Positions 1 through 64,000 of a stretch of 64,000 bases of DNA are shown here, one piece after another. The stretch is from Falsiroseomonas oleicola (GTDB lineage Bacteria > Pseudomonadota > Alphaproteobacteria > Acetobacterales > Acetobacteraceae). The notes below the pieces were generated by a model. It did no database searches. It saw nothing but the letters and a program-made list of their open reading frames with translations, and had not been told where the DNA came from. The number at the start of each line of letters is the position of its first letter. The first letter of the stretch is position 1. The position numbers and the translations under genes were made by a program. Location: assembly GCF_019029495.1 (NCBI RefSeq), contig NZ_JAERQM010000009.1, positions 62,001 through 126,000 on the forward strand, given 5' to 3'.

Positions 1-14
1 CGGAGAACCACGCC

Positions 15-419
15 ATGTCATCGACCCGTCTTGAGCCTTTGCCCCTGACCTGCCCAAGCCTGCCACCCCGTCAAGCCGGGCTGTTCTACGACCCGGTCCT
101 GCGCATGGGCATTTCCTGGCTCGACGGCGCCGCGCCACGCCCGGTGCCACGCAGCACGCCCGTTTCAGGCCAGCATGCCCGCATGGTGCAGGCCGTCGCC
201 GGCATCGTCGCCATCGCCGCCGAACGCGCCCGCCAGAGCGGCGAGCTCCCGGCACTGCGCGATGCGCTGGAACGTGCCCTCGGGCAGAGCCCGGCGGATT
301 CGGAGCCCACCGATCCGCGTGAGCAGGGATTGCCCGAGCCGGCCCCGATCCACGACGCCGATCGCGGCAATGAGGGGGAACGCCTGGGCACCCTGCTGCG
401 CCGCCAGTCGCGGCGCTGA
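15..419 (+). CDS. Hypothetical protein, 134 aa
   Basis: No family recognised. The ATG at 15 has a GGAG about 9 bases upstream, which supports this start. The product is rich in Pro, Arg and Ala, with a short ordered-looking stretch near residues 24-40 (FYDPVLRMGISWLDG), an Ala-rich probably helical stretch around 55-90, and a polar tail. I see no signal peptide or membrane segment. It converges on the racemase-like gene, whose stop lies at 502. The opposite strand is also open here, as is common at this GC content, so the call rests on the ribosome site and the lack of any recognisable antisense product. Confidence 0.5.
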   Translation: MSSTRLEPLPLTCPSLPPRQAGLFYDPVLRMGISWLDGAAPRPVPRSTPVSGQHARMVQAVAGIVAIAAERARQSGELPALRDALERALGQSPADSEPTDPREQGLPEPAPIHDADRGNEGERLGTLLRRQSRR

Positions 420-501
420 GGCGCGCCTGGAGCGACGCACCACACGCTCACCAATTGTTGGAACGCGCGGTTCCGGCCTTCGCCTCTTCTGTCATCGCGT
501 C

Positions 502-1242
502 TCAGCCGAAACGGGTCGGGCGCAGGCCGCCCTGAAGCCAGGACACCAGCGTGTAGATGTCGAAGACGGGCAGGCCGAGTTCTGCCTGCAAGGCGGCCGC
601 ATAGGGCGGCATATTGGTGCATTCCAGCACGATCGCACCGACCTCCGGATGTCGCGCCACCAGGGCGCGCCCGGCCTCCAGGATGTCCTGCTCGGCCAAA
701 GCGACATCCAGGTCCGATTTCTCCGCCTTGATGAGCACGCGGAAGAATTCGCGCCCCGTCTCCGTCCCCTCCACCGGCACGTCCAGCGGCACATTCGCGG
801 CCTGGAGATGCGCGGGCGTCAGCGAGCCGCGGCTGACGGTGATGACGCCGACACGCTTGCCGGGCGGCAGCATGGCCTGCACCCAGGGCACCTGCATCAG
901 GGAAGATGTCGCCACCGGCACCTGCACGGCCGCCGCCAGCTCCGCCTGGAACAGTGACAGGAAGCCGCAATTGGTGGTGATGGCCTCCGCGCCCAGATCC
1001 ACCAGGTCCTTCGCCGCGGCGATGAAATCCGGCAGCAGCCCGCGCGCACCCTGAAGCACCACCTTCTCCGGACTGGCGCCGCGCACCACGCGGAACAGCA
1101 CGGGGAAGGGCCAGGTCGTGCCATTGCCCATGTCGCCAGGGATTCGCGGAAAGCGCGCTTCCAGCATCAGGATGCCAAGTGGTGCGCCATAGATGGATTT
1201 GCCGCCACGGGCGAGGCGCGGCGCATTGGACAGGTTTTGCAT
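502..1242 (-). CDS. Aspartate/glutamate/hydantoin racemase family protein
   Basis: This 246-residue product matches the Asp/Glu racemase superfamily, which uses two cysteines as acid and base to invert a carbon next to a carboxyl or hydantoin carbonyl. Both expected cysteine motifs are visible: TTNCGF at about residue 92 and LECTNMPP about 115 residues later. The N-terminus (IYGAPLGILMLEARFPRIPGD) fits the aspartate/hydantoin racemase branch rather than MurI. I start it at the ATG at 1242; a TTG two codons upstream (1248), with GAGG 7 bases before it, is a real alternative. The nearby cyclic amidases make a hydantoin-type substrate plausible, but this is inferred from context. Confidence 0.8.
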   Translation of the reverse strand: MQNLSNAPRLARGGKSIYGAPLGILMLEARFPRIPGDMGNGTTWPFPVLFRVVRGASPEKVVLQGARGLLPDFIAAAKDLVDLGAEAITTNCGFLSLFQAELAAAVQVPVATSSLMQVPWVQAMLPPGKRVGVITVSRGSLTPAHLQAANVPLDVPVEGTETGREFFRVLIKAEKSDLDVALAEQDILEAGRALVARHPEVGAIVLECTNMPPYAAALQAELGLPVFDIYTLVSWLQGGLRPTRFG

Positions 1243-1358
1243 GGCCAAAGCCTAGCCTCGCTTCGCTTTCTGTCCAGACGCCCGACGCAAGGGGTTGCGC
1301 GCCAGTCACCGGGGCGGTTCCTTGTGCCGTCAAACAGGCCCAACGGGATGCCAAAACC

Positions 1359-2345
1359 ATGAAACTCCGACATCGCCTTCTTCTGCCGCTGCTGGCCCTG
1401 ATGGGCGCCGCCCCTGCCGTGGCGCAGGACAACTGGCCTTCGCGACCGATCGAATTCCTCGGCGGCTTTCCCAATGGCTCGGGCGTGGACATCTATGCCC
1501 GCCGCATCGCCGCGCCGCTGTCCCAGGCGCTGGGCGTGCCGGTGGTGGTGAACAACCGCGTCGGCGCCGGCGGCAACATCGCCTCCGCCCATGTCGCGCA
1601 GGCGCGGCCGGATGGGTACCTGATCCTGTTCGGCACCGCCGGCACGCATGCCATCAACGCCACGCTGTATCGCCGCCTGCCCTTCGACCCGATGCGCGAC
1701 GTGACCCATATCGCGCATCTGGGCGATGTGCCGAATGTGCTGATCACCAGCATGCAGCACCGGCCGCAATACACCGATTGCGCGGCGCTGGTGGCGGATG
1801 CCAAGGCACGGCCCGGCGCGCTGAACTATGCCAGCACGGGCAATGGCGCTTCCACCCACCTGGCGGGCGCCCTCTTCGCCTCGACGGCGGGGATCGACAT
1901 GCTGCACATTCCCTTCCCCGGCCAGGGCCCGGCCATGGCGTCCCTGCTCGGCGGGCAGACCGACCTGTTCTTCAACCAGGCCGGTCCCTCGGTGGGCATG
2001 ATTCGCCAGGGTGCCGTGCGCGGGCTGGGCGTGACCACCCCGCAGCGCCTGGCCGCATTGCCGGATGTGCCGACCATCGCCGAGGCCTGCAACCTGCCGG
2101 GCTTCGAGAGCACCACCTGGTACGGCGTCTTCGGCCCTCCCGGCCTGCCGGCGCCGATCCAGCAGCGCCTGAACGCCGAGATCCGCAAGATCATCGAGGC
2201 GCCGGAATTCCGCGACTGGCTGGTGAACAGCCAGGGCATCGCGCCGTCGACCGTGCGCACGCCGGAGGAATTCCGCCGGGTGCATGAGCAGGACATCGCT
2301 CGCTGGGGCCAGATCGTGCGCGCGGCCGGCGCCCAGGTGGATTGA
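1359..2345 (+). CDS. Tripartite tricarboxylate transporter (TctC/Bug) substrate-binding protein
   Basis: A 328-residue periplasmic binding protein of the Bug/TctC family, which delivers carboxylates or other small acids to TctAB-type permeases. A signal peptide with a hydrophobic core and an AVAQ cleavage region precedes the mature N-terminus DNWPSRPIEFLGGFPNG. Family features include GAGGNIASAHVAQARPDGY, the STGNGASTHLAG loop, and the FGPPGLPAPIQQRLNAEI stretch. I chose the ATG at 1359 because it gives a normal signal peptide; the open frame upstream does not. No tctA or tctB is nearby, so it is an orphan receptor. A strong hairpin with T tail follows at 2509-2532. It starts divergently from the racemase gene. 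Confidence 0.88.
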   Translation: MKLRHRLLLPLLALMGAAPAVAQDNWPSRPIEFLGGFPNGSGVDIYARRIAAPLSQALGVPVVVNNRVGAGGNIASAHVAQARPDGYLILFGTAGTHAINATLYRRLPFDPMRDVTHIAHLGDVPNVLITSMQHRPQYTDCAALVADAKARPGALNYASTGNGASTHLAGALFASTAGIDMLHIPFPGQGPAMASLLGGQTDLFFNQAGPSVGMIRQGAVRGLGVTTPQRLAALPDVPTIAEACNLPGFESTTWYGVFGPPGLPAPIQQRLNAEIRKIIEAPEFRDWLVNSQGIAPSTVRTPEEFRRVHEQDIARWGQIVRAAGAQVD

Positions 2346-2440
2346 CGTAATACCAACGGCCCTTTCGCGTGACCGCTCCAGGGCCCCTCAGTCGTGCCGG
2401 AGGCACGCCAAAGGCGTGACGGGCGGAAACCTCCGGTTTC

Positions 2441-2470
2441 CTTGGCTCCGCGGCATAAGCCGCGGCGGCC
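2441..2470 (-). repeat. Multi-hairpin intergenic repeat, copy A (30-base core)
   Basis: Read on the minus strand this core matches 26 of 30 bases of the plus-strand core at 10309-10338. Its centre folds as CCGCGGC-TTAT-GCCGCGG. Two of the four differences between copies fall at paired positions and keep the pair. Further small stems surround it, including GGAAACC/GGTTTCC and CACGCC/GGCGTG. It lies between the convergent ends of the TctC-type gene and the RTX gene. Confidence 0.55.
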
Positions 2471-2508
2471 GCCCGGACCGGTCAAGAGACCGCTCCGCTG
2501 GTATAAGA

Positions 2509-2532
2509 GGGGGCGCCATTGCGCCCCCTTTT
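2509..2532 (+). terminator. Rho-independent terminator after the TctC-type receptor gene
   Basis: A perfect 8-bp stem (GGGGGCGC, 2509-2516, with GCGCCCCC, 2521-2528) closes a four-base CATT loop and is followed by TTTT. It sits about 165 bases after the plus-strand stop at 2345 and one base before the minus-strand stop at 2534, so it may serve both convergent genes. Confidence 0.75.
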
Positions 2533-2533
2533 C

Positions 2534-5275
2534 TCAGGACAGGATGAAATCCGCCGCTGTCAGCTCATGCAGGCCGGAGATCACCACATACATCTCCGGC
2601 ACCAGATCCTGGTCCGCACTGTCGAGCTGGATCACCGTATTGCCGGCGAAATGCAGGAAGCGCAGCCCCGGCGTGCCCGGCGTGAAGCCCCCGGCGCCGA
2701 GCAGGACGAATTCCTGGATACCGGGCAAGGCGAGGTCGCCATCGATTGCGGAGAAGTCCAGGCGATCCTCCCCCACCACGAAATCCAGCACCCGGTCCCG
2801 CGCCGCCAGTGTGCTGTCCTCCAGCGACGTCCAGCGGAACACATCGCGCCCGGCATCGCCGCGCAGCCGGTCGGCGCCAAGCCCGCCTTCCAGCGTGTCA
2901 TCCGCCGCGCCGCCCAGCAGAACGTCATCACCGGCCCCACCCATCAGCAGGTCCGCGCCCGCCTGGCCGAGCAGGTAGTCGGCGCCATCGCCGCCGGACA
3001 GCGTGTCGAGCCCATCGCCGCCGAACAGGCGATCCTCGCCATCGCCGCCATCGAGGCTGTCATCGCCGGCATCGCCCATCAGGCGGTCGCGATCCGCGCC
3101 GCCGAACAGCACATCGCCGTCCTCGCCACCGGACAGCGTGTCGCGGCCGGCATCGCCGCTCAGCGTATCCGCGCCGAGGCCGCCGGTCAGCAGGTCGTCC
3201 CCGTCGCCGCCCGAGAGGCTGTCATCGCCCGCCTCGCCGAGCAGGCGATCCCGGCCGAAGCCGCCCTCCAGCGTATCGTTGCCATCGCCGCCCAGGACAC
3301 GGTCATCGCCACGACCACCGCGCAGCAGGTCATCGCCGCCGAGGCCCAGCAGCGTGTCGTTCCCGGCCAATCCGCTGATCGCATCGGCGCCGGCCGTGCC
3401 CAGGCGGCGGTCGGGCGTCGGCGGGTCCGGCGCGTCCTGCGTGCCCAAGTCGAAGGTGGCGAGGCTGGCATAGAGCGCGGCATCGGCCGGGATCAGCGTC
3501 ATGCGCCCGGCCTCCAGCACCGTCTCCGTCACGTCATCGGCCAGCAGGAACAGTGTCACGCTCTGCGCCGTCTCCCCGGCGGCGAAGCTGACGGTGCCGG
3601 AGAAGGCGGTGCCCGGCGCGAAATCGGCCAGCGAGAGGCCCTCAGGCACGAAAATCCAGCCGAGCGTGCGGGCCACGGCAACATCGGCGCCGCTGCGGGT
3701 GAACTGGAAGGTGATGGGGGTGTCGCTCTCGCCTTCCAGCACGAAGGACGGGTCGGGCTGGATCACCAGGCCGCTGTCGTCATCCAGGATGGTGCCGGTT
3801 GCACTGCCTTCCAGGATCGGCTGGCCCACGGCGTTAGACAGGGTGAGGGTCAGCGCCTCATCCGCCTCCACCAGGCCGTCATCGAGGATGCCGATGCGGA
3901 TGGTACGGCTGGCCTCGCCGGCGGCGAATTCCAGGGTGCCGGAGAGCGCGGTGAAATCGGCGCCGGCGGTGGCATCGACCCCGGTGATGTTGAAGTCGAC
4001 GCTGCCCGCCGCCGCGGCATCGCCGCGCGTGACGGTGAAGACCAGCTCTCCGCCGCCCTCGGCCACGCTGGCGTCTTCCACGCGGAAGCCGCCTTCCACC
4101 GGCGTGTCGTCATCGGTGATGGTCACCACCACGCTGTCATTCAGCAGGATGCTGCCACCCGGCGCCAGGAAGGTGACGGGCGTGGTCGACAGTTCCAGGC
4201 GGAAGGTCTCGTTGGTGAAGCCCAGGCCGGGCAGGGCCTCATCGATCGCGTCGCGGACGATGGGGATGAAGATGGATTTCTGCGTCTCGCCGGGCGCGAA
4301 GGTGATGCTGCCGCTGGTCGCCAGCAGGTCGGCCTCGACATTGGCGAAGCCGAGGCCCTCGGCCTGGTTCACCGCCTGCCAGGTGACCGTGACCTCGTGC
4401 TGCACGCCGGCCACCAGGCGCACCTCCACCGCGGCGAAGGTGGCGCCGGGCCCGGTGCCTTCCACCACCACGGCATCCTCGGCGCTGATCTCCGCCGTCA
4501 CCCAGCCCTGGCGATAGGCGTAGTGCCAGACGCCGGGCTGGCCGATGATATTGCCGGTGGTGACCAGCGCGGCGGCCGCCTCCGGGTCCTCCGCCGCATC
4601 CAGGCTCGGCGGTAATTCGGTGATGACCACCTCGCCGTCGAGGACGGTGGCGAAATCCGTCATCACGGCGCGGCCGGCGACGGTGGTGAAGAACAGGTTG
4701 TCGCGGAAGTTGAAGGAGGGCCACTCCAGCGATTCGTAGCGGAAGGTCACGTCGAAATCGATCGATGTGGCGCCCGGATTGGTCGCGGGGCGTAGGATGA
4801 GCTGGAAGGCGTTGCGGCCTTCCGCATCGTCGATCTCGGAGCCGCCGCCGGAGGCCGGCAACACATCGTCCCAGGTCACGACAAGGGTGCCGGTCGCCTC
4901 GTCCAGCTCGTACCAGACCAGATTGGTGCCGCGGGAGGTGCCGCCTTCGCTCGTCGGCAGGGGAGTCTGGTCGGTGTCCACCGGGCTCCAGAAGGGGGCC
5001 AGGATGGGTGTGATCGTCTCCCGCACGCCGACGCCCGGGCCTTGCGGCGGGATCTCCGGCAGTTCCGCGCGCTCCCCCGTATCCGGGCGGAATTGGATGA
5101 AGCCATCCTGGTTCACCCAAAGCGCCGAATAGAAGTTGCCGAGGAATTTGAGGCCGGAGCTGGCGTTGAAAAAGTCCGCCAGGTCGATCGGCACCAGGCT
5201 CCAGCGCGAATCGGCGGGCAGCGCATTCTCCCCGAAGCCCGCGGGGCCGCCGAAGCCATTGATCAACAGTGCCAT
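2534..5275 (-). CDS. RTX calcium-binding protein with NIDO-like and Calx-beta domains
   Basis: A 913-residue protein with no N-terminal signal peptide, as expected for type I secretion substrates. In order: a nidogen-like (NIDO) region at about 1-230 (FFNASSGLKFLGNFYSALWV, WVNQDGFIQF); two clear and one weaker Calx-beta domains at about 245-620; around 20 glycine-rich nonapeptides of GGxGxDxL type at about 640-830, which bind calcium after export; and a C-terminal region of about 80 residues that should hold the secretion signal. Such architectures belong to surface adhesins or extracellular matrix proteins. No type I secretion ABC/HlyD/TolC genes are nearby. The repeats make this DNA internally repetitive at about 2850-3370. 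Confidence 0.88.
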   Translation of the reverse strand: MALLINGFGGPAGFGENALPADSRWSLVPIDLADFFNASSGLKFLGNFYSALWVNQDGFIQFRPDTGERAELPEIPPQGPGVGVRETITPILAPFWSPVDTDQTPLPTSEGGTSRGTNLVWYELDEATGTLVVTWDDVLPASGGGSEIDDAEGRNAFQLILRPATNPGATSIDFDVTFRYESLEWPSFNFRDNLFFTTVAGRAVMTDFATVLDGEVVITELPPSLDAAEDPEAAAALVTTGNIIGQPGVWHYAYRQGWVTAEISAEDAVVVEGTGPGATFAAVEVRLVAGVQHEVTVTWQAVNQAEGLGFANVEADLLATSGSITFAPGETQKSIFIPIVRDAIDEALPGLGFTNETFRLELSTTPVTFLAPGGSILLNDSVVVTITDDDTPVEGGFRVEDASVAEGGGELVFTVTRGDAAAAGSVDFNITGVDATAGADFTALSGTLEFAAGEASRTIRIGILDDGLVEADEALTLTLSNAVGQPILEGSATGTILDDDSGLVIQPDPSFVLEGESDTPITFQFTRSGADVAVARTLGWIFVPEGLSLADFAPGTAFSGTVSFAAGETAQSVTLFLLADDVTETVLEAGRMTLIPADAALYASLATFDLGTQDAPDPPTPDRRLGTAGADAISGLAGNDTLLGLGGDDLLRGGRGDDRVLGGDGNDTLEGGFGRDRLLGEAGDDSLSGGDGDDLLTGGLGADTLSGDAGRDTLSGGEDGDVLFGGADRDRLMGDAGDDSLDGGDGEDRLFGGDGLDTLSGGDGADYLLGQAGADLLMGGAGDDVLLGGAADDTLEGGLGADRLRGDAGRDVFRWTSLEDSTLAARDRVLDFVVGEDRLDFSAIDGDLALPGIQEFVLLGAGGFTPGTPGLRFLHFAGNTVIQLDSADQDLVPEMYVVISGLHELTAADFILS

Positions 5276-5311
5276 GCCGGGTTCCTGTTTCCTGGACGTC
5301 CGGCACAGAGT

Positions 5312-5338
5312 GAGGTTGGCGCGGAAAGCGTCAACCTC
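5312..5338 (-). promoter_or_regulatory. Inverted repeat in the leader of the RTX gene
   Basis: Two 11-base arms (5312-5322 and 5328-5338) pair fully if one G-T is allowed, with a five-base loop. The structure lies between the PhnD-like stop (5396) and the RTX start (5275). On the minus strand it is not followed by a T run, so I read it as a leader hairpin or operator rather than a terminator. Confidence 0.4.
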
Positions 5339-5395
5339 GTTTCGGTTTCATCGAATTTCGCGGAGGCGGGTCAGTTCCGCCGGCGGCGCGGCTTC

Positions 5396-6352
5396 CTAGT
5401 TGCGCCTCCGGCGCTGGGCCGCCTCCTCCTGCCGCATGGTCACGAAGACCTCGTAGTCGGAATGCTGCGTCGGTACCCAGCCGATGACATTGCCGCGTTC
5501 CACCGCGCGGTGGATCTCCGGGTGCGCGGCGGGCAGGGCCAGGTGGAAGGCGGTGATATCCGCCTTGAAGCCATCCGGCGTGTCCTTGCGGACCACGATC
5601 GGGCCGTTCTTGATCGGGCGGGACTGCCAGATGATGCGCAGGTCGCGCATGTTCAAAAGGCCCTTTTCCGCCGTGGCCCGCAGCATGCCCCGCGAAAAGC
5701 CCTCGGAGGCCTCGCCGACGCCCGAGGCCCAGGTGACGCCGGCATCGAACTGCCGGCCCATGACGGCGACGATGGCCTGTTCATGCCCGCCGGCGAAGCC
5801 GGTGCGGCTGAAGAACTGTTCCGGATTGATCCCGGCGGCGCGCAGCTCCGCGCGCGGAATCAGGTAGCCGCTGGCGCTGTTCGGATCGGCCCAGGCCATG
5901 GTGCGGCCGCGCATCTGCTCGATGCTGGTGATGCCGCTATCGGCGCGGGTGTACATGACGGCGATGTAGCTGGTGCTGCCATCGGCTTCCTGCGTCACCA
6001 GGATGGGTTCCACATTGCCGTTCGATTCCATCCAGCTCGCCGCATAGGCGGCCGGCGACATGGACGCCATCTCGATATGCTTGCCGGCAAAGGCCTGGAC
6101 CACGCCGGAATAGTCGCTGGCCTGGAACAGCCGCACGGGGACGCCGAAGGTCTCCTCGATCAACCGGCCGTAGGCGCCGTAGCGGCCGATCCGATCCGCC
6201 TCATTCTCCCCACCCAGAATGCCGATGCGGATTTGTGGCAGTTGCTCCGCCCAGGGGCGGCGGCCCTTGGCGGGCATGGCCGGCGCCTGGGCCTGCGCGG
6301 CGAGGGGGGTGAGGGCGGCGGCGGCGATCAAGGCGCGACGGCGGATCAGCAT
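5396..6352 (-). CDS. PhnD-like phosphate/phosphonate ABC transporter substrate-binding protein
   Basis: A 318-residue periplasmic binding protein of the PhnD family (phosphonate, phosphite or related oxyanions). The start at 6352 gives a short signal peptide with MLIRRRALIAAAALTPLAAQ and cleavage near QAQA; the frame runs further upstream but only into low-quality sequence. Family motifs include IRIGILGGENEADRIGRY, SDYSGVVQAFAGKHIEMA, and DPNSASGYLIPRAEL, the conserved loop that holds the ligand. No phnC or phnE permease genes are adjacent. It follows the cyclic amidase gene by 55 bases on the same strand, so it may share its transcript and carry something other than phosphonate. Confidence 0.85.
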   Translation of the reverse strand: MLIRRRALIAAAALTPLAAQAQAPAMPAKGRRPWAEQLPQIRIGILGGENEADRIGRYGAYGRLIEETFGVPVRLFQASDYSGVVQAFAGKHIEMASMSPAAYAASWMESNGNVEPILVTQEADGSTSYIAVMYTRADSGITSIEQMRGRTMAWADPNSASGYLIPRAELRAAGINPEQFFSRTGFAGGHEQAIVAVMGRQFDAGVTWASGVGEASEGFSRGMLRATAEKGLLNMRDLRIIWQSRPIKNGPIVVRKDTPDGFKADITAFHLALPAAHPEIHRAVERGNVIGWVPTQHSDYEVFVTMRQEEAAQRRRRN

Positions 6353-6407
6353 GGGTGCGGGTGCCTCGGTGACGGGACGGAGACAGTAGCGTGACACTCC
6401 GCGCGAA

Positions 6408-7841
6408 TCACCAGGATTGGGCGTCGGGGCGCAGGATCGCCTTGGTCGTCGTCGCCAGGTTGCGCGGTTCGGGCTTCGGCATCTCCGGCCGTTCCATCCG
6501 GCCCCAGCCGGCGGCCTCCACCACCGTGCCGCCTTCCATGACGATGCGGCCGCGCACGATGGTGGCGACCGGCATGCCCACCGTCTCCATCCCCTCGAAG
6601 GGGGTGAACAGGCTGCGCGTGCTGTGCAGCTCCGCGCCACGGATCACACCCTCCTTCGCCGGGTCGACCACGGTGATGTCGGCATCGGCGCCGGGCTGGA
6701 TTACGCCCTTGCGCGGGAAGAGCCCGAAGGCCTTGGCCGGGGCGACGCAGGCCATGCGGATATACTGCTCCATGCTCATGCGGCCCTGATGCACCTGCGT
6801 CAGCATGAGACGCATGGAGGTCTCGACACCGGGGAAACCGCAGGCATTGTCCCAGAAGCTGGCATGCTGCTTTTCCGCCATGGCATGCGGCGCGTGGTCG
6901 GTGCCGATCATGTCGATGGTGCCGTCGAGCAGCGCCTGGAAGATCGGCGCCCGCTGCGCACCCTCCCGGATCGGCGGGTTCAGGCGGGCGATGCGGGCCT
7001 TGTCGCCAACCAGATCCTCGGCGGCGAGCAGGAAGTATTGCGGGCCTGTCTCCACCGTGATCGGCACGCCGCGCGCCTTGGCATCCCGGATGATGGGGAT
7101 GGAGCGCATGCAGGATTCATGCGCGATATGGATGCGCGCCCCGGTCCATTCGGACAAAGTGATGGAGCGGTTGAGGCTTTCCAGCGCCGCGATATCGGCC
7201 CGCGCCGCCAGATGCGCGAAGGCATCGTCCCGGCCCGCCGCCTTCATCCGGTTCTCCCGCCAGAACAGGATCGGCGAGTTCTCCGCATGGATGGTGCAGC
7301 GCAGGCCGAGGCTGGCCAGGATTTCGAAGCCTTCCAGCACCGCGCCGTCATTGGGCGCGGGCAGGTTGCCGGTGGTATTGCCGTAGAACAGCTTGAAGGC
7401 GATGACGCCGGCCTCGGCCAGCGGCTCGATCGCATCCAGCGCGCGCTCGTCGAGCAGGCCGTACAGGCCGTAATTCACATGCGCCTGGCGGGCGGCCGCT
7501 TCCTGCTTGATGGCCAGCGCATCGAGCGACCAGACCGGCGGGTCGGTGTTCGGCATGTCGAAGATGGTGGTGACGCCCCCGGCGGCGGCGGCGCGCGTGC
7601 CGGTGGTCCAATCCTCCTTCTGCGTCATGCCGGGTTCACGGATGTGCGTGTGCACGTCGATGGCGCCGGGGATGACGAATTTGCCAGCCGCCGCCATGGT
7701 GCGCCTTGCGCGCGGCGCGAAGTCGCGATGGCCGACGAAGACGATCAGCCCATCCTTCACGGCGACATCGGCGGCGAAGCGGCCGGTCTCGTTGACCACG
7801 GTGCCGCCGGTGATGAGCAGGTCGGCGTAGAGTTCGGTCAT
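6408..7841 (-). CDS. Dihydroorotase/allantoinase-type cyclic amidohydrolase
   Basis: A 477-residue metal-dependent enzyme of the dihydroorotase, allantoinase and hydantoinase group, which opens cyclic imides. Metal ligands are visible: DVHTH (His64 and His66), followed by the REPG sequence seen in dihydroorotase and allantoinase; a Lys near 150 in AFKLFYG that would be carboxylated; His residues in IHAEN and HIAHES; and the catalytic Asp in GTDHAPH. No pyrimidine genes are nearby, so a catabolic role (allantoin, hydantoin or similar) is more likely than PyrC; the exact substrate cannot be read. Its start lies 2 bases after the dehydrogenase stop (TGATCATG), indicating translational coupling. 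Confidence 0.85.
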   Translation of the reverse strand: MTELYADLLITGGTVVNETGRFAADVAVKDGLIVFVGHRDFAPRARRTMAAAGKFVIPGAIDVHTHIREPGMTQKEDWTTGTRAAAAGGVTTIFDMPNTDPPVWSLDALAIKQEAAARQAHVNYGLYGLLDERALDAIEPLAEAGVIAFKLFYGNTTGNLPAPNDGAVLEGFEILASLGLRCTIHAENSPILFWRENRMKAAGRDDAFAHLAARADIAALESLNRSITLSEWTGARIHIAHESCMRSIPIIRDAKARGVPITVETGPQYFLLAAEDLVGDKARIARLNPPIREGAQRAPIFQALLDGTIDMIGTDHAPHAMAEKQHASFWDNACGFPGVETSMRLMLTQVHQGRMSMEQYIRMACVAPAKAFGLFPRKGVIQPGADADITVVDPAKEGVIRGAELHSTRSLFTPFEGMETVGMPVATIVRGRIVMEGGTVVEAAGWGRMERPEMPKPEPRNLATTTKAILRPDAQSW

Positions 7842-7843
7842 GA

Positions 7844-8623
7844 TCAGATCACCCAGCCGCCATCGACGGTGAAATCCTGCCCCGTGGTCTGGCGCGACAG
7901 GTCGGAGGCGAAGAACAGCACGGCATTGGCGACATCCACATCGGTGCTGATGCGGCGCAGCGCGTATTCGCTGGCATGCTTCACGCGCGCCTCATCGAGG
8001 CTGATGCCCTCCTTCCGCGCCATGGTGGCGAGCACGTTGTCGAAGCGATCGCCCTCCACCATGCCGGGGGCGACGCAGTTCACATTCACATTGTGCGGGC
8101 CGAGCTCCAGCGCCGCGGATTTCGTCAGCCCGCGCAGGCCCCATTTGCTGGCGGAATAGCCGGCGCGCCCGGCGCGGCCGCGCATGCCGAAGGTGCCGCC
8201 GACATTGACGATTTTTCCCGACCTGGCCGCGATCATGATCGGCGCGAAGGCGCGCATGGTGAGGAAGCAGCCGGTCACGTTCAGGCGCAGGATCTCGTCG
8301 AATTCCTCCGGCGTCGTCTCCCAGAACGTCTTGCCGAGGGGGCCACGGCCGCCGGCGATGTTGATCAATGCGTCGCAGCGGGTGAAGCTGGCGAGCACGG
8401 CCTTGGCCATGGCGTCCACGCTGGCCGCATCCATCAGGTCGCACCCAAAAATCTCGGCGCGGCGGCCCATGGCGCGGACCTGTTCGGCGACCGGTTCGAT
8501 GGCGGCGGTGTCGCGGCCGACCAGGGCCAGGTCGGCGCCGTGTTCGGCCAGCAGCAGGGTGCAGGCGGCGCCCATGCCCTTGGCGGGGCCGGTCACCACC
8601 GCCACGCGATCCTTCAACAGCAT
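7844..8623 (-). CDS. Short-chain dehydrogenase/reductase (SDR)
   Basis: A 259-residue classical SDR that would oxidise or reduce an alcohol/keto group with NAD(P)H. The cofactor loop TGPAKGMG starts near residue 11, an acidic CDLMDAAS stretch follows, and INIAGG stands where the family usually has NNAG. The catalytic Tyr and Lys are in AGYSASK near residue 158. The C-terminus ends in the common TGQDFTVDGGWVI. It precedes the cyclic amidase gene by two bases. The IAGG variant is unusual but within the family. Confidence 0.88.
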   Translation of the reverse strand: MLLKDRVAVVTGPAKGMGAACTLLLAEHGADLALVGRDTAAIEPVAEQVRAMGRRAEIFGCDLMDAASVDAMAKAVLASFTRCDALINIAGGRGPLGKTFWETTPEEFDEILRLNVTGCFLTMRAFAPIMIAARSGKIVNVGGTFGMRGRAGRAGYSASKWGLRGLTKSAALELGPHNVNVNCVAPGMVEGDRFDNVLATMARKEGISLDEARVKHASEYALRRISTDVDVANAVLFFASDLSRQTTGQDFTVDGGWVI

Positions 8624-8648
8624 GGTGTCCTCTCCCCCATCAGTACCT

Positions 8649-8675
8649 CCCTCTCCCCCTGACAGGGGGAGAGGG
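8649..8675. repeat. Palindromic repeat unit 1 (BIME/REP-like)
   Basis: A perfect 11-bp stem (CCCTCTCCCCC with GGGGGAGAGGG) with a five-base TGACA loop whose end bases can also pair. It is the first half of a mirrored pair that fills the gap between the SDR start (8623) and the amidohydrolase stop (8758). Very similar G/C-rich palindromes are dispersed in many proteobacterial genomes. Confidence 0.7.
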
Positions 8676-8725
8676 CCGGGGTGAGGGGGGCTTCATCGAC
8701 CGGCGGCCACGCCCCTCTCACCCAT

Positions 8726-8754
8726 CCCTCTCCCCCCTAAGTGGGGGGAGAGGG
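8726..8754. repeat. Palindromic repeat unit 2 (BIME/REP-like), possible terminator
   Basis: A perfect 12-bp stem (CCCTCTCCCCCC with GGGGGGAGAGGG) and a TAAGT loop. It lies three bases beyond the amidohydrolase stop on the minus strand, so it can end or stabilise that transcript. Between the two units, GGGTGAGG and its near-complement CCTCTCACCC can form an outer stem, which gives the pair a mirrored arrangement. Confidence 0.65.
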
Positions 8755-8757
8755 CTA

Positions 8758-10248
8758 TCACTCCGCCTTCAGCAGGCGCTTCGACCGCGTCCAGCCCTTG
8801 GCCATGGCCCGGCAATGGCAGGCCACATGCGGCGCCACCGCCTCGCACCATTCGCGCGCCCCGGCATTCACGCCGCGCAGGCGCTCCGCGGCGGCATTCG
8901 CCTCCCGCGCCAGCTTCGCCTCATCCACGCCGAGCACGCGGCGGTCGCGCAGCCGCCATTGGCCGGCGACCATGACATCGGCGACGGCGCTGCCATCCTC
9001 GGTCCAGACCATCTGGTTCGCCGCATCGTTCAGCGGCGCCCAGTTCACATGGTCCAGGTCGAGCAGCACGAGGTCCGCATTGCGCCCCACCTCGATGGTG
9101 CCGCCCTCCAGCCCCATGAGCTTGGAGGAGCCCTGGGTCGCCAGCCGCACCGTCTCCGCCGTGCCGAGCCAGTCGTCATCCTCGGCATCCTCCCACAGGC
9201 GGGAGGCGAAGGCGGCGAGGCGCATGGCCTCGAACATGTTCTGGTTGTCGGAGGAGGAGGAGCCATCGGTGCCGATGCCCACCGTGACACCAGCAGCCAA
9301 TGCCTTGCGCACCGGCGCGATGCCGGAGGCCAGCCGCATATTGGCGCCGGGATTGTGCGAGATGCCGGCGCCGCGTTCCGCCAGCAGCGCCAGGTCGTCC
9401 TCGGTCAGCCAGACGCCATGCGCCACGCTGAACCAGGGGCCGACCAGGCCCAGCCTGTCCATATGGCCGAGCAGCGTCGCGCCGTCGTAGCGGATTTCGC
9501 CGCCCGCGGCCTGGTAGCGGCTTTCCGCGACGTGGGATTGCATCGGCAGCCCATGCTCGGCGGCAAGCTTGCGGCAGGCCTTCAGGAAATCGTCGGTGCC
9601 GTGCAGCGGGATGGTGGGCGCCACGCCGAAGCGGATGTGCCGCCCGCCATGCGACCAGCCGCGGGCGATGGCGTCCATCGCGCCCAGGGTCTGCGCCGCC
9701 GGCGCGGCGGACATCGCGGCGACCTTGCTGCGGAAGGGCTCGGGCAGGCTCTCGATCAGGCCGGGCGTTGCCTGGAAAAAGGTGAGGTCACCCAGCATCG
9801 GCGCCAGCACGGCGCGGATGCCGACGGCGGCATAGGCCTCCGCCATCGCATCCAGCCCCTCGGCGGTGGGCAGCGGGATTTCGGAGGGCAGGTCATAGAC
9901 CGCGGTGCAGCCCTTCTTCAGGTTCTCCACGGCGTTGAGCGCGGAGGACAGGTACTTGTCCTGCAGCAGCCGCCCGCCGGTGACCCAGGGCGCATGGGCC
10001 AGCAGCAGCGCCAGGTCCCATTTGTCGCCCGAGCCCTTGGCGAGGCCGCCATGGCCATGGGTATGGCCATTCACCAGGCCGGGGATGATGAGGCGGCTTT
10101 GGGCGTCATGGGTCTGCGCGGACTCCACCTGCGTACCAGGCGGCAGCAGCGCGGCGATCTTGCCGTCCTCGACCAGCACGTCCTGGTAGCTGGTGGACAG
10201 CGCATCCGGCGCCAGAACACGGGCGCCGGTCAGCAGCGTTTTGGACAT
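8758..10248 (-). CDS. Amidohydrolase/deaminase of the ATZ/TRZ (cytosine deaminase-like) family
   Basis: A 496-residue metal-dependent hydrolase or deaminase of the subgroup that includes 8-oxoguanine deaminase, SAH deaminase and triazine hydrolases. Metal-binding motifs: NGHTHGHGG near residue 60, a His in MQSHVAESRYQ, a His in AHGVWLTEDD, and the catalytic Asp in GIGTDGSSSSDNQNMFEAMR. The C-terminal composite beta-sheet (GRNADLVLLDL) is complete. The window's purine-type permease and cyclic amidases fit a heterocyclic amine substrate; this is inference. It lies 162 bases downstream of the NMT1-like binding-protein gene, separated by a hairpin and repeat copy B. Confidence 0.85.
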   Translation of the reverse strand: MSKTLLTGARVLAPDALSTSYQDVLVEDGKIAALLPPGTQVESAQTHDAQSRLIIPGLVNGHTHGHGGLAKGSGDKWDLALLLAHAPWVTGGRLLQDKYLSSALNAVENLKKGCTAVYDLPSEIPLPTAEGLDAMAEAYAAVGIRAVLAPMLGDLTFFQATPGLIESLPEPFRSKVAAMSAAPAAQTLGAMDAIARGWSHGGRHIRFGVAPTIPLHGTDDFLKACRKLAAEHGLPMQSHVAESRYQAAGGEIRYDGATLLGHMDRLGLVGPWFSVAHGVWLTEDDLALLAERGAGISHNPGANMRLASGIAPVRKALAAGVTVGIGTDGSSSSDNQNMFEAMRLAAFASRLWEDAEDDDWLGTAETVRLATQGSSKLMGLEGGTIEVGRNADLVLLDLDHVNWAPLNDAANQMVWTEDGSAVADVMVAGQWRLRDRRVLGVDEAKLAREANAAAERLRGVNAGAREWCEAVAPHVACHCRAMAKGWTRSKRLLKAE

Positions 10249-10273
10249 GCTTTCAAAGCCTCGCGTGACATGC

Positions 10274-10296
10274 GGCCGGTGCGTTTTGCACCGGCC
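10274..10296 (+). repeat. Hairpin next to repeat copy B
   Basis: A perfect 9-bp stem, GGCCGGTGC (10274-10282) with GCACCGGCC (10288-10296), and a GTTTT loop. It stands 12 bases before the copy B core. Copy A has a smaller stem, CGGTC/GACCG, 8 bases before its core on its own strand, so the two copies share a two-hairpin layout. Confidence 0.5.
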
Positions 10297-10308
10297 GAGC
10301 GGCCGACT

Positions 10309-10338
10309 GGCCGCCGCCGCTCATGCGGCGAAGCCAAG
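10309..10338 (+). repeat. Multi-hairpin intergenic repeat, copy B (30-base core)
   Basis: Matches 26 of 30 bases of the minus-strand core at 2441-2470. Its centre folds as CGCCGC-TCAT-GCGGCG. Relative to copy A, one G-C pair of the stem has become C-G, changing both sides together. It sits in the gap between the amidohydrolase start (10248) and the stop of the upstream binding-protein gene (10411), on the strand opposite to both genes. Confidence 0.55.
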
Positions 10339-10371
10339 TCGGCGGAGCCGGCGCCCGGCGCCTGAGGGCAC

Positions 10372-10413
10372 AAAAAAGACTCTGATACGGGCGGCCGAAG
10401 GCCGGCCGTATCA
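10372..10413 (-). terminator. Hairpin terminator overlapping the stop of the NMT1-like gene
   Basis: On the minus strand a 14-bp stem (10400-10413 with 10383-10396) carries one G-G mismatch and a three-base loop. Its outer arm includes the TGA stop at 10411-10413. Five bases further on is a run of six T (A6 on plus, 10372-10377). It probably causes termination or attenuation between the binding-protein gene and the downstream amidohydrolase. Confidence 0.65.
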
Positions 10414-11430
10414 AAACATCCGTTCGGACTTCGGCGGCAGGTAGCGGTCGGTGAACATGCTCTCGGCGCTCGGCGGATTGGCGACGCCCAGCGCTTCGGC
10501 ATTCACCTGCACGAGCTGCTGCGCGCGGGCCATGTCGAGATGGCCCATGCCGCCGGCACGGCTGTTCGGCGTGATGATGGAGCGGTCGCGGGTCATCGCG
10601 AAGCGGCGGGATTCCAGCGCCTCGTCGAACAGCGCCTCGCGCCGCTTCAGCGCCGCCATGCCGCCCGGCACGTCGTTCAGCAGCAGCTTCAGGCCGTCGA
10701 TCGAGGCCTTCACGAAGCGCGCCGCCACCTCCTGGTTCCGCTCCAGCCACTCGGCGCGGACAAACACGCCCGAGCCGTAGAGGTCGAGGCCATGCTCGGC
10801 ATAGGGCCAGGAGAGGATGTTGTCCTCCGGGATGCCGAGGCCGACCAGGTTGAAATGCACGGTGAAGAGGAAGCCCGTCACCGCATCCACCTGGCCGGTG
10901 CGCAGCATGGTGTCGCGCAGGTTCGCGGCCATCGAGGTCCAGCGGACGCGGGAGGCGTCGATGCCGGCGACCTTGGCGAAGGCCGGGAACAGCAGGCGCG
11001 AACCTTCGCCCTCCGGCGCGCCCAGGCTCTTGCCGGCGACATCCTGCGGCTTCTCGATGCCGCGCCCCTTCATGGTGACGATGGCGGCCGCCGTGCGGTC
11101 GAAGACCGGGTACAGCATCACCAGCCGGCTGTTCGGATTCTCCGCGTTGAACTTCACCGCGCCGGAGAAATCTGCGAAGCCGATGTCATAGGCGCCGGAG
11201 CCCACCTTCACGAGCGCATCGCCCGAGCCGAAGCCGCGATCCATGCGGACGGCGAGCTGCTCGCGCCGGAAGATGCCGCGATCCTCGGCCAGGGCCCACA
11301 TGCCGTGGTTGCCCTGAAGCGCCCAGTCCAGGGTGAAGCGGATGGCGGTCTGGGCCTGCGCGGTGCGGATGGCGGGAAGGGCGAGCGTGGTGCCGGCGGC
11401 GGCGGCCATCAGGGTACGACGGTTGAGCAT
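10411..11430 (-). CDS. NMT1/SsuA-like ABC transporter substrate-binding protein
   Basis: A 339-residue periplasmic binding protein of the SsuA/ThiY/TauA group, which binds sulfonates, pyrimidine precursors and other small organics. The start at 11430 has AGGAGG 8 bases upstream and gives a Tat-like signal peptide (MLNRRTLMAAAAGTT, cleavage near AQA). Family landmarks are FTLDWALQGNHGMWALAEDRG, the GSGDALVKVGSGAYDIGFAD pocket region, and VDAVTGFLF. No cognate permease or ATPase gene is next to it. The mRNA is followed by a strong hairpin overlapping the stop, then the amidohydrolase gene on the same strand; the two may handle the same compound. Confidence 0.85.
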   Translation of the reverse strand: MLNRRTLMAAAAGTTLALPAIRTAQAQTAIRFTLDWALQGNHGMWALAEDRGIFRREQLAVRMDRGFGSGDALVKVGSGAYDIGFADFSGAVKFNAENPNSRLVMLYPVFDRTAAAIVTMKGRGIEKPQDVAGKSLGAPEGEGSRLLFPAFAKVAGIDASRVRWTSMAANLRDTMLRTGQVDAVTGFLFTVHFNLVGLGIPEDNILSWPYAEHGLDLYGSGVFVRAEWLERNQEVAARFVKASIDGLKLLLNDVPGGMAALKRREALFDEALESRRFAMTRDRSIITPNSRAGGMGHLDMARAQQLVQVNAEALGVANPPSAESMFTDRYLPPKSERMF

Positions 11431-11561
11431 CGGGGGGTCCTCCTCGGTTGCCCGCACCATAGCCGGGAAATGTGATCTGTCACCGCCCTGACAGGGGCGG
11501 AGGGGCCGGCTGGCAACCAAAACTGCCCAATTTCCGGGCGGCCTGTCCAGTCCCTGGGCTG

Positions 11562-12458
11562 TCAGCCCGGGATGCGGCGCTGGCTGCGCTGCGCCAGGTA
11601 CAGCGTTGCCCCCACCATGATGAGGGTGCCCCAGAACAGCCCCCAGCCCGGCGCCTCGCCGAAAGCCAGCAGGCCGATCATCGCCGCGGCGGGAATCTGC
11701 ACATATTCGATGGGCGCCAGCAGCCCCACCGGCGAGCGTCGCGCGGCCCAGGAGGCGAGGAAATCGCCCATCATGGCAAAGGCCGACCCGGCCACCAGGA
11801 ACAGCAGGGCGCGTGGGGAGGGGGTCTGCCAGACGAAGGCGGAAACCGGCCCCCAGATCAGCACGGAGCAGATGGCATACCAGGCGACGACCCGGGCCGG
11901 CGGCTCGGTGGAGGACAGGTTCTTCACGGCCACCAGCACCCCGGCCCCGCAGGCGCTACCCGCGAGCGCCGCCAGGGTTCCGGCCGTGGAGGCCGAATCC
12001 AGGCTTATCCCCGGGCCCACCACCACCAGCACGCCGGCGAATCCCATCGCCGCGGCGATGGCCCGGTCCCAGCCCACCTTCTCGCCCAGCAGCAGAAAGG
12101 CCAGCGGCAGCGCCCAGAGCGGCTTGGCATGCAGGATCGCCACCGCATCGGCCAGCGGCAGCCAGAGCAGCGCGAACATGGAAAGCAGGAAACTGGCCGA
12201 GCCTGTGGCGCAGCGCGCCAGATGGGCGCCGGGCCGGCGGGTGGCGAGGGCCGGCAGGCCAAGGCGCAGCATCCAGGGCAGCATGACCAGGGTGGTGAAG
12301 ACACCGCGTGCGAAGGGCACCAGCGGCACCGGAAGGCCATCCTGCATCGCGGCGCGGAAGCAGGCATTCATCCCGGCGAAGAACAGGCAGCAGCCCAGCA
12401 TCAGCCCCATGCCGGCCAGCAGGCGGCGTCCCTCCGGGGATGGGGACACCGCCCGCAT
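11562..12458 (-). CDS. EamA/DMT-family membrane transporter
   Basis: A 298-residue inner-membrane protein with about ten hydrophobic helices arranged as two EamA repeats, the usual drug/metabolite transporter layout. Conserved pieces include FARGVFTTLVMLPW in the first half, LPLADAVAILHAKPLWALPLAFLLLGE before the midpoint, and APIEYVQIPAAAMIGLLAFGE in the second half. The substrate cannot be predicted; family members export amino acids or other metabolites. Its ATG at 12458 follows the stop of the small upstream gene by three bases (TAA TCC ATG), so the two are almost certainly translated together. Confidence 0.87.
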   Translation of the reverse strand: MRAVSPSPEGRRLLAGMGLMLGCCLFFAGMNACFRAAMQDGLPVPLVPFARGVFTTLVMLPWMLRLGLPALATRRPGAHLARCATGSASFLLSMFALLWLPLADAVAILHAKPLWALPLAFLLLGEKVGWDRAIAAAMGFAGVLVVVGPGISLDSASTAGTLAALAGSACGAGVLVAVKNLSSTEPPARVVAWYAICSVLIWGPVSAFVWQTPSPRALLFLVAGSAFAMMGDFLASWAARRSPVGLLAPIEYVQIPAAAMIGLLAFGEAPGWGLFWGTLIMVGATLYLAQRSQRRIPG

Positions 12459-12461
12459 GGA

Positions 12462-12653
12462 TTATCGGCGTTCCGGCGCCAGCTCCGCCTCCAGCTCCTT
12501 GATCCTGGCGATCAGGGTGGTCCGCAGAGCGGGGGAGTTGTGGGGCTTGATGCCGGCCAGCGTTTCCTTCAGCTCCGCCAGCAGGCGGCGCTTTTCCTGG
12601 GGCGAGCGGCGGATCGGGCGATTGTCGGAGAACTGCCCCTCATGCGAGCGCAT
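12462..12653 (-). CDS. Small charged hypothetical protein, 63 aa
   Basis: No family recognised. The 63-residue product (start MRSHEGQFSDNRPIRR) is very basic in its first half and ends in a likely amphipathic helix with Leu, Lys and Glu alternating (ARIKELEAELAPERR). I use the ATG at 12653, which has GGGAAGG about 9 bases upstream; a GTG at 12737 in the same frame would add 28 low-complexity residues and lacks a ribosome site. The stop is three bases from the EamA transporter start, suggesting a coupled pair. Confidence 0.6.
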   Translation of the reverse strand: MRSHEGQFSDNRPIRRSPQEKRRLLAELKETLAGIKPHNSPALRTTLIARIKELEAELAPERR

Positions 12654-12746
12654 CGGCGTGACCTTCCCGGGCTGTTGTTGCGCCACGGGGTTAGGGGCAG
12701 GGACGCCGGGCGTCAACGCGGGCAATGGGCCGCCCACGGCGTTGGC

Positions 12747-12803
12747 ATCTGCCCATGCCCGGGGCAGATTGCGCCTGCCCGACGCCGGCCGCTTGTCCGG
12801 ACA
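12747..12803. promoter_or_regulatory. Dyad symmetries upstream of the Liv operon
   Basis: Two dyads lie between the divergent small gene (12653) and livK (12887): an 8-bp inverted repeat ATCTGCCC/GGGCAGAT (12747-12754, 12762-12769) and a perfect 10-base palindrome TGTCCGGACA (12794-12803). The palindrome resembles GntR/FadR-type half-sites (TTGTC/GACAA). No regulator gene is nearby. Operator function is inferred from position only. Confidence 0.35.
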
Positions 12804-12886
12804 GCTTGCCCAAAAACCCCGCTCGGCGCAGATAGCGTCCCAGCGCGGTCACCGCGCGACAGGGACGAGCAAGGGAACCGACAAAG

Positions 12887-14101
12887 ATGCCCAACGCATT
12901 CCAGCCTTCCCGCCGCGCCGTATTGCTGGGGGCCGCCGGCGCCCTGGCGGCGCCCGCCATGCTGCGCGCGCAGCCCGCCGCCATCAAGCTCGGCATCCTC
13001 CAGCCCGTCACCGGCGCGCTGGCGCAGGACGGCGAATATGGCCGCCTCGGCGCCGAGCTGGCGACTGCCGAGATCAACGCCACGGGCGGCATCAAGGCCC
13101 TCGGCGGCGCGCAGATCCAGATGGTCTTCGGCGATGCCCGCTCCTCGCCCGAGGGCGGCACGGCCGAGGTCGAGCGCATGCAGGCGGAGGGTGTGGTGGC
13201 CGTGGTCGGCGGCTTCGCCAGCCCGATCTGCCTCGCCTCCTCCCAGGCCGCGTCGCGCTACGACCTTCCTTACGTGGCGGATGTCGGCGTCTCGGATGCC
13301 ATCGTCACGCGCGGGTTGAAGAACACCTTCCGCTTCTCCCCGGGCTTCGGCAGCATCACCGCCGCAGCGCTCGACAACCTCGCCAAGCTGAACGACGCCG
13401 CGGGCAAGCCGGCCAAGACCGTGGTCGTGGTGCATGAGGACGGGCTGTTCGGCTCGGGCATGGCGCGGCTGATGGGCACGGAGCTGCCGAAGCGCGGCTT
13501 CGAGGTGCTGGAGACGATCAGCCACCCGACGCCTGCGCGCGACATGTCCAACATCGCGCTGCGCATCCGCAGCCTGAACCCGGACCTGATCATCCCGTCC
13601 AGCTACTACGCCGAATTCGTGCTGCTGAGCCGCACGCTTCAGCAGCGCCGCATCCGGCCGAAGGGCATCTACTGCGTGCTGAACGGCGCGGCGTCCAACT
13701 ACCGCTTCGTGCGGGAATTCCCGGATGCGGCGAACCTGGTGATGGACGTGAACCACTGGGCCGATCCGCGCAAGCCGAAGACGGCGGAGCTGCGCCGCAC
13801 GGTGGAGGCGCAGAACCGCTTCTGGCTGTACAACACGCCGATGAACTATTCGGCCGTGATGCTGGTGGCCGATGCGCTGGAACGCGCCGGTGCCGCCGAC
13901 CGCGCCAAGGTGATCGACGCGCTGGCCGCGACCGATGGCAAGTTCGACCGCCACATCATGCCCTATGGCCCGACGCGCTTCGTCAACGGCCAGAACCAGG
14001 CGGGGCAGGCGGTGAACACGCAGATCCAGGGCAACGACATCAAGGTGATCTTCCCGACCGACTTCGCCGACGCGCAGCCCGTCTTCCCCTGGCCGGCCTG
14101 A
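12887..14101 (+). CDS. Branched-chain amino acid-type ABC transporter substrate-binding protein
   Basis: A 404-residue periplasmic binding protein of the LivK/LivJ type-I fold. The N-terminus carries a Tat-like signal peptide (SRRAVLLGAAGALAAPAMLRAQ). The mature protein begins IKLGILQPVTGALAQDGEYG, and the ligand region VVAVVGGFASPICLASSQAA and hinge VVVVHEDGLFGSGMARLM are typical. It is first in an operon that continues with permeases, ATPases and catabolic genes, so the ligand is probably the compound those enzymes degrade rather than leucine. A G/C-rich hairpin separates it from livH. The ATG at 12887 follows AAGGGA. Confidence 0.9.
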   Translation: MPNAFQPSRRAVLLGAAGALAAPAMLRAQPAAIKLGILQPVTGALAQDGEYGRLGAELATAEINATGGIKALGGAQIQMVFGDARSSPEGGTAEVERMQAEGVVAVVGGFASPICLASSQAASRYDLPYVADVGVSDAIVTRGLKNTFRFSPGFGSITAAALDNLAKLNDAAGKPAKTVVVVHEDGLFGSGMARLMGTELPKRGFEVLETISHPTPARDMSNIALRIRSLNPDLIIPSSYYAEFVLLSRTLQQRRIRPKGIYCVLNGAASNYRFVREFPDAANLVMDVNHWADPRKPKTAELRRTVEAQNRFWLYNTPMNYSAVMLVADALERAGAADRAKVIDALAATDGKFDRHIMPYGPTRFVNGQNQAGQAVNTQIQGNDIKVIFPTDFADAQPVFPWPA

Positions 14102-14139
14102 GGTTTTTGATGACCCTCAGACGTCGGGCGTCGGCCGTT

Positions 14140-14165
14140 CGGCGCGCCTGGAACTAGGCGCGCCG
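14140..14165 (+). promoter_or_regulatory. Intercistronic hairpin abutting the livH start
   Basis: A perfect 10-bp stem (CGGCGCGCCT, 14140-14149, with AGGCGCGCCG, 14156-14165) with a GGAACT loop ends one base before the ATG at 14167. It would protect the 3' end of livK mRNA, and if livH starts at 14167 it would bury its ribosome site. No T run follows, so read-through is expected. Confidence 0.6.
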
Positions 14166-14166
14166 C

Positions 14167-15045
14167 ATGCGGTCCTTTCCACCTGAGATCGTGATGGAGG
14201 CCGTGGCGAACGGCCTCCTCACCGGGGCTGTCTACGGCCTCGTCGCGCTCGGCCTCACGCTGGTCTATGGCGTGCTGCATATCATCAACTTCGCGCATGG
14301 CGCCTTGCTGACGCTGGCGATGTATGCGGCCTGGGTGGCCTGGGCCGCCTTCGGGCTGGACCCCTACGTGGCCATCCTGCCGCTGGTGCCGATCTTCTTC
14401 GCGCTGGGCTATGGCGTGCAGCGGCTGGTCATCGGCCCGGCGAGCGGTGGCAATGACCAGAACATCCTGCTGGTGACGCTGGGCCTGTCCATCGTGCTGG
14501 AGAACGCCATGCTGGCGATCTTCCGCTCTGACACGCTGTCGGTGCAGGTGGACTACGCGATGGAGGTGATCGAGGCCGGACCCATGCTGCTGTCCTTCCC
14601 ACGCGTGGTCGGCTTCGGCGTGGCCTTCGTGGTGGCCGCCGTGTTGTTCGTGCTGCTGCGGATGACGGATACCGGGCGGGCGATTCGCGCGGTGGCCAAG
14701 GAACGCACCGGGGCGGCGCTGGTCGGCATCGATGTCGGCCATGTCTATGCCGTGACCTTCGGCATCGGCACCGCCTGCCTGGCAGTGGCCGCCTGCCTGC
14801 TGCTGCCGTCCTTCTATGTGAATCCGCGCGTGGGCAATGCCTTCGTGCTGGTGGCCTTCACCATCGTGGTGCTGGGCGGCATGGGCAGCGTCCCCGGCGC
14901 GCTGCTGGGCGGGCTGGCGATCGGCGTGGTGGAGAGCCTTTCGGGCCTGTATCTCGGCGACAGCCTCGGGCAGCTCGGCATCTTCGTGATCTTCATCCTG
15001 GTGCTGCTGTTCAAGCCGACCGGTCTGTTCGGGGCCAAGGCATGA
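14167..15045 (+). CDS. livH: Branched-chain amino acid-type ABC transporter permease LivH
   Basis: A 292-residue inner-membrane permease with about eight helices. The N-terminal segment GAVYGLVALGLTLVYGVLHI followed by INFAHGALLTL is diagnostic of LivH, and GGMGSVPGALLGGLAIGVVE near the C-terminus is the loop that contacts the ATPases. An in-frame ATG at 14191 (MEAVANGLL) also matches the usual family start and lies outside the hairpin at 14140-14165, so initiation there is quite possible. The stop overlaps the livM start (ATGA). The gene symbol names the family; the substrate need not be a branched-chain amino acid. Confidence 0.9.
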   Translation: MRSFPPEIVMEAVANGLLTGAVYGLVALGLTLVYGVLHIINFAHGALLTLAMYAAWVAWAAFGLDPYVAILPLVPIFFALGYGVQRLVIGPASGGNDQNILLVTLGLSIVLENAMLAIFRSDTLSVQVDYAMEVIEAGPMLLSFPRVVGFGVAFVVAAVLFVLLRMTDTGRAIRAVAKERTGAALVGIDVGHVYAVTFGIGTACLAVAACLLLPSFYVNPRVGNAFVLVAFTIVVLGGMGSVPGALLGGLAIGVVESLSGLYLGDSLGQLGIFVIFILVLLFKPTGLFGAKA

Positions 15046-16061
15046 CCGCGAAGGATGTCTGGCCGATCCTGCTGTTCGGCGCGGTGGCGGCGCTGTTGCC
15101 GGTCTTCGTCACCGCCGGTACGCTGATGAATTTTGCGATCTTCACGCTGATCCTTTGCCTTGCGGCGCAGGGGTGGAACATCCTCGGTGGGTTCGGCGGA
15201 CAGTATTCCTTCGGACATGCGGCCTTCTTCGGCACGGGCGCCTATGTCACGGCGGTGCTGCAGGTGCGCTACGGCGTGAACCCGTACGTCACCTTCCTGG
15301 CCGGCATCGCGCTCGCCGCGCTGGTGGGTTGGTTGATCGGTTTTCTGTCGTTTCGCTCTGGCTTGCGCGGCAGCTATTTCGCGCTCGTCACCCTGGCCTT
15401 CGCCGAGGTCTTCCGGGTGCTGTCCAACGCCGTCGAATTCACCGGCGGCGCGGCTGGTTTGCTGATTCCGCTGGACCAGCGGGCGGCCAATTTCCAGTTC
15501 GAATCGCGCGGCTGGTTCTATCTGGTGGTGCTGGCGCTGGTCGTCCTGGCGCTGCTGATGACTCGTGCGCTGGAACGCTCCCGCCTTGGTGCGCAGTTGG
15601 TCGCGGTGCGGGAGAATGAGGAGGCGGCGCGGGCCGTGGGCGTCGATGCGCTGCGGGTGAAGCTCTCCGCCATCACCTTGTCGGCGGCGATGACCGGCGC
15701 GGCGGGCGGGCTCTACGCGCAGTATTTCCTCTATCTCGACAGCACCATCGCCTATGGTGCCTGGATCAGCGTGGAAGCGCTGCTGGCGCCGATCATCGGT
15801 GGCGCGGGCACCGTCTTCGGGCCGGTGATCGGCGCGGTCATCCTGCACACGCTGGCGGAGGCGACGCGCATGATGGTCGGCCGCATCCCCGGCATCGACC
15901 TGGTGATCTACGGCATCCTGCTGATCCTGGTGGTGCGCTTCCCGCCCCGGCATTTTGCCAGTTTCCTGTGGCGACAGTTTCGTTCGTACGATCCTGATCT
16001 TCAAATCGTCTTCATTCTGCGGATCAGGCGGCGGCGCAGCGCACAGCGAGAACGGCGATGA
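15042..16061 (+). CDS. livM: Branched-chain amino acid-type ABC transporter permease LivM
   Basis: A 339-residue second permease. Recognisable segments are AAQGWNILGGFGGQYSFGHAA, the LRGSYFALVTLAFAEVFRVL region, and VRENEEAARAVGVDALRVKL, followed by EALLAPIIGGAGTVFGPVIG at the ATPase coupling loop. The last 30 or so residues (RQFRSYDPDLQ onward, ending RRRRSAQRERR) are very basic and do not look like the family, so the C-terminal tail is probably variable. It overlaps livH by 4 bases and livG by 4 bases, which fits tightly coupled translation. Confidence 0.9.
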   Translation: MTAKDVWPILLFGAVAALLPVFVTAGTLMNFAIFTLILCLAAQGWNILGGFGGQYSFGHAAFFGTGAYVTAVLQVRYGVNPYVTFLAGIALAALVGWLIGFLSFRSGLRGSYFALVTLAFAEVFRVLSNAVEFTGGAAGLLIPLDQRAANFQFESRGWFYLVVLALVVLALLMTRALERSRLGAQLVAVRENEEAARAVGVDALRVKLSAITLSAAMTGAAGGLYAQYFLYLDSTIAYGAWISVEALLAPIIGGAGTVFGPVIGAVILHTLAEATRMMVGRIPGIDLVIYGILLILVVRFPPRHFASFLWRQFRSYDPDLQIVFILRIRRRRSAQRERR

Positions 16062-16796
16062 GCTTCCTTGAGGTTCGCAACGTCTCGATGCGTTTCGGCG
16101 GGTTGATGGCTGTGTCGGATGCGAGTTTCGACGTGGCCGAGGGCAGCATCACCGGGCTCATCGGGCCGAATGGCGCCGGCAAGACCACGCTGTTTGCCAT
16201 CGTCTCCGGCTTCCAGAAGCCGACCAGCGGCCAGGTGGTCTGGCGCGGCGCGGAGATCACCGCGCGGCCGCCGCATCTGCTGGCCGCCGAGGGACTGTCC
16301 CGCACCTTCCAGATCGTGCAGCCCTTCGCCGGCCTCTCGGTGCGCGAAAACATCGCGGTCGGCGCCTTCCTGCGCCACAAGCGCCGCGCCGATGCGATCG
16401 CGCTGGCCGAACAGGTGGCGGAACAGGTCGGGCTGACGGCGGAACTCGACAAGCCCGCCGCCGCGCTCACCGTCTCCGGCCGCAAGCGCGTGGAACTGGG
16501 CAAGGCGCTGGCCACGCAGCCGAAACTGCTGCTGCTGGATGAGGTGCTGGCTGGGCTCAACCCCAGCGAGGTGCGGGATATCGTGCCGGTGGTCCGTGCC
16601 ATCCGCGATTCCGGCGTGACGGTGCTGATGATCGAGCACGTCATGCAGGCCGTGATGAACCTGTGTGAATCCGTGCATGTGCTGGCCCAGGGACGCATCA
16701 TCGCCAGCGGCACGCCGGCCGAGGTCGTCGCCACGCCGGCCGTGGTCGAGGCCTATCTCGGCCATGGCGCCGCCAGCCGTCTGTCAGGGGGCACGC

Positions 16797-16804
<8 letters not shown>
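16058..16804 (+). CDS. livG: Branched-chain amino acid-type ABC transporter ATP-binding protein LivG
   Basis: A 248-residue cytoplasmic ATPase. Walker A is GPNGAGKTTL near residue 36, the LivG-specific stretch LSRTFQIVQPFAGLSVREN follows, and Walker B is LLLLDEVLAGLNPSEV. The signature motif is degenerate: VSGRKRVELGKALA replaces the usual LSGGQ...; this is partly shared by relatives in which the second G is variable, but it is notable. The H-loop His is in IEHVMQAVM. It overlaps livM by 4 and livF by 8 bases. Confidence 0.9.
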
Positions 16805-17498
<694 letters not shown>

Positions 17499-17515
17499 GG
17501 GAAGGAAAAAACGCC

Positions 17516-18907
17516 ATGGCCATCGTGACGCCGGGGGTGGAGCCCGCCTCCACACTTCTTGCCGCGCCTTCGCCCCAGTGGCTGGGCGAATGGTCCGCCT
17601 TCGCGGCGCGTTCGCGCTTTGCCGACCTGCCGTCGGAGGTGGCGCAGCGCACGCGTCTGGCGCTGCTCGACTGCATCGGCGCCATCGCGGCGGGTGCGCA
17701 GGAAGGGGAGGTGCAGTCGCTCGCCGCGCGCATGATCTGGCGCGAGGGTGGCGGTGATTCGCCTGTGATCGGCTTCGGCGGTGGCGCGCGGCCCGGCACG
17801 GCGGCCTTCCTCAACGGCACCTCCGGCACCATGCTGGAACTGGATGAGGGCAACCAATATGCGCGCGGCCATCCGGCCATCCATGTGGTGCCGGCGCTTC
17901 TGGCCGCGCCGCGCGGCGATGGCGCCAGCTTCCTGATGGCACTCGCGCTGGGCTACGAAATGGGCAGCCGCGTCGGCATCGCCAGCAAGCTGAATGTCGC
18001 GATGCATCCCCACGGCACCTGGGGCACGCTTGGCGCGGCCGTGGCTGTGGCCAAGTTGCATGGCGCCTGTGCGGCAGAGTTCCGCGGCACCATCAACATG
18101 GCCGCCTCGCTCGGCCTCGCCACCTCCCGCAAGAACATGCTGGAGGGCGGCACGGTGCGGAACACCTATGCGGGCGTGTCCAACATGCTCGGCCTGACGG
18201 TCTGGGACCTGGTGCGCGCCGGCTTCGAGGGGGAGCGTGACGGCGTCGCCACCATCTTCGGCGAGGTCTCCGCCAGCGACTTCCGGCCGGAGGAGATGGT
18301 GCTGGACCTCGGCACGCGATGGGAGGTGGCGCGCAACTACTTCAAGCGCCACGCCGCCTGCCGCTACACCCATGGCGCGCTGGACGCGCTGGCGCGCATC
18401 ACCGCCAGCACCGGCAGGCTGGACACCGCGCAGATCGCCTCCATCGCGGTCGAGACCTATGTCTGGGCCGCGCAGCTCGACAGCCCCGCGGCGCCGAACA
18501 TGCTGGCCGCCAAGTTCAGCATTCCCTTCGCGCTGGCCACCTTCATCGTCCATGGCGCCGCCACCGTGCCCGCCTTCCGCGGACCGGCGCGGGAAAATCC
18601 GGAGATCCTGGCGCTCGCTGCCCGTGTCACGGTGGATGAGGATGCGGCGATGACGGCGCAGCTTCCGGGCCTGCGCCCCGCCCGCGTCACGCTGGTGATG
18701 CGCGATGGCACGCGGCATGTGGCGGAGGTCACGACGAATCGCGGCGACACCGAGGACCCCTTCACCGAGGCCGAGGTGCGCGAGAAATTCCATGAACTGG
18801 CCGATCCGGTTTATGGGCGCGGCCGCGCCTCGGCGATCGAGGGCGCGGTGATGGGAATGGGGCCGCAGACCGAGGCCTCCGCATTGGTGGAACTGTTGAA
18901 ATCATGA
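17516..18907 (+). CDS. MmgE/PrpD family protein
   Basis: A 463-residue member of the MmgE/PrpD family, which includes 2-methylcitrate dehydratase, cis-aconitate decarboxylase and iminodisuccinate-processing enzymes. Typical segments are RTRLALLDCIGAIAAG, LNGTSGTMLELDEGNQ, ARGHPAIHVVPALLAA, and MHPHGTWGTLGAAVAVAKL. It has no metal cluster, as expected. The strong ribosome site and position between the transporter and hydantoinase genes imply a step on the carbon skeleton produced by ring opening. It overlaps the hydantoinase B gene by 4 bases (ATGA). The reaction itself cannot be assigned from sequence. Confidence 0.88.
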   Translation: MAIVTPGVEPASTLLAAPSPQWLGEWSAFAARSRFADLPSEVAQRTRLALLDCIGAIAAGAQEGEVQSLAARMIWREGGGDSPVIGFGGGARPGTAAFLNGTSGTMLELDEGNQYARGHPAIHVVPALLAAPRGDGASFLMALALGYEMGSRVGIASKLNVAMHPHGTWGTLGAAVAVAKLHGACAAEFRGTINMAASLGLATSRKNMLEGGTVRNTYAGVSNMLGLTVWDLVRAGFEGERDGVATIFGEVSASDFRPEEMVLDLGTRWEVARNYFKRHAACRYTHGALDALARITASTGRLDTAQIASIAVETYVWAAQLDSPAAPNMLAAKFSIPFALATFIVHGAATVPAFRGPARENPEILALAARVTVDEDAAMTAQLPGLRPARVTLVMRDGTRHVAEVTTNRGDTEDPFTEAEVREKFHELADPVYGRGRASAIEGAVMGMGPQTEASALVELLKS

Positions 18908-20580
18908 GTCTGGATGCCGTTACGCTGGCCGTGCTGAAGGGCCGGCTGGAACAGATCGCCGATGAGATGGATGCGACGCTGTATCGCAGCGCCTTCAACC
19001 CCATCATCGCGGAGGCGCGCGACGCCTGCCACGGGCTTTATCACGCGGAGAGTGGCGCGACCCTGGTGCAGGGCACCAAGGGCCTGCCGATTTTCGTCGG
19101 CGCCATGTCCTTCGCGGTGCAGGCGGTGATCCGTCGCGTGCAGGCTGGCGCGGGGCTGGAGCCGGGCGATACCTTCATCTTCAACGATCCCTATGAGGGC
19201 GGCACCCACCTCAACGACTTTCGGCTGGTGCGGCCGGTGTTTCGGTCCGGAAAACTGTTCTGCTGGCTGGCGAGCGTCGGGCATTGGCTCGACATCGGCG
19301 GCAATGTGCCTGGCAACTACAATCCGCGCGCGACGGAAAGCCACCAGGAAGGCGTGCGCTTTCCGCCGGTGAAGCTGATGCGCGCGGGCGTGATGCAGCA
19401 GGACATCCTGGACATCCTCGCGGCGAATTCGCGCGTGCCGCAATCCAACTGGGGCGACCTGAACGGCCAGCTCAATGCGCTGGATCTCGGCGAGCGGCGG
19501 CTGCTGGAACTGCTGGACGACACTGGCGATGCGGTGGTCGATGCCGCCTTCGGCGCGCTCGCCGACCGCGCCGCGGCCCTGATGCAGGCGGAGGTCGAGG
19601 CGCTGCCCGATGGGCACTATGCCTTCGAGGATTACCTCGACAATGACGGCGTGGTGGATGAGCGGCTGGTCATCGCGCTGGACATGACGGTGCAGGGCGG
19701 GCGGATGACGCTCGACTTCTCCCGCTCCTCGGGCGCCTGCCTGGGGCCGATCAATATCAGCTACGCGACCAGTGTCGCCGCCTGCTACGTCGCGCTGAAG
19801 CACGCCTTCCCGGATGTACCGGCCAATGCGGGCGTGCTGCGGCCGATCGACTTCGTCATCCCGGAAAGCTCGCTGCTGGCCGTCGGTCCGCCGCGACCGG
19901 TGGCGGGCTACACCGAAACCATCCTGCGGCTGATCGGCGTGATTTTTGGTGCGCTGGGCAAGGCCGTGCCGGAACGCGCGACCGCTGCGCCCTTCGGCAC
20001 CATCAACGCGCTGTCGCTGTCCGGCCAGAAGCAGGACGGCACGCGCTGGGTGATGTTCTCCTTTTTCGGCGGCGGGCTCGGCGGCAATCCGGAATCGGAT
20101 GGGCTGCACCACGCCAACAATCCGATCTCCACCGCGACGATTCCGCCGGCCGAGATCATGGAAGCCGCCTATCCGGTGATGTTCACCCAATGGGCGCTGC
20201 GGCCGGATAGCGGCGGCGCCGGTCTGCATCGCGGCGGCGTTGGAGCGGTGTACGAGATCGAGGCGCTGTCGCCCGGCACCACGGAGGTGGCGCTGCTCGG
20301 CGAGCGTGGCCGCTACGCGCCCTTCGGCGTGGCCGGCGGTGGCGAGGGCGCGCTGAACCGCTTCGCCTGGCAGGATGGCGAGGGCTGGCAGACGCCGCCC
20401 ATGGCCAGCAAGATCGTCGGCGTGAAGCTGCAGCGCGGCCAGCGGCTGCGGCTGGAAAGCCCCGGTGGCGGCGGCTGGGGCGACCCGGCGCAACGCAACA
20501 AGGAGGCCGTGGCGCGTGACCTGCGCCTCGGTTTCATCACGCCCGAAGTGGCCAAGCGCGAATACGGATACGAGGCATGA
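18904..20580 (+). CDS. hyuB: Hydantoinase B/oxoprolinase family protein
   Basis: A 558-residue HyuB-type subunit that works with HyuA in ATP-dependent opening of 5-oxoproline, N-methylhydantoin or related rings, or in acetone/acetophenone carboxylation. Family features: LEQIADEMDATLYRSAFNPI, the FNDPYEGGTHLNDF metal/substrate segment, DFSRSSGACLGPINISYATS, and RGGVGAVYEIEAL, ending in the ESPGGGGWGDPAQR tail typical of the family. Full length. It overlaps both neighbours by 4 bases. The operon order is B then A. Confidence 0.92.
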   Translation: MSLDAVTLAVLKGRLEQIADEMDATLYRSAFNPIIAEARDACHGLYHAESGATLVQGTKGLPIFVGAMSFAVQAVIRRVQAGAGLEPGDTFIFNDPYEGGTHLNDFRLVRPVFRSGKLFCWLASVGHWLDIGGNVPGNYNPRATESHQEGVRFPPVKLMRAGVMQQDILDILAANSRVPQSNWGDLNGQLNALDLGERRLLELLDDTGDAVVDAAFGALADRAAALMQAEVEALPDGHYAFEDYLDNDGVVDERLVIALDMTVQGGRMTLDFSRSSGACLGPINISYATSVAACYVALKHAFPDVPANAGVLRPIDFVIPESSLLAVGPPRPVAGYTETILRLIGVIFGALGKAVPERATAAPFGTINALSLSGQKQDGTRWVMFSFFGGGLGGNPESDGLHHANNPISTATIPPAEIMEAAYPVMFTQWALRPDSGGAGLHRGGVGAVYEIEALSPGTTEVALLGERGRYAPFGVAGGGEGALNRFAWQDGEGWQTPPMASKIVGVKLQRGQRLRLESPGGGGWGDPAQRNKEAVARDLRLGFITPEVAKREYGYEA

Positions 20581-22655
20581 GCGTGGACCATAAGGGCGGT
20601 GCCGTTGTCGGCCCCATTGTTGGTGTCGATGTCGGCGGCACCTTCACCGACCTGTTTCTGTTCGACCCCTCGGCCGGCACCTTCCGCACCGCCAAGGTGC
20701 CGTCGAACCGGGGCGATGAGGCCGTGGGCTTCATGGCCGGGCTGCGCAAGCTGGGCGGCCCCGCGGGCTTCGAGGCGATCGTGCATGGCACGACGGTCGG
20801 CACCAATGCACTGCTGGAACGCAAGGGCGCGAAGCTCGGCGTCATCACCACCGCCGGTTTTCGGGACGTGCTGGAAATGCGCCGCCGTGACCGGCGCAAT
20901 ACCTGGGGGCTCTGGGGCGAGTTCTTCGCGGTGACCGACCGCGACATGCGCCTGGAAGTCGCCGAGCGCGTGCTGGCCGATGGCAGCATCCACACGCCCG
21001 TGAATGCGGAGGAGGTGGCGGCCGCCGCGCGGGAATTGCTGGCACGCGGGGCGGAAGCCTGCGCCGTCATCTTCATCAATTCCTACGCCAATGCCGCGAA
21101 TGAACGCGAAGCGGCCCGGGCTGTGCGGGCGGTCTGGCCAAATGCGCATGTCTCCGTCTCCTCCGAGATCCTGCCGGAAATCCGGGAGTTCGAGCGGGCC
21201 TCCACCACGGCGCTGAACGCCTATCTCCAGCCCGGCGTCGCCAGCTATCTCGGCAAGCTGGAAGCGGCGCTGGCCGAGGATGGCTTCGGCGGCCGCTTTC
21301 ACATCGTGCAGTCGAATGGCGGCATCATGTCCACCGCCACGGCGCGCAGCGTGCCGGTGCGCACGGCGCTGTCCGGCCCGGCCGCGGGCGTGATCGCGGC
21401 GGCGGCGATCGCCAAGGCGGCGGGCTTCGAGAACGCCATCACCTGCGACCTGGGCGGCACCAGCTTCGACGTTTCGCTGGTCAGCCGGGGGCGCATGGAG
21501 CTGGCGGCGCAGGCCACCATCGATTTCGGCCTGGTGATCCGCAGCCCGATGATCGAGATCACCACCATCGGCGCCGGCGGTGGCTCCATCGCCCATGTCG
21601 ATCGCGGTGGGCTGTTGCAGGTGGGTCCTGAATCGGCCGGCAGCCGGCCGGGGCCGGTCTGCTATGGCCAGGGCAATACCCGGCCGACGCTGACGGATGC
21701 CAACGTGGTTCTCGGCCGCATCAATGCGGACAAGCCCATCGGCGGTGCACTGGCGCGGCTGGATGTGGAGGGCGCCAAAGCCGCCATTGCCGAGCATGTC
21801 GGCAACCCGCTCGGCCTCGATGCCATGCAGGCGGCGGAGGCCATCGTCCGCGTCGCCAATGCCAAGATGGCGGGTGCGATCCGCCTGGTCTCCATCGAGC
21901 GTGGGCATGACCCCCAGAAATTCGTGGCGCTGCCCTTCGGCGGTGGCGGCGCGCTGCATGTGGGGGCGCTGATCAAGGAAGTCGGGCTGCAGGCGGCGCT
22001 GGTGCCGCGCTTCCCGGGCGTGACCAGCGCCATAGGTTGCGTCATCGCCGATGTGCGGCACGACCAGGTGCGCACGCTGAACCTGAACCTGGATGGCATC
22101 GACGCCGCCGCACTGGATGCGCGCATGGTGGAGGAAGCCGCCGCCGCCCGCGCCGTGGTGGATGGCGCCGGCCTGCCGGTGACGCGCACCGAAATCCGCT
22201 TCGAGCTCGACATGCACTACGCCGGCCAGACCCATACGGTGGGCGTGCCGGTGCCGGTGCATGTCATCAACGGCACCACCGGCGTGTCGGAGGCCATCAT
22301 CCGCATGGCCTTCGAGGCCGCCTATCAGACCGCCTTCAGCCGGCTGCTGCCCGGCCTGCCGATCCGCATCGTCTCGCTGCGCACGGCGGCCATCGGCGTG
22401 CGTCCCGACTTCGACCTGAAGGCCCTGGCCCCGCCCAAGGATGCCACGGTGGAGGGTGCCGCGCGCGGCGTCCGTCAGGTGTGGTTCGACGGTGCCTGGC
22501 ACACGGCCAATGTGTGGTCGCGGCTGGACCTGCCGGAGGGGGCTCGGGTGCATGGGCCGGCGATCCTGGAACAGGGCGATGCCACGGTGGTGGTGGACCC
22601 CGATCTGGTCGCCCGCGTCGATGCCTATGGCAACCTCATCATCGAGCGGGAGTGA
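20577..22655 (+). CDS. hyuA: Hydantoinase A/oxoprolinase family protein
   Basis: A 692-residue HyuA-type ATPase subunit, partner of the preceding HyuB. The phosphate loop is GVDVGGTFTDLFLFD near residue 16; HGTTVGTNALLERKGAKLG follows; a second ASKHA motif is CDLGGTSFDVSLV. The C-terminal part (FELDMHYAGQTHTVGVPVP, GDATVVVDPDLVARVD) is complete. In the family it uses ATP to phosphorylate the ring amide. Its stop lies 4 bases before the GTG of the isochorismatase-fold gene. Confidence 0.92.
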   Translation: MSVDHKGGAVVGPIVGVDVGGTFTDLFLFDPSAGTFRTAKVPSNRGDEAVGFMAGLRKLGGPAGFEAIVHGTTVGTNALLERKGAKLGVITTAGFRDVLEMRRRDRRNTWGLWGEFFAVTDRDMRLEVAERVLADGSIHTPVNAEEVAAAARELLARGAEACAVIFINSYANAANEREAARAVRAVWPNAHVSVSSEILPEIREFERASTTALNAYLQPGVASYLGKLEAALAEDGFGGRFHIVQSNGGIMSTATARSVPVRTALSGPAAGVIAAAAIAKAAGFENAITCDLGGTSFDVSLVSRGRMELAAQATIDFGLVIRSPMIEITTIGAGGGSIAHVDRGGLLQVGPESAGSRPGPVCYGQGNTRPTLTDANVVLGRINADKPIGGALARLDVEGAKAAIAEHVGNPLGLDAMQAAEAIVRVANAKMAGAIRLVSIERGHDPQKFVALPFGGGGALHVGALIKEVGLQAALVPRFPGVTSAIGCVIADVRHDQVRTLNLNLDGIDAAALDARMVEEAAAARAVVDGAGLPVTRTEIRFELDMHYAGQTHTVGVPVPVHVINGTTGVSEAIIRMAFEAAYQTAFSRLLPGLPIRIVSLRTAAIGVRPDFDLKALAPPKDATVEGAARGVRQVWFDGAWHTANVWSRLDLPEGARVHGPAILEQGDATVVVDPDLVARVDAYGNLIIERE

Positions 22656-22659
22656 CGCC

Positions 22660-23250
22660 GTGCTGACCGATACCGCGCTGCTGCTCTGTGACCTGCAGAA
22701 CGATTTCATCCATCCCGATGGCGCCTATGGCCGGGCAGGGCAGGGGGCGGCGGAGATTGCCGCCATCCCGGCCCGGCTGAAGCCACTGGCGGATGCGGTG
22801 CGGGCCAAGGGGGGCTGGATCGCCTCCACCCACTTCACCCTGTTCACCGGCAAGGGCGGCGAACCCTTCATCGACCCGCATCTGCGTCACCTGCGGCCCT
22901 TCCTGAAGAAGGGCGACTTCGTGCAGGGAAGCTGGGGCCATGCGGTGGTCGATGAGCTCGCGCCGTCCGACCTGCCGGTGGAGAAGGTTGGCTACGATGC
23001 CTTCTACCAGACCCGTCTCGAATGGATTTTACGCAAGGCGGGCGTACGAAAGCTGCTGGTCTCGGGCATCGTCACCAATGGCGGTGTGGCGTCCACCGTG
23101 CGCGGCGCGCATGTGCGGGAGTTCGACGTGACGGTGCTGGAGGATGCCTGCGCCGCCTTCAGCCGCGAGGTCCATGAAACGGCCATCGCCGCCCTGCGCC
23201 CCGTCGCGAAGATCAGCACCGTCGCCGCCGAACTGGCAAAGCTGCAATGA
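22660..23250 (+). CDS. Isochorismatase-fold hydrolase lacking the catalytic cysteine
   Basis: A 196-residue protein of the isochorismatase/cysteine hydrolase fold. The Asp of the family triad is in CDLQNDF and the Lys in VEKVGYDAF. The third position is normally Cys in TNxCV, as in nicotinamidase and N-carbamoylsarcosine amidase; here it is TNGGV, so Cys is replaced by Gly. True isochorismatases also have Gly there. A Cys-based amidase role is therefore unlikely even though the hydantoinase neighbours would suggest it. It begins with GTG at 22660 and overlaps the FAD oxidoreductase by 4 bases. Confidence 0.85.
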   Translation: MLTDTALLLCDLQNDFIHPDGAYGRAGQGAAEIAAIPARLKPLADAVRAKGGWIASTHFTLFTGKGGEPFIDPHLRHLRPFLKKGDFVQGSWGHAVVDELAPSDLPVEKVGYDAFYQTRLEWILRKAGVRKLLVSGIVTNGGVASTVRGAHVREFDVTVLEDACAAFSREVHETAIAALRPVAKISTVAAELAKLQ

Positions 23251-24638
23251 GCATCCGCCGCGAACAGGACCCGGTCTTCGATGCCGAAGTGCCCGTCGCC
23301 ATCATCGGCGCCGGCGCCGCCGGCCTGGTCGCGGCACTCGCCTGCCGCGGCGCGGGGGTGGAGCCACTGCTGCTGGAGCGGGACCCGGTGCCGCGCGGCA
23401 GCACCTCCCTCTCCGCCGGCCTGATCCCCGCCGCCGGCACGCGCTTCCAGCGCGCGCATGGCATTGCGGATGACGCCGCGACCTTCGCCGCCGACATCCA
23501 GCGCAAGGCCCACGACCACGCCGAGCCCGGCACGGTCGCCACCGTGGCGCGCGAGGCGGCGCCGACGCTGGAATGGCTGGCCGATGCTCATGGCCTGGAT
23601 TTCAGCGTCGTCCATGATTTCGACTATCCCGGCCATAGCCACCGCCGCATGCACGGCCTGCCCAGCCGCAGCGGCGCGGAGCTGGTGGACCGGCTGCGCA
23701 ATGCGGCGGAGGCGGCGGAGGTGCCGCTGTTGACGGAGGCCCGCGTCACCACCCTGATCCTCGACCAGCACTGCACCCCGCGCGGCCTGATCGCGGAACG
23801 GCCGGATGGCAGCGTGGAACGCATCGGCGCGAAGGCCATCGTGCTGGCCTGCTGCGGCTATGCCGGCAACAAGGCCCTGGTCGCGCGCTACATCCCCGAT
23901 CTGGTGGAGGCCGTCTATTTCGGCCATCCGGGCAATGAGGGCGAGGCCCTGGCCTGGGGCGAGGCGCTGGGCGCGGAGCTGCGCGACATGACCGGCCATC
24001 AGGGCCATGGCTCCGTCGCGCATCCGCAGGGCATCCTGGTCTCCTGGGCCGTCATCATGGAGGGCGGCTTCCAGGTGAATGCCTCCGGCGCGCGCTTCTG
24101 GAGTGAATCCAGCGGCTATTCGGAAGCCGGCGTCGCCGTGATGCGCCAGCCCGGCGCCATCGCCTGGGATATTTTTGACCAACGCATCGCCGCCATCACC
24201 CGCCAGTTCGAGGATTTTCGGCAGGCCGAGGCGCAGGGTGCGGTGCTGGTCGCCGACAGCATCGCCGAACTCGCCCGGATGACGAAGCTACCGCTGGAAT
24301 CGGAGATGGCGACCGTCGCCGCGCTGAAGGCCGCCGGCGCCACGGATGGTTTTGGACGCAACTGGCAAGGTGTCGCCCAACTCGCGCCGCCCTATTGCGC
24401 CGTGCGCGTCACCGGGGCGCTGTTCCACAGCCAGGGCGGCCTCGTTGTGGATGACCAGGCGCGCGTAAAACTTGCGGGGGGCGGGATCGTCCCAAATCTC
24501 TTCGCCGCCGGCGGCGCGGCCTGCGGCGTATCCGGGCCGGAGGCTTCGGGCTATCTTTCGGGCAATGGCCTGCTCAGCGCGGTCACCCTCGGCCGCATCG
24601 CCGGGGAGGCAGCGGCCGCGCTGGTGAAGCAGGGATAG
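23247..24638 (+). CDS. FAD-dependent oxidoreductase (fumarate reductase/KSTD-like)
   Basis: A 463-residue flavoprotein. The N-terminal Rossmann motif VAIIGAGAAGLVAALAC begins near residue 15, an E in LLLERD ends the first beta-alpha-beta unit, and the C-terminal FAD-binding GIVPNLFAAGGAACGVSG and GYLSGNGLLSAVTLGRIAG match the fumarate reductase, flavocytochrome c and 3-ketosteroid dehydrogenase group. It lacks a heme domain and a signal peptide, so it is cytoplasmic and probably oxidises or reduces a C-C or C-N bond of the operon substrate. It overlaps the gene before it and precedes the molybdoenzyme gene by 12 bases. Confidence 0.87.
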   Translation: MSIRREQDPVFDAEVPVAIIGAGAAGLVAALACRGAGVEPLLLERDPVPRGSTSLSAGLIPAAGTRFQRAHGIADDAATFAADIQRKAHDHAEPGTVATVAREAAPTLEWLADAHGLDFSVVHDFDYPGHSHRRMHGLPSRSGAELVDRLRNAAEAAEVPLLTEARVTTLILDQHCTPRGLIAERPDGSVERIGAKAIVLACCGYAGNKALVARYIPDLVEAVYFGHPGNEGEALAWGEALGAELRDMTGHQGHGSVAHPQGILVSWAVIMEGGFQVNASGARFWSESSGYSEAGVAVMRQPGAIAWDIFDQRIAAITRQFEDFRQAEAQGAVLVADSIAELARMTKLPLESEMATVAALKAAGATDGFGRNWQGVAQLAPPYCAVRVTGALFHSQGGLVVDDQARVKLAGGGIVPNLFAAGGAACGVSGPEASGYLSGNGLLSAVTLGRIAGEAAAALVKQG

Positions 24639-24650
24639 GGGAAGACAAGA

Positions 24651-26993
24651 ATGGATGGCATGAGCAACCAGGGCCTGGGCGAACAGTTCGGCATCGGCCA
24701 GCCGGTGCGGCGGAAGGAGGATGTCCGCCTGCTGACCGGCCGCGGCACCTATACCGACGACGTCAACCTGCCCGGCCAGGCGCATCTCGCCATCCTGCGC
24801 TCCCCGCACGCCCATGCCCGCATCCTGTCCCTCGACACCACGGCGGCCCAGGCCGCGCCCGGCGTGCTGCTGGTGCTGACCGGCCATGATGCGGCGGCGG
24901 ACGGCATCGGCCTGTTCCCGGTGATGGTGGATGTGCCGGCGCTGGCTGGCACGGAGCCCCTCTACGCCCCCCCGCGCGCCATTCTGCAGACGGAGGCGGT
25001 GCGCTTCGTCGGTGATCCCGTCGTCGCCATCGTCGCCGAGACCCGCCTGCAGGCGATGGATGCGCTGGAGCTGGTCGAGATCGACTATGAGATGCTGCCC
25101 TCCGTCACCGATACGGCCCGGGCGCTGGACGCTGATGCGCCGGTGATCTGGCCGGATCACGGCAGCAACCTCTGCGTCACCTGGTCCAACGGCCGCGCTG
25201 CCGAAACGGATGCCGCCTTCGCCAAGGCGGCCAAGATCGCCAAGGTCGAGCTGGTGCAGAACCGCCTGGTCGGCAACCCCATGGAACCCCGCGTCGCCGT
25301 CGGCGCCTTCAACACGGAGCGCGACCGCTACGAGCTGCACAGCCCCAGCCAGGGCGTGATGAAGGTGCGGGAATCCCTCGCCAAATTCATCTTCAAGATC
25401 CCGATGGAGAAGCTGCGCGTCGTCTCGCTGGATGTCGGCGGCGGCTTCGGCCTGCGCGGCAAGAATTTTCCGGAATCCGCCATGGTGCTCTGGGCGGCGA
25501 AGAAGCTGGGCCGCCCGGTGAAGTGGCGCGCGGACCGCACCGAAACCTTCCTGTCGGACCCGCATGGCCGTGACCATGTGACCAAGGCGGAGATGGCCTT
25601 CGACGCGCATGGCAAGGCGCTCGGCATGCGCACGGACACCGTCGCGGCCATGGGCGCCTATCTGTTCGACATGGGGCCGCGCATTCCGACCGTCGCCGGC
25701 GCGCGCATTGCCGGCACGGTCTATGACCTCCAGGCGGTGAACCTGAACGTCCGCTGCGTCTTCACCAACACCCATTCGACGGATGCCTATCGCGGCGCCG
25801 GCCGGCCGGAAATCGCCTATACCGTCGAACGCCTGCTGGATGTCGGCGCCGGGCTTTTCGGCATCGGCAAGGACGAAATCCGCCGCCGGAACTACATCCG
25901 CCAGGACCAGATGCCCTACACCAACTGCGTGGGCAACGACCTGGACAGCGGCGATTTCGCCGGCACCCAGCAGATGGCGCTCGACCTCGCCGATTGGGAC
26001 GGCTTCGAAGTCCGCCGCGCCGCATCCGAGGCGCGTGGCAAGAAGCGCGGCCGCGGCATCGGCTATTTCATCGAGGCCTCCGGCGGCCAGCCGCAGGAAT
26101 GGGCGCGGCTGCATATGACGCCGGAAGGCAAGGCGCGGCTGCATGTCGGCACCTTCAGCCACGGCCAGGGGCATGAGACGGCCTTCGCCCAGATCGTCCA
26201 TGCCCGCCTCGGCATTCCCTTCGAGGATGTCGAGCTGGTGCAGGGCGACACCGACACGGTGGAGCAGGGTTTTGGCACCGGCGGTTCGCGTTCCTCCCAG
26301 ATGGGTGGCGTCGCGACGTCGCGCGCCTCGGAAGCCGTGCTGGCCAAGGCGAAGCGCATCGCGGCGCATCTGCTGGAAGTGGGCAGTGCGGATATCGAGT
26401 TGCAGGGCAACCGCTTCGTCGTCGCCGGCACCGACCTGTCGGTCACCTGGACCCAGGTGGCCGCCGCCGCCGCCGATCCGGCGAAGCTGCCGGAGGGCGA
26501 GGCGCCGGGGCTGGATGAGCAGGTGCTCTACAAGCGCAGCACCGAATGCAATTTCCCCAACGGCTGCCATGTGGCGGAAGTGGAGATCGACACGGAAACC
26601 GGCGTGCTGACCGTGGACCGCTACGCGGCGGTGGACGATGTGGGCAATGTCATCAATCCGATGCTGGTGCATGGCCAGTCGCATGGCGGCATCGCCCAGG
26701 GCCTCGGTCAGGCGGTGCTGGAACACGCCGTCTATGACAGCGAGTCCGGCCAGTTCCTGACCGCGACCTTCCAGGATTATGCGATGCCGCGGGCAGGGGA
26801 CCTGCCGGACCTCGCCATCGGCTTCAACATCGTGCCGACGCCGATCAACGAGCTGGGCGTGAAGGGCGCCGGGGAGGGTGGTGCCTGCGGCGCGCCGCCG
26901 GCCATCGTCTCGGCCGCCTGCGACGCGCTGGGGCTGGACCATATCGACATGCCGCTGACGCCCGAACGGGTCTGGCGCGCGTTGGGTCGCTGA
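24651..26993 (+). CDS. Xanthine dehydrogenase family molybdopterin-binding subunit
   Basis: A 780-residue large subunit of the xanthine/aldehyde/CO dehydrogenase (CoxL) family. It begins with IGQPVRRKEDVRLLTGRGTY, characteristic of the group. The loop AYRGAGRPE is the form-II type, unlike AYxCSFR of true CO dehydrogenase. The active-site Glu is in GVKGAGEGGACGAPPA near the C-terminus. These enzymes hydroxylate heteroaromatic rings or aldehydes using a 2Fe-2S subunit and an FAD subunit; neither is adjacent, which is unusual. Last gene of the operon; the NCS2 permease gene converges on it. Confidence 0.9.
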   Translation: MDGMSNQGLGEQFGIGQPVRRKEDVRLLTGRGTYTDDVNLPGQAHLAILRSPHAHARILSLDTTAAQAAPGVLLVLTGHDAAADGIGLFPVMVDVPALAGTEPLYAPPRAILQTEAVRFVGDPVVAIVAETRLQAMDALELVEIDYEMLPSVTDTARALDADAPVIWPDHGSNLCVTWSNGRAAETDAAFAKAAKIAKVELVQNRLVGNPMEPRVAVGAFNTERDRYELHSPSQGVMKVRESLAKFIFKIPMEKLRVVSLDVGGGFGLRGKNFPESAMVLWAAKKLGRPVKWRADRTETFLSDPHGRDHVTKAEMAFDAHGKALGMRTDTVAAMGAYLFDMGPRIPTVAGARIAGTVYDLQAVNLNVRCVFTNTHSTDAYRGAGRPEIAYTVERLLDVGAGLFGIGKDEIRRRNYIRQDQMPYTNCVGNDLDSGDFAGTQQMALDLADWDGFEVRRAASEARGKKRGRGIGYFIEASGGQPQEWARLHMTPEGKARLHVGTFSHGQGHETAFAQIVHARLGIPFEDVELVQGDTDTVEQGFGTGGSRSSQMGGVATSRASEAVLAKAKRIAAHLLEVGSADIELQGNRFVVAGTDLSVTWTQVAAAAADPAKLPEGEAPGLDEQVLYKRSTECNFPNGCHVAEVEIDTETGVLTVDRYAAVDDVGNVINPMLVHGQSHGGIAQGLGQAVLEHAVYDSESGQFLTATFQDYAMPRAGDLPDLAIGFNIVPTPINELGVKGAGEGGACGAPPAIVSAACDALGLDHIDMPLTPERVWRALGR

Positions 26994-27002
26994 GGGCCTT
27001 TC

Positions 27003-28811
27003 TCAGTCGGCAAAGGACAGGCGCAGCTCCGCGCCACCCGGGATCGCCCGCTGGTCCACCCGCTCCGCCTGCCGGGTGGCCAGCCACAGGGCAAAAGCCT
27101 CCTGCGCCGCGGCCGGGCCGTCCAGGTCGCCGATATCCGGCCGCGCCGCGGGCTTTGGCAGTGGCTCCCCGGGCCAGGTTGCGGTCAGCAGCACATGGTC
27201 CGTGGCGTAGTGGGCCTGCACGGTGATGGTGGCGACGCCGCGCTCCACCAGCAGCTCCGCCAGTTCCAGCAGGGCGTGGCCGACCTGCGTCATGGTCTGC
27301 CGCTGCGCGCCCCAGGCGCCGCCCAGCGCCTCGATCCGGTCGAGCAGCCCCTGGGTCATGCCGGGACCCGGCGTGATGGTGAAGCTGGCGCGCTGCACCA
27401 CCAGGGGCGCGGTCAGCAGGTTCAGCAGGATCGCCGCCAGCGCCCCGGCAGTGACGGGCGATCGCAGCAGCGGCGGCAGCACCTGTTCGAAGATCGGCAC
27501 ATGCAGCAGCGTGCCAAGGCCGATGGCGATGCCGAGCCCCACGGTGAAGGTGCGCCGCGCATCCAGCATGCGGGCCGCCATCAACTGGCAGCCGCTGGCG
27601 ATCATGAAACAGCACACATACAGCAGCATCGCCGCCGCCACCGGTTCCGGCACCAGCAGCAGCAGCGCCAGCAGCTTCGGGCAGCAGGCCAGCGCCAGCA
27701 GCGCGAGCGCGGCGCAGATCGTCACGCGCCGCGCCAGCACCCGCGTGGCGATGGTCAGACCGACGCAGGCCGAGGATGTGCCAGTGGGCGCCGCGCCCAT
27801 CAGCCCGGACAGCACCACGCCGAAGCTGCTGGCCATCAGCCCGCGCCGGATCGGCGGCGCATCCGGCCGCAGCCAGCCGCCATCCGCGGCGCGCTGGATC
27901 GCCACCAGATCACCGGTGGAGGATGCCAGCGCCGCCAGCATGGCGACCAGGAAGGGCGGCAGCATGGCCAGGTCCAGCCCGCCCGGTGCCGGCGGCATGG
28001 GGCGCGGCAGCGCCAGCCAGGGCGCCTGTGCCAGCAGGCTGGCATCGCCGAGCCCCGCATCCAGCACCTGCGCCGCCAGGATGCCCAGCGCCGCGCCGAT
28101 CATCACCGCATAGCGACCGAGGGCGCCGCCCTTCAGCACCACGGCCATCATCACCGCCAGCGTGCCGAAGGCGATGATGGGGTACAGGATGGGCGCATCC
28201 GGCGCCGTTGTGGAAGCGAAGGCGCGGGGCAGCAGGCTGACGCCGATCAGGCAGACCACCACGCCGGCGACCTCCGTCGGCACCACCTTCTGCATCCGGC
28301 GCAGCGTGGCCGTCAGCACCATGCCGAGCAGTCCGGCGACCACCGCCGCGGCGCTGACGGTCGCCAGATCGGCCCCCGGCGCCGCCGCCAGATAGACCGC
28401 GACGAAGATCGGCGCCGGGATGGAGGCGACGGGATAGCCGGAGCCGAGCGGCCCGCGCGGCAGCGTCTGGATCAGGCCGGAAATGCCGAGCGCCGCCACC
28501 GACAGCGCCAGGAAGTTCAGCAGGTCGAGCTCCAGCAGCCCGAACTGCGCGCCGACCAGCCCCGGCAGGATCAGGTAGATCGACTGGATCGCGACCTGCT
28601 GCGCCGCCAGCGCCAGCGTCTGGCCCGCGCCGGGCCTTCCGTCCAGCTCGTGTTCAAGTTGCGGTGGCCGGGTTGTCGGGCGGTCCTGGCGAGGGGCGAG
28701 GAGCCGGTGGAGCAGGCGCCCTGGCAGGCTTGGCTCAAGGCGAATGCGGCGCATTCCTTCCAGCAATGGCCAAGGCGACCCGTCGAATCGCGGGCAGGAT
28801 GAACCGCGCAT
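27003..28811 (-). CDS. NCS2 (purine/xanthine-uracil type) permease with extra C-terminal domain
   Basis: A 602-residue membrane protein. Residues about 60-450 are a nucleobase-ascorbate (NCS2) transporter with about 12-14 helices, including ASSTGDLVAIQRAADG and the SGLMGAAPTGTSSACVGLTIAT loop. The last about 150 residues are cytoplasmic and additional to the family; they contain a helix and turn (GHALLELAELLVERG) followed by strands (ATITVQAHYATDHVLLTATW), resembling a degraded histidine-kinase/anti-sigma ATPase domain. A purine-type substrate fits the adjacent heterocycle operon. It starts at 28811 downstream of two dyads and converges on the molybdoenzyme gene. Confidence 0.85.
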   Translation of the reverse strand: MRGSSCPRFDGSPWPLLEGMRRIRLEPSLPGRLLHRLLAPRQDRPTTRPPQLEHELDGRPGAGQTLALAAQQVAIQSIYLILPGLVGAQFGLLELDLLNFLALSVAALGISGLIQTLPRGPLGSGYPVASIPAPIFVAVYLAAAPGADLATVSAAAVVAGLLGMVLTATLRRMQKVVPTEVAGVVVCLIGVSLLPRAFASTTAPDAPILYPIIAFGTLAVMMAVVLKGGALGRYAVMIGAALGILAAQVLDAGLGDASLLAQAPWLALPRPMPPAPGGLDLAMLPPFLVAMLAALASSTGDLVAIQRAADGGWLRPDAPPIRRGLMASSFGVVLSGLMGAAPTGTSSACVGLTIATRVLARRVTICAALALLALACCPKLLALLLLVPEPVAAAMLLYVCCFMIASGCQLMAARMLDARRTFTVGLGIAIGLGTLLHVPIFEQVLPPLLRSPVTAGALAAILLNLLTAPLVVQRASFTITPGPGMTQGLLDRIEALGGAWGAQRQTMTQVGHALLELAELLVERGVATITVQAHYATDHVLLTATWPGEPLPKPAARPDIGDLDGPAAAQEAFALWLATRQAERVDQRAIPGGAELRLSFAD

Positions 28812-28819
28812 GGCGCGAT

Positions 28820-28872
28820 GTAACGACGCAGGTTACTGAAGAGGCCTGAATATGTTATCATCAATGCTAACA
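28820..28872 (-). promoter_or_regulatory. Candidate operators upstream of the NCS2 permease
   Basis: Two dyads lie in the 149-base leader. One is GTAAC-7-GTTAC (28820-28836). The other is a 20-base imperfect palindrome (28853-28872) with arms TGTTA and TAACA, symmetric at 16 of 20 positions. The segment is much richer in A/T than its surroundings, as expected for a promoter. The binding protein is unknown. Confidence 0.4.
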
Positions 28873-28960
28873 CGGGTCGGGGCTGGCGCAACGACCTGTT
28901 CGCGGCACGACATCTTGGCGCGGCTCAGATTCTGGCAGTTTAGGACCCGCTCCGCGGCCC

Positions 28961-30538
28961 TCATTCTGTCAGAAGCAGCGCCTGCCGACGCACCAACCAC
29001 ACCGCGCGTTCGAACTGCGCCGTGGCGGCGAACAGCGCGGCGCGCGCGGCAGGCGACCATTCCGCTTCGTCCCGAACCAGGCGGCGGCGCAGGCCGTCCA
29101 TCATGGCGCCCCGGTCGTCGGCCATCCGGCGCAGCAGCACCGCATCCTCCGCGTCGCCGTCCCCGGCCAGCTCCGCCAATTGCCCGAGCAGCAGGTGCAG
29201 CGCCTCCGCCATGCGCTGTGCAATCTCCCGCAGCGCGGGCCCGCCGCTTGCGGCGGTGGCGGTGAATTCGCCCAGCGTCTCGCGCAGCGCGGCCAGGCCG
29301 GCATTGGCCGCCTCCAGTGTCACCGCGCGGCCCAGCACCTGCCGGTCGCCAGCACGGGCGATCGCCTCCGCCAGGAACATCGCGATGGCGTGCTCCAGGG
29401 CCGCGCCGGCCGCCAGGTTCCGGGCGGCCTCGCCGGCCGGGCGCTCCGGCTCCGCCCGCAGCGGGTCGATCAGGCCCTGCAGGCGCCGCGCCAGCCGAAG
29501 CTGTTCCCGTGCCGCGAGGTCGAGCGCGGTCGGCGGATGGTCCAGGGCGCGGTCATAGAGGTAGCGCGGACGGGCGGCCTGCTCTTCCGGGCTGTCCGGG
29601 CAGAGCCGGGCCAGCAGCGCCAGGGTCCGCCCCGGCGCTGCGAGGCCGATCAGCGCGGAGGCCAGTTGCAGCAGCAGGAACAGCACGCCGATGCGGCTGG
29701 ACGCCTCCGGCACCGCCACGGCCAGCCCGGCCAGCAGCAAGGGCCAGCCGCTGAGATGTTCGAACAGCAGCAGGGCCAGGAACAGCAGCGCGCCGGCGGC
29801 CTTCAGCAGGGACTGGAACATCGCCAGCCGCCGCGCCGCGCCGCGCAGCCCGGCCGCCAGCAGCAGCACCGCCCCGCCCGAACCCAGCGAGGCCCCACAG
29901 ACCGCCAGCGCCGCCTGTTCGAAGCCGATCACCCCGGCTGCGTGCAGCGTCATCGCCAGGATGCTGACGGTGGAGGAGGACTGCGCCAGCAGGGTGACCG
30001 CCGCGCCGGCCAGGAAGGGCAAGGCGAGGCCGGCGACACCGCCGAAGGCGGTCAGGTCCCGCAGCTCCCGCAGCGTTGCCGCACCCTCCTTCACCAGGTC
30101 GAGGCCGAGGAACATCAGCGCCAGGCCGAACAGCGCGCCGAGCACCGGCCTCAGCCGGCCATCGCGGTCGAGGTTCAGCGCGCCCATCAGCCCGACCAGC
30201 CCGATCACCCAGAGCACCGCGAGGTGGATATCGACGGTCGCCAGCAGCACCAGCCCGGCCGTGCCGGGATTGGCGAAGGCAGCCAGCGGCAGGGACTGGC
30301 GCAGCGACAGCACGCCCGACTGCACCAGGGCTGTCAGGATGAAGGTCACCGCATTGCTGCTCTGGGTCAGGCCGCCGAGCACCAGCCCGGTGGCGGCGCT
30401 GGCGAGCGGGCCGCGCGTGGCCTGCGCGGCCACCGCCCGCATGCGCCGCCCGGCCAGGGATTGCAGATGCGTCCCCAGCCCCTTGATGCCCACCAGGAAC
30501 AGCCCGATGCCGCCCAGCAGCGCGCCGAGCAGTTCCAT
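28961..30538 (-). CDS. Na/Pi cotransporter family protein with PhoU-like tail
   Basis: A 525-residue sodium/phosphate cotransporter of the NptA type. The duplicated signature appears twice, as GGLTQSSNAVTFILTALVQ near residue 55 and LLAQSSSTVSILAMTL near residue 188, which is the expected inverted repeat of the transport core. About eight to ten helices are followed, from about residue 320, by an all-helical PhoU-like cytoplasmic region. I use the ATG at 30538; a GTG one codon upstream is equivalent. The short leader (30542-30772) to the divergent chemosensory cluster is A/T rich near the start. Confidence 0.88.
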   Translation of the reverse strand: MELLGALLGGIGLFLVGIKGLGTHLQSLAGRRMRAVAAQATRGPLASAATGLVLGGLTQSSNAVTFILTALVQSGVLSLRQSLPLAAFANPGTAGLVLLATVDIHLAVLWVIGLVGLMGALNLDRDGRLRPVLGALFGLALMFLGLDLVKEGAATLRELRDLTAFGGVAGLALPFLAGAAVTLLAQSSSTVSILAMTLHAAGVIGFEQAALAVCGASLGSGGAVLLLAAGLRGAARRLAMFQSLLKAAGALLFLALLLFEHLSGWPLLLAGLAVAVPEASSRIGVLFLLLQLASALIGLAAPGRTLALLARLCPDSPEEQAARPRYLYDRALDHPPTALDLAAREQLRLARRLQGLIDPLRAEPERPAGEAARNLAAGAALEHAIAMFLAEAIARAGDRQVLGRAVTLEAANAGLAALRETLGEFTATAASGGPALREIAQRMAEALHLLLGQLAELAGDGDAEDAVLLRRMADDRGAMMDGLRRRLVRDEAEWSPAARAALFAATAQFERAVWLVRRQALLLTE

Positions 30539-30772
30539 CACCAGATCAGAAATCGCGTCATGAAATCGTCATAAATAACGGAAAATCCTACAGATATTGG
30601 AGAATGCCCCAGGCGCACGGCCTGGTCCATGCCCCCCCGGCCCGCGCCACCCCGCGTCTGGCGATTTCTTGTTGAAGATTCAAACGCTTCTGGCCGGCGG
30701 CCCGGATCGGCCCGTTCCGCCGCGCCGGAAACTGCGCTAGCGTCGCGGAAACGGCCGAGAGAGAGCACGGAC

Positions 30773-31195
30773 GTGCCGCCAGCACTTGCCTTGACCATCC
30801 CCCCCGAGACCGATGCGGTATCCCGCCTGCTCGACGCGCTGGAAGGCTTTGCCGAGGCGGCGGAGCTCTCGCCCAAGGCCGCGCATCGCCTCTCGGTGGT
30901 GGTGGAGGAACTGGCCGCCAATGTTGTGATGCACGGCAGCACCGGTCCCGGCGCCGCCACCTTCGTCGCCGTGACGGTCAGTCAGGAGGGCGACGACCTG
31001 GTCGCCACCATCGAGGATGACGGCCGCGCCTTCGACCCCCTGGCCCATGCCACGCCGGATACGGAGGCGGAGCTGGAGGATCGCGACATCGGCGGCCTCG
31101 GCGTGCATTTCGTCCAGAAGATGACCCGCGACCTGCGCTACAGCCGGGAGGATGGCCGCAACCGGCTGGTCGCCGTGCTGGACGCGGCCGGCTGA
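30773..31195 (+). CDS. RsbW-like anti-sigma factor serine kinase (HATPase domain)
   Basis: A 140-residue single-domain GHKL ATPase of the anti-sigma regulatory (RsbW/SpoIIAB) type. The N box is EELAANVVMHG, the G1 box DDGRAFDP, and the G2 box IGGLGVHFVQKM. Such kinases phosphorylate a STAS anti-sigma-factor antagonist and sequester a sigma factor or other partner. I start at the GTG at 30773 (GAGAG upstream); the same frame is open further 5' but gives an arginine-rich non-domain extension. First gene of the chemosensory cluster, 14 bases before cheR, so it is probably co-transcribed with it. No STAS protein gene is in the window that I can identify with confidence. Confidence 0.82.
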   Translation: MPPALALTIPPETDAVSRLLDALEGFAEAAELSPKAAHRLSVVVEELAANVVMHGSTGPGAATFVAVTVSQEGDDLVATIEDDGRAFDPLAHATPDTEAELEDRDIGGLGVHFVQKMTRDLRYSREDGRNRLVAVLDAAG

Positions 31196-31209
31196 GCGGC
31201 AGGCCCGCC

Positions 31210-32001
31210 ATGCCGCAGACGGCCCTGGCCGCCCCCGCGCTGGGCGCGGTGCAGCAGGGCCTTGCCGCCCTGGCCGGCTTCGCGGAATCCGATGTGCTGC
31301 GCAACCGGCTGCTGCGCGCCGCCCCGCTGCTGCCGCGCCTGCCGCTGGACCGCGCCAGCATCGACCATCCGGACTGGGCGGCATTGCTGGATGCGGTGAC
31401 GGTGCAGGAGACGCGGATGTTCCGCGCCGCGGCGCAGATCGCGACCTTCCGGGAACTTGTCCTGCCAACCCTCCTGCCAACCCTGGGCGATGGCCCGCTC
31501 TCGCTGGTCTCGGCCGGCTGCGCGACGGGGGAGGAGGCCTGGACGCTGGCCATCCTGGCCGCCGGCGCCGGGCGGGACTGGCAGGTGGAGGGCCTCGACC
31601 TGTGTCGCCCGGCGCTGGAGGCGGCGGTGGCCGCGCGCTACCACCTCGGCCCGCCCGATGCCTTGCGGGAGGTGCCGGAGGCCGATCGCGCCTGGCTCGA
31701 TATCGCCGATGGCTGGTTCGAACCGGTGGCGGCGCTGCGGCCCCGGGTGCATTTCCGCCGCGCCAATCTGCTCGCCCCCGACCTGCCTGCGGCGGCGGCC
31801 GATGCGATCCTGTGCCGCAACGTGCTGATCTACATGACGGAGGAAGGCCGCGTCGCGGTGCTGCGCCAACTGGTCGCGGCGCTGCGGCCGGGCGGGGCGC
31901 TGCTGCTCGGCCCGACCGACCGGCCGCCACCCGGCCTTGGCCTCGCCCCCTGGCATCGCGACATCATCGGCATCTGGCGGCGGGTGGATGCGGATGGCTG
32001 A
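31210..32001 (+). CDS. cheR: Chemotaxis protein methyltransferase CheR
   Basis: A 263-residue CheR that would transfer methyl groups from S-adenosylmethionine to receptor glutamates. The N-terminal helical domain is followed by VTVQETRMFR (the T-x-F/M-F-R motif that is normally NETYFFR), the SAM loop LVSAGCATGEEAWTLAIL, the ARYHLGP stretch, and the late CRNVLIYMTEEGR motif. It is shorter at the N-terminus than classical CheR. It overlaps the CheW-like gene by 8 bases. Confidence 0.9.
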   Translation: MPQTALAAPALGAVQQGLAALAGFAESDVLRNRLLRAAPLLPRLPLDRASIDHPDWAALLDAVTVQETRMFRAAAQIATFRELVLPTLLPTLGDGPLSLVSAGCATGEEAWTLAILAAGAGRDWQVEGLDLCRPALEAAVAARYHLGPPDALREVPEADRAWLDIADGWFEPVAALRPRVHFRRANLLAPDLPAAAADAILCRNVLIYMTEEGRVAVLRQLVAALRPGGALLLGPTDRPPPGLGLAPWHRDIIGIWRRVDADG

Positions 32002-33151
32002 GGCGCTGCGGGCCGGTGGCCAGATCTTCGCCCTGCCGCCCGGCGCCCTGGAGGTGCCGGCGGGCCTGCTGCGCCCGGCGCCCCTGGCCAGTTCGGGGCT
32101 GTTGGGCCTTGCCGCCATCGCCGGCCAGGTGCTGCCGGTGCTGGAAGCCGCGCCGGGGCTCGGCGGTGGCCCGGCCTGGGTGCTGCTGGACCGGCCCGGC
32201 GGCCGGGTGGTGGTGGCCGGGGAGGCGATCTGCGGCCTGCCGGAGGGAGGCGCGCCGCCGCTGCTGCCGCCCCGCCCCACGGCCCGCCGCGCGCCGGCAC
32301 CGCTGCCGGCCGGCCCAGGTGGCTGGTCCGTGCCGATGCGCGGTGGGGCGCAGCGGCAGGTGGCGCTGGCCGCCGAATTCGGCGCCTTGCGGATGGTGCT
32401 GCCCTTCGCGGCGCTGGAACGCGTGGTGCCGATGACCGAGCTGCGCCCGGCGCCCGCCGCGGGCCCCGCCGCGCTCGGCTATACGGTGGCGGCCGGGGCG
32501 CCGGCTTTGGTGCTCGATCCGGCCTGGCTGATGCAGGCCGAGGCTCCGGCCATCCCACCGACCCTGCTGCTGCTGTTCCGCCATGGCGGTCGCCGCCTCG
32601 GCCTGCCCTGCGGCCGGGTCGGTCCGGCCCGGGCCGGGGAGGCGACGCTGGTCCAGCGCCTCGATGCGGTGGCGGAGGCGCTGGTCGCCGCACCCCTGGC
32701 CGAGGCCGCCCTGCCGCCGCCGCCGGAGCCCAGCCGCGCCCTGCTGCTCTGCGCCGCCGGTGGCCAGGCCTTCGCTTTGCCGGTGGAGGAGGTGCTGGCG
32801 GTGATCCCGCCCATGGCCCTGACCCAGGCGCCGCACAGCCTGGGCGACCGCGCCTTGCCCGGCTTTCGCGGCATCGCGGCGCATCGGGGCGATGTGCTGC
32901 CGGTGCTGGATGCGGGGGAACGCCTCGGGGCGCGGTTCGTGCTGGACTCGCCATTGGCGGAGGCGCCGATGCTGCGGCTGCCCGGCGTCACGCCCGTGGC
33001 GCTGGCCGTCAGCCAGGTCACCGGGCTGCGCCGCATCCCGGAACGGCTGATCTCGGCCGTGGCCGGGGAGGGGATGGTCTCCGCCGTGGTGGCGCTGGGC
33101 GATGCGCCGCTGCCGGTCTGCCGCGCAGCCGTGTTGGGGGCATGGCGGTGA
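31994..33151 (+). CDS. CheW-like coupling protein with three CheW modules
   Basis: A 385-residue protein that reads as three consecutive CheW-like domains. The third (about 245-385) is clearest: LLCAAGGQAFALPVEEVLAVIP, then GFRGIAAHRGDVLPVLDAGE. The second (about 110-235) keeps the pattern (LRMVLPFAALERVVPMTE), and the first (about 1-95; GLAAIAGQVLPVLEAAPG) is reduced. CheW proteins link receptors to CheA; multi-module forms could bridge several array units. The start may be the ATG at 31994 or 31988; it overlaps cheR by 8 bases. CheB begins 19 bases after it. Confidence 0.78.
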   Translation: MAEALRAGGQIFALPPGALEVPAGLLRPAPLASSGLLGLAAIAGQVLPVLEAAPGLGGGPAWVLLDRPGGRVVVAGEAICGLPEGGAPPLLPPRPTARRAPAPLPAGPGGWSVPMRGGAQRQVALAAEFGALRMVLPFAALERVVPMTELRPAPAAGPAALGYTVAAGAPALVLDPAWLMQAEAPAIPPTLLLLFRHGGRRLGLPCGRVGPARAGEATLVQRLDAVAEALVAAPLAEAALPPPPEPSRALLLCAAGGQAFALPVEEVLAVIPPMALTQAPHSLGDRALPGFRGIAAHRGDVLPVLDAGERLGARFVLDSPLAEAPMLRLPGVTPVALAVSQVTGLRRIPERLISAVAGEGMVSAVVALGDAPLPVCRAAVLGAWR

Positions 33152-33170
33152 AGCAGATGGGCAGACGCCG

Positions 33171-34202
33171 GTGATCCGCGTTCTCGTCGTGGACGACAGC
33201 GGCTTCATGCGCATGGCGCTGCGCCGGATCATCGAGGCGGAGGGCGATCTGCGCGTGGTCGGCGAGGCCGCGGATGGCGAGGCCGCGATCGAACAGGCCG
33301 CCAAGCTGCGCCCCGATGTCATCGCCATGGATGTGGAGATGCCGAAGCTGGACGGGCTGGAGGCGACGCGGCGGATCATGGCGCTGCCCGATCCGCCGGC
33401 CGTGCTGATGGTAAGCCACCATACGCGGGACGGCTCGGCCACGGCGCTCTCGGCGCTGGATCGCGGGGCGGTGGACTACCTCTGCAAGGATGGCGACCTG
33501 GGCGGGGTCGATCTGTCCATGCTCGACCGCGAATTGCGCGGCCGGCTGCGGCACTGGGCGGGGCAGCGGGCCAAGGTGCGGCCGGCGGCGCGGGGCGCGG
33601 CCCCGGTGCGGGTGGTGAAGGCGGCGGGGGGTTGCGACGTGGTGGTGCTCGGCGCCTCCACCGGCGGGCCGGATGCGCTGGCCGCCTTCCTCGCCGCCGC
33701 CGGGCGTCTTGCCGTGCCCTGCGTGGTGGCGCAGCACATGCCGGCCGATCTGGCGCCGGACCTGGCCAAGCATCTGGCGCGGCTGTCCGGCGTGCCGGTG
33801 GGGGTCGGCAAGACGGGGCAGAAGCTGATGTCGGGGGAGGTCACCGTCATCCCCGGCGGCACCGATGGGCATCTGGCGCGCGGGGCGGGCACGGAGCTGA
33901 TCTTGCGGCTCGCGGTGGGGGCCGCGGCGGTGCATCCTTCGGTCGACCTGCTGTTCCAGTCGGCGGCGCTGGTGGCGCGGCGCGCCCTGGGCGTGGTGCT
34001 GACCGGGATGGGGCGGGACGGGCTGCTGGGGGCGCGGACGATGCAGGACAGGGGAATGCCGGTGCTGGCCCAGACGGTGGCGAGTTGCGTCGTCGGCGGC
34101 ATGCCCGGCGCGGTGATCGAGGCCGGCCTCGCCATCGAGACCGCCGACCCCGCCGGCCTCGGCCGCCGCGTGGCGTCGCTGGTGCGGGAGGTGGTGGCGT
34201 GA
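33171..34202 (+). CDS. cheB: Chemotaxis response regulator methylesterase CheB
   Basis: A 343-residue CheB. The receiver (1-115) begins IRVLVVDDSGFMRMALRRI, has its phospho-acceptor Asp in IAMDVEMPKLDG, and ends near LCKD. The methylesterase domain (about 155-343) carries the triad: Ser in LGASTGGPDAL, His in VVAQHMPADLAP, and Asp in LTGMGRDGLLGA. I begin at the GTG at 33171, giving the receiver a normal length; the open frame extends 23 codons upstream within the CheW gene. It removes methyl groups from receptors when phosphorylated by CheA. Its stop overlaps the next GTG by 4 bases (GTGA). Confidence 0.9.
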   Translation: MIRVLVVDDSGFMRMALRRIIEAEGDLRVVGEAADGEAAIEQAAKLRPDVIAMDVEMPKLDGLEATRRIMALPDPPAVLMVSHHTRDGSATALSALDRGAVDYLCKDGDLGGVDLSMLDRELRGRLRHWAGQRAKVRPAARGAAPVRVVKAAGGCDVVVLGASTGGPDALAAFLAAAGRLAVPCVVAQHMPADLAPDLAKHLARLSGVPVGVGKTGQKLMSGEVTVIPGGTDGHLARGAGTELILRLAVGAAAVHPSVDLLFQSAALVARRALGVVLTGMGRDGLLGARTMQDRGMPVLAQTVASCVVGGMPGAVIEAGLAIETADPAGLGRRVASLVREVVA

Positions 34203-35596
34203 GCCCGTCCGATGGGCGCAGCGCCGCAGGGCGCGAAGCCCTGAATCGGCCGGCAGGCAATGGCACCCTGGACCGGGATCTGCTGGACGCCTTCGTGCCG
34301 GAATTCGAGGCGGAGGCGGTGCGCCTCGCCATGGTGCGGGATGCCGCCGCCGCCGGCCGCGCGCTGGACCAGCTTCGCGCCATGGCCGCCGCCCTCGGCG
34401 CGCCGTCGCTGGCGGCACTGGTCGACCGTACGACCCTGGCGCTGGACCCGCTGGACTGGCCCGCCCTGCATGCGGGGGCGGAGGCCCTGGCGGCCCAGGC
34501 CCGCGCCGTCGGCCAGGCGGGGCGCGACGTGCCATTGGCGGAGGCCGCGCCCGTGCCCGTCGCCGAACCCGCCGCCGAACCTGCCGCCGCCTTCCTGGAC
34601 CGGGAGATGCTGGAGGCGCTGGCCCCGGAATTCGCCGCCGGCTGCGCCCGGCTGGCCGTCGCCGGGGATGCGGCGGAGGCCGGGCGCGCGCTGGACGGGC
34701 TTCGCGCCATGGCGGGCGCGGTCGGGCTGGGCTCGCTGCTGGCGCTGCTGGACCGCGCCGCGGGGCTGCTGGAGCCCTTCGATGCCAAGGGCCTCGCCGC
34801 GCTGGCGGATTCGCTGGCGGCGCAGGCCGCGCGCATCGTCGCCGCCGGGGCCGATCTCGACCTGCCGGAGGAGGAGGCGACGACCGCGGCGCTGGACCCC
34901 GAACTGCTGGCCGCCTTCGCGCCGGAATTCGCCGCCGCCTGCACCCGCCTCGCTTCAGCCACCGACCCCGCCGCCGCCGCCCGCGCGGCGGAGGCGCTGC
35001 GCGGCATGGCGGGGGCGCTGGGTCTCGATTCGCTGCGCGTGATGCTGGAAGGCATGCCGGCCGAGCCCTTTGACGCCGCTGCCCTGCCGCCCCTGGCCGC
35101 CGCTTTGGCGCGGCAGGCGGAGGCCATCGCCGCCGCCGGCCATGATCTGCCGACCGAGGCGGCGCCCCCGACCGCGCCGCGCCGTCGTGTTCTGGTGGTG
35201 GATGACAGCGCCATGATGCGCCGGCTGGTGCGGGAGACGCTGGCGCTGGATCCGGATTTCGAGGTGGTGGGGGAGGCCGCGGACGGCATCCAGGCGCTGC
35301 TCGCCCTGCAGCGCCTGACGCCCGACCTGACCATGCTGGATATCGAGATGCCGGAGCTGGACGGCCTCGGCGTGCTGCGGCGCTGGGCGCTGGAAGGCGG
35401 CGGCGCCATCGTCATCGTCTCCTCCGCCGCGCGGCCGGGCAGCGCCACGGCGGTGGAGGCGCGGCGGCTCGGTGTTTCGGGCATCGTGGGGAAGCCTTCC
35501 GGCGCGCTCAGCCCCGATCTGCGGGAACGCCAGGGGGTGGAGCTGCTGCGCACCGCGCGGCGGGCTGCCGGCCTGCCGGTGGAGGCGCCGAGGTGA
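34199..35596 (+). CDS. Three degenerate Hpt modules fused to a CheB/CheY-type receiver
   Basis: A 465-residue protein with an unusual layout. Three repeats of about 100 residues (about 24-110, 133-220, 232-318) each start LDxxLLxAFxPEF and contain a segment that aligns with the Hpt segment of the neighbouring CheA. CheA has RAFHSLKGMSDALGAP; here repeat 1 has RALDQLRAMAAALGAP. The phospho-accepting His is thus Asp57, Asp166 and Glu265, and the following Lys-Gly is Arg-Ala/Arg-Gly. A receiver follows (328-445; VLVVDDSAMMRRLV, phospho-site Asp381 in LDIEMPELDG). Without His the modules cannot relay phosphate and may act as docking or phosphomimic domains. It overlaps cheB by 4 bases. Confidence 0.75.
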   Translation: MSPSDGRSAAGREALNRPAGNGTLDRDLLDAFVPEFEAEAVRLAMVRDAAAAGRALDQLRAMAAALGAPSLAALVDRTTLALDPLDWPALHAGAEALAAQARAVGQAGRDVPLAEAAPVPVAEPAAEPAAAFLDREMLEALAPEFAAGCARLAVAGDAAEAGRALDGLRAMAGAVGLGSLLALLDRAAGLLEPFDAKGLAALADSLAAQAARIVAAGADLDLPEEEATTAALDPELLAAFAPEFAAACTRLASATDPAAAARAAEALRGMAGALGLDSLRVMLEGMPAEPFDAAALPPLAAALARQAEAIAAAGHDLPTEAAPPTAPRRRVLVVDDSAMMRRLVRETLALDPDFEVVGEAADGIQALLALQRLTPDLTMLDIEMPELDGLGVLRRWALEGGGAIVIVSSAARPGSATAVEARRLGVSGIVGKPSGALSPDLRERQGVELLRTARRAAGLPVEAPR

Positions 35597-35617
35597 TCGA
35601 ACCCGCGGGGACCCGCA

Positions 35618-38230
35618 ATGATTGAAGACGAGGCGCTCTGGCAGGAGTTCGCGGGTGAATCCGACGATCACCTGGACGCCATCGACCGCATCCTCTCGGC
35701 CGGGGAATCCGACCGTTCGGCGGTGGACCGGCTGTTCCGCGCCTTCCACTCGCTGAAGGGCATGTCGGATGCGCTGGGCGCGCCCGGCATGAAGAATGTG
35801 GCGCATCGCTGCGAGGACCTGCTGGGTCTGGCCCGCAACGGCAGGCTGGCCGTCACCGGCGCCGTGGCCGATGGGCTGCTGGCCGCGGTCGATACCCTGC
35901 GCCGTCAACGCGCGACGGTGCTCGGCCAGCACCGCGACGTGCCGGCGCCGGCGGACCTTCTGGCGCGTCTTTCGGCCCTGGCGGATGCGGGGCCGGCGCC
36001 AGCGCCGAGGATGGAAGCCGCGGCGCCGCCGCCCCATCTGGGCGCGGGCGAGGCCCTGCGTGGCGCGCTCGCCTCCCGCTTCCAGAATGCCGCGCCGCTG
36101 CTGGCCGGGCTGGTGGGCGAGCGGCGGGCGGAGGCGCTGCGGGAGGCCGCGGAACTGTCGGAAGCCGCGCGGCTGCTCGGCCTTGCCCGCCTGGCCGGGG
36201 CGCTGGACCGTCTGGCGGCCCAGGCTGGCACGGCCGCGGCGCTGCCGGCCCTGGGCGGGCTGCGGCGCGGGTTGCTGCTGTTGCAGGAGGTGGCCGGGGA
36301 GGAAGCCGGCGCCCTCGCGCTGACCGGGCCGGCCGGGGGCGAATCGGTGGCGCTCGGGCCGCGCCTCGCGGCGCTGGCCCTCCAGTTGGAAGCGGCGCTG
36401 GCCGGGGGCGATGCGACCGCCGCCATGGCCACGGCGGAGGAGGCGGCGGAGGTGGCCTGCGCCTTCGGGCTCGATGGGCTGGAACATCTGCTGCTGGCGC
36501 TCGGCGACCTGGCCGACCGCGCCGCCGATCCAGATGCGGCGGCCCTGCTTGCGGCGCAGGGGCCAGCCCTGGTTGAGCGGCTGCGCCATGCCGCAGAGGG
36601 CGGCCTGGCGGGGCTGCGGGCGGTGGCGGAGGCGCTGCCGGGTGGCGAGGCGATGGATGCGCGGATTCCCGCCGCCTTCGTCACCCTGCTCGGCGCTGAG
36701 GGCCGCAGGCGGGTGATCGCGGCGGTGGAGGGCGGGCGGTTGCTGGTGCGGCTGCGGCTCGCGATCGGCCTGCCGGCGGAGCTAGAGGCCGCCATCACCA
36801 CGGCCCTGGCGGCGGAGGCGGAGGTGCTGACCAGCCGCACCGTGCTGGACGGGCAGCCGCCGCATCTCGACATGCTGCTGGCCGGCCCGGCGGAGTTCGA
36901 GGCGCTGTCGCGCATCGTCACCGCCGCCGACCCGGCCCGCCGTGCCGTGCTCGACCTGGCCCCGGCCGAGACCGGCCCGGCGCCGGAGGCCGCGCCGCTG
37001 CGCAGCGCCCCGGTCACCATGCGGGTGCGGCAGGAGACGATCGACCAGATCATCGCGCTGGAGACGGAGGTGCGCGCCGCCGCCCTGGCGCTGGCGGAGA
37101 CGCTGGACGATGGCGGGGCGAGCGAAGCGCTGGCCGCCCTCGGCGCGCTGGAACGCCGGCTGTCGGGGGGCGCGGCGCGGGAGCTGGGCGTGGCGCTCGG
37201 CCGGCTGCGGCAGATGCATGAGACGCTGGAGCGCGCCGAGACACGGCTGGCCGTCGGCATGCGGCGGCTGGACGATTCGGTGATGGAGTTGCGCGTGGTG
37301 CCGGTCGGCACCCTCTTCGGCCGCCTGCCGCGCGTGGTGCGCGCCGTCGCCCAGGCCTCGGGGCGGGAGGTGGAACTGGTGATGGAGGGGGAGGACGTGA
37401 CCATCGACCGCTCCCTCGTCGAGCTTCTCGCCGACCCGCTGCTGCACCTGACGCGCAATGCCGTGGACCATGGCATCGAGCCGCCGGAGGCGCGGGAGGC
37501 CGCGGGCAAGCCGCGCCGGGGCATCCTGCGCGTCTCCGCCGCCCGCCGCACCGGCCAGGTCCGGGTGCGCGTCTCCGAGGACGGGCGGGGAATCGATCGC
37601 GCCCGCGTGCTGTCCCGTGCCGTCGCGCGCGGCCTGGTCAGCGCCGAACAGGCGGCGGCGATGGGGGAGGAGGAGGTCTTCGCCCTGCTGTTCCGCCCCG
37701 GCTTTTCCACGGCCGAGACGGTGACCGAGACCTCCGGCCGCGGGGTTGGGCTGGATGTGGTGCAGGACGCCATCCGCCGCGCCGGCGGCACGGTGGAGGT
37801 CGCCAGCGTCGCCGGCCAGGGCACCAGCTTCACCCTGCGCCTGCCGCTGACCGCCGCGGTGCAGACAGTGCTGCTGGTGGAGGCTGCAGGCCACCTCTAT
37901 GCGTTGCCGGCGGCGCGGGTGGAGGCGGTGCTGGAGGCCGGTGCCTCCGCCGGCTGCGAGGTGCTGGAACTGGCGGCGCTGGTGGGCGACGGGCGCGGCA
38001 GGGCTTCCACGCATCTCAAGGGCGGCGCCATCGTGATCGTGAAGTCGGGCGGCCGCAGCTTCGGCCTGGCGGTGGACCGGGTGCAGCGCCGCACCGACCT
38101 GCTGCTGCGCCCGCTGCATCCAGCGCTGGCGGCGCTGCCGGGCATCGGCGGCGTGGGCGTGCTGGGCCATGGCGAACCGGTGGTTGTGTTGGAACCGGAC
38201 GGGTTCGCCCCCGAAGTGGCGATTGGCTGA
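35618..38230 (+). CDS. cheA: Chemotaxis sensor histidine kinase CheA
   Basis: An 870-residue CheA. The P1 Hpt domain (1-105) has the phosphorylated His44 in FRAFHSLKGM. A helical region at about 140-340 contains two further Hpt-like bundles with no His at the equivalent positions. The dimerisation domain spans about 470-560, the ATPase domain about 570-735 with N box LTRNAVDHG (near 615), G1 EDGRGID (near 655), and G2 GRGVGLDVV (near 708), and the CheW-like P5 domain from about 745. It would phosphorylate CheB and the pseudo-Hpt receiver protein; no separate CheY gene is in the window. Confidence 0.92.
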   Translation: MIEDEALWQEFAGESDDHLDAIDRILSAGESDRSAVDRLFRAFHSLKGMSDALGAPGMKNVAHRCEDLLGLARNGRLAVTGAVADGLLAAVDTLRRQRATVLGQHRDVPAPADLLARLSALADAGPAPAPRMEAAAPPPHLGAGEALRGALASRFQNAAPLLAGLVGERRAEALREAAELSEAARLLGLARLAGALDRLAAQAGTAAALPALGGLRRGLLLLQEVAGEEAGALALTGPAGGESVALGPRLAALALQLEAALAGGDATAAMATAEEAAEVACAFGLDGLEHLLLALGDLADRAADPDAAALLAAQGPALVERLRHAAEGGLAGLRAVAEALPGGEAMDARIPAAFVTLLGAEGRRRVIAAVEGGRLLVRLRLAIGLPAELEAAITTALAAEAEVLTSRTVLDGQPPHLDMLLAGPAEFEALSRIVTAADPARRAVLDLAPAETGPAPEAAPLRSAPVTMRVRQETIDQIIALETEVRAAALALAETLDDGGASEALAALGALERRLSGGAARELGVALGRLRQMHETLERAETRLAVGMRRLDDSVMELRVVPVGTLFGRLPRVVRAVAQASGREVELVMEGEDVTIDRSLVELLADPLLHLTRNAVDHGIEPPEAREAAGKPRRGILRVSAARRTGQVRVRVSEDGRGIDRARVLSRAVARGLVSAEQAAAMGEEEVFALLFRPGFSTAETVTETSGRGVGLDVVQDAIRRAGGTVEVASVAGQGTSFTLRLPLTAAVQTVLLVEAAGHLYALPAARVEAVLEAGASAGCEVLELAALVGDGRGRASTHLKGGAIVIVKSGGRSFGLAVDRVQRRTDLLLRPLHPALAALPGIGGVGVLGHGEPVVVLEPDGFAPEVAIG

Positions 38231-38360
38231 ACGAAACAGCCCCGGCCTGCCGCTGGACGGCCGGGCGCGGCACCGCTAGAGCCCGCGCGACAGGCCGCGT
38301 TTGGGCGATTCGCCACGCGGTTTGAGACAGGCCGAATCGTCTTTTGGGGAAGGACTGCCC

Positions 38361-38930
38361 GTGATTGCCCGACGCCACGCGCTTGGTGCCGGCGGCCTCG
38401 CGCTGCTGCTGGCCGCTTGCCAGAATGTTGTTCCGTCCCGTGTGCTGCCCGAGGACGGCACCATCGACCTGCTGACCCTGCTGCGCGGCAAGCCGGAGCA
38501 TCGCCGCTTCGCCGCCGCCTTGCAGGTCTCGGGCGCGGTGCCGCGGCTTGGGTTGCGCAGTGGGGCGGTGACGCTGTTCGCTCCGGTGAATGAAGGTTTC
38601 GATGGCCTGCCCGCCCCCGTGCTGGCCCTGCTGGACAACCCGCCGGTGAACCCCACGGAGGCGCAGCGCGCCCTGGTGCAGCCCATCGTCTTCGCCAATG
38701 CGGCCTTTGGGCTGCTGCGCTTCGAGGATATCGCGGCGCGGCGCAACACGGTGGTGACCTGGGACCGCGCGCGGCTTCAGGTGCAGCCGAGCGGCGGCCG
38801 CACCGCCAGCCTGACGCGGGAAGGTGTGACCCCCGTGGCCGGCCGGGCGCCCACCGCCATCACCCGTGGCGACGTGCTGGCGGCCGATGGCGTGTTCCAT
38901 GTGACCAACGCGCCGGTCCTGCCGGGCTGA
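38361..38930 (+). CDS. Fasciclin (FAS1) domain lipoprotein
   Basis: A 189-residue exported protein. The start is the GTG at 38361 with GGGGAAGGA about 6 bases upstream. The N-terminus (IARRHALGAGGLALLLAACQ) ends in a lipobox with Cys as the acylation site. The rest is one FAS1 domain: TIDLLTLLRGKPEHRRF, VTLFAPVNEGFDGLP, and the closing DVLAADGVFHVTNAPVLPG. FAS1 domains mediate adhesion or matrix binding. It follows cheA by 130 bases on the same strand and may sense or anchor at the surface. Confidence 0.82.
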   Translation: MIARRHALGAGGLALLLAACQNVVPSRVLPEDGTIDLLTLLRGKPEHRRFAAALQVSGAVPRLGLRSGAVTLFAPVNEGFDGLPAPVLALLDNPPVNPTEAQRALVQPIVFANAAFGLLRFEDIAARRNTVVTWDRARLQVQPSGGRTASLTREGVTPVAGRAPTAITRGDVLAADGVFHVTNAPVLPG

Positions 38931-38940
38931 AGCACCCGCA

Positions 38941-38982
38941 GGCGATTAGACAAAGGCGCATACGCGCCCTTGTCTAATCGCC
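38941..38982. terminator. Long hairpin between convergent genes
   Basis: Two 19-base arms (38941-38959 and 38964-38982) pair with one A-C mismatch around an ATAC loop. The right arm contains the minus-strand TAG stop at 38974-38976. It starts 11 bases after the fasciclin stop. No clear T run follows on either strand, so it may protect RNA ends rather than terminate efficiently. Confidence 0.55.
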
Positions 38983-40155
38983 GAAGCGCAGCGCCAGGGC
39001 GGTGATGTCGTCGGCCTGCGGCGCGCCATCGGCGAAGGCGGTCACGGCGCGCAGCACGGTATCGACCACCTGGCGCGGATCGGTGCCGGCCTCGGCCAGG
39101 GCCGCCTCCAGCCGTTCGCGCCCGAAGAAGCCGCCCTTGTCGTCCTCCGCCTCCGAGACACCGTCGGAATAGCAGAACAGCGTCTCCCCCGGTGCCAAGG
39201 TGAAGGGGTCGGAGGCATAGAGAATGCCCTCCATCACGCCCAGCGCGGTCTGGCGGCGCAGTTTTTGCAGCAGCCGGGGCGGCGCCGCGCCGCCCAGCAG
39301 CAGGGGGATGTCATGCCCCGCCACGGCGATCCGGCCGGCCCCCGTGGTGCCGTCGATCACCCCGACCACCACGGTGACGAAGGTCTGGCTCTCATTGTCG
39401 GCCGAGAGGTCGTCATTGGTCATGGCCAGGATATCGCCCGGATCCGGCGCGCCATCCGTGGGCGCCAGCCGCTTCGCCGCCGCGCGCATCAGCCCGAGCG
39501 TGCGCGCCATGGTCAGCCCGGCCGGGGCGCCCTTGCCGGAGACATCGGCCACGGCGAACAGCATGTGCTTCGCATCCAGCCGCAGGCAGTCATAAAGGTC
39601 GCCACCCACCTGCCGCGCCGGCACCATCGCCGCATGGACCGAAAGCTGGCCGGTCGCCGCCGCCACGAAATCGCGCGGCACCAGGGAAAGCTGCGCGGCG
39701 CGGGCCGATTCCAGCTCCGCCTCCAGCGCCGCCAGCCGGGCATCGGCGAGGTCGCGCAGCCGCTTCTTCTCCAGCACCGCGCCGAGGCGGGCCTTCAGCA
39801 GCGGCGGGTCGAAGGATTTCGGCAGGTAGTCCTCGGCGCCCAGCTCGATGCAGCGGACGATCTTCTCCATCTCCGTCAGCGCGGAGATGACGATGACCGG
39901 CGGCGCGGCGCCGCGCGCGGCCCGCAACTGCTCCAGCACCCCGATGCCGTCCAGGTTCGGCATCTCCAGGTCCAGCAGCATGATGTCGAAGCGCGCCTTT
40001 TCGAGCGCCGCCAGCCCCTGGATGCCGTCCTCGGCCATGGTGACATTCGGATAGCCCAGCTCCGCCAGCCGGCGCTTCAGCACCAGCCGGTTGAAGCTGC
40101 TGTCGTCGACGACGAGGATGGCGACATCCTCGCTGGGCGTCATGCTCTCGCTCAT
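38974..40155 (-). CDS. Receiver-PP2C (RsbU/SpoIIE-type) phosphatase
   Basis: A 393-residue response regulator with a serine phosphatase output. The receiver (about 10-130) has [15 protein letters not shown], the phospho-acceptor Asp in [11 protein letters not shown], and LPKSFDP. A short coiled linker leads to a SpoIIE-type PP2C domain (about 170-393) with the metal-binding Asp residues in [30 protein letters not shown] and [11 protein letters not shown]. Phosphatases of this kind remove phosphate from a STAS antagonist and oppose an RsbW-like kinase, like the one at 30773. It overlaps the chemoreceptor gene by 4 bases, so receptor and phosphatase are made together. Confidence 0.9.
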
Positions 40156-41789
40156 GCCCGGCCCCGGTCGGCAGCCATCGCCTCGACCACGCTGCGGGTT
40201 TCGGCCGCGAGTTTGGACAGGTCGATCATGGTCACGGTGATCTCCTCGGCGGCCGTCGCATTGGACTGGCCGATGCGGGACAGGGTGCTGACGCGCTCGG
40301 TGATGGAGGTGACGGTGGCCTGCTGTTCCTCCATCGCCACGGCGATGGCGCCGGCAAGCCGCGCGCTTTCGGTCACCAGGGTTTCCAGCTCGTCCATCGC
40401 CTCGCCCACCGCGGCGGCGGTGCCGCTGCCTTCGCGGGTGCGGCGGCCGGCGACGAGGACGACATCGGCGATTTCCTGCGCCAGGCCCTCGCTGCTGGCG
40501 GCCAGCGCCCGGACTTCCTCCGCCACCACGGCGAGGCCCCGGCCGTGTTCGCCGGCGCGGGCGGCCTCGATGGCGGCGTTGATCGCCAGGATATTGGTCT
40601 GCGTCGCGATCTTGGCGATGGTGCCGGCGATGCGGGTGACACGCTCGGTATCCTCGGCCACCGCATCCACCAGCTCGATGAGGCTGCGCAGCTTCACCAG
40701 GTTCTCGGCCAGCAGGGTCTTCGATTCATCGGCGCGGTCGCTGCTGTCCTGCGTCGTCCGATTGACCTCCCGCACCGCATCCTGGGTATGGCCGAGCGCT
40801 TCCTCCACCTGCCGCAGCTCCGCGAGCTGGGTCATGGCGCCGTCGGAGACCTGGCCGATGGCGTCGGAGGCCTGGGTGGTGGCGATGGCGGTGCGGCGGG
40901 CGTTTTCCAGCGCCGTCTCGGTCAGGTTGCGGGCGGCGATCAGGTTGTCGCGGAACACCAGCAGGGCGCGGGCCATGTCGCCCACCTGGTCGGTGCGGTC
41001 GGCACCCGGGACGGTGGTCTCCACCGCGCCGCGCGACAGGCTGACCATGGCCGAGGCGAGGCGGGACAGCGGCCGCGCCAGCAGCCGCACCAGCACAACC
41101 CAGACCAGGGCGCAGCCCACCAGCCCGGCGGCGGCGGCGGCCAGCACGATGGTGCGCGCCTGCTGCTCCAACTGGCGTGCCGCGGCCAGGCTGACATCGG
41201 AGCTTTGCTTCACCTCCGTCCGCGCGGCGGTGGCGACACGGTTGAAGGCGGAGGCGAAGTCCAGCCATTCCTCATGCAGCGGGCCGAACTGGTCGCGCTG
41301 CCGGGCGGCGAAGGCGGCGCGGACCTGCTCGGTGAATTCCGGCAGCCGGCGGGCCATGTCGACGCCGCCGCCGAGCACGATCGGATCGAGCTGCGGGCCG
41401 AGCACATCGACCATCCGCTGGAAGGCCTCGCCGATCAACTGCCCGTTGCGGATCATCCGCTGGGCGCTGGGGCCGGGTTGCAGCACGCCGGCGATGACGC
41501 TGGCGAAGGCGGAGGAGAAATCCGCCACATGCAGGGCGAGGTCGTCCACCGCCGTATCGGCTTCGCGGTCGCGCAGGCCGAGCTGCTCGATGATGACCAC
41601 CTGCCGCCCGACGACGACCAGCGCGGCGCCGGAGAGCAGCCCCACCACCATCACCATCAGCAGCGTGATGAGCCCGGCGCGCACGCCGATACGCCCGAAC
41701 CAGGCGCCGAAGCGCGAGGCCTTGGGGCGCGGATGCGCGCGGGCAGGGGCTCCGCCTGTCGGGGCGGTCGCGGGGGGCGGTGCAGCCAT
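40152..41789 (-). CDS. Methyl-accepting chemotaxis protein
   Basis: A 545-residue chemoreceptor. A Pro-rich cytoplasmic N-tail is followed by one membrane helix (about 38-62), a periplasmic four-helix sensor region of about 140 residues, a second helix (about 210-235), a HAMP region (about 230-285), and a methyl-accepting signalling domain to the end. The hairpin tip reads [24 protein letters not shown], the conserved contact for CheA and CheW (about 405-430). The only receptor gene in the window, so it is probably the input to the divergent che genes. The ligand is unknown. Confidence 0.92.
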
Positions 41790-41946
41790 TCGGGGTCCGG
41801 GTGGCCTTCTGGAACTGGCGGCAGGCTACAGGCCGGGCGGGGCGGCAACAAGCGCGGGCGGGCCGGGCATGATTGGGGGGGCATGGTTTGACGACCGGGG
41901 CGGGGCGCCTGATGCTTCCCCCACGCATCGTGCGGAAGGGGAGAAA

Positions 41947-42660
41947 ATGACCATGGCCGAGCATCCGTTCACGCTGGAAGACCTTGAGACGCTGCGGCAA
42001 TGGGACACGCCGACCATCTGCAATGCGCTGGAATATGTGCTGCCCGCGCGCCGCGGCCATGGCTTCACCGTGCGGCCGCTGGTCGCCGCGGACCGCAAGC
42101 TGCCGCCGATCTGCGGCCTGGCCCGCACCGGCACCATCCGCGCCGCCGCGCCTTCGGGCCGGCCGAAGGAGGTGGACCGGAAGATCCGCCTCGGCTGGTA
42201 CGATTATGTGGAACGCGCCTCCCTGCCCACCATCGTGGTGCTGCAGGACCTGGACGACACCCCCGGCGTAGGCGCCTTCTGGGGCGAGGTGCATTCGGCC
42301 GTGCACAAGGCGCTGGGCGCGCAGGGCGGCGTGACCAATGGCTCGATCCGCGACCTCGACATGCTCGCGCCGGGCTTTCAGCTTCTGGCCGGCGTGGTGA
42401 ATCCGAGCCATGCCTATGTGCACATGGTGGCCTATGGGCAGGAGGTCTCGATCCACGGCATGCATGTGCAGCATGAGGATGTGGTCCATGCCGATCATCA
42501 TGGCGCCGTGGTGATCCCGCATGATGCGGTGCGCAAGATCCCGGCCGCGATCGAGCTGGGCGCGCGGCGGGAGAAGGTGATCCTCGACCTGTGCAAGGAC
42601 CCGGAATTCAGCGCCGCCAAGCTGGCCGCGGCCATCGCCCAGGCGGACGAGATCCACTGA
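41947..42660 (+). CDS. RraA family protein
   Basis: A 237-residue protein of the RraA/HMG aldolase superfamily. It opens LEDLETLRQWDTPTICNALE, and the active-site region includes GVTNGSIRDLDMLAPGFQL, the usual G-x-x-x-D-R motif here as NGSIRDLD. The His-rich strand HMVAYGQEVSIHGMHVQHEDVVHADHHGAVVIPHD closes the barrel. Members act as aldolases, decarboxylases or RNase E inhibitors; the catabolic setting favours an oxaloacetate or hydroxy-keto-acid enzyme, but that is a guess. Start at 41947; an ATG at 41953 has a better-spaced GGGGAG and is equally plausible. Confidence 0.85.
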   Translation: MTMAEHPFTLEDLETLRQWDTPTICNALEYVLPARRGHGFTVRPLVAADRKLPPICGLARTGTIRAAAPSGRPKEVDRKIRLGWYDYVERASLPTIVVLQDLDDTPGVGAFWGEVHSAVHKALGAQGGVTNGSIRDLDMLAPGFQLLAGVVNPSHAYVHMVAYGQEVSIHGMHVQHEDVVHADHHGAVVIPHDAVRKIPAAIELGARREKVILDLCKDPEFSAAKLAAAIAQADEIH

Positions 42661-42664
42661 ACCG

Positions 42665-43018
42665 ATGAGGCTCCGCTGGCTTCTGCCGCTGCTGCCGGGC
42701 CTGGCCCTGGCGCAGGGGCCGGGCTGGGACTCGCGGGCCGCCGAATGGGCGCCCGCGCTGCGCGCCTGCCTGGAAGGGCGCGCGGGCGCCATAGTGGTGG
42801 AGGCCTGGGAGGCAACGGGCGGCCTCACCGCCCGGCTGCTGCTGCCCGGCGGCGCCCGGGAAGATTGCCAAGGCGGGGCGCGGCGCCCGGCGGGGCCGCC
42901 ACGCCCGGGCGAGGGGCTGCGCGCCTTCATGCTGGAACGCCGCTGCGTCGATGCCTGGCGGGTGGTGGATGATGCGGGACGTGAACTGGGCTGGCTGGCC
43001 TATCCGGAGTGTCGATGA
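42665..43018 (+). CDS. Small secreted hypothetical protein, 117 aa
   Basis: No family recognised. A signal peptide is evident (MRLRWLLPLLPGLALAQG, cleavage after ALA). The mature protein has about 100 residues with three cysteines (ACLEG, EDCQGG, ERRCVDA) and one near the end (PECR), so disulphides are possible. It begins 4 bases after the RraA stop and its stop overlaps the thioesterase ATG (ATGA), placing it in the same short operon. Confidence 0.6.
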   Translation: MRLRWLLPLLPGLALAQGPGWDSRAAEWAPALRACLEGRAGAIVVEAWEATGGLTARLLLPGGAREDCQGGARRPAGPPRPGEGLRAFMLERRCVDAWRVVDDAGRELGWLAYPECR

Positions 43019-43452
43019 AGGACGTGTTGTGCCGGGTGCGCCCGGAATGGGTCGACCATTACGGCCATATGAACCTGGCCTATTACCTGGTGGCCTTCGA
43101 CCTCGCGACGGATGAGGTCTGGCCGCATTGGGGCCTCGGCCCGGCCTTGCGGGCGCGGGGGCTGGGCACCTTCGCGGTGGAGTCCTGGCAGGCCTATCGG
43201 CGCGAGGTGGTGCTGGACGCGCCGCTGGCGGCCGAAAGCGCGCTGCTGGCCTTCGACGCCAAGCGGTTGTTGCTGCGGCACCGGCTGTACCATGCCGCGG
43301 AAGGCTGGCTGTCGGCGGAGAATGAGGTGCTGTTCCTCTGCGTCGATCTCGCGACCCGCAAGGTCGGCGCCTGGCCGGAGGATGTGCTGGCGCGATTCGC
43401 AGAAATGCGGGTGGAGGAGGCGCCGCGGCGGCTGGCCCTGAAGCGGGGCTGA
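43015..43452 (+). CDS. Acyl-CoA thioesterase (4HBT/FabZ hotdog fold) family protein
   Basis: A 145-residue hotdog-fold thioesterase. The N-terminus VRPEWVDHYGHMNLAYYLVAFD contains the catalytic Asp followed by the xxGHMNxxxY signature of the 4-hydroxybenzoyl-CoA thioesterase type. The start is the ATG at 43015, overlapping the preceding stop, with GGAG 6 bases upstream; a GTG at 43009 is less likely. It hydrolyses an acyl-CoA; chain preference cannot be read. About 80 bases follow before the TMEM43-type gene. Confidence 0.83.
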   Translation: MKDVLCRVRPEWVDHYGHMNLAYYLVAFDLATDEVWPHWGLGPALRARGLGTFAVESWQAYRREVVLDAPLAAESALLAFDAKRLLLRHRLYHAAEGWLSAENEVLFLCVDLATRKVGAWPEDVLARFAEMRVEEAPRRLALKRG

Positions 43453-43530
43453 TCCGAAATGGCGTGAAACGGTGGAGGGATGTTCAACCGCGGCGTCCGA
43501 AGCTAGGGAGGCCGCAGAGGAGACACCCCG

Positions 43531-44655
43531 ATGCCCAGCGACCAGTTCACCGAGACCACCCGTCAATCCTGGTTCAGCCGCCTCGGCGGGGCGCTGAAGG
43601 GGATCCTGGTCGGCCTGATCCTGGTGCTGGTCGCCATGGTGCTGATCTTCTGGAATGAGGGAAGGGCGGTGCAGACCGCGCGCTCCCTGGCGGAGGGCGC
43701 CGGTCAGGTGCGGAGCGTCGATGCGGCGCGGCCCGATCCGGCGCTGGAAGGCCGGCTGGTGCATGTCGCCGCCCCGGTTCGCGCCGGTCCGCCGCCTGCC
43801 GATGCCGAGCTTGGCGTCACCGCCCCGGGCGGCACGCTGCGCCTGATCCGCCGCGTCGAGATGTTCCAGTGGCGGGAGGAGCAGCAGAGCGAAACGCGCA
43901 CCGCGCTGGGCGGCGGCACGGAAACCGTCACCACCTATCGCTACAGCCGGGCCTGGGCCGAGGGGCGGATCGATTCGTCGCGCTTCCGCCAGCCGGACAA
44001 TCACCAGAATCCGGAACCGCGCCATGCCGGCGCGAGTTGGACGGCGGCCGAGGCCCGTCTCGGGGGCTTCCGCCTCGCGCCGGCACAGTTGGAGGGGCTG
44101 GCGGCGGAGGAGGCGCTGGCGCCCCCGGCCGCCTATAATACCCAGGGCAATGTGCTGTTCCTCGGCGCCAATCCGCAGGCGCCCCGCATCGGCGACCTGC
44201 GCATCACCTGGCGCATCGCGCAGCCGGAGGCGCTCTCCGTGGTCGCGGCGCAGCGTGGTGAGGGTTTCGCGCCCTTCGCCACCCGCGCCGGCGATGCGCT
44301 GTTCATGCTGGTGCCGGGCCAGGTGCCGGCGGCGGAGATCTTCGCCCAGGCGGAGGCCGCCAATGTGATGCTGACCTGGCTGCTGCGGCTGGCCGGCTTC
44401 GTGCTGATGCTGGCGGGCTGGGGGATGGTGTTGCGGCCGCTGAAGGTGCTGGCCGATGTGCTGCCGCCGGTCGGCGCCGTGGTCGGCTTCGGCACCGGGC
44501 TGGTGGCCCTGGTGCTGACCCTGGTGCTGGCGCCGACGCTGATCGCCATCGCCTGGCTGTTCTACCGCCCCATCGTGGCGCTGGCGGTGCTGGCGGTCGG
44601 GCTTGGCGCTGCCTTCGCCGTGACAAGGCTGTGGCGGCGGGCGATGCCGGCCTGA
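43531..44655 (+). CDS. TMEM43 family membrane protein
   Basis: A 374-residue homologue of eukaryotic TMEM43/LUMA. One helix near residues 25-45 (LVGLILVLVAMVLIFWNEGR, the hallmark WNEGRAV following) precedes a large periplasmic domain of about 235 residues (WREEQQSETRTALGGGTE, YSRAW). At least three helices follow at the C-terminus from about 295 (LAGFVLMLAGWGMVLRPL). The function of the bacterial proteins is not known; proposals include envelope stress and membrane organisation. Ribosome site GAGGAG 9 bases before the ATG. Confidence 0.87.
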   Translation: MPSDQFTETTRQSWFSRLGGALKGILVGLILVLVAMVLIFWNEGRAVQTARSLAEGAGQVRSVDAARPDPALEGRLVHVAAPVRAGPPPADAELGVTAPGGTLRLIRRVEMFQWREEQQSETRTALGGGTETVTTYRYSRAWAEGRIDSSRFRQPDNHQNPEPRHAGASWTAAEARLGGFRLAPAQLEGLAAEEALAPPAAYNTQGNVLFLGANPQAPRIGDLRITWRIAQPEALSVVAAQRGEGFAPFATRAGDALFMLVPGQVPAAEIFAQAEAANVMLTWLLRLAGFVLMLAGWGMVLRPLKVLADVLPPVGAVVGFGTGLVALVLTLVLAPTLIAIAWLFYRPIVALAVLAVGLGAAFAVTRLWRRAMPA

Positions 44656-44746
44656 TCCGGCGGCGGGCGCCGGGCAATTCGGCAGGGGTTGCCGATTTGC
44701 CACGGTCGCCGGCGAGGTCGCGGGGAGGGTCTGGGTCGCATTGTTT

Positions 44747-44763
44747 ATGCGAATGACTCGCAT
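44747..44763 (+). promoter_or_regulatory. Fur-type iron box upstream of the TonB receptor
   Basis: A perfect dyad ATGCGA-ATGAC-TCGCAT about 33 bases before the ATG at 44796, in an A/T-rich patch. Similar TGCGA/TCGCA dyads precede iron-uptake genes in alphaproteobacteria. Position and the downstream siderophore receptor support iron repression of this operon. Confidence 0.6.
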
Positions 44764-44795
44764 TATCAGGGAAGCGGACTCAGGAGCCTCCCCGT

Positions 44796-47036
44796 ATGAC
44801 AATCTTCGCGCGCCACAGCCGCCTGTGCCGTTCCACGGCCCTTGCTGGCGTCCTGGCCGGCCTCGCCACCTTTCCCGCCCTGGCGCAGGGCGAACAGCCG
44901 GCGGAGGGCGGCGCCCTGCTGCTGGGCGATGTCACCGTCACCGCCAGCCGTGCGCCGCGGCCGGTGGAACAGATTCCGCAATCGGTGCAGGTGATCGACC
45001 GGGCGGAGATCGAGCGGCAGTTGCTGCTGGGCAACAATGCGGCCACCGCGATCTCCCGCCTGGTGCCTGGCTTCTCGATGACCTCCGAGACCATCTCCGG
45101 CGCCTCCGAGACCTTCCGCGGCCGCGATGTGCTGGTGCTGCTGGATGGCGTGCCTCTGAACACGCCGCTGCGCGACGTCTCCCGCATCCTGGCCTTGATC
45201 GACCTGAACGCGGTGGAACGGATTGAGACGGTGGCCGGTGGTTCCTCCCTGTTCGGCTCCGGCGCCACCGGCGGCACCATCAATCTCATCACCCGGCGCG
45301 GCACGGAACCGGGCGTGCGCTTCAGCATCGACACCTCCGTGCGCGCCTTCACCGCCAATCCCGGCCGTTCGATCCAGCCGCAGCTCTCGCTCGGCGCCAG
45401 CGGGCGGACCGATGGCGGCTTCGACTTCGCGCTGACCGCGACGGGGCGGCAGACCAATGTCACCTATGACGGTGCCGGGCGGGAAATGCCTTCCGATGCC
45501 CTGCTTGGCCAGGGCGGCGGCGACCGCACCCGCTTCGGCAACCTGACCGGCCGCTTCGGCTACGACATCGACAGCGCACGGCGCCTGGAATTCAGCGGCA
45601 TCTTCATCGATGTCGAACAGGATCCGAGCTACCTGACCAGCTACACCACGCCGCGCGCCCGGCCGGATTTCGCCAATGCCTATACGGGCGAGCCGATCTA
45701 TGAGCGCAGCGCCTCCGTCGCGGCGCGCTACACCGACCAGGATTTCGCGCTCGGCCGGCTGGCGGTGCAACTGTTCCACAACGACATCAACAAGCGCTTC
45801 AGCTATTCGCGCTACGCCTATCCGGCCAACAGCGTGGTCTATTATTCCGGCAACCCGGCCTCGCCCACCGATGCCAGCAACCAGACCACGCTGAACTCCG
45901 TCCGCACCGGCCTCAACATCACCGTGGACACGCCGCTGAGCGGGGTGATGGACGGGCTGCTGTTCACCTGGGGCGGCGATGTGGGGCGGGAGCGCACGAC
46001 GCAGGAACTGCTCGACGGCCGCCAGGTCTTCTCGCCGCTGGAACAGACCAACTACGCCGCCTTCGGCCAGTTGCAGCTTCCGCTGGGCGAGCGCCTGACC
46101 GTGCGCGGCGGGTTGCGCTATGAGCGTTTCGACCTGGAGGCGGAGGACTTCACCCGCCCCACCGCCTTCTATGGCGTCAGCGCCGCCGGCGGCTACGTGC
46201 TGCCGGCGCTGAGCGTGACCGGCGGCAGCTATGGCTATGATGCGCTCACCGCCAATCTCGGCGCCACCTTCCGCCTGACCCCGACGGCGGAGATCTATGG
46301 CGGCTTCAGCCAGGGCTTCGCGCTGCCCGATGTCGGGTCCTTCACCCGCCGCGCCGGCCTGTCCCTGGCCTATGCCTGCACCGTCGCGCGGCCGAACTGC
46401 CTGCCGGCCGGCACCAGCGTCTCCTACGCCTCCATCGCGCCGGATGCGCAGTTGGTGAACAGCTACGAGCTGGGCATCCGCCACCGCTCGGCAGAGTTCA
46501 ATGCCGGCCTGGTCGGCTTTGCCAGCACCTCGGATGACGGCGTCACCTTCGACCCCGGCACCAACCGCATCTCCCAGCAGAAGGAGCTGATCTATGGCGT
46601 GGAGGCGCATGCCGACTACGCGCTGACCGCCCATTTCCGCATCGGCGGCAACCTTACCTGGCGCGAGGGCCGCTATGATTCCAACCAGGACGGCAAGCTG
46701 GATTCGGCGCTGCCGAACAACCGCATCCCGAGCCCGATCCGCGGCGCGCTCAGCGGCACCTACAGCTTCGACCACGGCACCGTCCTGCGCGTCGAGGGCG
46801 TGGCCTTCAGCGGCCGCAACGAGACCATCGACACCCGCGGCACCCGCTACAAGCTGGCCCAGGGCGCGACGATGAACCTCAGCGCCGCGACGCCGATCGG
46901 GGGTGGGCAGGGCTATATGGCCGTGGAGAACCTGTTCGACGCCGCCTATCAGAACCCCACCGCCACCTCGGTCCGCAACCTGCCGGTGGAGGCGCTGGGC
47001 CGGGTCGTCACCCTCGGCTACCGGATCACCTTCTGA
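44796..47036 (+). CDS. TonB-dependent siderophore-type outer-membrane receptor
   Basis: A 746-residue outer-membrane receptor. Signal peptide at 1-30 (LAGLATFPALAQ), then a TonB-box-like DVTVTASRAPR, the plug domain (about 45-165; PQSVQVIDRAEIERQ, FRGRDVLVLLDGVPLNTP, GSGATGGTINLITRRG), and a barrel ending in the usual aromatic residue (YRITF). It takes up ferric siderophores or similar chelates using TonB energy. A Fur-type box and AGGAG site precede it, and two genes follow with gaps of 2 bases or overlap, so it begins a short iron-regulated operon. Confidence 0.9.
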   Translation: MTIFARHSRLCRSTALAGVLAGLATFPALAQGEQPAEGGALLLGDVTVTASRAPRPVEQIPQSVQVIDRAEIERQLLLGNNAATAISRLVPGFSMTSETISGASETFRGRDVLVLLDGVPLNTPLRDVSRILALIDLNAVERIETVAGGSSLFGSGATGGTINLITRRGTEPGVRFSIDTSVRAFTANPGRSIQPQLSLGASGRTDGGFDFALTATGRQTNVTYDGAGREMPSDALLGQGGGDRTRFGNLTGRFGYDIDSARRLEFSGIFIDVEQDPSYLTSYTTPRARPDFANAYTGEPIYERSASVAARYTDQDFALGRLAVQLFHNDINKRFSYSRYAYPANSVVYYSGNPASPTDASNQTTLNSVRTGLNITVDTPLSGVMDGLLFTWGGDVGRERTTQELLDGRQVFSPLEQTNYAAFGQLQLPLGERLTVRGGLRYERFDLEAEDFTRPTAFYGVSAAGGYVLPALSVTGGSYGYDALTANLGATFRLTPTAEIYGGFSQGFALPDVGSFTRRAGLSLAYACTVARPNCLPAGTSVSYASIAPDAQLVNSYELGIRHRSAEFNAGLVGFASTSDDGVTFDPGTNRISQQKELIYGVEAHADYALTAHFRIGGNLTWREGRYDSNQDGKLDSALPNNRIPSPIRGALSGTYSFDHGTVLRVEGVAFSGRNETIDTRGTRYKLAQGATMNLSAATPIGGGQGYMAVENLFDAAYQNPTATSVRNLPVEALGRVVTLGYRITF

Positions 47037-47038
47037 CC

Positions 47039-47416
47039 ATGGTCCGGCTCGACCTCGAAGACCGCGGCCTGCTGCGGCTGGTGCTGGACGTGCCGACGGC
47101 GCCGACGGACGAGGCCGACTACCTCGCCGCGCTGCACCGCATCAGCGAGCAGCCCGGACCCTTCGTGCTGCTGGCCAGCTTCGCCGGCCAGGCGATGCTG
47201 TCCCAGGCCGGGGAGAAGGCCCAGGCGCTGTGGTTCAAGGCCACGCGCGCGCGGATGAACGAGACCTGCCGGGCGCTGGCCATGGTGCGCCCGGGCAAGC
47301 CCGGCAGCCGCTCCGCCGAGGTTTTCGGGAAGCTCTGGAGCTTTCCCGTCGCCGTCTTCGAGGCAGAAGACCAGGCGCGGGATTTCCTCCAGCCCTTCAT
47401 GGACCCGCCGGCATGA
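47039..47416 (+). CDS. Hypothetical protein, 125 aa, in the iron-uptake operon
   Basis: I do not recognise the family. The 125-residue product is soluble with alternating strands and helices (LLRLVLDVPTAPT, FVLLASFAGQAML, FPVAVFEAEDQARDFLQPF). The alpha/beta pattern is reminiscent of SpoIIAA/STAS-like proteins, but no diagnostic Ser or Asp motif is clear, so that is a weak suggestion. It starts 2 bases after the receptor stop and overlaps the MFS gene by 4 bases, so all three are co-expressed. A role in iron or siderophore handling is inferred from position. Confidence 0.6.
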   Translation: MVRLDLEDRGLLRLVLDVPTAPTDEADYLAALHRISEQPGPFVLLASFAGQAMLSQAGEKAQALWFKATRARMNETCRALAMVRPGKPGSRSAEVFGKLWSFPVAVFEAEDQARDFLQPFMDPPA

Positions 47417-48648
47417 GCGCGACGACCCTGGACCCCGCCGGGCAGATCGGCCGCATGCGGCTGTTCGTGGTGCTGGCGGCGCTGTATCTGGCACAGGCCA
47501 TCCCCAGCTACCTGCTGGTCGCGGCACTGCCGCCGATCATGCGGGAAGCCGGCGTCAGTCGCACCGACCTCAGCAATCTCAGCCTGCTGTTCCTGCCGCT
47601 GGTGCTGAAGTTCCTCTGGGCGCCGCTGGTCGACCGGCTGCGCCCCTTCGCGCGGGCGCAGCGGGCCGGCTGGGTGGTGCTGACCCAGGCCGGCGTCATC
47701 CTGTGCATCCTGTCGCTGATGCTGGTGGCGCCCACCGATGTGTGGAGCATCATCGCCATCGGCTTCATGACATCGCTGCTGGTTTCGACGCAGGACATCG
47801 CGACCGATGGCTATGCGGCGAAGTATCTGCCGGTGGCCGATCGGGGCATCGGCAATGCCATCCAGGGCGGGTCCATCGCCATCGGCGTTGTGGTCGGCGG
47901 CACGATGGGGCTGGTGCTGCACCATCATTTCGGCTGGCAGGTGATGATCCTGGCCATCGCCGCCATCTCCCTTCTGCCGCTGGTCGCCGCCTTCGCCATG
48001 CGCGAGCCGCCGCCGGGACCGCTGGAGGCGCATGCGCTGCCCTCCCTCCGCGCCTTCCTGCGGCGGCGGGAGGCCCGGGCAATCCTGTGGATCGCCTTGC
48101 TGTATCGCGCCAGCGAGGGGTTGGTGAAGGCGCTGGAGGGGCCGTATCTGGTCGATGCCGGCGTGCCGCTGGACTGGATCGGCTATATCTCCGGACTGTC
48201 GGCGGTGACCGCGGGGCTCGCCGGCACCGCCATCGCCGCGGTGATGGTGCGGAAGAAGGGCCTGTCCTTCACCCTGTCGCTGCTCGGCAATGCACGGACC
48301 CTGTGCTTCCTGCTCTTCGCGCTGCATGCGGCGGGCTGGGTGAGCGGCTTCGTGCCGCTGTTCGGCGCCGCGGGCTTCCAGACGCTGATCCGCTACATGG
48401 AGATCGTGGCGCTCTACAGCCTGTTCATGGCGGTGTCCTCGCCGGAGCAGCCGGGCACGGATTTCACCGTGCTCGCCTGCGCCCAGCTCATCGTCTACAT
48501 GGCCGGGTCCTTCATCGCCGGACGCCTGGCGGATGCGATGGGCTATACGGCGGTGTTCGGCCTGGCGACGGCGCTGTCCTTCATCGCCGTGATGGGCACG
48601 CTGGGCCTGCTGCGGCGGGCCAAGACCATGGCGGCGATTCCGCAATAG
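47413..48648 (+). CDS. MFS transporter (AmpG-like)
   Basis: A 411-residue major facilitator permease with 12 predicted helices. Segment ALYLAQAIPSYLLVAALPPIMRE starts the first helix, LVLKFLWAPLVDRLRPFARAQR is the loop between helices 2 and 3, and STQDIATDGYAAKYL in helix 4-5 is typical of the AmpG/acetyl-CoA transporter branch. Relatives in TonB-receptor operons move siderophores or muropeptides across the inner membrane. The ATG overlaps the preceding stop by 4 bases. It converges on the ABC exporter with 40 bases between the stops. Confidence 0.85.
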   Translation: MSATTLDPAGQIGRMRLFVVLAALYLAQAIPSYLLVAALPPIMREAGVSRTDLSNLSLLFLPLVLKFLWAPLVDRLRPFARAQRAGWVVLTQAGVILCILSLMLVAPTDVWSIIAIGFMTSLLVSTQDIATDGYAAKYLPVADRGIGNAIQGGSIAIGVVVGGTMGLVLHHHFGWQVMILAIAAISLLPLVAAFAMREPPPGPLEAHALPSLRAFLRRREARAILWIALLYRASEGLVKALEGPYLVDAGVPLDWIGYISGLSAVTAGLAGTAIAAVMVRKKGLSFTLSLLGNARTLCFLLFALHAAGWVSGFVPLFGAAGFQTLIRYMEIVALYSLFMAVSSPEQPGTDFTVLACAQLIVYMAGSFIAGRLADAMGYTAVFGLATALSFIAVMGTLGLLRRAKTMAAIPQ

Positions 48649-48688
48649 GGATCGTCCGGCGGGGGACGAACAATCCCCCGCGCGCCGC

Positions 48689-50554
48689 TCAGCGGTATCC
48701 CGCCGCCTGCAACTCGAACAGCTCGGCGTAGCGGCCGCCTTCGGCCAGCAGTTCCTCATGCGTCCCCTGGCTCTCCACCTTCCCCTCCGCCAGCACCAGG
48801 ATGCGGTCGGCCATGCGGACGGAGGAGAAGCGGTGCGAGATCAGCACGGCGGTCTTGCCCTGGCTGAGTTCCTTGAACCGGGCAAAAACCTCGTATTCCG
48901 AACGTGCATCCAGGGCGGCGGTGGGCTCGTCCAGCACCAGCACCTCCGCCTCCCGCATATAGGCGCGGGCGATGGCGATCTTCTGCCATTCGCCGCCCGA
49001 AAGCTCGACGCCGTTCTTGAAGCGTTTGCCGATCATCTGGGCCAGGCCCTCCGGCAGGCGGGCGATCACGGCATCCGCCTGGCTGCGCTGGGCGGCGCGT
49101 TCGATCCGCGCCGTGTCCGCACGGGCCTCGATGCGGCCGACGGCGATATTGTCGCCGGCGGTGAAATTGTAGCGCACGAAATCCTGGAAGATGACGCCGA
49201 TGCTGCCGCGCAGCGCATCCAGGTCGTAATCCCGCAGGTCGCGGCCATCGAGCAGGATGCGCCCCTCCACCGGATCGTAGAGCCGCGTCAGCAGTTTCAC
49301 CAAAGTGGTCTTGCCGGCGCCGTTTTCGCCGACCAGGGCGACCACTTCGCCGGCGGTCAGGGTGAAGGACAGGTGGCGCACGGCCCAGCGTTCGGCGCCG
49401 GGGTAGCGGAAGCCGACATCCTCGAAGACGAAGCCCTGGCGGATCGGGGTGGGGAAGGGCAGGGGATCGGCGGGGGACAGGATGGCCGGCGTCACCTCGA
49501 AGAAGCGGAACAGGTCATCGAGGTACAGCGCCTGGCTGGCGGTGGTGGAGAAGCCGGCGAGCAGACCCTCCAGCAATTGCCGCAGCCGGCGGAAGGACCC
49601 GGCGAGGAAGGTCAGGTCGCCGATGCTGAAGGCGCCTTCCAGCGTGCGCCAGACGATGAAGGCGAAGGCCACGTAATAGCCCACCGTGCCGATGGCGGTG
49701 AAGGCACCGCCCCAGAAGGCGCGGCGCTGCGCCAGCCGCCGGTTGCCGGCATAGAAGGCGGCCGAGACCTGGGCGTAGCGGTCGATCAGGAAGTCGTTCA
49801 GGCCGAAGACCTTCACCTCCTTCGCCGTCTCCGCGCTGGCGGCGGTGGCGCGGACATAGTCGAGTTCGCGGCGTTCCGGCGCCCGGAAATAGTCCAGCGC
49901 GTAGCTCTGGGCGTTGAAGTGGGATTCACCCAGGAAGGCCGGCACCAGCGCCACCAGCAGCAGCAGGATCAGCCAGGGGGCATAGAGCAGCAGGCCGGCG
50001 GCGAAGCTGGCGACGGTGAGCAGGTCCTGCACCTGGTTGAAGATCTGCCCCATAAGCCCCATCCGTCCGCTGGTCTGGCGGCGGGCGCGGTCGAGTTGGT
50101 CCTGGAAGGCGGCATCCTCGAAGGTCTCGAGGTCCAGCGTCGCGGCATGGCGCATCAGGCGGATGGAGGCGTCGTTCGCCACCCGCTCCCCCAGCAGCGC
50201 ATCCACCAGGGCCACCAGGCGGCCGAGCAGGTCGCTCAGGATCGCGAGCCCGAATTCCGCGGCGACGAGCCAGGCGAGCCAGTTCAGCCGGCCGGATTCC
50301 CACCAGCCCCAGGGGTTCGCCGGCCGCGGCTGTTCGCCGAGCAGCGCCACCACATCGTCGATGATGAGCTTGCCGACGAACAGCGCCAGCACCGGCAGCA
50401 CCGCCCGCACCAGCCGCAGGGCGAGGGAGGCGCTGGTGAGCCAGGGGCTCGTGCGCCAGACCATGGCCAGGAAGGGCCAAAGGTTGCGCAGCGCGCCCAA
50501 CCTCTCCCGGAAGGATTTTGCCGCACGCGGCGGAGGGGGACGACGGCCACTCAT
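48689..50554 (-). CDS. ABC exporter, fused permease and ATPase
   Basis: A 621-residue half-transporter. Six helices occupy about 30-330 (LRLVRAVLPVLALFVGKLII at the start). The ATPase (about 365-610) has Walker A GENGAGKTT, signature LSGGEWQKIAIARA, and Walker B VLVLDEPTAALD followed by SHRFSSVRMADRI. Such exporters move lipids, peptides or drugs as homodimers. The start at 50554 gives a normal length; the frame extends 80 codons further into Pro- and Arg-rich sequence. No clear ribosome site is visible. Divergent from the DM9-repeat gene with 274 bases between. Confidence 0.87.
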   Translation of the reverse strand: MSGRRPPPPRAAKSFRERLGALRNLWPFLAMVWRTSPWLTSASLALRLVRAVLPVLALFVGKLIIDDVVALLGEQPRPANPWGWWESGRLNWLAWLVAAEFGLAILSDLLGRLVALVDALLGERVANDASIRLMRHAATLDLETFEDAAFQDQLDRARRQTSGRMGLMGQIFNQVQDLLTVASFAAGLLLYAPWLILLLLVALVPAFLGESHFNAQSYALDYFRAPERRELDYVRATAASAETAKEVKVFGLNDFLIDRYAQVSAAFYAGNRRLAQRRAFWGGAFTAIGTVGYYVAFAFIVWRTLEGAFSIGDLTFLAGSFRRLRQLLEGLLAGFSTTASQALYLDDLFRFFEVTPAILSPADPLPFPTPIRQGFVFEDVGFRYPGAERWAVRHLSFTLTAGEVVALVGENGAGKTTLVKLLTRLYDPVEGRILLDGRDLRDYDLDALRGSIGVIFQDFVRYNFTAGDNIAVGRIEARADTARIERAAQRSQADAVIARLPEGLAQMIGKRFKNGVELSGGEWQKIAIARAYMREAEVLVLDEPTAALDARSEYEVFARFKELSQGKTAVLISHRFSSVRMADRILVLAEGKVESQGTHEELLAEGGRYAELFELQAAGYR

Positions 50555-50828
50555 CGCCGGCGACCGCGGCGGGCGATGCCAGGCTGGTCCATCGCGTCGA
50601 TGGGAAAGCCGCGAGGCGGAATTTGGGACAGAGGCATCTACTCCGGCTTCGGCCCAGTCGGCCGACTGGCGCGATGGTGCCGGGGCCGCCGGTTCCGGCC
50701 AAGCCCGCGCCGGCGCATGGCAGCGCGGCGAGGAGGACGCCGGCACACGCCGTTGCCGCAACGATGCCATCATCGTCGACGTGAATCCTTTCACGAGCCA
50801 GGCGTGGCGTGTGGAGGTACGACGAGAG

Positions 50829-51737
50829 ATGAGGCATTCCGTTCACACCGCGCTGGCCGCCGTGGCGTCCCTGCTGCTGGTCGCGCCGGCCGCGCAGGCG
50901 CAGCAGGTCGTCGGCGAATCCGGGTCATGGCGGGTCGAGAGCTTCGGCGTCTCCTGCGCGGCCTGGCTGACCGGCCCGAACTCTGAGCCGGGCTCCGGCA
51001 ACATGGTCCGCATCGACCTGGATGGGGACCAGTGGTCGATGGTCAGCGACTTCCCCCTGACGGGCGACGTCACCACCACCCTGCTGGTCGACGGTCGCGC
51101 CTTCCAGGCGACCTTCGAGCGGCATTCGGACGCGGCCAGCGCCTTGATCCGCCCCGAACTGGTCCGGGCGCTGCGGAGCGCCCGGCGGCTTAACCTGAAT
51201 TTCGATCCGACCGGCCCGCGCTACGCCCTGCAGGGCACCGCCGGCGCCTTCGATCTGCTGGAAGGCTGCGCCCGTCAGGCCGCATCCGCGGCGGCGCCAG
51301 CGCCGGTGGCGGCGGGCGTGGACTGGGTGCCGCAATCGGGGGGGAGCATCCCGCAGAATGCGCCCGCCGCCGGCCGGGACACCAATGGCCAGCCGCTGTT
51401 TCTCTGCCTGGCCGAGCACAATGGCGGGCAGCATCCCGGCAAGATCCGGCCTGGCTTCCACGGCTGCGATTTCGGCTATGGCGGGCGCGAGATCACCGCC
51501 CATGCCTACAGCGTCATGGTCGGCCAGGGTCGCTGGGTGCCGGCGACCGGCGGGCAGGTTCCGCCGAATGCGTTGCGATCGGGGCAGGAGGCGGATGGCA
51601 GCGCGCTGTTCGCCTGCCGGATCGGCTACCGGGGCAGCCTGCAGCTCGGCAAGATCAGGCCCGGCTTCGACGGGTGCAATTTCAGCTATGGCGGTCGCGA
51701 GTTCACCGGCAGCAGCTACGAGGTTCTCGTACCATGA
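50829..51737 (+). CDS. Secreted protein with DM9 (DUF3421) repeats
   Basis: A 302-residue exported protein. Signal peptide (AVASLLLVAPAAQAQQV, cleavage after AQA) is followed by about 125 residues of unassigned sequence with Cys near 40 and at 140, then two DM9 repeats from about 165: WVPQSGGSIPQNAPAAGRD...PLFLCLAEHNGG and RWVPATGGQVPPNALRSGQE...ALFACRIGYRG, each ending KIRPGF-x-GC-x-F-x-YGG. DM9/DUF3421 is best known from animal mannose-binding and Plasmodium-response proteins, so a carbohydrate-binding role is possible. Faces three small secreted-protein genes on the other strand. Confidence 0.85.
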   Translation: MRHSVHTALAAVASLLLVAPAAQAQQVVGESGSWRVESFGVSCAAWLTGPNSEPGSGNMVRIDLDGDQWSMVSDFPLTGDVTTTLLVDGRAFQATFERHSDAASALIRPELVRALRSARRLNLNFDPTGPRYALQGTAGAFDLLEGCARQAASAAAPAPVAAGVDWVPQSGGSIPQNAPAAGRDTNGQPLFLCLAEHNGGQHPGKIRPGFHGCDFGYGGREITAHAYSVMVGQGRWVPATGGQVPPNALRSGQEADGSALFACRIGYRGSLQLGKIRPGFDGCNFSYGGREFTGSSYEVLVP

Positions 51738-51743
51738 TGGCGG

Positions 51744-52202
51744 CTACCGGGGTGGCTTGACCATCCGGATGGTCGCGGCGGGCGCCGCCCGGCGATCCTC
51801 TCGACGGGACCAGTAGCGTCCCAGCAGCACATTGCCGCCCTCGGCGGCCCGCAGCTCGAAATGGTCGGTGCCGTTGCGGCTGAAGATGATGGTCCCGTTC
51901 GCATGCCGGTAGTTGACCCGGCTGCAGCTGCGATCATAGCAGTAGGATGCCTGGTTGTTCGGCAATATCTCCAAGGTCGAGAGGTTGTTGGACCGGCCAT
52001 GACTGGTCCAGACCCAGCTTCCCGCCCATCGCAGGTTCAGGTCGATGTTGAGGTTCTGCACCAGCAGCGGCGCCGTGGCCGCTTGCGGCAGGGCGAGGCC
52101 GCGGCCGGGCGAAGCAGGCTGCGCGCCTGCGGGCCAGGCAAGCAGCAGCGCCAGGCCGAGTGCCAGGCCGGGCCGCACCGGGGCAGGGGTGTCGCGCGGC
52201 AT
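51744..52202 (-). CDS. Secreted hypothetical protein, 152 aa
   Basis: No family recognised. A signal peptide (LALGLALLLAWPAGAQPAS) precedes a mature protein with a beta-rich C-terminal part (NLNIDLNLRWAGSWVWTS, YCYDRSCSRVNYRHANG, ELRAAEGGNVLLGRYW) containing a Cys pair. The start at 52202 follows the upstream stop with a single base between (TGAGATG); an ATG at 52217 would overlap. Last of three co-directional secreted proteins, ending 6 bases from the DM9 gene stop. Confidence 0.65.
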   Translation of the reverse strand: MPRDTPAPVRPGLALGLALLLAWPAGAQPASPGRGLALPQAATAPLLVQNLNIDLNLRWAGSWVWTSHGRSNNLSTLEILPNNQASYCYDRSCSRVNYRHANGTIIFSRNGTDHFELRAAEGGNVLLGRYWSRREDRRAAPAATIRMVKPPR

Positions 52203-52203
52203 C

Positions 52204-52707
52204 TCAGCGCCCTCCATTGGCGCGCGTGCATTCGCGCAGTCGCTGGACGACGTCGTTGAAGCCCATGCCCGAGACCTGTCCCCGGATGGTCCGGCCCCGC
52301 ACCGGCCCCGCGCCCCATTCGAACCGGCCGGTCCTGCCGATCTGGGACATGTCATGGTCATCCGCGGGGATGTAGATGCGGCTGCCGTCGGACCGGATAT
52401 TGACCATGGTGCCGTAGTCGCCGGAGCCGAGGTGGCCCCCCTCATAATTTCCCCGCGGGACGCCGGACGCCAGCACCGAGAGGAAGAAATTGCCGTTCCC
52501 CAGGCGCTGGATGATGAAGCCCTGGGTGGAGGGGGCCGAGGATATGGCGCGGCAGATCGGCCTGCCGCGCTCGATGTCCTGGGTGAAGCGCCAGCCCCAT
52601 AGCGTCTGGCCATAGGGTTCCTGCGCCGCCTGGGCGGGCAGCGCGCCGGCCAGGGGCAGCAGCGCCGCGAGCAGCAGGCGCCGGAGTGGGATCGTGCCGA
52701 ACATCAT
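52204..52707 (-). CDS. Secreted hypothetical protein, 167 aa
   Basis: No family recognised. The signal peptide is clear (LRRLLLAALLPLAGALPAQAAQ). The mature protein has two cysteines (RPICRAI and LRECTRANG near the C-terminus) and is rich in Gly and aromatic residues (GNGNFFLSVLASGVPRGNYEGG, GSDGSRIYIPADDHD). It lies 6 bases after the ricin-like protein gene and 1 base before the next gene, so the three are one transcript. An ATG pair (52707, 52704) gives either start. Confidence 0.65.
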   Translation of the reverse strand: MMFGTIPLRRLLLAALLPLAGALPAQAAQEPYGQTLWGWRFTQDIERGRPICRAISSAPSTQGFIIQRLGNGNFFLSVLASGVPRGNYEGGHLGSGDYGTMVNIRSDGSRIYIPADDHDMSQIGRTGRFEWGAGPVRGRTIRGQVSGMGFNDVVQRLRECTRANGGR

Positions 52708-52713
52708 GGGGTC

Positions 52714-53502
52714 CTACCCTCTGCTCAGGATGAAGCGGACGGCCCGGTCGCCCGCGCTGGTGCAGGGCACGGCCTCAACCCGGAAGGGAAAGCGCGCATC
52801 GGCGACCTCAAGCTGCGGGATGGTCAGGCACAGCCCCGCTTCGGACCGCACGGGCGCGGCCTCCGTGGCGGTGGCGCGCGTGGTCCAGCGCGGCGAGGCG
52901 GGCTGGCAGGGCTCGAGGATGAGGACCGGCGGCCGCGACATGCCCGGCGCCTCCAGCCCCAGGCACAGCCCGGGCTGCCGCGAGATGCCAAGGCCGCCAT
53001 CGGCGCGGCGGATGAAGATCAGGTCGGACGGCACGCGGCAATTGCGCAGGACCAGCTCGGCCCCCGGCTCCAGCGCGCCCTCCACGCCGAGGCAGGCCTG
53101 AAGCGCGACTTCGGGGAACAATGCGTCGCCATCCGGCTGCGCCGCCAGCGCGGCGCGCTGTGCCGCGGGCGAGAGGCTGCGCGCGCAGATTCGTGCCTCC
53201 GCCCCGACCCAGCAGGCGCCGCTGCGCGTCAGGCGGCCAAGCGGCGCCTGGGCATGGGTGGCGGCAGGGTCCTCGTTCCAGCTGGCCTCGGCGACACCCG
53301 GCGCGATCACCGTCACATAGGCGAAGCGGTCGCCGCCACTGATCTGGAAACTGCCGCCCTGCATCGGCGAGAACTGGCAGATGCCGCGGATATAGTTCTG
53401 CCCGCGTACCGTGAGCTCGCAATCCGCCGGCCGGCTGTCGGCTGCCGCTGGCACTGAGGACAGGACCAGGGCGAATAGCAGGAGGAGAACACGGCACGGC
53501 AT
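52714..53502 (-). CDS. Secreted protein with a possible ricin-type beta-trefoil region
   Basis: A 262-residue exported protein with signal peptide (LLLLFALVLSSVPAAAD). The N-terminal half (CELTVRGQNYIRGICQF, FQISGGDRFAYVTVI) carries cysteines as in envelope proteins. From about residue 125 it has three Cys-containing repeats (ACLGVEGALEPGAELVLRNC, LCLGLEAPGMSRPPVLILEPC, LCLTIPQLEVADA) with spacing like a ricin/QxW beta-trefoil, though the QxW motif itself is not clear. Carbohydrate binding is a guess. First of the three secreted-protein genes facing the DM9 gene. Confidence 0.65.
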   Translation of the reverse strand: MPCRVLLLLFALVLSSVPAAADSRPADCELTVRGQNYIRGICQFSPMQGGSFQISGGDRFAYVTVIAPGVAEASWNEDPAATHAQAPLGRLTRSGACWVGAEARICARSLSPAAQRAALAAQPDGDALFPEVALQACLGVEGALEPGAELVLRNCRVPSDLIFIRRADGGLGISRQPGLCLGLEAPGMSRPPVLILEPCQPASPRWTTRATATEAAPVRSEAGLCLTIPQLEVADARFPFRVEAVPCTSAGDRAVRFILSRG

Positions 53503-53588
53503 GGCACGCTTCCGTTACTTCGCCGGCACTGTAAGCGGGGGCGAAAAAGCGAAGCAAGGTGAAATAAATACAACTAATGGTTGATGCG

Positions 53589-55196
53589 TCACGCCTGGTA
53601 TCGCAGCATGCCGCCGACCACGGTGGCCTTCACCTGCGTGCCGGCAATGTCCTCCCCATTCAGCACGTCGCGGTCGAGCACGATGCAATCGGCCAGCTTG
53701 CCGACCTCCAACGAACCCTTGTCCCGCTCCTCCCGCTGCGCCCAGGCGCCGAGGCTGGTGTAGGCGCGGATTGCCTCCAGCGGGGTGATGGCCTGGGAGG
53801 CCTCGAGGTCGGCGCCGCCGGTGGTGCGGCGGGTGACCATGGCGGCCATGGCAGTCCAGGGGGAGACGCGACATACCGCAAAATCGGAATGGCCGGGGGC
53901 GGGGATGCCGGCATCAATCAGGCTGCGATGCGGCCACATATGGCGCATGGCCTCCTGCCCCCTATTGGCGACATAGGCCTCTCCCAATTCATCCATGAAG
54001 CCTGTGGCGGAACTGTCCACGAATTTTCCTCGGGCCAGTCGCGCGAGGATCTTGGGCGTGACGTAGCAGCAGTGCTCGACACGCATGCGGTGATCCGCCA
54101 CGGGATGCGCGGCGAGGGCGGCCTCCATCACATCGAGCGCGAAGTCGATGCCGCGATCGCCGACACCCTCGATCATCACCTGCAAGCCGGCCTTGTGCGC
54201 GGCCGTGGCGCGCTGGATCAGGTCGTCCTTTTCATAGAGCAGCATGCCGGTATTCGGCACAGGCTCGCCCGGCACCGGCGTGCCGCGATAGGGGTCCCAA
54301 TAGGCAGCGGTGCGCCCGCTGGTCGAGCAATCCGGGCACCACTCCACGCCGATCATCCGCAAAAAGTCGTCGCCGAAGCCGGATTGGATGCCGGCGGCGA
54401 TCAGCGCCGGCACCAGCGGCTCGTCGCGGCCGGAGGCGATGATGCCCATGCGCATCCGCCATGTCCCGTCCCGCCGCATCTGCTGATAGGCGCGGATCGC
54501 CTTCGTGGGCGTCAGCGAATTGGCCACCGAGGTAATGCCGGCGGCGAGGCACTGGTCCTGCACCTGCTCCATGCCCTCGGCGATATCGGCCTCGCTGTCC
54601 TGGTCGTGCAGGGCGTTGAGGAAGACATGCGCCGCCGTCTCCCGAACCAGGCCGGTGAAGGCGCCATCGGCACCGCGGTCGAAGCGGCCGAAGGCGGGGT
54701 CGGGGGTGTCCCGGGTCACGCCGCAGGCGGCGAAGGCGGCGGAATTGGCCAGGCCGAGATGGCCATCGGTGCGCAGGATGAAGATGGGCCGGCCGAGGCT
54801 GGCGGCATCCAGCTCCGCCAGCGTCGGATAGCCGCCGGAGGCGCGTTCGTTCAGCCGGTAGAAGGCACACCACTGGCCCGGCGCCGCCTGCTGGCAGCGG
54901 GCGCGGATGCGGGCGAGCAGCGCGTCGCGCGTCGCCACATGCTCCGGCGAGACCAGCGTCCAGGTCCGCAGCCGCAGCGCATAGGCATCCGGATGCGCGT
55001 GGCTGTCGACGATGCCGGGCAGCACGCGGCGGCCCTCGGCGTTCAGGATTTTTGTCTGCGGCCCGGCGAGGTCGCGCAGGCTGTCATCGCCCAGCGCGAC
55101 GATGCGGCCGTTGAGGGAGGCCAGCGCGCTGTACTCGGTGGCCGCCGCATCCATGCTGGCGATGCGGGCGTTGAGCAGCAGGAAATCGGGGCTCAC
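53589..55196 (-). CDS. YtcJ-like metal-dependent amidohydrolase
   Basis: A 535-residue amidohydrolase of the YtcJ/N-acyl-hydrolase group. GIVDSHAHPDAYALRLRT carries the first metal-binding His pair, HRMRVEHCCYVTPKILARLA the second, and HSDFAVCRVSPWTAM a later metal/substrate segment. The N-terminal strands (FLLLNARIASMDAAATEY) and C-terminal GSLEVGKLADCIVLDRDVL close the composite sheet. GTG start at 55196 overlaps the FAD oxidase stop by 3 bases. With that oxidase, it likely deals with an N-acyl or ring amine derived from the same substrate. Confidence 0.85.
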   Translation of the reverse strand: MSPDFLLLNARIASMDAAATEYSALASLNGRIVALGDDSLRDLAGPQTKILNAEGRRVLPGIVDSHAHPDAYALRLRTWTLVSPEHVATRDALLARIRARCQQAAPGQWCAFYRLNERASGGYPTLAELDAASLGRPIFILRTDGHLGLANSAAFAACGVTRDTPDPAFGRFDRGADGAFTGLVRETAAHVFLNALHDQDSEADIAEGMEQVQDQCLAAGITSVANSLTPTKAIRAYQQMRRDGTWRMRMGIIASGRDEPLVPALIAAGIQSGFGDDFLRMIGVEWCPDCSTSGRTAAYWDPYRGTPVPGEPVPNTGMLLYEKDDLIQRATAAHKAGLQVMIEGVGDRGIDFALDVMEAALAAHPVADHRMRVEHCCYVTPKILARLARGKFVDSSATGFMDELGEAYVANRGQEAMRHMWPHRSLIDAGIPAPGHSDFAVCRVSPWTAMAAMVTRRTTGGADLEASQAITPLEAIRAYTSLGAWAQREERDKGSLEVGKLADCIVLDRDVLNGEDIAGTQVKATVVGGMLRYQA

Positions 55197-56515
55197 GCCG
55201 CGATCCTGTCGATATGGTCCCGCAGACGGTACCATCCGCCGACGAACGGCAGGAACCAGGGCGAGCCCGTATAGGTCGGCCTGGTCGGGAAATTGAGCCC
55301 GTCCAGCGCGAAGCGCTCATTCGCCGCGCCGGCCAGTTTCAGCGCGACATTGTGGCCGAGCCAGGTGGCCATGGCGACGCCGCTGCCCTGGCAGCCGGCG
55401 GCGAAATGCACGCCGTCCTGCACGCCGATATGCGGCAGGTAGTCGAAGGTGAAGGCCACATAGCCGGTCCAGGCATGGGTGATTTTTGTCCCCGCCAGTT
55501 CCGGGAAGGCGGCGGTCATGTAGCCGTGCAGGGTCGGCGCCGATTGCTCCGCCGTCGCCGCCCGGAAGCTGGCCCGCCCGCCCCAGAGCACCCGCTTGCC
55601 GTCTGGAGACGGCCGAAAATAGTTCAGCACGCGCTTGCTGTCCGAGATCATGCGGCGGCCCGGGAACAGCCGGTCCATCGTCTCCGCCGGCAATTCCTCG
55701 GTGGCGATGATGTAGGAATTCAGCGGGATCAGCCGGCGCGCCAGCCAGGGCAGGGCGGTGCCGCGCGGGTCCTTGGAATAGCCGTTGGTGGCGACCAGCA
55801 CCGCATCCGCGCGCAGCTCGCCCTTGTCGGTGGCCAGCCGGAAGCCGCTGCCCTCCTGCTTCACGCCGGTCACACGCACGCCATCGACCAGCCGGGCGCC
55901 GGCCTTCTCCGCCGCCGCGGCCAGGCCGCGCGCATATTTGCCAGGATGCAGGCTGCCGGTCGCCGCGGCGGCCATGCCGCCGTGGTAATGGTCACTCCCC
56001 AAAAATTCGCGCTGGCGCGACTTCGGCACCATCTCCGTCGGCAGGCCGGTCAGCTCCGCGATCCAATCGGCCTTTTCCGCCATGGCGCGGTAGTGCCCGG
56101 GCGACCAGGCGGCGGCATAGCGGCCGCAGCGGACATAGTCGCAGTCGATCCCCTCCCGCGCGATGGTCTCCTCGATGAAGGGGAAGGAGGCGGCGGCGGC
56201 GGCGGTGATGCGGCGCGCCTCCTCCGCCCCATAGGTTGCCTCCAGCCCCGTGGAGGCCACCTTCAGCCCGCCCGAGACCATGCCGCCGTTGCGGGAGGAG
56301 GCGCCCCAGCCGATGCGCTCGGCATCGATCACCGTCACCTCATGCCCCAGCCGCCGCAGCGTCAGCGCGGCGGAGAGGCCGGCATAGCCGCCGCCGACGA
56401 TGGCGACCGCGGTGCGGTCGGGCAGGCTGTTGTCGCGGTCCGGCGGTTCGGCGGCTTCCCACCACCAGGGGCGCGCCTTGAACGCGGGAGCGAAGATCGG
56501 ATGAAGATCAGTCAT
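55193..56515 (-). CDS. FAD-binding amine oxidase (PuuB/DAO family)
   Basis: A 440-residue D-amino-acid-oxidase-type flavoprotein related to gamma-glutamylputrescine oxidoreductase. AVAIVGGGYAGLSAALTLRR binds FAD near residue 35, followed by IGWGASSRNGGMVSGGLK, the family's GASSRNGG region that holds flavin. The C-terminal GVHFAAGCQGSGVAMATWLG and HAWTGYVAFTFDYLPHIG complete the fold. It oxidises secondary amines or gamma-glutamyl polyamines. ATG at 56515 selected because it begins MTDLHPIF. Divergent from a polyamine-type transporter with 110 bases between, a combination that suggests a shared substrate. Confidence 0.87.
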   Translation of the reverse strand: MTDLHPIFAPAFKARPWWWEAAEPPDRDNSLPDRTAVAIVGGGYAGLSAALTLRRLGHEVTVIDAERIGWGASSRNGGMVSGGLKVASTGLEATYGAEEARRITAAAAASFPFIEETIAREGIDCDYVRCGRYAAAWSPGHYRAMAEKADWIAELTGLPTEMVPKSRQREFLGSDHYHGGMAAAATGSLHPGKYARGLAAAAEKAGARLVDGVRVTGVKQEGSGFRLATDKGELRADAVLVATNGYSKDPRGTALPWLARRLIPLNSYIIATEELPAETMDRLFPGRRMISDSKRVLNYFRPSPDGKRVLWGGRASFRAATAEQSAPTLHGYMTAAFPELAGTKITHAWTGYVAFTFDYLPHIGVQDGVHFAAGCQGSGVAMATWLGHNVALKLAGAANERFALDGLNFPTRPTYTGSPWFLPFVGGWYRLRDHIDRIAA

Positions 56516-56625
56516 TGCCGTGGCGCGCGTCCCGCTGTTCACTTGCTGCACAGCGAGAGGTTCCCGCCGGAGACGCTCCGGATCAAGGGACCCGATTGGG
56601 GCATCATCAAAAAGGGGATCTGGGT

Positions 56626-57732
56626 ATGCAAAGCTTCCAGCAGGACTGCGTCGAACTGGCGCTGGAAAAGTTTCGGCGGGGCGAGATCAGCCGGCGCGGG
56701 CTGATGGCGGGGCTCGCCGCGCTGGGCGCGGCGGCGGCATTGCCCGACCCGGCGCAGGCCCAGGCCGCGCAGCGTCTGGTGATGGTGAACTGGGGCGGCA
56801 TCGCCAACCAGGGCTTCGGCAACAACTACGGCAAGCCCTTCGAGGCGGCGAATCCGGGCGTGACGGTGGTGCAGGACAGCACCGGGCCTTCCGCCGGGCG
56901 CATCCGCTCCATGGTCGAATCGGGCCGGGTCACCTGGGACCTCTGCGACAGCTCCGCCACCTCGGCCTTTCTGCTGGGCGGGATGAACCTGCTGAACCCG
57001 GTGGATTACAGCGTGGTCGACCGCGCCAATGTCATCGGCCCGACCTTCGCGCTGGAACATGGCGCCGCGCCGTATTCCTTCAGCAGCGTACTGGTCTATG
57101 ACAGCAGCAAGTTCGCCACGGCGCCGACCGGCTGGGCGGATTTCTGGGACCTTCAGAAATTCCCTGGCACCCGCCTGCTGCGGCGCGATGCCGCCGGCGC
57201 GCTGGATGCGGCGCAGATGGCGCTGGGCAAGGACATCGCCAGCCTCTACCCGCTCGATATCCGCGCCTGCCTCGCCAAGGTGCGGGAAATCCGGCGCAGC
57301 CTGGTCTTCTGGACCAGCGGATCCGAGTCGGAGCAGTTCATCCGCACGGGTGAGGCGGTGATGGGCCAGATCTGGCACACCCGCGCCAAGGTGCTGGAAG
57401 CGGAGAGCAACGGCCGGTTCAAGTTCATCTGGAACCAGGGCATCCTGCAGCCGGGCATCTTCGTCAGCCCGCGCGGCAATCCGGGCGGCGCGCTGGCGCA
57501 GCGGCTGCTGGCCTCGATGCTGGCGAATGCGGCGGGGCAGGTGGAGTTGCTGAAGCTGATGGGCAACGGCCCGACCAACCCGAATGCCGCGGCGCTCGTG
57601 CCGGAGGAATTCAAGAAGTACAACCCGACCGAACCCGCCAATGCCCGGGTCCAGGTGGCGCAGGATGGCCGCTGGTGGGGGCAGAATTATGCCCAGGCCA
57701 ATGCGGACTATATCGACATGGTCACCGGCTGA
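56626..57732 (+). CDS. Spermidine/putrescine-type ABC transporter substrate-binding protein (PotD-like)
   Basis: A 368-residue binding protein. A Tat signal peptide is clear (SRRGLMAGLAALGAAAALP, cleavage near AQAQ) after a 20-residue soluble head. The mature protein starts QRLVMVNWGGIANQGFGNN, with typical PotD/PotF parts TWDLCDSSATSAFL, and ANVIGPTFALEHGAAPYS. ATG at 56626 has AAGGGGA about 10 bases upstream. It leads an operon with a 2-hydroxyacid dehydrogenase, an aldolase, an ATPase and two permeases. The ligand may be a polyamine-like or other small cation, given the divergent FAD amine oxidase. Confidence 0.86.
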   Translation: MQSFQQDCVELALEKFRRGEISRRGLMAGLAALGAAAALPDPAQAQAAQRLVMVNWGGIANQGFGNNYGKPFEAANPGVTVVQDSTGPSAGRIRSMVESGRVTWDLCDSSATSAFLLGGMNLLNPVDYSVVDRANVIGPTFALEHGAAPYSFSSVLVYDSSKFATAPTGWADFWDLQKFPGTRLLRRDAAGALDAAQMALGKDIASLYPLDIRACLAKVREIRRSLVFWTSGSESEQFIRTGEAVMGQIWHTRAKVLEAESNGRFKFIWNQGILQPGIFVSPRGNPGGALAQRLLASMLANAAGQVELLKLMGNGPTNPNAAALVPEEFKKYNPTEPANARVQVAQDGRWWGQNYAQANADYIDMVTG

Positions 57733-57790
57733 GGGCAGGAATGCTGCGGTGCGGCAAAGCCGCACCGCAAGCTGCGTGACAAGGGGTTCC

Positions 57791-58732
57791 ATGCCGACGA
57801 TCCTGGTGAAATCCGGTGGCGAGGCCGCCATGCCGGAATGGCAGCGGCATTTCGCCGAATTCGCCCCTGGCCTCGATGTGCGCTGGTGGGGCGATGCCGG
57901 CGTGGCGCCGGAGCAGGTGGACTACGTGCTGGTCTGGGACCCGGAGCCGGGGCGGATCGGCCGCATGCCGAACCTCAAGCTGATCTTCGGCACCGGGGCG
58001 GGCGTGGACTTCATCACCGCCGATCCGGACCTGCCGAAGCATCTGCCGCTGCTGCGCATGGCCACCAAGGGTTCCACCCAGCGGATGGGCGAATTCGTCT
58101 GCTGGGCGGCGCTGTCGCTGCTGAAGGATGCGCGCAGGGTCGCGCTGAACCAGGCGGCGGCGCGGTGGAAGTTCTTCGAACCGGAATTCACCGCGCGCGA
58201 AAGCACCATCGGCGTCATGGGCCTGGGCAATATGGGCAGCCGCGCGGCGGTGATGCTTCAGGGCCTGGGCTTTCCCGTGCGCGGCTGGTCGCGCAGCCGC
58301 AAGGACCTGCCGGGCGTGACCTGCTTCGCGGGTGCCGAGGAATTCGACGCCTTCCTGGCGGAGACGAAGATCCTGGTCTGCCTGCTGCCCGCCACGCCGG
58401 AGACGCAGGGCATTCTGGGCGCGCCCTTGCTGCAAAAGCTGCCGAAGGGCGCGGGCCTGGTGAATGTCGGCCGCGGCAGCCACCAGAAGCTCGGGGACAT
58501 CATCGCGGCGCTCGATTCCGGTCATCTCTCCGGCGCCGTGCTCGATGTGTTCGAGAAGGAACCGCTGCCGGCGGAAAGCCCCGCCTGGGCGCATCCGAAG
58601 ATCATCGTGACGCCGCACATCGCCAGCCTGCCGAGCCGGCGGGAACGCGCCGAATATGTGGCGGCCGCGATCGCCGATCACGCCGCGGGCCGTCCGCTTC
58701 CCAATCTCTACGACCACGCACGAGGTTACTGA
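57791..58732 (+). CDS. D-isomer-specific 2-hydroxyacid dehydrogenase (GhrA-like)
   Basis: A 313-residue dehydrogenase of the glyoxylate/hydroxypyruvate reductase A group. The NAD-binding loop is GVMGLGNMGSRAAVML near residue 140, the catalytic Arg is in LVNVGRGSHQKL (about 228), the Glu in DVFEKEPLP (about 257) and the His in VTPHIASLPSRRE (about 280). It would reduce glyoxylate, hydroxypyruvate or a similar alpha-keto acid. AAGGGG just before the ATG at 57791 supports the start. The stop and the aldolase ATG overlap (TGATG). Confidence 0.9.
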   Translation: MPTILVKSGGEAAMPEWQRHFAEFAPGLDVRWWGDAGVAPEQVDYVLVWDPEPGRIGRMPNLKLIFGTGAGVDFITADPDLPKHLPLLRMATKGSTQRMGEFVCWAALSLLKDARRVALNQAAARWKFFEPEFTARESTIGVMGLGNMGSRAAVMLQGLGFPVRGWSRSRKDLPGVTCFAGAEEFDAFLAETKILVCLLPATPETQGILGAPLLQKLPKGAGLVNVGRGSHQKLGDIIAALDSGHLSGAVLDVFEKEPLPAESPAWAHPKIIVTPHIASLPSRRERAEYVAAAIADHAAGRPLPNLYDHARGY

Positions 58733-59502
58733 TGGCGCTTCCCGCCGCTCCCACCCGCCCCGATCCGGACCATGTGCCGACCGAGCAGGAGCTGCGGGAG
58801 GATCTGGCCGCCGCCTACCGGCTGATCGCGCTGCATGGCATGACCGACCTGGTCTTCACCCATCTTTCGGTGCGGGTGCCAGGCGAAGGCCACAGGTTCC
58901 TGGTCAATCCCTACGGGTTGTTGTTCGAGGAAATCACCGCCTCCTCCCTCGTGCTGGTGGATGCGGAGGGGGCGCCGAAACAGGCGACCACCTGGCCGGT
59001 GAATCCTGCCGGCTTCGTCATCCATTCCGCCGTGCATCTCGGCGCGCCGAATGCGAATTGCGTGATGCACACGCATACCTTGGCCGGGATGGCGGTGGCG
59101 GCACAGAAGGGCGGGCTGCTGCCGCTGAACCAGATGATGATGGAATTCATGGGCCGCGTCGCGATCCATGACTATGAAGGCGTCGCCGCCGACGACAATC
59201 TGTCGGAGCGTGAGCGGCTGGTGCAGGACCTCGGCGACAAGCCGGCGATGATTTTGCGCAACCACGGCCTGCTGACGGTGGGGCACACCGTGGCGGAGGC
59301 CTTCTACTGGATGTGGTATCTGGAACAGTCCTGCCGCATCCAGATCGCCGCGCAATCCTCCGGCGCGCCCCTGGCCGTCGCCTCCGACGCCACGGTGGAG
59401 CGCACCCGCAAGCAGTTCAGCACCGGCCCGACCAAGGGCTGGCTGCCCTGGCAGGCGCTGCGGCGAAAGCTGGACCGCGAGCAGCCGGACTACCGCGCAT
59501 GA
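58732..59502 (+). CDS. Class II aldolase/adducin family protein
   Basis: A 256-residue class II aldolase. The fold begins EDLAAAYRLIALHGMTDLVFTHLSVR; zinc ligands are His-His in CVMHTHTLAGMAV and a third His in LRNHGLLTVGHTV. Family members cleave or epimerise sugar phosphates or other hydroxy-keto acids; the substrate is not clear. Together with the dehydrogenase it suggests that the transported compound carries a hydroxy-acid side chain. It overlaps the ATPase gene by 4 bases. Confidence 0.87.
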   Translation: MALPAAPTRPDPDHVPTEQELREDLAAAYRLIALHGMTDLVFTHLSVRVPGEGHRFLVNPYGLLFEEITASSLVLVDAEGAPKQATTWPVNPAGFVIHSAVHLGAPNANCVMHTHTLAGMAVAAQKGGLLPLNQMMMEFMGRVAIHDYEGVAADDNLSERERLVQDLGDKPAMILRNHGLLTVGHTVAEAFYWMWYLEQSCRIQIAAQSSGAPLAVASDATVERTRKQFSTGPTKGWLPWQALRRKLDREQPDYRA

Positions 59503-60593
59503 GCGGCGCCACCGGCCATGCCCTGGCGATCGAGCGGCTGAGCAAGCGCTATGGCAGCTTCACCGCCGTCGCCGATGTCTCGCTCGCCGTGGGGCAGGGG
59601 GAGTTCCTGACCCTGCTGGGGCCTTCGGGCAGCGGCAAGACCACCATCCTGATGTGCATCGCCGGCTTCGTCGCGCCCAGCGAGGGCGCCATCCGCCTCG
59701 ATGGCCGCGACATCACCGCTTTGCCGCCGGAACGCCGCGACTTCGGCATGGTGTTCCAGGGCTATGCGCTGTTCCCGCATATGACGGTCGCGGAGAACGT
59801 CGCCTTCCCGCTGCGCGTCCGCAAGCTGGGTGCGGCGGAGCGGGAGGCGAAGGTGCGCGCGGCGCTGGACCTGGTGCAGCTTTCCGCCTTCGGTGACCGC
59901 CTGCCGCGCCAGCTTTCCGGCGGCCAGCAGCAGCGCGTGGCGCTGGCCCGCGCGCTGGTGTTCGAACCGGCGCTGCTGCTGCTGGACGAGCCGCTATCCG
60001 CGCTCGACAAGAAGCTGCGCGCCGAATTGCAGGACGAGTTGAAGGCGCTGCACCGCCGCATCGGCCGCACCTTCGTCAATGTGACGCATGACCAGGAGGA
60101 GGCGCTGTCCCTGTCGGACCGCGTCGCCATCCTCAACCATGGCAAGCTGATCCAGCAGGGCGCGCCGGCCGAGCTGTATGAGCGGCCCGCGACGCGCTTC
60201 GTCGCCGACTTCCTCGGCAAGTCCAACTTCCTGCACGGCACGGTGCGGGAGGTTTTCGCGGGCGGATTCGCCATCGGCGCCGGCAGCACGCGGGTGGTGA
60301 CCGCCGCCGCCGATTCGCCGCCGCTCGGCAGCCAGGTGCTGCTCAGCCTGCGTCCGGAGAAGATGGCGCTGCTGGCGGAGGGCGAGACGGCGGAGAACAG
60401 CGTGACCGGCATCATCGAGAGCTGGTCCTATCTCGGCGCCGGCTATGCGCTGAACGTCGCGGTGCCGGATTTCGGCACGCTGCGCATCACGCTCTCCACA
60501 TGGAACGCCCCGATCGCGCCGCGGGAAGGCCTGGCGCTGCGCCTCGGCTGGAGTGCTGCGGCCAGCGTGCCCGTGCTGGACGACGCGCCATGA
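59499..60593 (+). CDS. Polyamine-type ABC transporter ATP-binding protein (PotA-like)
   Basis: A 364-residue ATPase with a TOBE domain. Walker A GPSGSGKTT near residue 42, Q-loop MVFQGYALFPHMTVAENV, signature LSGGQQQRVALARAL, Walker B LLLLDEPLSALDKKLR, H-loop His in THDQEEALSLSDR. The C-terminal about 120 residues (VLLSLRPEKMALLAEG, GYALNVAVP) form the TOBE region that senses or regulates transport. It overlaps both neighbours by 4 bases. Confidence 0.92.
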   Translation: MSGATGHALAIERLSKRYGSFTAVADVSLAVGQGEFLTLLGPSGSGKTTILMCIAGFVAPSEGAIRLDGRDITALPPERRDFGMVFQGYALFPHMTVAENVAFPLRVRKLGAAEREAKVRAALDLVQLSAFGDRLPRQLSGGQQQRVALARALVFEPALLLLDEPLSALDKKLRAELQDELKALHRRIGRTFVNVTHDQEEALSLSDRVAILNHGKLIQQGAPAELYERPATRFVADFLGKSNFLHGTVREVFAGGFAIGAGSTRVVTAAADSPPLGSQVLLSLRPEKMALLAEGETAENSVTGIIESWSYLGAGYALNVAVPDFGTLRITLSTWNAPIAPREGLALRLGWSAAASVPVLDDAP

Positions 60594-61429
60594 TCCGGCG
60601 GCAGGATGCCGGTTGGTGGCTGCTGATCCTGCCGGCCTTCCTGCTGATGACGGCCTTCTATGTCGCGCCCATCGCGCAGGTGCTGGCAATATCCTTCACC
60701 GAGCCGACGCCGGGCCTGGGCAATTACGAACGGCTTTTCACCAGTGACAGCGTGCAGCGGGTCATCATCACCACGCTGCGCATCTGCCTCATCACCACGG
60801 CGCTGTCGCTGCTGCTGGGCTATGTGCTGTCCTATCGCATCGCATTGTCCAGCCCTTCGGCGCAGCGCTGGTGGATTCTGGCGGTGCTGGTGCCGCTGTG
60901 GATTTCCGTGCTTGTGCGCGCCTTCGCCTGGGTGACGCTGCTGCGCCGGCAGGGGCTGGTGAATGAGACGCTGATGGCGACCGGCGTCATCACCGAACCG
61001 CTCGCGCTGGTCTGGAACGAATTCGGCATCATCGTCGGCATGGTGCACTACATGGTGCCCTATGCCGTGCTGCCGATGCTGGCCAGCATGCGGGAGATCG
61101 ACCCGCGACTGCTGGCTGCCGCGCGCGGTCTGGGCGCCAGCCGCTTCACCATCTTCGGCCGCATCTTCCTGCCGCTGTCGCTGCCGGGGCTGCTGGCGGC
61201 GGGTCTGCTGGTCTTCATCTTCTCGCTCGGCTTCTACATCACCCCGGCGCTGCTCGGCGGTGGCCGCACGCTGATGGTGGCGGAATGGATCGGGTTGCAG
61301 ATCCTGGATCTGCTGCGCTGGGGGCTGGGGACCATGATGGCGACGATGCTGGTCGTCGCCATCCTGACGACGCTGGCGGTCTTCGCCCGCGTCGTCGATC
61401 TGCGGCGCATCTTCGGAGGTGGGGCATGA
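60590..61429 (+). CDS. Polyamine-type ABC transporter permease (PotB-like)
   Basis: A 279-residue permease with six helices (first WWLLILPAFLLMTAFYVAPI). The EAA loop that docks the ATPase is MREIDPRLLAAARGLGASRFTIFGRIFLP, typical of PotB/PotH. It overlaps the ATPase gene by 4 and the next permease by 4 bases (ATGA), as expected of a strictly co-translated transporter. Confidence 0.92.
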   Translation: MIRRQDAGWWLLILPAFLLMTAFYVAPIAQVLAISFTEPTPGLGNYERLFTSDSVQRVIITTLRICLITTALSLLLGYVLSYRIALSSPSAQRWWILAVLVPLWISVLVRAFAWVTLLRRQGLVNETLMATGVITEPLALVWNEFGIIVGMVHYMVPYAVLPMLASMREIDPRLLAAARGLGASRFTIFGRIFLPLSLPGLLAAGLLVFIFSLGFYITPALLGGGRTLMVAEWIGLQILDLLRWGLGTMMATMLVVAILTTLAVFARVVDLRRIFGGGA

Positions 61430-62211
61430 TGACGCACCAGCCCGGGCCCTTCGCCCGCATCTCCGCCGGCGTGGTGGCGCTGTATCTGCTGCTGCCGATC
61501 AGCATCATCATCCCGGTCTCGATGACCGACCAGCGCTTCCTGTCCCTGCCGAAGGAGGCGCTGTCGCTTCAGCATTATGCGACGGTGCTGACCTCCCCCG
61601 AATGGCTGGCCTCGATCTGGCAATCCTTCCTGATCGCCATCGCGGCGACCGCCATCGCCGTGATCGCCGGCACGCTCTGCGCCATCGGCTGCTGGCGCCT
61701 GTCGCGGCGGAGCACGGACCTGATCCGGGCGCTGATGCTGCTGCCGATCATCATCCCCTCCATCGTCTATGCCATCGGCCTGTATCGCTACTTCGCGGGG
61801 CTCGATCTGCTGGACCGCTTCATGGGGGTGGCGCTGGCGCACGGGGTCACCGGCATCCCCTATGTCGTCATCACCGTCTCCACCGCGCTGGCCGCCTTCG
61901 ACCCGAGGCTGGAACAGGCGGCGCGGGGCATGGGGGCCTCGCTGATGCAGACGCTGCGCTGGGTGATCCTGCCGCGCATCACGCCGGGCATCCTCTCCGG
62001 CGGGATTTTTGCGTTCATTCATAGCTGGGACGAGCTGGTGATCGTTTTGTTCATCGCCTCCCGCGACGTCTTCACCCTGCCGCGACGTATCTGGGACGGC
62101 ATCAACGAGAACCTGGACCCCGCCATGGCGGCGGTGGCCGTGCTGCTGGTGGTCTTCACCACGGGGCTGCTGCTGCTGGACCTGATGCTGCGCCGGCGCC
62201 GGGCGGAGTAG
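61426..62211 (+). CDS. Polyamine-type ABC transporter permease (PotC-like)
   Basis: A 261-residue second permease (first helix ISAGVVALYLLLPISIIIPVS). EAA loop: FDPRLEQAARGMGASLMQTLRWVILPRITPGI. The C-terminal IPYVVITVSTAL and DELVIVLFIASRDVFTLPRRIWDG segments match PotC/PotI. ATG at 61426 overlaps the preceding stop; a second ATG one codon later is equivalent. Last transporter gene; hflX starts 51 bases after it and is probably independent. Confidence 0.91.
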   Translation: MMTHQPGPFARISAGVVALYLLLPISIIIPVSMTDQRFLSLPKEALSLQHYATVLTSPEWLASIWQSFLIAIAATAIAVIAGTLCAIGCWRLSRRSTDLIRALMLLPIIIPSIVYAIGLYRYFAGLDLLDRFMGVALAHGVTGIPYVVITVSTALAAFDPRLEQAARGMGASLMQTLRWVILPRITPGILSGGIFAFIHSWDELVIVLFIASRDVFTLPRRIWDGINENLDPAMAAVAVLLVVFTTGLLLLDLMLRRRRAE

Positions 62212-62262
62212 CGCCATGGGCGCGTAGAGGCTTTCCGGCGCCATCCGTGCTAGGTCCCCGCC

Positions 62263-63612
62263 ATGGAGACCAAAGCCCCCACCCCGCGTGCCGTCCTCGT
62301 CGGAATCCAGACGCCGGAGGTGGACGACATCGCCCACGCCGCCAGCCTCGAGGAGCTGGGCCGGCTGGTGAAGACCCTGGGCTATGAGGTGGTGGGCGAG
62401 GTCTCCCAGCGCCGCGAGGGCACCGGCGCCGGATCGCTGCTCGGCAGCGGCAAGCTGGCGGAACTGGCGGCGCTGACGGGTGGCACCGGCGAGATCGGGA
62501 CCATGGCGCCGAAGTCGACGGCGAAGGCGCGCCAGCGTTTCGAGGGCGCCGCCGACGCGCCCGCCGCCAGAGAGCCGGACGAAGAAGCCTCCGCGCCAAA
62601 ACCCGAATTCGTGATCGTCGACCACGAGCTGTCGCCCAGCCAGATCCGCAACCTGGAACGCGCCACCGGCGCGCAGGTGCTGGATCGCACCGGCGTCATC
62701 GTCGAGATCTTCCACCGCCACGCCAATACGCGGGAGGCGAAGCTTCAGGTGGAGATGGCGCGGCTGAAATACGTCGCGCCGCGCCTGCGGGAATCCTCGG
62801 GCGGCGGTGGCCGGCAGCAGGGGCCGGGCGCGGGCGAGACGACGCTCGACCTCGATCGTCGCAAGATCCGCGACCGTATCTCCGAACTGAAAGACCAGTT
62901 GGAGGCGGTGCAGCGCGATGCGGACAACCGCCGCTCCGCCCGGCGCGACCAGCTTCGCGTGGCACTTGTTGGCTATACGAACGCGGGCAAATCCTCCCTC
63001 ATGCGGGCGCTGACCGGCAGCCAGGTGCTGGTGGAGGACAAGCTCTTCGCCACGCTGGACACCACCGTGCGCATCCTTCAGCCGGAGACGCGGCCGCGCG
63101 TGCTGGTCTCCGACACCGTGGGTTTCATCAAGCAGTTGCCGCATGATCTTGTGGCGTCGTTCCGTTCGACGCTGGCGGAGGCGCTGGAAGCCTCGCTGCT
63201 GCTGTTCGTGGTCGATGCCTCAGACCCGACCTATGAGGCGCAGTTGGAGGTCAGCCGCAGCGTGCTGCGGGAGATCGGCGCGGATGCGGTGCCCTCGCGC
63301 CTGGTGCTGAACAAGATGGACCGGGTGGATGACGCCGGCCGCGCGGCCCTGGCGGAGAAGCACCCCGATGCCATCATGCTGTCCGCCCATGCGCCCGGGG
63401 ATGTCGCCGCGCTGCGCGAAACCCTCATCGCCTTCTTCGAGGCGCAGATGGAGGAGGATGTGCTGGTGCTGCCCTATGCCAAGCAGGGGCTGATCGGCGA
63501 GGTCTATGAAAGCGCCCGCGTACTGTCCGAGGACTATGACGAGAAAGGCCGCGTCTTGAAGATACGCGGCCTGCCCGGCGCCATTGCGAGGCTGCGACGC
63601 AGCCTCGCCTGA
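62263..63612 (+). CDS. hflX: GTPase HflX
   Basis: A 449-residue ribosome-associated GTPase that splits stalled or stressed ribosomes. The N-terminal HflX domain includes LGSGKLAEL, VDHELSPSQIRNLERATG, DRTGVIVEIFHRHANTREAK and the MARLKYVAPRL helix. The G domain starts near 225: G1 GYTNAGKSS, G3 DTVGFIKQLPHDLVASF, G4 NKMD. An acidic, Ala-rich insert near residues 85-110 is longer than I would expect. C-terminal end complete. No hfq gene is adjacent within the window. Confidence 0.93.
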   Translation: METKAPTPRAVLVGIQTPEVDDIAHAASLEELGRLVKTLGYEVVGEVSQRREGTGAGSLLGSGKLAELAALTGGTGEIGTMAPKSTAKARQRFEGAADAPAAREPDEEASAPKPEFVIVDHELSPSQIRNLERATGAQVLDRTGVIVEIFHRHANTREAKLQVEMARLKYVAPRLRESSGGGGRQQGPGAGETTLDLDRRKIRDRISELKDQLEAVQRDADNRRSARRDQLRVALVGYTNAGKSSLMRALTGSQVLVEDKLFATLDTTVRILQPETRPRVLVSDTVGFIKQLPHDLVASFRSTLAEALEASLLLFVVDASDPTYEAQLEVSRSVLREIGADAVPSRLVLNKMDRVDDAGRAALAEKHPDAIMLSAHAPGDVAALRETLIAFFEAQMEEDVLVLPYAKQGLIGEVYESARVLSEDYDEKGRVLKIRGLPGAIARLRRSLA

Positions 63613-63620
63613 ACGTTAGA

Positions 63621-64000
63621 CTAGCGCTTGGTCACCCCCCAAAAGACCGGCACGGTGGTCGGCCGCAGCCCCTCGATATTGCTGCGATGCGCGGCCAGGG
63701 TGCGGAACTGCCCGGCATTGATGTAGGGCAGCACGCGATAGGCGCGGGCATGGACGCGGTGCAGGATCTCCTGCCGCTTCGCCGCGTCATTCTCCTCCCA
63801 CCACGACCGGCGCAGCGCCTCCAGCTCCGCATCGCAGGGCCAGCCGGTGAGGCCGCCCTCGCAGGGGCTGGCGAGATACAGGTTGGTCAGCGGGTTCTGG
63901 CCGTCCAGCACATTGGCCACCGTGACGAACATGTTCCAGCCGCCCTGCTCGACAGGCTCGCGACGGTTGCGACGCTGCGTGACGGTGGCCCAGTCCATGC
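63621..64000 (-). CDS. Peptide/nickel-type ABC transporter substrate-binding protein, 3' part
   Basis: Only the last about 126 codons are inside the window; the start lies beyond 64000, and the Met at 63998 is internal. The visible part is the C-terminus of a DppA/OppA-type (SBP family 5) protein: MFVTVANVLDGQNPLTNLY, a Cys pair in SPCEGGLTGWPCDAELEAL, LHRVHARAYRVLPYINAGQ, and the terminal TTVPVFWGVTKR. It binds peptides or other solutes for an ABC importer whose other genes are out of view. It converges on hflX with 8 bases between stops. Confidence 0.8.
   Translation of the reverse strand, partial: MDWATVTQRRNRREPVEQGGWNMFVTVANVLDGQNPLTNLYLASPCEGGLTGWPCDAELEALRRSWWEENDAAKRQEILHRVHARAYRVLPYINAGQFRTLAAHRSNIEGLRPTTVPVFWGVTKR

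Follow-up and report, generated by a model that had tools for sequence, protein, structure and literature searches.

A chemosensory locus in the window, by which we mean the whole 64,000-nucleotide stretch of Falsiroseomonas oleicola DNA analysed here, carries between cheB and cheA a gene for a 465-residue protein in which three tandem modules of the Hpt type, all without the phospho-accepting histidine, are joined to an intact receiver domain. A sequence-only reading of the same DNA had proposed this architecture, and the analyses described below support it. The protein would be a CheY-type response regulator of the chemosensory locus, bearing on its receiver three N-terminal pseudo-Hpt modules that act by docking; identity and mechanism are proposed jointly and tentatively.

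The regulator gene and its locus

The frame of the regulator gene is open throughout on translation; it begins at a GTG and has a 4-base overlap with the cheB stop. Residues ~1-320 of the protein make up the three tandem modules and the remainder is the receiver (Table 1); no kinase domain is matched in Pfam. At the DNA level the modules correspond to three 158-nt repeats of one family, at 34268, 34595 and 34892; identity to the middle copy, used as reference, is 70% and 71% for the two flanking copies.

Table 1. Features of the chemosensory locus, in positions of the window
Feature	Position	Strand	Basis or details
RsbW-like ATPase (HATPase_c_2), head of locus	30629..31195	+	Pfam
CheR methyltransferase	31210..32001	+	Pfam
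Protein with three CheW-like stretches	31937..33151	+	Pfam
CheB (receiver and methylesterase)	33147..34202	+	Pfam; start picked in this analysis
Regulator gene (three modules and CheY6-type receiver)	34199..35596	+	translation, 465 aa, relatives
Module 1	34268..34537	+	aa 24-113; predicted helices 26-45, 49-66, 69-79, 87-107
Module 1 His column, Asp57	34367-34369	+	codon GAC
Module 2	34595..34864	+	aa 133-222; four predicted helices
Module 2 His column, Asp166	34694-34696	+	codon GAC
Module 3	34892..35161	+	aa 232-321; four predicted helices
Module 3 His column, Glu265	34991-34993	+	codon GAG
Receiver domain	35183..35500	+	~aa 329-434; PF00072 E 1e-17
Phospho-acceptor Asp381	35339-35341	+	codon GAT
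CheA (Hpt, HATPase and CheW-like domain)	35618..38230	+	870 aa; Pfam
Receiver-SpoIIE (PP2C-type) phosphatase	38974..40155	-	convergent with locus; Pfam
Methyl-accepting chemotaxis protein	40152..41789	-	Pfam

The gene order in the window is RsbW-like ATPase, CheR, triple-CheW protein, CheB, regulator and CheA, and the Hpt domain of this CheA retains its histidine, His44 (AFHSLKGM). A scan of genome contigs yielded 16 loci, 12 of which are relatives carrying the regulator gene (L016-L027). When the window proteins were compared with these 12 loci by tblastn, CheA was found downstream in all 12 and CheB upstream in 11, with CheR in 9 and the RsbW-like ATPase in 10; the loci missing genes (L016, L023 and L027) are short or partly unreadable. 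A locus with the regulator gene between cheB and cheA is shared among Roseomonas-like Acetobacteraceae.

Several observations concern the surroundings of the gene. The RsbW-like ATPase, present in L017-L022 and L024-L027, makes a link of the Che locus to a sigma-factor or phosphatase switch possible. The idea that the locus acts on a partner switch by way of a STAS protein of its own was considered and rejected: the genome has eight STAS matches, none of them within the window. L017, L018, L020 and L022 contain the receiver-SpoIIE phosphatase and the receptor next to it at complete or almost complete length (85-94% identity by tblastn; 85-90% for the phosphatase beside the Che locus), and tblastn did not find them in the flanks of L019, L024 and L025. 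Genome-wide there are one FliM match, 17 MCP matches, 63 receiver matches and, apart from the CheA of the locus, six Hpt matches above the cut-off, so that the output of the locus may be flagellar or of another kind. A tRNA called by ARAGORN at 43253-43348, with no anticodon assigned, lies inside a thioesterase-like gene and is probably spurious.

A conserved stretch of the neighbouring CheA, between P1 and the kinase (36029-36625, ~residues 138-336), resembles further degenerate Hpts by eye. It matches no Pfam family well (Hpt in 1 of 9 members, E 0.24), gives 2.5% and 1% against P1/Hpt by hhalign, and finds no Hpt up to E 1 in a PDB profile search; the idea of two degenerate CheA3-like Hpts in this CheA is therefore unsupported by all three methods.

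The regulator gene was found in 43 of 397 genomes and 8 of 102 genera in a search of the family at E<=1e-30; a search of the order (43 of 395 genomes) added no genus. Among the genomes of the window's own genus it is present in 6 of 13 at the same threshold, an incidence that counts against a docking role. The 57 loci with a readable module (58 were tabulated, redundant loci counted) comprise 43 with one module and 14 with three. The window counts among the 14 three-module loci, together with six others in the genus and with L016-L022; the records of this last group carry the names Falsiroseomonas, Roseomonas or Acetobacteraceae, and some entries are one gene taken from two collections. Three modules occur in the window's genus and close relatives, and the usual single module is found in seven of the eight genera, in proteins of 233-293 residues.

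Relationship of the modules and the receiver to known domains

Hpt domains need a histidine for phosphate relay, and they are recognised by sequence, by a four-helix bundle and by the Lys and Gly at +3 and +4 from that histidine. The modules are probably homologous to the Hpt domain of CheA (P1), and the case is fair to good once related sequences are added; tests on single sequences are weak. The whole 465-residue protein matches Pfam Hpt (PF01627) at only E 2.9 and 8.6 bits, under the cut-off of 24.6, in the profile search suggested in the sequence-only reading. At the level of modules, Hpt was detected at E<=1 in 12 of 31 aligned modules from 15 proteins (best 2e-4), and was the family matched most often; in a second, overlapping set it was detected in 8 of 21. 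A profile built from 21 diverse modules and run against 177,635 distinct PDB sequences placed two Thermotoga CheA P1 domains at ranks 1 and 2 (E 5e-4 and 9e-4). In this alignment the profile 'aaAgRaldqLramAaalg' is laid on 'NEAFRALHTLKGMAGTMG' of Thermotoga CheA, with the module Asp on the CheA His. Comparison by hhalign with a mixed set of 15 CheA P1/Hpt sequences gave 57% and 72%, with RALDQLRAM on RAFHSLKGM. These two alignments uphold the assignment of the phospho-His column, at which Asp57, Asp166 and Glu265 had been read and with which the codons agree.

Predicted structures point in the same direction. The AlphaFold model of the full-length protein has four helices in each module (pTM 0.35), and module 1 modelled alone is again a four-helix bundle (pLDDT 96.4, pTM 0.88). 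The top Foldseek match of the latter is the P1 domain of Rhodobacter sphaeroides CheA3 in its complex with CheY6 (3kyi_A), at an E of 0.09 that is not significant alone; other Hpts and unrelated four-helix bundles follow close behind. A viral structure library searched with the module gave no match at E<=0.001.

That the modules are an unrelated four-helix bundle whose likeness to CheA P1 arose by chance in Ala/Leu-rich sequence is highly improbable: the sequence is indeed Ala-rich and of high GC, single sequences stay under the Pfam cut-off, hhalign gives just 9% when the comparison set is limited to the nine CheA P1 domains from these loci, and a designed protein (E 0.0026) and HLA chains (from 0.014) come next in the PDB search, but against this stand the first two ranks of CheA P1 in that search, the predominance of Hpt among the Pfam matches and the several Hpts among the Foldseek matches.

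The receiver phospho-site Asp381, previously read as intact, is so, and Asp335, Asp336, Asp381 and Lys432 are invariant in an alignment of 15 sequences, giving the receiver its Asp pair, phospho-Asp and Lys. Among PDB sequences the receiver matches R. sphaeroides CheY6 best (E 8e-27), with Ala338-Met339 aligned to the Ala-Met that follows the Asp pair in CheY6, which we take to be the Ala12-Met13 described for that protein (PMC2817712). After DDS, AM occurs in 38 of 58 loci, PT in 10 and other residues in 10 (redundant loci counted), a variation that counts against docking.

The phospho-histidine column and the role of the modules

No histidine occupies the phospho-His column in any of 62 distinct modules from 46 loci. 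In 43 of them (genera g1, g4, g6, g12 and g17, and named records) the column is acidic, with Asp in 38 and Glu in 5. The Lys-Gly that follows the histidine in Hpt is altered as well, as had been noted for the modules of the window: there Arg replaces Lys+3 throughout and Gly+4 is Ala, Ala and Gly in modules 1, 2 and 3, and among the 43 acid-column modules Arg+3 occurs in 36, Ala+4 in 31 and Gly+4 in 11.

The remaining 19 modules come from three other genera. Those of g45 and g102 (n=14) have Ala in 12, Asn in 1 and Val in 1, and those of g73 (n=5), two of which are gapped in the alignment and were read by motif, have Ala in 4 and Val in 1. All 19 carry Asp or Glu at +7 of the same helix (14 of 14 and 5 of 5), a position that is Gly, Ala or Ser in 38 of the 43 acid-column modules. 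Every one of the 62 distinct modules thus has an Asp or Glu on helix B, at either 0 or +7, and helix geometry would put the two positions on one helix face. A regular-expression count gave 51 distinct contexts, 48 of them with an acid at 0 or +7; the sequences of the three exceptions put them outside helix B, either within helix A or immediately ahead of the receiver. In the CheA P1 domains of the same loci, Asp is found at +7 in 10 of 12 inspected. Arg at -3 is likewise retained, in 42 of the 43 acid-column modules and in all 14 of g45 and g102. The total of 62 leaves out L042/L026 (an identical module with an insert and Asp at the column), L064, which has no readable module, and L027, which was not entered in the counts, the last two being partly N; L014 and L015 (weak matches), L028-L031 (receiver only) and L084 (a further match, receiver only, in a genome already represented) were not among the modules compared. 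By eye, the g73 module (L077-L080 and L083) seems to be cut short ahead of the receiver, and its helices A and B are the best preserved parts.

In the receiver tree, all 47 receivers of this gene form one clade (100/99) apart from eight outside receivers, and those of proteins with acid and non-acid modules fall within this same clade (L064 being labelled 'acid' by genus, not by its own module). The three non-acid genera are not one clade there. In the module tree, with g73 left out, a single branch (93/79) parts acid from non-acid modules; this tree has few columns and open forks and is weaker than the receiver tree.

Modules without the histidine cannot relay phosphate normally because that residue is absent, and to judge from the sequences relay through them is not supported. 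The best reading, still a tentative one, is that they are receiver-docking pseudo-Hpts fused to a receiver, which would compete with or tune CheA phosphotransfer. A module may occupy the site at which CheA P1 would dock, either on its own protein's receiver or on that of CheB; because the docked module is tethered, CheA-to-receiver phosphotransfer would be slowed or its threshold raised. The modules may also keep the regulator close to the array. The helix B acid, at the old His position here and at +7 in other genera, would lie near the acidic Mg2+ pocket and the conserved lysine of the receiver, setting docking strength and not carrying phosphate.

The pattern of conservation bears on this proposal. 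Pairwise comparison of eight proteins with three modules gives a mean identity of 82% in module 1, against 70% and 71% in modules 2 and 3; the receiver stands at 85.5% and the linkers at 42-46%. Helices A-D of module 1 have identities of 92.5, 84, 57 and 78%; those of module 2 (76, 74, 69 and 56%) show a weaker bias to helices A and B, and those of module 3 (73, 67, 70 and 72%) show none. In the CheA3 P1-CheY6 crystal, the interface with the receiver consists of helices A and B and the B-C loop (PMC2817712). Module 1 therefore most strongly retains its predicted helices A and B, the counterparts of the helices by which the CheA3 Hpt docks on CheY6, a pattern that suggests docking by module 1.

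Homology to CheA P1, the predicted fold, the CheY6-type receiver with its Ala-Met, the helix B acid in every module and CheA in every one of the 12 loci are counted in favour of docking. Counted against it are the pTM of the full-length model, which fixes no placement of the modules relative to the receiver, the A/B bias that is clear in module 1 but not in module 3, and the 13 of 82 module columns with unchanged residue class, which include the acid column and make it not unique. A survey, in its treatment of CheA3, regards the His-less Hpts of that kinase as largely nonfunctional (PMC10542144), which also counts against docking.

The rival that survives best, although rather unlikely, is that the former Hpt bundles are a scaffold, that is, a spacer, dimerisation or array-tethering part (e.g., a substitute for P2, the domain that binds CheY) without receiver docking. 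The variable copy number of the modules, the shortened module of g73, the non-acidic column in three genera, the lack of a Pfam P2 match in CheA and the unbiased module 3 would all suit such a part. It accounts less well for the peak of module 1 conservation in helices A and B and for the persistence of the helix B acid and of Arg at -3. Decoy or docking and scaffold both remain, and we think that docking fits best.

The sequence-only reading had also suggested permanent phospho-Hpt mimics and had asked whether the acidic residue is fixed in homologues. In the strict form of this idea, a carboxylate standing in for phospho-His would hold partner receivers or the CheA ATPase in a bound state. 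The acidic residue is fixed in the modules nearest the window's, 43 of 43 distinct ones drawn from five genera plus named relatives, where its class diversity is zero while positions -4 and +1 vary. Elsewhere, in three further genera, Ala, Val or Asn stands at the column, which is in part the variability that the reading had named as speaking against the idea. Since these 19 related modules lack the carboxylate at the column, a strict mimic is improbable, though the helix B acid is always present. Moreover, in the CheA3 P1-CheY6 crystals phosphorylation alters the buried surface little (PMC2817712), which may also count against a strict mimic, the affinity difference for CheA3 left aside.

Another rival, by analogy with CheA3, is that the modules act as phosphatases in cis, so that Asp381 would be dephosphorylated faster. 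In phosphatases of the CheZ and HisKA types, the residue used is a Gln or Asn. No Gln or Asn is found among the invariant or near-invariant module columns, and because the modules lack a conserved amide, catalysis of dephosphorylation is not supported. What keeps this rival alive, at a low probability, is the CheA3 precedent: the receiver is of the same class as CheY6, and CheA3 holds two His-less Hpts within the 794-residue stretch behind P1 (PMC10542144), which is credited with phosphatase activity on CheY-P (PMC2817712, PMC2924250).

Returning to docking, a doubtful extension is that these proteins constitute a class of regulators in which a dead phosphodonor domain is built in as a competitor: the pseudo-Hpt would cover the kinase docking face in cis, and both the number of modules (one or three) and the place of the helix B acid would set the output threshold of the chemosensory pathway. 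If true, this would give His-less Hpt domains a defined function.

Comparison with known systems

Plant pseudo-HPs such as AHP6 are His-less Hpt proteins that act as negative regulators of phosphotransfer; they are free-standing and have Asn in place of His. Unlike these, the modules described here are tandem and fused to a receiver, with Asp or Glu at the column. Single-domain CheY6-like receivers of other Alphaproteobacteria have a related receiver with the KPSG motif. In a search of the class (385 genomes, E<=1e-30), 11 other genomes align only from model position 83 on, that is, over linker and receiver, and those of their proteins inspected by eye have no module before the receiver.

His-less Hpt-type domains also occur in the chemosensory system of Pseudomonas aeruginosa, in ChpA (PMC10542144), a CheA that has several genuine Hpts and carries a receiver at its C terminus, whereas the regulator here matched no kinase domain. 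The closest parallel is the R. sphaeroides cheOp3 system, in which CheY6 is a receiver of the same class and the P1 of CheA3 is the top structural match of the module. CheA3 likewise has Hpts without His (PMC10542144), but they lie inside the kinase, whereas here they are fused to a response regulator, and the CheA of the present locus, unlike the CheA3/CheY6 system, is a single protein with Hpt His, HATPase and CheW-like domain. The 2023 survey states that the role of His-less Hpts in chemosensory kinases is yet to be determined (PMC10542144). A search of titles and abstract openings in the open-licence literature found no description of a CheY-type regulator with fused His-less Hpts.

His-less Hpts are thus known from CheA3 and ChpA, and what is new here is their placement on a regulator, apart from any kinase. 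Here a dead Hpt sits on a small receiver, often in one copy; the crystal structures 3kyi/3kyj are a template for the complex that may form, and the one-module proteins make the function of a dead Hpt testable.
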